Shown here piece after piece: positions 1-22,668 of a DNA stretch of 22,668 bases (the first letter of the stretch is position 1; each line of letters opens with the position of its first letter). The stretch is from a virus. Under the pieces are notes generated by a model. It worked only from the letters and a program-made list of their open reading frames with translations. It did no database searches and was not told the DNA's origin. The stretch covers positions 1 to 22,668 of IMG/VR virus record IMGVR_UViG_3300025543_000238. The stretch is one strand, 5' to 3'. The position numbers and the translations under genes were made by a program.

Positions 1-702
1 TCTCAGGAGAAGACTCAAGAAGAGATTGAAGCAGAAGAACTTCAAGCAATGGAACTGGCTAACCGTGGTCCAGCAGAAGAGGGTAATGATGAACCTTCCA
101 AGGGGGAGGAGAGTGTCTCTGTTGAAGAAATGAATCCTAGTCAACTCTCAGATGCTTATGGTAGGATGAATAGCAGTGGAGTAAATGTGGCTCTAGGTAT
201 CGCTAACTTAGTGGGAGGTGTTGTTGGCAAGGGTTTGAATGCTGTGGCAAATAACTATAAGAGTAGCATGGAAGATCGAGCTAAGGAGTTAGGTATTGAT
301 CTAACTTCGGTAACACCAAACACAGACCTATCTGTAGAAAATTTCACAAGTCAAGAAGCCTTCAATGATGCTATGGCTTCTGTATCCGGTAGGGATATGA
401 CTTATGATCCCGACTCTGGGTCTTATAAGAGTAATCAAGAAACGACTGCCCCTACTACAAGCAGTAGGCCTAATGCAAGACCCGGAACACCTAACTCTGT
501 AACATCCTCTAGTACTACTGATGACGATGACTCTACAAGTGTTACTGGTAGCTCTAGTTCAAGTAGTGGTAGTAACTCCAGTTCAGATGGTCTCGGTGGA
601 GGTGAATTTAACAAAGGTGGTCTCGTGAAGAAGCGGACTACAAAGAAAACTACCACGACTAAGAAAACTCAACCAAAGAAAAAAGGTCTAGCCTCTAAGT
701 AA
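1..702 (+). CDS. Unknown probable virion-associated protein, 5' end outside window
   Basis: The reading frame is open from the first base, so the gene probably begins upstream. An ATG at 49 has no convincing ribosome binding site. Counting from that Met, there is an acidic start, then a Gly/Ala/Val-rich amphipathic stretch (about residues 47-68, VALGIANLVGGVVGKGLN), then a long Ser/Thr/Asp low-complexity linker (about 125-180), and a very basic Lys/Thr-rich C-terminus ending KKKGLASK. A FNKGGLV motif sits just before the basic tail; similar glycine motifs occur in other phage virion proteins, including the one starting at 10729. The position just upstream of the scaffold gene would suit a head-module protein or the tail of a portal-region gene, but I recognise no family. 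Function is not assigned. Confidence 0.6.
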   Translation, partial: SQEKTQEEIEAEELQAMELANRGPAEEGNDEPSKGEESVSVEEMNPSQLSDAYGRMNSSGVNVALGIANLVGGVVGKGLNAVANNYKSSMEDRAKELGIDLTSVTPNTDLSVENFTSQEAFNDAMASVSGRDMTYDPDSGSYKSNQETTAPTTSSRPNARPGTPNSVTSSSTTDDDDSTSVTGSSSSSSGSNSSSDGLGGGEFNKGGLVKKRTTKKTTTTKKTQPKKKGLASK

Positions 703-720
703 TAGAGACAATAAGGCTAC

Positions 721-736
721 CCTGCAATACCGCAGG
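721..736 (+). other. Small hairpin between first gene and scaffold gene
   Basis: CCTGC (721-725) pairs with GCAGG (732-736) around a 6-nt loop. No T-run follows, so it does not look like an intrinsic terminator. It sits 10 nt before the AAGGA ribosome binding site (746-750) of the scaffold gene. Confidence 0.3.
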
Positions 737-756
737 CCCCAACACAAGGAAATAAA

Positions 757-1626
757 ATGTCTAATAAAGTGATGATCAAACCTAACTCTGTACGTCCTAA
801 TCAAGATCGAATCAAGCGAGAAGAAGCTGAACTTGAAGCCTTGATGAAAGGGGAGAACCCTGAGGTAGAGGAAGTACAAGAAGAAGAAGTAGTAGAAGCT
901 ACGACAGAAGAAGTTGTAGAAGAGGTTAAAGAGCCTGAAGAGGACAACCTATCTTCTGAAGAGAAGACCTTTAAGAAGCGTTATGGTGACCTACGCCGTC
1001 ATGCAGCTAAAGAGAAACAAGAACTAGAAGCACGTATCTCTGCTCTTGAGAACCAAGGTAAAGATATCAAGCCACCTAAGACAGAAGAAGAACTTAAGGC
1101 TTGGGCTAAGAAGTTCCCTGATGTAGCTAGTATTATTGAGACTATTGCAGAACGTAAAGCTGCAGAGAAGTTTGAATCTGCTGATGCCCGCCTTAAACTA
1201 CTGGATGAACGGGAAGAAGCAATCAACCGGAGTAAGGCTGAAGCTACTATTACTAAAGCCCACCCAAACTTTAATGAGTTGAAAAACTCTGATGACTTCC
1301 ATGATTGGGTAGCAGATCAACCTAAGTGGGTACAAGATGCACTGTATGAGAATGAGGATGACCCTGATTCTGTAATCCGTGTGATTGACCTCTACAATGT
1401 AGATAATGGTCTTACCCCCTCAGAACGGAAGAAGTCTGCACGAGAAGCTGCTACTAGTATCTCCTCTCGTTCTAATTCCTCTCCTTCAGTGCAAGCTGGT
1501 CAAGTTAAATTCCGTGAGAGTGATGTTCAGAAAATGTCTGACAAAGCTTTCGAGAAGAATTGGGAACAGATTCAGAAAGATATGAAGACCCCCGGTTTCT
1601 ACGATCTAACTGGTGGTGCACGTTAA
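757..1626 (+). CDS. Capsid assembly scaffolding protein
   Basis: This 289-residue, strongly charged, mostly helical protein is probably the scaffold that directs procapsid assembly. Residues 30-65 are Glu-rich. Residues 66-100 form a likely coiled coil (KKRYGDLRRHAAKEKQEL). A region around 169-213 (HPNFNEL, QPKWVQDALYEN, DLY) matches my memory of scaffold proteins in marine podoviruses and myoviruses. The C-terminus is basic and amphipathic (KAFEKNWEQIQKDMK), as expected for a capsid-binding helix. The ATG has AAGGA 6 nt upstream. Its place immediately before the major capsid gene is the T7 gp9-gp10 order. The family call rests on composition, a remembered motif and position, not on a search. 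Confidence 0.8.
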   Translation: MSNKVMIKPNSVRPNQDRIKREEAELEALMKGENPEVEEVQEEEVVEATTEEVVEEVKEPEEDNLSSEEKTFKKRYGDLRRHAAKEKQELEARISALENQGKDIKPPKTEEELKAWAKKFPDVASIIETIAERKAAEKFESADARLKLLDEREEAINRSKAEATITKAHPNFNELKNSDDFHDWVADQPKWVQDALYENEDDPDSVIRVIDLYNVDNGLTPSERKKSAREAATSISSRSNSSPSVQAGQVKFRESDVQKMSDKAFEKNWEQIQKDMKTPGFYDLTGGAR

Positions 1627-1639
1627 TTTAAATTATTGC

Positions 1640-1667
1640 TTGACTTCTAAAGTTCTTGCAGTATAAC
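1640..1667 (+). promoter_or_regulatory. Sigma-70-type promoter for the capsid gene
   Basis: The -35 box TTGACT (1640-1645) and the -10 box TATAAC (1662-1667) each match consensus at 5 of 6 positions, with a 16-bp spacer. Start of transcription is expected near 1673-1675, giving a leader of about 210 nt before the capsid start. A host-RNA-polymerase promoter here fits a phage that does not rely on a T7-type polymerase, though the polymerase genes cannot be seen. Confidence 0.65.
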
Positions 1668-1679
1668 TTAGGGTACGAA

Positions 1680-1717
1680 GGAGAATAAGGCCTCCCATTG
1701 TGGACACCCTTATCTCC
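1680..1717 (+). promoter_or_regulatory. 5'-proximal stem-loop in capsid mRNA leader
   Basis: GGAGAATAAGG (1680-1690) pairs with CCTTATCTCC (1708-1717) with one bulged A and a 17-nt loop. It would begin within about ten nucleotides of the predicted transcript start. Stem-loops at the extreme 5' end of an mRNA are known to slow RNase E attack, so an mRNA-stabilizing role is plausible for a highly expressed capsid message. It has no T-run, so it is not a terminator. Confidence 0.5.
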
Positions 1718-1780
1718 TTTATCCCCTTACACTTCTAAGAGTAAACAATAAGTAGAATCACCTGCCTGAGTATAGGCCCG

Positions 1781-1812
1781 TTGATCCTGAAGTTGGCCGA
1801 CTGACGGATTGA
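1781..1812 (+). promoter_or_regulatory. Second stem-loop in capsid mRNA leader
   Basis: TTGATCC (1781-1787) pairs with GGATTGA (1806-1812), including two G-U pairs. Inside a symmetrical 3-nt internal loop, AGTT (1791-1794) pairs with GACT (1799-1802) around a GGCC loop. The rest of the 1627-1887 gap shows no open frame with a ribosome site and no tRNA. Whether this structure is functional is unknown. Confidence 0.35.
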
Positions 1813-1887
1813 TGCACCCTAGAAAATGACAGCCTCTTCTTGTATGTGTTTAGCTCTAATTCAGCCAAATATCATAGGAGAATAATG

Positions 1888-2961
1888 ATGGCTTTTGCAA
1901 CAGCAGGAGGTTATGGTAACCTTCCCAACGGTAACTTCAGTTCCGTAATCTACTCAAAGAAAGTCCAACTGGCTTTCCGTAAGTCTACAGTCGTAGGCGA
2001 TATTTCTAACTCTGACTACTTCGGTGAGATTGCTTCTCAGGGTGATACAGTACGTATCATCAAAGAGCCTGAAATCACTGTAAGTGAATATAAGCGTGGT
2101 TCCCAGATTCAAGCACAAGACTTGGATGACGAGGACTTCTCTCTGGTAATCGACAAGGCAAACTCTTTTGCTTTCAAGATTGACGATCTGGAAGAAGCCC
2201 ACAGCCACGTAAACTTCATGGACCTCGCAACTAACCGTGCAGCCTACCGTTTGGCTGACCAGCATGACCAAGAAGCCCTTGGTTACCTGTCAGGTTACAA
2301 GCAGTCTTCTCTGCACTCAAATGCAGACACAGTGAATGACGTAGTGAACGGTTCTAAGGCAGTCTCTACTGCTGGTTCCGACGAACTGCTGACTTCCATG
2401 AAGATCATCAAAGGTAGCTTTGGTAACATCACAACTAGTTCTGCTGGCGATCACTCGATCCCTGTAGCTGCTCGTCTCCCCGGTGCTACTGCCCTGCCAA
2501 CAGCTTATGTCTCTCCGGTTATGTTGATTAACCGTATGGGCCGTTTGCTGGACCAACAGCGTGTTGATAAGTCTGGCCGTTGGCTGGTTATTGACCCAGT
2601 AATGATGGAAGTTCTGCAGGACGAAGACTCTCGTTTCCTGAATGCTGACTTCGGTGATTCTGGTGCACTGCGCAATGGTCTGGTTCTGAACAACTGGAAT
2701 GGTTTCCGCGTATACGTCTCTAACAACTTGCCTGTTGTTGGTGGTGGTGCTGCGACAACTGGTACAGCCAACCAGAACACTGACTATGGTGTTATCGTTG
2801 CAGGTCATGACTCTGCTGTAGCAACTGCTGAGCAGATCAACAAGACAGAGACTTACCGTGATCCTGACAGCTTTGCTGACATTTGCCGTGGTCTTCATCT
2901 TTACGGTCGTAAGATTCTTCGTCCAGAAGCTCTTACAACTGCAAAATATAACCTCGCATAA
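1888..2961 (+). CDS. Major capsid protein
   Basis: This gene of about 357 residues encodes the main shell protein (HK97 fold expected). The opening MAFATAGGYGNLPNG, the segment SDYFGEIASQGDTVRIIKEP and AQDLDDEDFSLVIDKANSFAF match the pattern I know from marine podovirus capsids. The start is the second of two adjacent ATGs (1885, 1888): AGGAG at 1876-1880 lies 7 nt before 1888 but only 4 nt before 1885. The frame also extends to a TTG at 1840, which has no ribosome site. Codons ending in C are more common than in neighbouring genes, as expected for the most highly expressed gene. It is preceded by a promoter and leader and followed at 15 nt by the next gene. Confidence 0.92.
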   Translation: MAFATAGGYGNLPNGNFSSVIYSKKVQLAFRKSTVVGDISNSDYFGEIASQGDTVRIIKEPEITVSEYKRGSQIQAQDLDDEDFSLVIDKANSFAFKIDDLEEAHSHVNFMDLATNRAAYRLADQHDQEALGYLSGYKQSSLHSNADTVNDVVNGSKAVSTAGSDELLTSMKIIKGSFGNITTSSAGDHSIPVAARLPGATALPTAYVSPVMLINRMGRLLDQQRVDKSGRWLVIDPVMMEVLQDEDSRFLNADFGDSGALRNGLVLNNWNGFRVYVSNNLPVVGGGAATTGTANQNTDYGVIVAGHDSAVATAEQINKTETYRDPDSFADICRGLHLYGRKILRPEALTTAKYNLA

Positions 2962-2975
2962 AGGAGAACTAGACT

Positions 2976-3464
2976 ATGGCTACTGTTACAACTCTTGCTA
3001 AGGCAGAAGGCGGTCGGGGTAATCCTAATCGCAAGCCTTACATGGTAGAGGTAGAGATTGATCTTGCCGCTGCTGCAACTGCTAAAGGTGGTGCTCTGGC
3101 TGCTGCTGACGTCATTGAGTGTATTGACGTTGGTGCCAACCAAGCTGTACTCTTCGCTGGTACTGAAATTGTTACTGCCCCTGCGGGTGGTACAACAGCT
3201 ACCTTCGATCTGGGTATTACTGGTGGTGACGTTGATGCATTCGTAGACGGTGGTGCTATTACTAGCGCAACTGCAGGTACTTATGCAACTATGGTTAGCA
3301 CTGCTTGCCCTATCGTTAGCTCCTCTGCTTCCACCATCGACATGCTGCTCATTGGTACAACTCCAGATACTTCTGGTGTGATCCGTGTGTTTGCATACTT
3401 GATGGATCTGGATGGTTTCGGTGCAGATAAGTCTGCTGCTGAAGTCGCACGGGATCAAGTTTAA
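2976..3464 (+). CDS. Probable capsid decoration / head protein
   Basis: A 162-residue protein rich in Ala, Gly, Thr and Val with predicted beta content and no recognised family motif. It starts 15 nt after the capsid stop behind a good AAAGGAG site and ends just before a strong terminator, so it shares the capsid transcript and should be made at a similar level. That position and the small Gly/Ala-rich beta composition suggest a decoration or cement protein on the capsid surface. This is inference from context. It could also be a minor head protein of other function. The codons resemble those of the capsid gene. Confidence 0.6.
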   Translation: MATVTTLAKAEGGRGNPNRKPYMVEVEIDLAAAATAKGGALAAADVIECIDVGANQAVLFAGTEIVTAPAGGTTATFDLGITGGDVDAFVDGGAITSATAGTYATMVSTACPIVSSSASTIDMLLIGTTPDTSGVIRVFAYLMDLDGFGADKSAAEVARDQV

Positions 3465-3473
3465 ATACTGATC

Positions 3474-3510
3474 GGGGGCTGCTCGAAAGGGTGGCCCTCT
3501 TTCTATCTTT
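3474..3510 (+). terminator. Intrinsic terminator with GAAA tetraloop after the capsid/decoration genes
   Basis: An 11-bp stem, 3474-3484 with 3489-3499, pairs along its whole length with four G-U wobbles, closed by a C-GAAA-G tetraloop. It is followed by the T-rich run TTTCTATCTTT (3500-3510). Position matches the T7 terminator between gene 10 (capsid) and gene 11, and would lower expression of the tail genes relative to capsid. Confidence 0.82.
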
Positions 3511-3525
3511 AATTAGGGAAGCTCA

Positions 3526-4242
3526 ATGTCAAACTTCGTTACACTTACAAATCTAGTTCTGACAAGGTTGAATGAGGTTCCTCTGGATACTGGTGGGGAA
3601 GGTTTCTCTACAGTTCGGAACGTCCAATCTCTCGCAAAGAGTGCAGTGAATAACGCAATCTATGAGATTTGTCAGACTGGTCAAGAATGGCCTTTTCTGA
3701 AACAAGCTTACACAGAGACTCTGGTAGCAGGTACAAGCACTTACGCTTTCCCTTCAGACTACTCCTCTCCTGACTATGATACCTTCTTCCTTAAAAAGAA
3801 TGACACACTAGGTGCTGAACCTAAGACTCTCACTCCTCTTACTTTTGAACAATATGTACAGAATCATAAGATGGAAGATGAGTATGGCGATAGTGGTTCT
3901 GGTATCTCTCAACCTTATTTTGTTTACCAAACCTATGGAGAATCCTTTGGGGTAACTCCAGTACCGAATAAGGCGTACCAAGTAGAGTACACTTACTGGA
4001 AAATTCCTACAGCACTAACCCTATATAATGATGAAGCAGTAGTCCCTGCAAGGTTTAACCACATTATTGTTGATGGTGCTATGATGTATATGATGCGGTT
4101 CCGTTCTAATAATGAATCCGCAATGATCCATAAACAAGCCTTTGATGAGGGTATCCGCACAATGCGTAGGGTTCTTATTGATGAACCTATTGATGCCCAT
4201 TCTACCATGATCCAAGGTAAGAGAAAAGGACGACTCAATTAA
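3526..4242 (+). CDS. Tail tubular protein A / head-tail adaptor, T7 gp11-like
   Basis: This 238-residue protein is probably the adaptor ring that joins the portal to the tail nozzle in podoviruses. The N-terminal helix LTNLVLTRLNEVPLD, the EWPFLKQAYTETLVAGTSTYAFPSDY segment (split here as EWPFLKQAYTET and TSTYAFPSDY) and the later YTYWKIPTAL are typical of the gp11/gp4-like adaptor group as I remember it. T7 gp11 is 196 residues, so this form is somewhat longer. AGGGAA precedes the ATG. It follows the post-capsid terminator and overlaps the next gene by one base (TAATG), so the two are probably translationally coupled. Confidence 0.82.
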   Translation: MSNFVTLTNLVLTRLNEVPLDTGGEGFSTVRNVQSLAKSAVNNAIYEICQTGQEWPFLKQAYTETLVAGTSTYAFPSDYSSPDYDTFFLKKNDTLGAEPKTLTPLTFEQYVQNHKMEDEYGDSGSGISQPYFVYQTYGESFGVTPVPNKAYQVEYTYWKIPTALTLYNDEAVVPARFNHIIVDGAMMYMMRFRSNNESAMIHKQAFDEGIRTMRRVLIDEPIDAHSTMIQGKRKGRLN

Positions 4243-5780
4243 TGGATGAGATACGCTCCTTTCCAGTTTCTTGTGCGGGGGGTTTGTTTACTAGCCTTGA
4301 TGTACTTACTCAGGCAACTCAATTCCCCGGCACAGCAATCAGGTTGATTAACTATGAGCCTTCCATCCGTGGGGGCTATTCGCGTATTCAGGGGTTCACT
4401 AACGACTACGGCACTCTTCCCGGAACTGGGGCTACTCTTGGTCTTACGGTCTTTGAAGATTTGAATGATGGTGTCTTTGGTTGCAGGAAACCAACCTCAG
4501 GCAATGACTATTTCCACTATTGGGATAATGGCACTTCAGCTTGGATTAGCCCTACAACTGTGGGTACTCCTACAATGACTGGGGTGGAGAAAGTAAGGTT
4601 TGCAAAACTTAACTGGGGTACAGCTAGACTGGCTCTAGTAGATGGAATCAACCCTCTAGCTTTGTGGGATGGTACTACCTACAGTCAAGTAACCACTGGC
4701 AGTGTACTTCCTACCCCCTCTCTCTGTGAATCCTTCTCTAACCACCTATTTATTTCTGGGGATACTTCTGAGCCAAACAGTCTTGTATTCTCTGCACCAG
4801 AAGACCCTACAGACTTTACTCCTGCTAATGGTGCTGGTGTAATCAATGTAGGATTTAAGGTCAACGCTATCCGGTCTTTCAGGGATACTCTTTATATCTT
4901 TGGTACAAATAATATTAAAAAGGTTGTTGGTTCGTCTATAGCTAACTTTGCTCTGCAGGATGTAACTAAAAATTTGGGTTGCGTTGCACCTGACTCTGTG
5001 GTAGAGTTTAACGGTGATCTTCTCTTCCTTGGCCCTGATGGTATCCGTCCTATTAGTGGTACAGATCGTATTGGTGATGTAGAGATTAATACTGTCTCCA
5101 AACCAATTCAATCAGTCTTTGAGAACCTACCTGTCACAGAAGATGTAACTAAGGCTTCAATACTTGTACTCAATAAGAAGTCACAGTTCCGTATGTTCTT
5201 CCCTGATGCTGAAGCTCTCGGTATTATTGGAGCACTTCGTAGGTCTGGTGGAGGAAACCGAGGCTTTGAGTTCTCCCGTCTTATTGGAGTAAACATGGCT
5301 TGTGGAGACTCTAGCTATATCGGGGATGAGGAATTTGTAATTCATGGGGATTCTGTAGGCAGGGTCTTCAGGCAGGAGTCTGGTAATACCTTTGCAGGAA
5401 CCGCTATTGAATCTGTTTTTCAAACCCCCTACTTCCACATGGATGATCCAATTAATAGAAAAGTAGTCCATGAAGTCTACACTTACCTCAGATCAGACGG
5501 TGCTATTAATGTAACTATGGGTTTAACTTACGACTATGAAGATGAGTACACTTTAAGCCCTTCAGACTACACTTTTAATACAGAAGGTGCTGCCAGTTTC
5601 TACGGTATTGCTACTTACGATGAAACAAGTATCTACGATGGTAACCCAAGCCCTCTCCGTAGGACACCAGTAGAAGGTTCTGGTAGGTCAGTCTCTGTTA
5701 CTTATGTTACCACTACAGATCAAGCAAGCCACTCTATCGAAGCACTAGTTCTAAGCTATGCAATAGCAGATAAAAGATAA
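4242..5780 (+). CDS. Tail nozzle / beta-propeller stabilization protein (T7 gp12 or P22 gp10 type)
   Basis: A 512-residue, beta-rich protein with repeated short strands and Trp/Gly/Asp turns (for example WDNGTSAW, LALWDGTTY, LFISGDTSEPNSLVFS, DLLFLGPDGIRPISGTDR), typical of the beta-propeller tail proteins that form the nozzle and plug packaged DNA. The opening segment FPGTAIRLINYEPS, RGGYSRIQGF resembles the start of P22 gp10-type proteins. It is shorter than T7 gp12 (794) and close to P22 gp10 (472). It overlaps the adaptor gene by one base. The assignment combines fold-like pattern and strict gene-order agreement; which of the two subfamilies is closer cannot be decided by eye. Confidence 0.75.
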   Translation: MDEIRSFPVSCAGGLFTSLDVLTQATQFPGTAIRLINYEPSIRGGYSRIQGFTNDYGTLPGTGATLGLTVFEDLNDGVFGCRKPTSGNDYFHYWDNGTSAWISPTTVGTPTMTGVEKVRFAKLNWGTARLALVDGINPLALWDGTTYSQVTTGSVLPTPSLCESFSNHLFISGDTSEPNSLVFSAPEDPTDFTPANGAGVINVGFKVNAIRSFRDTLYIFGTNNIKKVVGSSIANFALQDVTKNLGCVAPDSVVEFNGDLLFLGPDGIRPISGTDRIGDVEINTVSKPIQSVFENLPVTEDVTKASILVLNKKSQFRMFFPDAEALGIIGALRRSGGGNRGFEFSRLIGVNMACGDSSYIGDEEFVIHGDSVGRVFRQESGNTFAGTAIESVFQTPYFHMDDPINRKVVHEVYTYLRSDGAINVTMGLTYDYEDEYTLSPSDYTFNTEGAASFYGIATYDETSIYDGNPSPLRRTPVEGSGRSVSVTYVTTTDQASHSIEALVLSYAIADKR

Positions 5781-5789
5781 GGATACTCA

Positions 5790-8700
5790 ATGTCTGGATA
5801 TACAAGACAGTCAAGCTCGGACCTAGTACCTACAGCGGTAGTTCGTTCTTCTCCTCTTAATACAGAGTACAACAAGATTCGTGATGCCTTTGCTTTTGAT
5901 GCAACTGGTACTACAGGCCACAAACATGATGGGTCTTCTGATGAAGGTTCTTATGTACCACTTATTGCAGACTTGGATGCACTCAATAAAGTAGCTATTG
6001 ATACTGGTAATAACCGTGTAGGGTTCTTTGTTGAAGTCTCTGCTGCTGCAGTCGAACAGGTCCGTCTTGAGGATGGTGTAGTTTATCCCGTTACAGATAG
6101 TGATGTAGATCTGGGTACAACCTCTCTCCGGTTTAAAGTTATTTATGCAGATGATCTAACCCTGACAAACAATGCCACTATTGGTGGAACTCTGGGTGTT
6201 ACTGGGGCTACAACTCTTGGTACAGCTACTATTACCTCTGCTGATATCAATGGTGGTACACTTGATGGTGCTCAGATTGGTGCAACCTCTCCTTCTACTG
6301 TCGTAGGTACTGTAGTTACTGCTAATACAGGGTTTGTAGGTGATGTAGCTGGTGATGTTGTAGGTAATGTCACTGGTAACGTAACTGGTAACGTAACTGG
6401 TAATATCACTGGTAATGTAACTGGGGATATCACTTCCTCTGGTTCTTCTACCTTTAATAATGTAACTATCTCTGGTACCCTTGATATGGATACTGGCAGT
6501 GCAGCTACTATTACTGGCCTACCTAACCCTACTCTTGGTGCAGATGCTGCCAATAAGACTTATGTAGATACTTCTATTTCTGACCTTGTAGCTGCTGCTC
6601 CCGGTGCTCTTGATACACTGAATGAACTAGCCGCTGCTCTTGGTGATGATGCAGACTTCTCCACAACTGTAACTAACTCTATTGCAACTAAATTACCCTT
6701 AGCTGGTGGTACCATGTCAGGTGCTATCGCTATGGGTACGAATAAGATCACTGGTCTTGACACTCCCACTGCTGGTACTGATGCAACTAATAAGACTTAT
6801 GTAGATACTCAACGTGATACTCGACTGGCAATTGCTGGTGGGACTATGACGGGTAACATTGTACTTGGGGCTAATAAAGCTACCTCTACTGCTACCCCTA
6901 CTACTGATGATGATCTGACAAGAAAAGGTTATGTAGATGGTATTCTAGGCTCTGCTACTGCTGCTGCTACCTCCGCTGCAAATGCTGCTACTTCAGAAAC
7001 TAATGCAGGTATCTCAGAAACTAATGCTGCAAACTCTGAGACCAATGCTGCTACTTCAGAAGCTAATGCACTAACATACAGTGGTCAAGCAGAAGGACAC
7101 GCTACAACAGCCGCAGCAGAAGCAGCAAATGCTCTGAGTGCAGTCACATGGCAAGACCTTGCGGGCCTGACCTTTGCGTTCTCTGAGACCATCGTAGACG
7201 GCATAATTTACGACACCACGCAGGACTTTGACGGGGGCGCATGGCGGTTCAACAAGCGGGCAAGCTGGTATCAAGAGGACCGGACAACAGGCACCTATTT
7301 GGGGGAGGTTCCTAATTTTAACGCAGCTATTACCGCTGGGGGCGTCAACGGAGATTGTTATTATCACACAGGTTTGAATATTTTCTACGAGATAATTGAC
7401 GCCGGATTGGGGACTGTAACAGCAACCACACGCGCAGGCAGTGCAGAGTTTCCGGCAGTGGCATATATCACCGCAGAGACCGCAAGGGTTATCATTTGGG
7501 ATGCCCAGACAGGCGGCATGTGGCGTGTTTTTGTACCGTGGGCGTCCCCTACAACAAAAGGCTATTGGCGCAGTGTTCGTGTTGCAAAAAGTGTAGACGC
7601 TTTGAATGGTGAAGTTGTTTTTGCTACTTATTTTAGCACTGGTGGCGGCGTTACGCGGATTGACTTTGCTGGCGACCGTTTGGGCAGAAGTTGCGAGGCT
7701 GTCGCCTTCGGCGGTTGGGCGTCTGGTGTTGCTAACGCAGGTTCGGAAACTCTGGACAATTCTCTGCCAGCCCTTGTTAGCAGTTTAGCCAATGACGTAG
7801 CAATCACCACGCTGCCCAACGCCCCGATTGATCCTGCCACTGGCCTGCCCAAGCCTACGATCTTGGTGGGTACGGACGGCGGATGGTCACAGATCAACAG
7901 TGACGGCACAGTCTACGATTTTGTGTTTACATCGTTTCCACAAGTCACAGGTATTCACTTCGATGAAGAGCGGCAACTTGTGTGCTGGAACGGTGAGAAC
8001 AATGCGGTTTCTTCTGACCGTGCCTACCATGAACACCCACTTTTGACAGCCGATCTGGCAGGCCAAAGCTACAGCGCACATTCAGGCTCCACTTATCTTT
8101 ATTTGGGTTCCTCCACAACGTATCCACAACCGCCACTAAACGCAGCCGACCTTTTAACGCGCTCACTACCCCGCGTTTTGTCTGCGAATACAGGTGTTTC
8201 ATTCTTGGGCGACATTTACGGAAACCGCCTCACAACGGTTACGTCAACAGCAATGAACTGCTTTGTGACCTCCGACTACTCCACAGGCTGGATGCCGGGG
8301 GACATAAAAGGGGCATGGCTGGCAAGCACAGACGATACGGACCTTGTGGCGTTGGATACAATCGCAGACCGCAGCGTAAATGCCAATGGCCTTGCAGTAA
8401 ACGGCACAGTGACCAAAACAGCCGTAGCAACTGGGGCGGAACTGGTGGCTTATAGCGGTTTCTCTGCAACCAATTACCTTGAGCAACCCTACAACAGTGA
8501 TCTTGATTTTGGCACTGGGGGCTTCTGTGTGATGGGGTGGGCGAAGATTAGTAGTACAGCTACCACGCCGATTATTTCCAAGGACAGTGGTTTCACCGCA
8601 GCCTTTTACCTTCAGACGACCAGCGACACGGTCAGGCTGTATCTGGGCGGGACTTTGGTGATCAACTACGCCTACAACGCACCTTCTTCGTGGACGCATC

Positions 8701-9128
8701 TTGCAGCATACCGCTTTGGCTCAACAGTCTATTTAGCCATCAATGGTGAGGTAGTCGCAACTGCCACATCTTCAGCTGATACAGATGTAGCGTCTGCCAC
8801 GCTTAGGGTCGGTCGTGATCACGCATCCACGGGTGCCACAGCTTTGACAGCCGCCCTTATCCGCATCGGTGCAACAGCCCCCACCCCCGAGCAAATCCGC
8901 AAAATCTACAACGACGAAAAGTGGATGTTCCAAGAAGGCGCACAGGTCACACTGAACGGTTCATCAGACGTAGTGACAGCCCTTGCACATGACAAGGTTA
9001 CGGGCCTGCTACACGTGGGTACCAGCGGCGGCATGTCAGTATTTGACGGGCTTGTACGTGTGTCTGAGGACGCAACCGCAGTGACAACATCCATCAGCGC
9101 CAACAACAGCAGAATTGTGAGACAGTAA
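5790..9128 (+). CDS. Tail fibre / tail spike protein with mosaic C-terminal receptor-binding region
   Basis: 1112 residues. A short N-terminal anchoring region is followed by a HKHDG motif (44-48), a DLGTTSLRFKVIYADDL segment, five or more GN(V/I)TG repeats (about 190-213), two to three copies of the (L/I)AGGTM(S/T)G ... NKTYVD tail-fibre unit (about 250-383), and a coiled-coil-like run of SETNA repeats (about 395-450). After residue 450 the style changes: a region with propeller-like strands (about 670-753), then a LamG-like jelly roll (about 883-1010; GWAKIS, VRLYLGG, VYLAINGEVVATA) and a terminal ALAHDKVTGLLHVGTSGG strand unit. GC content and codon choice change at the same point (near base 7140). 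Expected role: trimeric fibre binding host surface glycans or proteins. Confidence 0.85.
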   Translation: MSGYTRQSSSDLVPTAVVRSSPLNTEYNKIRDAFAFDATGTTGHKHDGSSDEGSYVPLIADLDALNKVAIDTGNNRVGFFVEVSAAAVEQVRLEDGVVYPVTDSDVDLGTTSLRFKVIYADDLTLTNNATIGGTLGVTGATTLGTATITSADINGGTLDGAQIGATSPSTVVGTVVTANTGFVGDVAGDVVGNVTGNVTGNVTGNITGNVTGDITSSGSSTFNNVTISGTLDMDTGSAATITGLPNPTLGADAANKTYVDTSISDLVAAAPGALDTLNELAAALGDDADFSTTVTNSIATKLPLAGGTMSGAIAMGTNKITGLDTPTAGTDATNKTYVDTQRDTRLAIAGGTMTGNIVLGANKATSTATPTTDDDLTRKGYVDGILGSATAAATSAANAATSETNAGISETNAANSETNAATSEANALTYSGQAEGHATTAAAEAANALSAVTWQDLAGLTFAFSETIVDGIIYDTTQDFDGGAWRFNKRASWYQEDRTTGTYLGEVPNFNAAITAGGVNGDCYYHTGLNIFYEIIDAGLGTVTATTRAGSAEFPAVAYITAETARVIIWDAQTGGMWRVFVPWASPTTKGYWRSVRVAKSVDALNGEVVFATYFSTGGGVTRIDFAGDRLGRSCEAVAFGGWASGVANAGSETLDNSLPALVSSLANDVAITTLPNAPIDPATGLPKPTILVGTDGGWSQINSDGTVYDFVFTSFPQVTGIHFDEERQLVCWNGENNAVSSDRAYHEHPLLTADLAGQSYSAHSGSTYLYLGSSTTYPQPPLNAADLLTRSLPRVLSANTGVSFLGDIYGNRLTTVTSTAMNCFVTSDYSTGWMPGDIKGAWLASTDDTDLVALDTIADRSVNANGLAVNGTVTKTAVATGAELVAYSGFSATNYLEQPYNSDLDFGTGGFCVMGWAKISSTATTPIISKDSGFTAAFYLQTTSDTVRLYLGGTLVINYAYNAPSSWTHLAAYRFGSTVYLAINGEVVATATSSADTDVASATLRVGRDHASTGATALTAALIRIGATAPTPEQIRKIYNDEKWMFQEGAQVTLNGSSDVVTALAHDKVTGLLHVGTSGGMSVFDGLVRVSEDATAVTTSISANNSRIVRQ
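6352..6432 (+). repeat. GNVTG-type tandem repeats in tail fibre
   Basis: A degenerate 12-bp unit (roughly ggtaatgtcact) is repeated about six to seven times, encoding GDV, GNVTG, GNVTG, GNITG, GNVTG. Units differ at third positions (gtc, gta, atc), so the array is older than the perfect array at 11185. It encodes a regular beta-helical or collagen-like fibre shaft segment. Confidence 0.7.
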
Positions 9129-9129
9129 A

Positions 9130-9801
9130 ATGGCAGCAGCAGGCACATCCCCCGCACTCAACCTACGAGAAAAGCTGGCAGAACTTGCTGGCCTGAAACA
9201 ACGGGTTTCCCCTGATCTTGTCAGGTGTGACTTTACGAACCTTGTGACCAACGGGACGTTTGATACGGACGTAACAAGTTGGACGGCTAGTGGTTCTGGT
9301 GACATTACTTTCTCCTCAGTCAGCAGCAAGATGGAAATTGTTAGGGGTGCAGGAGGTGTTGCGGGGTATCCATATCAAAGTGTTTCTACTGTCGTTGGTT
9401 TGCGTTATCTAGTGTCCGCAGATGTTGTGGGTACAAGTGCTGTTTTTAATGTAGGAACTGCGGTGGGGACTGTAAATTATGGCTCGATCACTGCACTCTT
9501 ACCAGACCCCGATGCATTTACTGCAACAACAAGCACAGTATTTTTGTCCTCTTGGGCAAATACTTCCTCCACGTCCACACTAGACAACGTGTCCCTCTAC
9601 GAAGCAGACCCCAGCGATGATGCCCCATGGCTGCGCTTACCTTACGGCTACAAGGTCGGCCAGCGTGGCATGATTGTACGCGATGGCGTTGTCCTGCACC
9701 CTAGCGATTACACCGAAATCACAGACAGCGGGCAAACGTGGATCAAGCCCATCGTGGCCCCCGGCGCGTCAACTGAATTTAGCATTTGGGCAGGAGCATA
9801 A
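9130..9801 (+). CDS. Tail-associated protein with an inserted carbohydrate-binding-like beta sandwich
   Basis: 223 residues. The outer parts (1-35 and about 160-223, including LRLPYGYKVGQRGMIVRDG) look like a small tail-fibre accessory protein. The middle part (about 36-158) begins NLVTNGTFDTDVTSWTASGSG and ends TLDNVSLYEAD, the start and end pattern of CBM4/9-like or related jelly-roll modules that bind polysaccharide. The central DNA is lower in GC (28 of 60 in 9361-9420) than the flanks (37 of 60 in 9601-9660), suggesting the module was inserted. The ATG starts two bases after the fibre stop with no clear ribosome site, so translation probably depends on reinitiation. Likely role: extra glycan contact on the tail. 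Confidence 0.65.
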   Translation: MAAAGTSPALNLREKLAELAGLKQRVSPDLVRCDFTNLVTNGTFDTDVTSWTASGSGDITFSSVSSKMEIVRGAGGVAGYPYQSVSTVVGLRYLVSADVVGTSAVFNVGTAVGTVNYGSITALLPDPDAFTATTSTVFLSSWANTSSTSTLDNVSLYEADPSDDAPWLRLPYGYKVGQRGMIVRDGVVLHPSDYTEITDSGQTWIKPIVAPGASTEFSIWAGA

Positions 9802-9803
9802 TC

Positions 9804-10361
9804 ATGGCCGTGATCATCAACATCAAAAAGGGCGATGCACCTGTATCCGCCGCCACAATCCAGCGGGCAAAAGAGCCAACGATGGCAGCGCGTGGGTATC
9901 CCCAAGAAATGCGGGATGATGCTATGTTTGCCATCATGGTGGACCCAACAAGTGCTAAAGCCCAAGCTGCTATTGCTGCACTGACTGTATTTAATGCTGA
10001 CCTGCAAGAGACCTTGGCACTCAATAGTTTCAATGCACAGCTTGCCGCCTACCGGACATCCACAGCACGTCTGACACAACACGTCTTGGCAGATGGCAAA
10101 GCAGAGATTTGGGAAGACCAGCCAACAGGTGAATTTGACCCAGAGACAGGCGAACCGATCACAGAAAGCGTTATGGTCTCAGCAGCCATTGAACCTCTTG
10201 ACGCAGAAGTTGAGCAAGACGTAACAGACCCAGAGACAGGCGAAGTTACAGGAACGGAAATGGTGCCAAACCCTCTTATTGAGACTGATAATGCAGAACG
10301 TGCAGCAGCCCAAGCGGTTGTAGATAATACTCCTGCAGATGTTATTGCTTACAGTGAGTGA
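9804..10361 (+). CDS. Unknown tail-cassette protein, possibly fibre-associated
   Basis: 185 residues from the ATG at 9804, which has AGGAG (9792-9796) 7 nt upstream; a longer frame from TTG 9786 lacks such a site. N-terminal IINIKKGDAPVSAATIQRAK, a helical Ala-rich middle, and an acidic C-terminal half with two DPETGE units. It resembles small proteins encoded after tail fibre genes, which are sometimes assembly chaperones, but I see no family-defining motif. It ends overlapping the next gene. Codon use is GC-rich at the start and drifts back to the phage norm near the end. Confidence 0.6.
   Translation: MAVIINIKKGDAPVSAATIQRAKEPTMAARGYPQEMRDDAMFAIMVDPTSAKAQAAIAALTVFNADLQETLALNSFNAQLAAYRTSTARLTQHVLADGKAEIWEDQPTGEFDPETGEPITESVMVSAAIEPLDAEVEQDVTDPETGEVTGTEMVPNPLIETDNAERAAAQAVVDNTPADVIAYSE
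10137..10244 (+). repeat. 18-bp direct repeat encoding DPETGE
   Basis: The same 18 bases (gacccagagacaggcgaa) occur at 10137-10154 and 10227-10244, 90 bp apart and in the same reading frame. Confidence 0.85.
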
Positions 10362-10704
10362 CTTTACAAAAGACAAGGAATGGTGTATAAGACTAAGAGG
10401 CACTAAATACCTTTCATCAGAACCAATTTCTTTTGACTTAGGTAAACTAGGTAGTAACTTTACTTATGTCGTACCAAGTGGCTTTGAGTTTGATGTATCC
10501 ATACCAAGAGGTTTAAGGTTCATACTAAGTCCCCATAACCCTAAGTACCTTAAAGCAGCGGCTATTCATGATCACATGCTAAAGGCTGGATGGGATAGAC
10601 CTACTGCTGGTGGTGTCTTTCAAGCAGCACTTAAAGTCTCAGGTGTGAGTTCATCTACAAGATTAACTATGTTCTTTGCAGTCACTCTTTGGAAGTGGCA
10701 CTAA
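10354..10704 (+). CDS. DUF1353 family protein
   Basis: About 116 residues from GTG 10354 (its bases overlap the previous stop as GTGAGTGA) or 121 from ATG 10339; neither has a strong ribosome site, so coupling to the previous gene is likely. The core matches what I recall of the DUF1353 phage/bacterial family: VPSGFEFDVSIPRGLRF, then AAAIHDHMLKAGWDRPTA and RLTMFFAVTLW. The conserved IHDH with a downstream WDRP is the most recognisable part. Biochemical role of the family is not established to my knowledge. Codon use is that of the main phage genome, so it lies outside the GC-rich cassette. Confidence 0.75.
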   Translation: MSDFTKDKEWCIRLRGTKYLSSEPISFDLGKLGSNFTYVVPSGFEFDVSIPRGLRFILSPHNPKYLKAAAIHDHMLKAGWDRPTAGGVFQAALKVSGVSSSTRLTMFFAVTLWKWH

Positions 10705-10728
10705 TACAATGATAAGGAAAGAGATAGA

Positions 10729-13377
10729 ATGACTTTCTCGACAGACCAAAAACACAGGCTTCTATCTCGTATGGGTTATGCAGGTCCAGCGGGTGAAGAA
10801 GGTATGAAGAACTTCCTTCAAACTAACCCTGCTGCTGCTAAGAAGTTCCTAGCCTTTGATAAAGCTGTTGCTACTCTTAGTCAACCCCCTACTGCTTCTC
10901 CTGCTGCCCCTCAAGGCTTTGCTGAAGGTGGTGCTGTATACGATCCAAGACTGGTAGACCTTTATCAGACAAATTTTGGTCGCACACCTGAACAGGATAA
11001 GGCGGGTTTTGATTTCTGGCAGAATCAGATTAACAGCGGTTATGATATTAATCGGATTAAGTCTACTTTTGAAGCTGACCCTACTAACCTCTTAAATACT
11101 CAGAACACTACTACTACGAACAATGCTGGTACAGGATCTACTAGTACAAACACTGGAACGGCAGGGGTACAAACAGTACTCCCTGGTACTACTACAGGTA
11201 CTACTACAGGTACTACTACAGGTACTACTACAGGTACTACTACAGGTACTACTACAGGTACTACTACAGGTACTACTACAGGTACTACTACAGGTACTAC
11301 TACAGGTACTACTACAGGTACTACTACAGGTACTACTACAGGTACTACTACAGGTACTACTACAGGTAGTGTAACTCAACCTGATGCATATAAGACTGAC
11401 CCCAACTACACTAAAATCAACAAACTCTACGAAGATATTTTAGGTCGTCCAGTAGATGATGCAGGTGCTAAGTTTTGGGTGCAGCAGATGGGTTCTGGTT
11501 ATACAGAAGACCAGTTGAAAGCTAACCTTGAAGCAGAAGCTGCAAAGACTACTACAGGTGGAACTACAGGTAGTGTTACCGATTATTCTTCTGTATCTGA
11601 TGTCACTACCCTTCCTGACTACAGCACTTTGAACAATCTGTACTCTAAGTATTACGGTGCAGATAAACCACTTGATCTTGAAGGTGCTAAGTTCTGGCAA
11701 CAACAACTAGATGCTGGTTTCAAGCCCGAGGAAATGGAGAGGATCTTCAAGGAAACCGCTGAAGGTCAAGATTTCACAACCGAGATTACTACAAACGTAG
11801 AAAAGATTTTTAAGGACACTATTGGTCGTTTCACTGCAAACGATGTTGAGATGGAACCTTTTCGGGAGATGCTTCGTAATGGTTTTACCCCTGAGCAAGT
11901 CAGAGAAGAACTTCTAACTGATCCAAACTACTTTGGTGAGGGCTTTAACTCTCAGTACCTTAAATTGTATGGTATGTTGCCCTCTGAGGAACAAATTAAA
12001 GCATTCGAAGACTCGGGTGTACCTATTACTGACTGGGTGGCAGAGAAAGAGGGAGAGTTTAAAGACGCTGAGGATTCAATAACTAGAATCTACCGAGAGC
12101 TGTTCCAACGTAATCCAGACGAGGCTGGCCTAGAGTTTTGGATGAAACAGTTTCGTAATAATATGTCCCTAGAGGACATTGCTAATAAGATGGCTCAAGG
12201 TTCTGAAAGGCAGAATGTAGAGTACACAGACTTCCAGATGAACCAAGATCTTTTGAATGCTCAGAAGAAGATGGTTGCTGATGCTTATGCTGACCCTTCA
12301 GCTAATGTAACTACTGCTGATGTAGCTATGATGACTGAGACTCCGGGGACAATCATTGATCCTGCTACAGGACAAGTCACTGGTTCTCCCACTGTTGATC
12401 CTTCTCTGATCACTGACACTGCTACTGCAGACCTCCCAGAAAATACAGATACTAACACAGTAGACGTAACCAAGGTCTCAGATCAGGTACAGCAAGAGCT
12501 TAATGACCTTGAGGCGGCTAAGGGTACCGTATCTGAGTTAGGCACTGTACGGGGCCAGCTAGAGCTTCTCATGGAGGACTTTGAGAACGATGGTACTCCA
12601 CCATGGGCTTCGGGTGCTATGCGGGCAGCAATGTCTAAGATGAGTGCTCGTGGTCTTGGTGCTTCTTCTATGGCTGGTCAGGCTATTGTACAAGCTGCAA
12701 TGGAGTCTGCTCTTCCTATCGCCATGCAAGATGCAAGTACTACTGCTCAGTTCGAACTTCAGAACTTGACAAACGAGCAACAAACTGTTATCTTTAAGGC
12801 ACAGCAAAGGTTCGCTGGTATCTTTAGTGATCAAGCTGCTGAGAATGCTGGAAAGCAATTTAACGCTTCTAGTAAGAACCAGACTGACCAGTTCTTTGCA
12901 TCTTTGGAAGAGAGTGTTTCTCGCTTTAATGCCAGCCAGATCAATGCAATCAACAAGTCTAACGTAGACTCAGAGAACGCAGCTAAACAGTTTAATGCTC
13001 AGATGAAAGATATGCGTGACAGGTTTAATGCTACTAATAGTCTTGTCATTGCTCAGTCTAATGCACAGTGGCGTCAGAACATTGCTACTATTAATACTGC
13101 AACCCAGAACGATGCTAATATGGAAGCAGCTAAAACAGCTAATGCCTTCACTGGTGCAGCACTAGAACAATTGTGGCAGAGGGAGAGAGACCTTATGGCC
13201 TTTGCCTTTACCTCTTCTGAGTCTAGTCTTGATCGTGAAGTACAAATGCTACTGGCTGATAAACAGTTTGAACTCGCTCAGTGGCAACAAGGTAATGCAG
13301 AAGATGAAGCTAAGGGGTATATGGTAACCCAATTGGTCAGCAAAGCCTTTGATTTTGGTAAAGCTCTTTGGAGTTAA
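10729..13377 (+). CDS. Large internal virion protein with DUF4214 repeats
   Basis: 882 residues. After a helical start and a GFAEGGAV motif (63-70), there are about five DUF4214-like units (pattern LY...LGR.PD..G..FW..Q...G): near 71-112, 227-267, 298-340, 356-396 and 450-490. A pure (GTTT)15 linker (153-212) separates the first from the second. The C-terminal 280 residues are Ala/Asn/Gln-rich and helical with repeated KQFNA / RFNA units, like T7 gp14-type core proteins that are ejected into the cell. The ATG follows AAGGAA. It is the first of five consecutive internal-virion-type genes. DUF4214 domains also occur in bacterial surface proteins; their role here is unknown. Confidence 0.75.
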   Translation: MTFSTDQKHRLLSRMGYAGPAGEEGMKNFLQTNPAAAKKFLAFDKAVATLSQPPTASPAAPQGFAEGGAVYDPRLVDLYQTNFGRTPEQDKAGFDFWQNQINSGYDINRIKSTFEADPTNLLNTQNTTTTNNAGTGSTSTNTGTAGVQTVLPGTTTGTTTGTTTGTTTGTTTGTTTGTTTGTTTGTTTGTTTGTTTGTTTGTTTGTTTGTTTGSVTQPDAYKTDPNYTKINKLYEDILGRPVDDAGAKFWVQQMGSGYTEDQLKANLEAEAAKTTTGGTTGSVTDYSSVSDVTTLPDYSTLNNLYSKYYGADKPLDLEGAKFWQQQLDAGFKPEEMERIFKETAEGQDFTTEITTNVEKIFKDTIGRFTANDVEMEPFREMLRNGFTPEQVREELLTDPNYFGEGFNSQYLKLYGMLPSEEQIKAFEDSGVPITDWVAEKEGEFKDAEDSITRIYRELFQRNPDEAGLEFWMKQFRNNMSLEDIANKMAQGSERQNVEYTDFQMNQDLLNAQKKMVADAYADPSANVTTADVAMMTETPGTIIDPATGQVTGSPTVDPSLITDTATADLPENTDTNTVDVTKVSDQVQQELNDLEAAKGTVSELGTVRGQLELLMEDFENDGTPPWASGAMRAAMSKMSARGLGASSMAGQAIVQAAMESALPIAMQDASTTAQFELQNLTNEQQTVIFKAQQRFAGIFSDQAAENAGKQFNASSKNQTDQFFASLEESVSRFNASQINAINKSNVDSENAAKQFNAQMKDMRDRFNATNSLVIAQSNAQWRQNIATINTATQNDANMEAAKTANAFTGAALEQLWQRERDLMAFAFTSSESSLDREVQMLLADKQFELAQWQQGNAEDEAKGYMVTQLVSKAFDFGKALWS
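11185..11364 (+). repeat. Perfect 12-bp x 15 tandem repeat (Gly-Thr-Thr-Thr)
   Basis: The unit ggtactactaca repeats 15 times without a single mismatch (180 bp), encoding (GTTT)15. Because the unit is a multiple of three, gain or loss of units changes linker length without a frameshift. A degenerate echo (ACTACAGGTGGAACTACAGG) occurs near 11550. The antisense frames through this repeat are shadows. Confidence 0.97.
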
Positions 13378-13387
13378 GGATTAAAAG

Positions 13388-14101
13388 ATGAATTACGAAA
13401 AAAACTTGCATGATCTTAGGAACCAAGCGGATGTTATCGTAGAGGAAGCAACCTCTGGGAAACGTAGGTCTGGTCTAGGTAGTCGTGCAGATATCACACC
13501 TCTTGAAGTAGAAGATACAGATGTACAAGGTAAGTACATGGGTTTTATCCGTGCTATGCAACCTGAGAAAGAAGAAGTAAAAGAGTTGGGTCCAGATGAG
13601 CCTACCCCAGAAGAGCTTGCAGAGACTTCTGATGAGGTAACTTCTATGGTTCGTCCTAGAGGTAGGTCACAGGTGTCTGAAGGTGAGACTCAGGAAGAGG
13701 TCTACCAAGGCCTACTTAAACGGGGTTTTCCGGAACATGTCGCACAGGGTATCATGATGAATTTCCAAGACGAATCTGGCTTTAAAGCGGATATCGTAGA
13801 GGCAGAACCTAACGTACATGGTACAAGAGGTAAAGGTTATTATCAGTTGACTGGTAGTAGGCGAGAGGATTTCGAAGAGCGTTACGGTGATGATTGGTCT
13901 ACAGATAACCAACTGGACTTTCTACTCTGGGAACTAGATAATGCTGAAAAGTCTGCTAAGGATAAACTCTTTGCTACTGAGACTGCTGGAGAGGCTGGTG
14001 CAGCTTTTGTCACTAACTTCCTACGTCCTGCAGAAAAGCATAGAAAAGAGCGTGTTGCACGTTACGCTAATAGTGTAGGTTACGCACCTAGGACACAATA
14101 A
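13388..14101 (+). CDS. Virion-associated lysozyme (tail/internal lysozyme domain)
   Basis: 237 residues. The first 100 are charged and acidic with no fold that I recognise. Residues 101-230 match the phage tail lysozyme type: VYQGLLKRGFPEHVAQGIM, then NFQDESGF with E129 as the likely catalytic acid, GKGYYQLTGSRR (149-159), and a C-terminal helix pair ending in FLRPAEKHRKERVARYANS. Such domains cut peptidoglycan during genome entry. It lies between two internal-virion-type genes rather than beside a holin, so an entry role is more likely than host lysis. AAGGA overlaps the stop of the previous gene. No signal peptide or membrane segment is visible. Confidence 0.8.
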   Translation: MNYEKNLHDLRNQADVIVEEATSGKRRSGLGSRADITPLEVEDTDVQGKYMGFIRAMQPEKEEVKELGPDEPTPEELAETSDEVTSMVRPRGRSQVSEGETQEEVYQGLLKRGFPEHVAQGIMMNFQDESGFKADIVEAEPNVHGTRGKGYYQLTGSRREDFEERYGDDWSTDNQLDFLLWELDNAEKSAKDKLFATETAGEAGAAFVTNFLRPAEKHRKERVARYANSVGYAPRTQ

Positions 14102-14112
14102 GGATAAGAACG

Positions 14113-14658
14113 ATGAACGCACCAATCCCCGGAGAGTCCCTTACTGGAGCACCTAAAGCACATGCTTGGGAACGCCCACCAGAGATGGTTGATCCAGAAG
14201 AAGTAATCCAGATGCACATTATGCGACTTCAAGATGAGGATCGTATGAATGCTGTATTGGATGCACTAGAGTTTGAAGCTGTTGACCTGTACACTCTTGT
14301 CAAAGGCCTTATGCGTAGTGCTGTAGCTAATGGTATCCATTCTATTGATCTTGGACTCTTAGCTGCTCCTGTCGTACATGAATACATTAAGCAGACTGCT
14401 GAAGCCCTTGACATTGAGTTTGATGAAGGTCTCTCTCGTGATAAGGATCGTAAGAAGTCTGATGATATGCGGGCTGTAATGAAAGCTAAGAAGATGCTTA
14501 AGGGTATGGACATGGAGCCAGAACCTTTTAATCGTGACGACATAGAAGAAAGTTCCGATGAGTATCTCTTCGAGGATGAAGGTTCTGAAGAAATGCCAAT
14601 GGAAGAAGAAGTAATGATGGAAGAGCCTAAGAAGGGCTTGATGGCAAGGGGTCAATAA
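14113..14658 (+). CDS. Conserved phage structural-region protein, unknown function
   Basis: 181 residues. The opening PIPGESLT, then HAWERPPEMVDPEEVIQMH, and the centre IDLGLLAAPVVHEYIKQTAE recall a conserved unknown protein found in structural modules of many marine phages. The last 45 residues are very acidic and Met-rich, then end EEPKKGLMARGQ. That KKGL-x-A-R-like ending resembles the KKKGLASK ending of the protein at the left edge. AAGGATAAG precedes the ATG. It lies between the virion lysozyme and a coiled-coil protein, so it is probably part of, or loads onto, the internal core. Confidence 0.6.
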   Translation: MNAPIPGESLTGAPKAHAWERPPEMVDPEEVIQMHIMRLQDEDRMNAVLDALEFEAVDLYTLVKGLMRSAVANGIHSIDLGLLAAPVVHEYIKQTAEALDIEFDEGLSRDKDRKKSDDMRAVMKAKKMLKGMDMEPEPFNRDDIEESSDEYLFEDEGSEEMPMEEEVMMEEPKKGLMARGQ

Positions 14659-14659
14659 G

Positions 14660-15580
14660 ATGGGTTTCTTTCAAGGTGTAGCTAGGGCTTACGGTGAGAT
14701 TTCCGAAAGGAAAGAACGTGAGGGTGCTCGTAAAGAAGAGGTTGAACTTCGTAAGTCTGAGAGGGCTGAAGATAAAAAGGACAAACTAGAATTTTACAAG
14801 ATGCAGTTGGGTGATTCTAGGACTACAAAACTTCTTGAGTTAGAGGCTCAAAGGTTGGTAGCGCAACGTAAAGCTGAAGAGTACTCCTTAGCACCTTCAG
14901 CACTTAGATCCGTTCTAGGGGACTACGCAGAAACTCCTGCGGGTAAGTCATGGCTTAAAACTGCTGAACAGTACCCAGATGGGGCAAAACAGGCGTTAGA
15001 GATCTGGAATAGTAGTGATAGGGTGTACACACCCGAAGAGTTTGTTAACGGGATTACGATAGTTGGCTCTCCGGGTAATTCGGGTATTATTGAAATGCTA
15101 GATATTGAAAGTATTGATACCTCTGACCCAGAAGCATATGTGGATGCAATCGCTGGATTAACTCCACCAAGCCGACCTGAGTCTCAAGTTGTGATTGCAG
15201 GTACACTCAAAGATGAGTATGCCTCTCAAGAGGTTAAACTAGCAAGAGAGGAGTTTACTACTACTGCTCAAGAGCTTGCTATGGAAAGTCTATCTCACCT
15301 AGAAGGTTTTGAGAGAGAGAACCACCCTGTGCAGAAACTGTTAAATATTGCTTCCAATGGGGATGAGTCAGCAATTTATAAGATAAATAGGATGTTTGCA
15401 GCACCAGCAGCAGAACGACTACAGGATAGCCCGTATTTTCCTGCTATTAGTTCATTACCCCTTGTAGATGCTGGGATGGAAGACCAAGTTTACTTAAAAC
15501 TAATTAATAGTGGCAAGCTTAAACAAGATAGAGTTGATAGATTGAAGGCAGAGAGACCTTGGTTGTTTGAAAGGTACTAA
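14660..15580 (+). CDS. Coiled-coil internal virion protein
   Basis: 306 residues. The N-terminus MGFFQGVARAYGEISERKER leads into a highly charged coiled coil (about 20-75, ERAEDKKDKLEFYKMQL), then a mixed helical region and a C-terminus ending RPWLFERY. The start is two bases after the previous stop with no strong ribosome site, so coupling is expected. Position among five large virion genes suggests a core component comparable in role to T7 gp15, but no sequence motif proves it. The last bases overlap the upstream region of the next gene's GTG start. Confidence 0.55.
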   Translation: MGFFQGVARAYGEISERKEREGARKEEVELRKSERAEDKKDKLEFYKMQLGDSRTTKLLELEAQRLVAQRKAEEYSLAPSALRSVLGDYAETPAGKSWLKTAEQYPDGAKQALEIWNSSDRVYTPEEFVNGITIVGSPGNSGIIEMLDIESIDTSDPEAYVDAIAGLTPPSRPESQVVIAGTLKDEYASQEVKLAREEFTTTAQELAMESLSHLEGFERENHPVQKLLNIASNGDESAIYKINRMFAAPAAERLQDSPYFPAISSLPLVDAGMEDQVYLKLINSGKLKQDRVDRLKAERPWLFERY

Positions 15581-15581
15581 A

Positions 15582-18500
15582 GTGGAAGAAGAACTTAGCG
15601 AAGAAGATAAAATCTTTGATAAGATGATGGGCATAACTAGTGACCCCTTAAAAGAAAGTACTGAAGTTACTCCACTGGCAGAAGAACTTAGCGAAGAAGA
15701 TAAAATCTTTGATAAGATGATGGGTACAGCTTCTGAAGGGAATACGGGAACTGCACTTGATGATCTCCCCATGGTTGAGGAAGAAGAACTCAGCGAAGAA
15801 GATAAAATCTTTGATAAGATGGTGGGTAGTAGCCCCCCTAAAAGAACTCTATCGTCAGAACCAGTAGATTCTCTTGTCACCTTTGATGAAGAGGGTGCTC
15901 CTGTCGTCAATGCAGAGTCTTACTCTGAGAATGACTTTAAAGACCCTGCATTCTACAAGGTTATCAAAGACTACATGGTGTCTCGTAAGGGTACCCATAT
16001 TAACGAAATGGATCAGGATGAGGTGATTAACCTTTACCTGAATAATATGCGTGGTTTTGCCTCAACTAACACCGTTCGTGTAGCAAGTGAATGGGCCTTC
16101 CTTAATGGTGCTGAAGGTGAGGACATGAAGAATGCCCAGAAAGCCTATGCACTCTACCATAATATGGAAGGGGTCTTTGGGGACACTACCCTGCGTGAGA
16201 AGGCTGGTGCAGTGGGGGATATTCTCAGGTCTGTTGTGTTTGACCCAGTAAACCTTCTAAGTCTTGGTGTGGGTAAAATAGTAACTTCTGGGGGTCTTAA
16301 GGTTGTCTCTGAGACCGCTCAAATTGCAGCCAAACAATCATTTCAAAAGGAGTTGATTAAGACTGGTTCAGAAAAGCTTGCTATTAAGGCTGCAGGGAAA
16401 ATCTTTGCAGAAGAGTCTTCAAAGTTTACAGCTAAGAAAGTTGCTGATCTAGCTAAACGAGTGGCTTTCGAAGAATCTATTAAGGGTAGTGTAACTAAAA
16501 AGGTTTTGAATAGTACTGCACTTAAAGAGATTGTGGCTGTTGGTACTTTTGATGGACTAGCTGCTGCTGGTGCTGACTATGTTTATCAAGATTCTATGCT
16601 TCGTACAATGGTACAGGACGAGTACTACCAAATGAATACTGGTATTGCTGCTATTGGCTCTCTTGTAATGATGGGTGGCATTGCTGCAGGTGGTAAACTT
16701 CTAAAGAAGGGTGCGGCTGTTGGACCAGAGGCTATAAAGACTGACCCTAAAGGAGTGAGACTCTCTGAACTTCAATTTGGTAAGAAGGTAAAGACTGGCA
16801 AGAAATCTAAATCTCCTAAGAGAACAAACTACCCAAAGAATAAAGACTACCCCGAAGATCAGATGGAGATAGGTGCAGACTTTTGGGTTAGATTCTTGCT
16901 TGGAAACGACAAGGATGGTACATCTGGGTTGGCTCAGTCTTTGCTAGAGCAGGGTTATGGTTTTAGGAAAGTTGATAAGGACGACCAGATTACTAAGTGG
17001 TTGGCTGATACAATTAAAGAAGCTGACCCTAAAGAGTTTCGAGGTATGATGGGCAACCTTAAGACTTACCTTGGTGGTGACCTTGGTAAATTTAAAGGGA
17101 TGACTCAAAAAGATTTTGCTAAAGAGTTTCGTAAAAGTTACTCTAAGGCGGGGGAGAAGTTTCGTGCTGCTGGTATCACTTCTCACATGCTTGGAGAGAA
17201 TATTGAGAAAGTAACCCTCAGCGAGTTCCTTGATTTGACTATCAACGGGAATAAGGTTGTGAGGGGGACTAAAGTAGAGAAGGCTGTAGGTGAAGGTAGT
17301 AACTGGTTGGCAACTAGGTTGGGTGCTCCTGAAGGCACAATTCAAGGTATCCAGAACAGGCTTATTCGTCTGCTGGTAACTAACCCATCTACCACAGCTT
17401 TGAACATCAAAGGTTATGGTGTTGCTTCTACCATGAATAGTTTCTCTGATATTACCATTGCTGCTCTCTTGAATCCTGCACAAATGATGGTAGGAAAGAA
17501 GTCAAAAGCAGAGGTAGTTAAGGGATTGAAAGATGTTTGGCACAATACCATTTACAAACTAAGAAATACTGTTGATGCAAACACTACTTTTGATGAGTTC
17601 CAAATGTACGCTCAAGCTAGACCGGGAGCTATGAAAGAGTTGCTAAGAGTCCATCCCGGTGGTGTGGAGGATCTCTCTAAAGTAGTAGATGGCATGGATC
17701 TGAACAAGACTATCTTAGGCTCTAAGACTGACGAGTTTATTGATTTCGCACAACTACTAACTGGGGTGACTGCACAAGACAGTTATACCAAGTCTATTGA
17801 ATTTCTGACTCAGATGGATAAGAACCTCCGTAAACACTATGGCAAGGGCTACAGTAAGTTTATGAGGGAGTCAGATGCAAGGTCCATAATGGCTACTAAA
17901 GAGTTTGCTATTATTGAAGCTAAGTCAGTTGACGACACGATGAAGACTATCTTCTCTAAGTCTCATAAAGGCCCTACTCCTGTGGGTCAGGTTGCTGGGT
18001 TTATTGAGGATATGCGTCAAATCCCCGGACTTGGTATGCTTGTACCTTTTGGTCGTTTCTTCAACAACACTATGGCCTTCTTTGCAGATAACTCAGGTTT
18101 GTCTTTAGGGCTTAGGGTGTTAGGGAAGAGCAACCTCACCACTTCTAATGAAGAGTTGATAGCAAGGGCTATGGTCACTGCTACTGGTATTGCCTTCTTG
18201 GTCCCAGAGGAAGAAAGAGCTATTGATCTAGGATTGTCTGTCTTCCAGAAACCAGATGACACAGGTGCAGTGACTGATAGCACTTATGACTTCCCTTATG
18301 GGGCAGCTAAGGCTCTTGCACGTTTGGTTGCACACAAGAAGCGTGGAGAAGCCCCTCCCGGTGAAGTCACTGCTATGATCCGTGATCAATTCCTTACTCA
18401 GGTTACACGTAACGTAGATGCTAGTGGTAAATCCATAGTAGAATTTATTGACGCTGCTCTGGGTGCTGAAGGTGATGATGTACTAGGGTTGTTGTCTGCT

Positions 18501-19193
18501 ATGGCGGGTAAAGTTACGTCTCAAAGTGTCAGTGCTGGTACACGTTTCTTGGACCCAATTAATGCTGCTGTAGGCCTTGCTCGTGGTGAAGACTACAAAC
18601 TTCCTGATCGTAACCAAGGCAATAAGGTGATGAATGACTCCTTCAAGTATATGGATCAGATCATCATGTCTCTGGGTATTGCGGATTACCCACAGAAATT
18701 TTCTCGGACACAGGGTAAACCTGACATACAAGCTACTAAATTTATCTCTACTGTGAGGGAACAAAGGCCATCTAGTCTTGACCGTGTGTATAATCTTATG
18801 GGTATTCCAACTTGGAAGGCTCGTGTTCAGATACAGGATGCTAAAGGCAAGAACCGCTACAATGAACTCTTTAGTAAGTTAAATGAAAGAAGTGCAGAAA
18901 TTCTTCTAAAGAATGACAGGTTCAGGCAGGGTGATGAAGAGGAGAGAAAACTAATCTTTGATGAATTTGCTAAAAAGAATGTCCAACGTGTAAAGACTGT
19001 TATGTCTAGAGATATTGATCCCGGAGATAGAGAAGCCCTACTTCGTATGGAGATTGAAGGTACGGGGAACCTTCTCACAAGAAAGAATGTTATGGATGAG
19101 TTAGGGTTTGATGACTTGTCTGATCTTTCTTACTATGAGTTGAAGACTATTAAAGATGCTCTGGACTCTCGTAAGTGGACTAAGCGTAGATAA
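15582..19193 (+). CDS. Very large internal virion / ejection protein
   Basis: 1203 residues from GTG 15582, chosen because GAAAGG lies 7 nt upstream; a TTG at 15567 would add five residues. Three copies of a 15-residue motif (EELSEEDKIFDKMMG and variants) fill the first 82 residues. There follow long helical regions, a hydrophobic Gly/Ala/Met segment (about 350-370, IAAIGSLVMMGGIAAGG), a Lys/Pro-rich linker (about 400-425), and another hydrophobic stretch (about 813-840, GLGMLVPFGRFFNNTMAFF). Size, composition and position as the last gene of the late module match the large ejected core protein of T7-like phages (gp16, 1318 residues), but no lytic domain is visible here; that activity is on the gene at 13388. 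Confidence 0.7.
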   Translation: MEEELSEEDKIFDKMMGITSDPLKESTEVTPLAEELSEEDKIFDKMMGTASEGNTGTALDDLPMVEEEELSEEDKIFDKMVGSSPPKRTLSSEPVDSLVTFDEEGAPVVNAESYSENDFKDPAFYKVIKDYMVSRKGTHINEMDQDEVINLYLNNMRGFASTNTVRVASEWAFLNGAEGEDMKNAQKAYALYHNMEGVFGDTTLREKAGAVGDILRSVVFDPVNLLSLGVGKIVTSGGLKVVSETAQIAAKQSFQKELIKTGSEKLAIKAAGKIFAEESSKFTAKKVADLAKRVAFEESIKGSVTKKVLNSTALKEIVAVGTFDGLAAAGADYVYQDSMLRTMVQDEYYQMNTGIAAIGSLVMMGGIAAGGKLLKKGAAVGPEAIKTDPKGVRLSELQFGKKVKTGKKSKSPKRTNYPKNKDYPEDQMEIGADFWVRFLLGNDKDGTSGLAQSLLEQGYGFRKVDKDDQITKWLADTIKEADPKEFRGMMGNLKTYLGGDLGKFKGMTQKDFAKEFRKSYSKAGEKFRAAGITSHMLGENIEKVTLSEFLDLTINGNKVVRGTKVEKAVGEGSNWLATRLGAPEGTIQGIQNRLIRLLVTNPSTTALNIKGYGVASTMNSFSDITIAALLNPAQMMVGKKSKAEVVKGLKDVWHNTIYKLRNTVDANTTFDEFQMYAQARPGAMKELLRVHPGGVEDLSKVVDGMDLNKTILGSKTDEFIDFAQLLTGVTAQDSYTKSIEFLTQMDKNLRKHYGKGYSKFMRESDARSIMATKEFAIIEAKSVDDTMKTIFSKSHKGPTPVGQVAGFIEDMRQIPGLGMLVPFGRFFNNTMAFFADNSGLSLGLRVLGKSNLTTSNEELIARAMVTATGIAFLVPEEERAIDLGLSVFQKPDDTGAVTDSTYDFPYGAAKALARLVAHKKRGEAPPGEVTAMIRDQFLTQVTRNVDASGKSIVEFIDAALGAEGDDVLGLLSAMAGKVTSQSVSAGTRFLDPINAAVGLARGEDYKLPDRNQGNKVMNDSFKYMDQIIMSLGIADYPQKFSRTQGKPDIQATKFISTVREQRPSSLDRVYNLMGIPTWKARVQIQDAKGKNRYNELFSKLNERSAEILLKNDRFRQGDEEERKLIFDEFAKKNVQRVKTVMSRDIDPGDREALLRMEIEGTGNLLTRKNVMDELGFDDLSDLSYYELKTIKDALDSRKWTKRR
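15588..15826 (+). repeat. Triplicated 44-bp repeat at the start of the largest virion gene
   Basis: Copies at 15588-15631, 15681-15724 and 15783-15826. The first two are identical over 44 bases; the third differs at two positions. They encode EELSEEDKIFDKMMG (third copy KMVG). The sequences between copies (49 and 58 bp) are unrelated to each other. Confidence 0.93.
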
Positions 19194-19222
19194 AGAAAAA
19201 CCCCCAAGCTTTCACTTGAGGG
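19192..19222 (-). terminator. Intrinsic terminator for the leftward operon
   Basis: Read on the - strand, CCCTCAAG (19222-19215) pairs with CTTGGGGG (19208-19201) around a 6-nt loop, followed by TTTTTCTTT (19200-19192). One G-U pair. It ends the accessory operon just before it would run into the structural module. Confidence 0.75.
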
Positions 19223-19235
19223 CTAGTTGAGGAGA

Positions 19236-19268
19236 GGCTCCCAGTTTATTCTGGGGGTCTTTTTTTTT
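19236..19268 (+). terminator. Intrinsic terminator for the late structural operon
   Basis: GGCTCCCAG (19236-19244) pairs with CTGGGGGTC (19251-19259) around TTTATT, with two G-U pairs, followed by nine T (19260-19268). The T-run overlaps the stop codon of the convergent gene at 19267. Confidence 0.85.
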
Positions 19269-19497
19269 ATCCTTTTAGCATGTAGTCAGCCCACTCATAG
19301 GCTTCTCTCTTTAACTCTGACATGGGGACTACCCCTCTGCTCCTTGCTAGTAGCCCTGATAATGCCATGCCTGCATGAAACTCCCTTAGGCTAAACATCT
19401 TACCAAGTTCAACTTCTTCTTGTCGTCCCTTGATAAATTCTTTAGCTTCTTCCTCAATCTCGATCTTACTGACCGAAGGGTTCTTTTTTCTTGGCAT
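19267..19497 (-). CDS. Small unknown phage protein
   Basis: 76 residues, charged at the start (MPRKKNPSVSKIEIEEEAKE), with a helical pair containing FSLREFHAGMALSGLLA and a C-terminal ELKREAYEWADYMLKG. The motif HAGMALSGLL followed by an AYEWADYML-type helix is similar to a widespread class of short phage proteins, whose function is not known to me. Its ATG directly follows the TAG of the previous gene (TAGATG), with GGGAG upstream, so it is probably coupled. It is the last gene of the leftward operon and its stop lies inside the T-run of the opposing terminator. Confidence 0.65.
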   Translation of the reverse strand: MPRKKNPSVSKIEIEEEAKEFIKGRQEEVELGKMFSLREFHAGMALSGLLARSRGVVPMSELKREAYEWADYMLKG

Positions 19498-19791
19498 CTA
19501 TGCTCCCTGTCCTACGCAATCCTTGAAGAACTCCTCAGCTACTACCTCTGGTGAATTATCTTCCTGCAGGATGTAGATATACTCTGCAATACGTACTGCA
19601 ATCTCTGGGGGAGCACCAGCCATCATCATTAGTTGGATAGCTTGTTGAGGTGGCATACCGTAATCCCTTTGTTCAGCAAGTGGTTTGACTACTTCATTGG
19701 CTAGTACTGTGCAGTCTTTCTCTTGCTTACTATCTGCCATTGCTGTTGTAGATACGAAGATAAAAAAGATAGTTGCTAAGAAATGTTTCAT
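19498..19791 (-). CDS. Small secreted (periplasmic) protein of unknown function
   Basis: 97 residues. MKHFLATIFFIFVSTTAMA is a clear Sec signal peptide with an AMA cleavage site after residue 19. The mature 78 residues hold two cysteines (C27 and C92) that could form a disulfide, and a helical, Met-rich middle (AIQLMMMAGAPPEIAVRIAE). No lipobox is seen, so a soluble periplasmic location is expected. The start overlaps the previous stop as ATGA. Phage proteins that are exported from an operon of metabolic genes are often superinfection-exclusion or envelope-modifying factors, but nothing in the sequence shows this. Confidence 0.7.
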   Translation of the reverse strand: MKHFLATIFFIFVSTTAMADSKQEKDCTVLANEVVKPLAEQRDYGMPPQQAIQLMMMAGAPPEIAVRIAEYIYILQEDNSPEVVAEEFFKDCVGQGA

Positions 19792-20189
19792 ACGTTTTCC
19801 TTTTGTGTTTCGATTAGTTTGTTAAGATACCATTGTGCTTTCTCCAAGTCTTCTACTCCATTCTTATATCGGAAGCGGTGCATGTATTTTGCGATATTGC
19901 CACGAAGGTAGCCAATCCACTCCTCTTCTGTAAGCATATCATTAATATAGTCGATAGCTTCAATAGAGCCTTGCCCGTAGTGTGAGGGGTTGTTTACGTT
20001 GTCTTTCACTTCTGGTTCCTGATCACTCTCTGAGATAGGTTTAAAGGTATAGTCATTCCAGAATTTGTCTGATCTAGGTTGAGGGTAGTCATAACCTAAT
20101 TCGTCTATGATTTTCCCAGTAACATGGTTTAGATAGACTTTTCTTACCACCTGACCACCGATGAGTAAGTCAAAGTTAGGTTTTATCAT
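19788..20189 (-). CDS. DUF3310 protein, related to T7 gp1.7 nucleotide kinase
   Basis: 133 residues. The C-terminal 75 residues carry the DUF3310 signature: VNNPSHYGQGSIEAIDYI, then GYLRGNIAKYMHRFRYKNG and EDLEKAQWYLNKLI. T7 gp1.7, reported to phosphorylate dTMP and dGMP, carries the same PSHY...GNILKYRLR...KADFY pattern, so a role in nucleotide supply is plausible; catalytic activity for this protein is inference. The N-terminal 55 residues are not conserved to my knowledge. A strong GGAGGA ribosome site 7 nt upstream of the ATG lies inside the end of the previous gene, which it overlaps by 14 bases. It shares the operon with RNR, glutaredoxin and PhoH. Confidence 0.78.
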   Translation of the reverse strand: MIKPNFDLLIGGQVVRKVYLNHVTGKIIDELGYDYPQPRSDKFWNDYTFKPISESDQEPEVKDNVNNPSHYGQGSIEAIDYINDMLTEEEWIGYLRGNIAKYMHRFRYKNGVEDLEKAQWYLNKLIETQKENV

Positions 20190-20373
20190 TGCTGTGTTCC
20201 TCCACTATTTCGTCAAGTTTGCAAGCTGCAAGAACTGCTACATCGAATTGGGCTGCATCCTCTGATAAGTTACAAGCAATCCAGAAAGACTCTATGTCAA
20301 GTCCAGATACAATACCAAGAGCTAGGCTACTCATAAAGATATCAAAGGGGTCTATGTCGTCGTAAATACTCAT
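20176..20373 (-). CDS. Small acidic unknown protein, start at the promoter
   Basis: 65 residues, acidic (SIYDDIDPFDIFMSS start, IVEEHSNDKT end), mostly helical with two cysteines; not recognised. Its ATG lies only six bases downstream of a perfect -10 box, so a transcript from that promoter would begin at or within a base or two of the start codon and be leaderless. A transcript reading through from phoH could instead use the short frame just upstream (20390-20370), whose TGA overlaps this ATG. An internal ATG at codon 14 has no ribosome site. Expression is supported mainly by its tight packing with the DUF3310 gene. Confidence 0.55.
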   Translation of the reverse strand: MSIYDDIDPFDIFMSSLALGIVSGLDIESFWIACNLSEDAAQFDVAVLAACKLDEIVEEHSNDKT

Positions 20374-20390
20374 GGTGAATTATACCACAT
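20370..20390 (-). other. Possible 6-codon leader peptide overlapping the next start
   Basis: On the - strand AAGGGG (20403-20398) lies 7 nt before ATG 20390, opening the frame MWYNSP and a TGA that overlaps the next ATG as ATGA. It could couple translation of the following 65-residue gene on read-through mRNA. The same bases contain the -10 box, so this may be coincidence. Confidence 0.25.
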
Positions 20391-20408
20391 AATAATACCC
20401 CTTGTCAA
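20379..20408 (-). promoter_or_regulatory. Promoter with perfect sigma-70 hexamers inside the leftward operon
   Basis: On the - strand the -35 is TTGACA (20408-20403) and the -10 is TATAAT (20384-20379), both perfect, with an 18-bp spacer. A TGG just before the -10 gives an extended TGn element. The -35 overlaps the phoH stop codon. Start of transcription is predicted at about 20372, on or next to the ATG of the following gene. Confidence 0.85.
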
Positions 20409-21103
20409 ATACCTTCTGAGGTAAATACCTTTACCCATTCCTTAGTAATACCAGACCTTACAATGTCATCAATACCAAACTCAACAATAGGAATATCAAG
20501 GCAGTGTTTCTTAATCAAGTGGATAATCTTAGTCAACCCATCACCTTCCTTAAGATCAGACTGTTGGATATCACCATTAAGAACTAGCTTAGAACCTTCA
20601 CCAATACGAGTTAATACCATCTTAAGTTCCTGCAGAGTAATGTTCTGTGCTTCATCTACAATAACGAAAGAGTTATCAAAACTACGACCACGCATAAGGG
20701 CTAGAGGGGCGGTCTCAATGTTCCCATTCTTTAGTCCTGTTTCAACTACACCCTTACCCAAGTGTCGTTCTAGTACATCAATTACTGGTAGTGACCAAGG
20801 AGCACACTTCTCTTCTAGTGTACCGGGAAGGAACCCCACCTCTTTACCCACAGCTACATGAGGGCGAGTGATGATGATACGACTGATACCTTTAGTGTGG
20901 TACAGAGAGGCTGCTTCTGTCGCTACTACATAGGTTTTACCTGTACCTGCTGGACCGAAGACTACCACCTGATCTTTAGTCCGTAGGGACTTTATGTAGA
21001 AGTCTTGGTTGTCGTTCTTTGCTACCAATTCAATAGACTTTTTAGCCTTATCAAACTTAGTTACTACTCGCTCCGTCTTAACCTTGGGTTGCTGACGTGA
21101 CAT
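20405..21103 (-). CDS. phoH: PhoH-like P-loop ATPase
   Basis: 232 residues, close to the usual length of phage PhoH proteins. Walker A is GPAGTGKT (50-57). Walker B is FVIVDEAQN (146-154, D150/E151). A downstream LVLNGDIQQSD (184-194) is the usual sensor-like element of the PhoH family, which is related to superfamily I helicases. The N-terminal 40 residues are basic. PhoH-like genes are common in marine phages, and although the E. coli gene belongs to the phosphate regulon, the phage role is not settled; RNA metabolism has been proposed. AAGGAT precedes the ATG. It sits between glutaredoxin-region genes and the internal promoter. Confidence 0.93.
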   Translation of the reverse strand: MSRQQPKVKTERVVTKFDKAKKSIELVAKNDNQDFYIKSLRTKDQVVVFGPAGTGKTYVVATEAASLYHTKGISRIIITRPHVAVGKEVGFLPGTLEEKCAPWSLPVIDVLERHLGKGVVETGLKNGNIETAPLALMRGRSFDNSFVIVDEAQNITLQELKMVLTRIGEGSKLVLNGDIQQSDLKEGDGLTKIIHLIKKHCLDIPIVEFGIDDIVRSGITKEWVKVFTSEGI

Positions 21104-21125
21104 TGTTTATCCTTCTAGGTTACTA

Positions 21126-21323
21126 TTAATAGGAGTCTTGTACTTCTACTTGGTGGCCGAGGTACTCTAAGAGTTTAGAGAAATTTCTTTCTCCACCCAC
21201 ACCACTTTCTTCATCGTCATGGGACCAGTAGTCGCTGTAGAGTACCCTGTCAAATTCGGGGTTCATAACATCTATAGACCAAAAGTCACAACCTGTGGTA
21301 ATTACAACTGTAACATCTTTCAT
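21126..21323 (-). CDS. Small unknown protein
   Basis: 65 residues, acidic, starting with a short beta strand (MKDVTVVITTGCDFWSIDV) and followed by an Asp/Glu/Gly-rich loop (SHDDEESGVGGERNF) and a C-terminal helix (FSKLLEYLGHQVEV). No family recognised. Its ATG overlaps the end of the glutaredoxin gene by four bases (ATGA) with AAGGA upstream, so it is coupled to glutaredoxin and leads into phoH after a 22-base gap. Confidence 0.6.
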   Translation of the reverse strand: MKDVTVVITTGCDFWSIDVMNPEFDRVLYSDYWSHDDEESGVGGERNFSKLLEYLGHQVEVQDSY

Positions 21324-21565
21324 GGGGAGTTTCCTTCTAGACTATCAATTAGGTCTTTGAGTTCTGTGTATCCACCAACATATCGACCAGACATATCGTA
21401 GATTTGAGGTACTGTTTTAACCCCTGCCTTCCTTACTAGGTCGAGTAACCACTTGTGTTCTGTCTCTTCAATATTAAACTCCTTATAAAAGATACCATTA
21501 CCTGAGAGAAGTTCCTTAGCCTTCAAACAGTATGGGCAATTATTTCTACTAATTATTGTGAACAT
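21320..21565 (-). CDS. Glutaredoxin
   Basis: 81 residues from the ATG at 21565, which has AAAGGAG 9 nt upstream lying inside the end of the previous gene; a longer frame from 21592 would add nine residues without a good site. The redox motif CPYC is at C10-C13, the cis-proline loop TVP at 51-53, and the glutathione-binding GG at 64-65 (RYVGGYTEL). It is a normal-length dithiol glutaredoxin. Its place in the same operon as ribonucleotide reductase suggests that it supplies electrons to RNR for dNTP production during phage replication. Confidence in the family is very high; the electron-donor pairing is inferred from neighbourhood. Confidence 0.95.
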   Translation of the reverse strand: MFTIISRNNCPYCLKAKELLSGNGIFYKEFNIEETEHKWLLDLVRKAGVKTVPQIYDMSGRYVGGYTELKDLIDSLEGNSP

Positions 21566-21569
21566 TGGG

Positions 21570-21839
21570 TTAAACTCCTTTGTTAATGTCATAACATTTT
21601 TCCCCGCACTCAGGGCATTGAAAGTAAGGTGGTAGTTTGTTTCCCTCTGTATCGTAACTTTTTACGTAGATCTCTTTACCAAACCTACCTCTATCTGGGA
21701 CTGCCCCGTACATAGAGGCTACATCTAATGCCTTCTGACAGTCACCTTCATACTTTTTTAAGAGGTACTCGTAAATTCTCTCCCCGTTTAAATCAAAATC
21801 ACAATGCACACACTTTCCGTGATCGTCAATATCCCTCAT
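21570..21839 (-). CDS. Small zinc-ribbon protein, unknown function
   Basis: 89 residues. A CVHC knuckle (C10, C13) near the N-terminus and CPECGEKC (C75, C78, C82) near the C-terminus can bind one zinc ion. Between them is a helix (RIYEYLLKKYEGDCQKALDVASMYGAVP) and a stretch ending KLPPYFQCPECG. No family recognised beyond the metal motifs. AAAGGAG precedes the ATG, and a hairpin (21855-21889) sits just upstream. The end of this gene carries the ribosome site of glutaredoxin, so the two are coupled. Confidence 0.7.
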   Translation of the reverse strand: MRDIDDHGKCVHCDFDLNGERIYEYLLKKYEGDCQKALDVASMYGAVPDRGRFGKEIYVKSYDTEGNKLPPYFQCPECGEKCYDINKGV

Positions 21840-21854
21840 TCAGTCTCCTTTATT

Positions 21855-21889
21855 GGGTGTCCAAAATGTACAGTTCTCTTCGGACACCC
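21855..21889 (-). promoter_or_regulatory. Perfect 8-bp stem with 19-nt loop upstream of the zinc-ribbon gene
   Basis: GGGTGTCC (21855-21862) and GGACACCC (21882-21889) form a perfect inverted repeat. On the - strand it lies between the endonuclease gene and the AAAGGAG site of the next gene, with no T-run after it. It may be a processing or stability element, or an operator; terminator function looks unlikely. Confidence 0.45.
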
Positions 21890-21929
21890 TTAATGTTATA
21901 TCAAACGTACACTAAGCGGGTTAATGTTA
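21890..21929. repeat. 9-bp direct repeats at the end of the endonuclease gene
   Basis: TTAATGTTA occurs at 21890-21898 and 21921-21929. The second copy contains the stop codon of the HNH gene. They could mark the edge of an inserted element but could equally be chance in AT-rich sequence. Confidence 0.4.
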
Positions 21930-22472
21930 CGTCAAGTCAACAATCTCGCAGCTATCCCCTGATACGAGTTTGCAGAGGTGTATAAAGTACTCTTGTGAGT
22001 AAGCTCTTTTCATCATATTTATATCCTTATGTAACCACTGTACATTGCCTTCGACATAACCTTTAGAGCTGTCTATGCGGTCAAGAGAGGCTGTTTTGTC
22101 ATAGATGCTGATTGGTAGTCCTGAGAGTGCACAGTTTCCACGCTGTACCTTGTCTAAGAGGTTAGAAGCAAATTCAATAGTAAGGTTAAATTCTATAGGC
22201 TTCCTACCTTTACTTCCCTCAGAACCTCGTTTTACAGAGGTAAAGTACGTGGATGATACCGTCCCATGACCTTTCCAATTCTTGTGACCACCTTTCTTAC
22301 ATCCACAAGAGATAGTTTTCCCGCCAATAAGGTGCGTACCTAGTACAGTCTTCTCATTACCACAGATACATCTGACGCGGTATCGGTAGTGACCATTCCT
22401 TGAAACCTCCGATACCCCTAGAACAGTAAGGGTACCGAAAGTTTTTCCTTCTAAGGGCTTCTTACGTCCCAT
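21927..22472 (-). CDS. HNH homing endonuclease with an RNR-like C-terminal tail
   Basis: 181 residues. The N-terminal GKTFGTLTVLG is the start common to many phage free-standing HNH enzymes. Two zinc pairs follow, CIC (C35/C37) and CGC (C56/C58). The nuclease part contains CALSGLPI (114-121) and ASLDRIDSSKGYVEGNVQWLH (split: ASLDRIDSSKGY and VEGNVQWLHKDINMMK, about 128-155). Family members usually end soon after the FIHLCK helix; here eleven more residues, SGDSCEIVDLT, match the C-terminal tail of the upstream reductase. The ATG overlaps the RNR stop by one base (TAATG). No group I intron core or intein splice motifs are visible. It probably cleaves RNR genes lacking the insertion. Confidence 0.85.
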   Translation of the reverse strand: MGRKKPLEGKTFGTLTVLGVSEVSRNGHYRYRVRCICGNEKTVLGTHLIGGKTISCGCKKGGHKNWKGHGTVSSTYFTSVKRGSEGSKGRKPIEFNLTIEFASNLLDKVQRGNCALSGLPISIYDKTASLDRIDSSKGYVEGNVQWLHKDINMMKRAYSQEYFIHLCKLVSGDSCEIVDLT

Positions 22473-22668
22473 TAAATATCCACGATTTCACAGCCAGTGT
22501 CACCACTACAGGCCATCGTCTGCATACCAGAGGTGTTATCTTCTACTTCATACTCACTCAACTTAGACCAATCAATATTCTTTGGCATACTCAATAGTAA
22601 CAGATCATATGCCTCTTTGTCAATCTCTTGATAGGGTGCTTGTTGATAAGTGTGTTCACTATAAGGTA
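22472..22668 (-). CDS. nrdJ: Ribonucleotide reductase, probably class II (adenosylcobalamin-dependent), C-terminal end only
   Basis: The last 65 codons of a gene that continues beyond the right edge. The segment PYSEHTYQQAPYQEI, then MPKNIDWSKLSEYE, and the terminal ACSGDTGCEIVDI match the C-termini of phage and bacterial class II ribonucleotide reductases as I remember them; the last cysteine pair passes electrons to the active site. The class call rests on this tail alone and could be wrong; the protein is an RNR in any case with high probability. Class II enzymes need vitamin B12, which the host would have to supply. The spacing of the cysteines (C-x5-C) is one longer than the C-x4-C of E. 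coli NrdA (CESGAC). The HNH gene starts on its stop codon. Confidence 0.8.
   Translation of the reverse strand, partial: PYSEHTYQQAPYQEIDKEAYDLLLLSMPKNIDWSKLSEYEVEDNTSGMQTMACSGDTGCEIVDI

Follow-up and report, generated by a model that had tools for sequence, protein, structure and literature searches.

At the 3' end of a ribonucleotide reductase gene (nrdJ) of a virus, an HNH endonuclease gene begins on the reductase stop codon and ends in a second copy of the reductase tail, which encodes a common protein in other codons. How did two such tails come to stand at one locus, and which of them is native? The window, i.e., the whole stretch of DNA analysed here, is a 22,668-base record of a marine virus, and the locus lies on its minus strand at the right end, where the order is nrdJ end, HNH open reading frame (ORF), small ORF, glutaredoxin and phoH. 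The nrdJ 3' end (22472..22666, minus strand) is cut by the contig end and encodes 64 aa of a class II, adenosylcobalamin-dependent RNR (NrdJ). It was identified by tblastn against B12-dependent RNRs annotated in phages (Lentibacter phage ICBM2, 73%) and by NCBIfam TIGR02505, whose match is weak on the 64 aa of the window and reaches 1.2e-31 on the sister locus L002, which is without the HNH gene. The resident tail of nrdJ, C-SGDTG-CEIVDI followed by the stop codon (22472..22510, minus strand; cysteine spacing C-x5-C), has identical DNA in L002. The HNH ORF (21927..22472, minus strand; 181 aa) overlaps the nrdJ stop by one base of its ATG (TAATG), and a second nrdJ tail, SGDSCEIVDLT followed by the stop codon (21927..21962, minus strand), recognized by its matches to native tails, is fused to the C-terminus of the HNH protein. 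Compared with L002 by blastn, identity was 96.4% up to the nrdJ stop and 93.0% from window position 21898 downwards, and the window carries an insert of 573 nt that starts immediately past the nrdJ stop (21899..22471, minus strand). Two copies of AACATTAA lie just behind the HNH ORF, within about 30 nt of its stop (window 21899-21935), and L002 is without the stretch that separates them. A donor was sought for the 30 nt that follow the HNH-borne tail in the window, and no convincing match was obtained.

Elsewhere in the window and its relatives, another HNH gene (of the DHIDGDKTNNHPDNL type) follows phoH in two sisters that are without the HNH gene at nrdJ (L002, 2381-2947; L003, 4494-5051) and is missing at the corresponding place of the window, near 20374-20404; the stretch therefore has more than one mobile endonuclease site. 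An 882-residue ORF (window 10729-13377) contains a long TGTT amino-acid repeat run near its N-terminal third. A 1208-residue ORF (window 15567-19193) opens with three copies of the ELSEEDKIFDKMMG repeat and yielded no Pfam match.

A sequence-only reading of the locus had pointed out that the CEIVD of the two tails is identical in protein and different in every codon. This is correct: codon by codon, the reductase reads TGT GAA ATC GTG GAT (window 22492-22478, minus strand) and the HNH ORF TGC GAG ATT GTT GAC (window 21950-21936, minus strand), and all five codons differ at the third base, which excludes a recent identical duplication in the window, as had been argued. (Note that the locus L094 comes close to an identical duplication, with only 1 of 4 synonymous codons differing between its tails.) The common stretch is slightly longer than CEIVD (SGD..CEIVD), and outside CEIVD the tails are not identical, the reductase ending in C-SGDTG-CEIVDI and the HNH protein in SGDS-CEIVDLT. 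Among pairs drawn from 77 distinct CEIVD cores of HNH-less nrdJ genes, 115 of 2926 (3.9%) differ at all five codons, and nine of the 77 cores differ in this way from the window's HNH-borne tail; the five-codon pattern taken alone is therefore weak and mildly unusual. The presence of an nrdJ tail at the end of an HNH protein is a real signal, beyond chance.

The window HNH protein matched phrog_374 (HNH endonuclease, 1.1e-23) and phrog_3322 (3.6e-20). Its AlphaFold model has a pLDDT of 82.7, with residues 173-181 below 50, and the top Foldseek match of the model is the HNH nicking endonuclease 4h9d (probability 1.0, E 7.7e-3); the protein is accordingly modelled with an HNH-type fold. Weak links to Endo VII were also seen (phrog_1035, 2e-11; 1e7l among the Foldseek matches), and a sequence search of the PDB gave no useful match. 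The stretch DRID...NVQWLHKDxNMMK is largely invariant across 15 family members. In the window protein, no canonical first histidine of the HNH motif is evident, the position reading R (LDRID), and its catalytic activity is therefore putative. A working role of the borne tail within the HNH protein was considered and rejected: the tail is disordered in the model, truncated in L088 and absent from the HNH relatives L083, L290 and L292. By its disorder and its loss in some members, the displaced tail looks like a passenger.

Phage RNR genes are common hosts of introns and inteins (PMC3653736), and the locus might be read as a self-splicing intron (group I or II) or an intein. We regard this as extremely improbable, and the self-splicing intron was rejected: no Rfam group I or II match was obtained at E values up to 1, an intron core would find no space, since the HNH ORF starts right on the nrdJ stop, and the frame of the reductase is complete by that point.

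Relatives were gathered from viral contigs, with the nrdJ end and the HNH protein as queries. This yielded 14 non-redundant close HNH-positive loci, each with the HNH gene immediately downstream of nrdJ; L289 and L290 came in addition. A tail copy closes most HNH proteins of the family (SGDSCEIVDLT, SGDACEIVDLT, GGSCEIVDLT and others). Distant HNH relatives also sit behind other NrdJ types, and those of L099, L293, L294, L300 and L303 end in copies resembling the tail of that reductase itself. The L099 gene follows an nrdJ with a long tail, and its 48% identical HNH protein (1587-2258) ends in a diverged copy of this whole, much longer tail. In L216, the stop of an nrdJ with C-x3-C spacing is followed immediately, at the same site, by the start of another HNH-like ORF (about 37% identical). 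The cellular genomes searched contained one distant HNH relative, which is without the tail. No cultured phage with the arrangement was seen among the HNH matches listed, whose neighbourhoods were not opened singly.

The distribution of the HNH gene is patchy. Alleles with and without it occur at one conserved site (the window and L002), and it is present in 14 of 203 loci. On the nrdJ tree (203 rows), the 14 HNH-positive loci require 14 changes, which is not below the 13.7 of shuffled labels, and at least five of the 14 changes are forced by strongly supported (starred) branches. The nrdJ and HNH trees also conflict: the former unites L082, L083, L084 and L086 (support 97/97), a clade which was picked after the trees had been seen and which the HNH data reject (p-AU 0.0018), whereas the latter places the window and L088 together with L082 and L083. 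From the scattered presence and the conflict between the trees it follows that the HNH gene moves separately from nrdJ.

Which tail is native was addressed with ten pairs of HNH-positive and HNH-less sister loci, the expectation being drawn from the 100 codons upstream. The borne tail differed from the sister tail in 11 of 45 synonymous codons (11.1 expected), whereas the resident tail differed in 31 of 51 (13.1 expected, P about 5e-8). For the window, L084, L086, L088, L092, L094 and L097, one and the same HNH-less locus ranks as closest, or as one of the closest, in upstream nrdJ and also in the borne tail together with the downstream DNA. The clearest pair is L092 and L211, which share TGTGAAATCGTGGACCTGACCTGATG: L092 has native DNA in its borne tail and flank, and its resident tail is rewritten and one codon shorter. 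In class II enzymes the cysteine pair of the tail reduces the active site, and the cysteine spacing varies (PMC9669993). Atypical spacing was found in 10 of the 14 HNH-positive loci and in 8 of the 197 HNH-less loci, a count that ignores relatedness; on the five strictly supported independent pairs, the association is a one-sided trend that is not significant (median p 0.25). Across the family, these comparisons show the HNH-borne tail to be normally the displaced native tail and the tail on the reductase to be a rewritten substitute, often with altered cysteine spacing.

The reading that we hold to be highly probable is that a mobile, free-standing gene of the homing HNH type inserts at the 3' end of nrdJ and displaces the native tail, leaving the reductase with another one. 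The HNH enzyme would cut the intact native tail of an HNH-less nrdJ (such as C-SGDS-CEIVDLT, the L023 or L050 type), at a site predicted to fall within SGDSCEIVD-L, and repair from an HNH-positive genome would bring the HNH gene into the cut gene. The native redox tail would be shifted to the far side and then be translated as the C-terminus of the HNH protein, and the reductase would keep or receive another tail, of different DNA, immediately ahead of the HNH ATG. The tails of a locus would then have different histories, and for this reason have the protein in common and not the codons. Each tail would depart from the intact native target in spacing, in codons or by a missing left half, so that neither should be recut. 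In the window, the resident tail would be that of the nrdJ lineage comprising the window, L002 and L003, and the borne tail would be of the SGDSCEIVDLT type, native elsewhere; it would have come with the HNH gene or, if L002 and L003 lost that gene, be the lineage's own displaced older tail.

Rewriting of the resident tails might also be a mere result of long separate evolution, the native tails being kept alike by recombination and no selection acting against cutting. We hold this to be less likely than not, though one result speaks for it: resident tails were not significantly more different from the borne partner of their own locus than from others (P 0.18, 0.14), the differences within loci not lying above those of permuted pairs (0.71 vs 0.65 in the latter test). 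Against it, the upstream nrdJ of the same loci differs from the sisters at no more than 42% of synonymous positions, compared with 61% in the tail, and altered cysteine spacing is not neutral third-base drift. Recoding for self-protection, which the sequence-only reading had offered as one explanation of the five codons, is plausible for the family and fits the 31 of 51 rewritten codons and the atypical cysteine spacing; for the window itself, no specific recoding is demonstrable, because the HNH-less L002 bears the same tail DNA.

In the window, the sister test departs from the usual polarity, with 0 of 6 synonymous differences between the resident tail and the sister and 5 of 5 for the borne tail. 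The resident tail is identical to L002 over 48 nt and 94% identical to L003 (35 nt); L003 (84%) also has a C-x5-C tail and is also without the HNH gene. The borne tail matches the native tails of L023 (32/33 nt) and L019 (29/30), the upstream nrdJ of L023 being only about 66% identical to that of the window. The other explanation given earlier for the codons, that the tails come from two diverged RNR lineages, is supported by this comparison of RNR tails from related phages, in which the borne tail matches natives of another nrdJ lineage. (Note that the L023 match does not stand alone: about 28% of native tails have a 26/27 counterpart in some distant lineage.)

Two histories would account for these tails. 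According to the first, to which we give an even chance, the resident tail is native and the HNH gene was imported with its fused tail from an SGDSC-tailed lineage, no recoding having occurred here. L002, with the same tail DNA, and L003, with the same spacing, both without the HNH gene, agree with this, as do the L023 and L019 matches, weakened by the frequency of such matches, and the 77-78% identity of the window HNH protein to those of L082 and L083, whose nrdJ genes are only 58-67% identical. Against it speak the C-x5-C spacing, which is otherwise unseen among the 197 HNH-less loci and resembles a substitute tail, and the sequence that follows the L002 tail: TTAACGTAGCATTAA agrees in 13 of 15 positions with TTGACGTAACATTAA, in which the borne tail of the window ends, and lies out of the nrdJ frame, as an excision scar would. 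According to the second history, which we rate somewhat short of even, the HNH gene invaded the ancestor of the window, L002 and L003, where the tail was rewritten to SGDTGC, and L002 and L003 later lost the gene and kept the tail. The out-of-frame L-T-stop relic directly after the L002 tail would then be a remnant, atypical spacing marks HNH-positive loci as counted above, and HNH-less hybrid alleles occur in two more clades (L008, near L084, and L217, near L094). Two losses are required, however, L003 shows no scar, and a 2-nt insertion in a naive L002 allele accounts for the relic equally well; TTAACGTAGCATTAA could be either, and L002 may be an allele that lost the HNH gene. If the second history is true, the reductase tail of the window would be a self-protecting substitute, as had been proposed.

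A wider reading, which we put forward tentatively and with less than even confidence, is that the HNH family has made the NrdJ redox tail an exchangeable cassette: invasions would leave a recoded, often re-spaced tail that cannot be cut, and escape from cleavage, not enzyme chemistry, would drive much of the variation in spacing. The tail variants of the HNH-less L002, L003, L008 and L217 would then be scars of past invasions. In viromes, the history of such endonucleases may lie behind differences among NrdJ tails. Independent copies together with HNH-less sisters allow invasion, tail rewriting and probable loss to be traced base by base, and offer a testable system in which a selfish endonuclease keeps its host gene functional while shielding it against recutting.

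Among known systems, the phage endonucleases of the F-CphI/Endo VII type likewise lie near a conserved target gene, but the window protein has no evident counterpart of their DHDH and flanking CX2C pattern, and no tail copy is reported for them (PMC6083498). The mobE genes of T4 and Aeh1 encode HNH homing endonucleases of the free-standing kind and lie at RNR genes of class I (PMC2988022). They have in common with the window an HNH gene beside an RNR gene, a one-base overlap of stop and start (UAAUGA in T4) and HNH-less alleles; unlike the window HNH gene, mobE sits between nrdA and nrdB or splits the Aeh1 nrdA into two working subunits, and neither a copy nor a replacement of a tail is reported (PMC2988022). 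The window gene is probably a free-standing homing endonuclease like mobE. Replacement of C-termini is known from the fungal mitochondrial mORFs (Allomyces atp6; Glomus atp6, atp9, cox2 and nad3), in which an endonuclease ORF lies near the 3' end of an essential gene that has two C-terminal copies (PMC3630166). As here, the gene carries one copy and the other follows the endonuclease, close relatives match the displaced copy, and DNA identity between the copies is low and protein identity high (63.5% and 91% in Glomus atp6; PMC3630166). The combination of a native displaced copy with a foreign or rewritten gene copy was found for the ten pairs as a set and not for the window, whose sister matches the resident copy instead of the displaced one. 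The displaced tail is moreover translated here as the endonuclease's own C-terminus, in contrast to the mORFs. These are LAGLIDADG or GIY-YIG endonucleases in mitochondria, whereas the present gene is an HNH type on a virus contig, with the redox tail of a class II RNR as its probable target; it thus acts as an mORF does without being one. No report of tail displacement in a phage was found in the open-access literature (subscription papers were outside the scope of the search). C-terminal displacement by homing endonucleases is known from fungal mitochondria; the present family shows it again in phages, on an essential enzyme.
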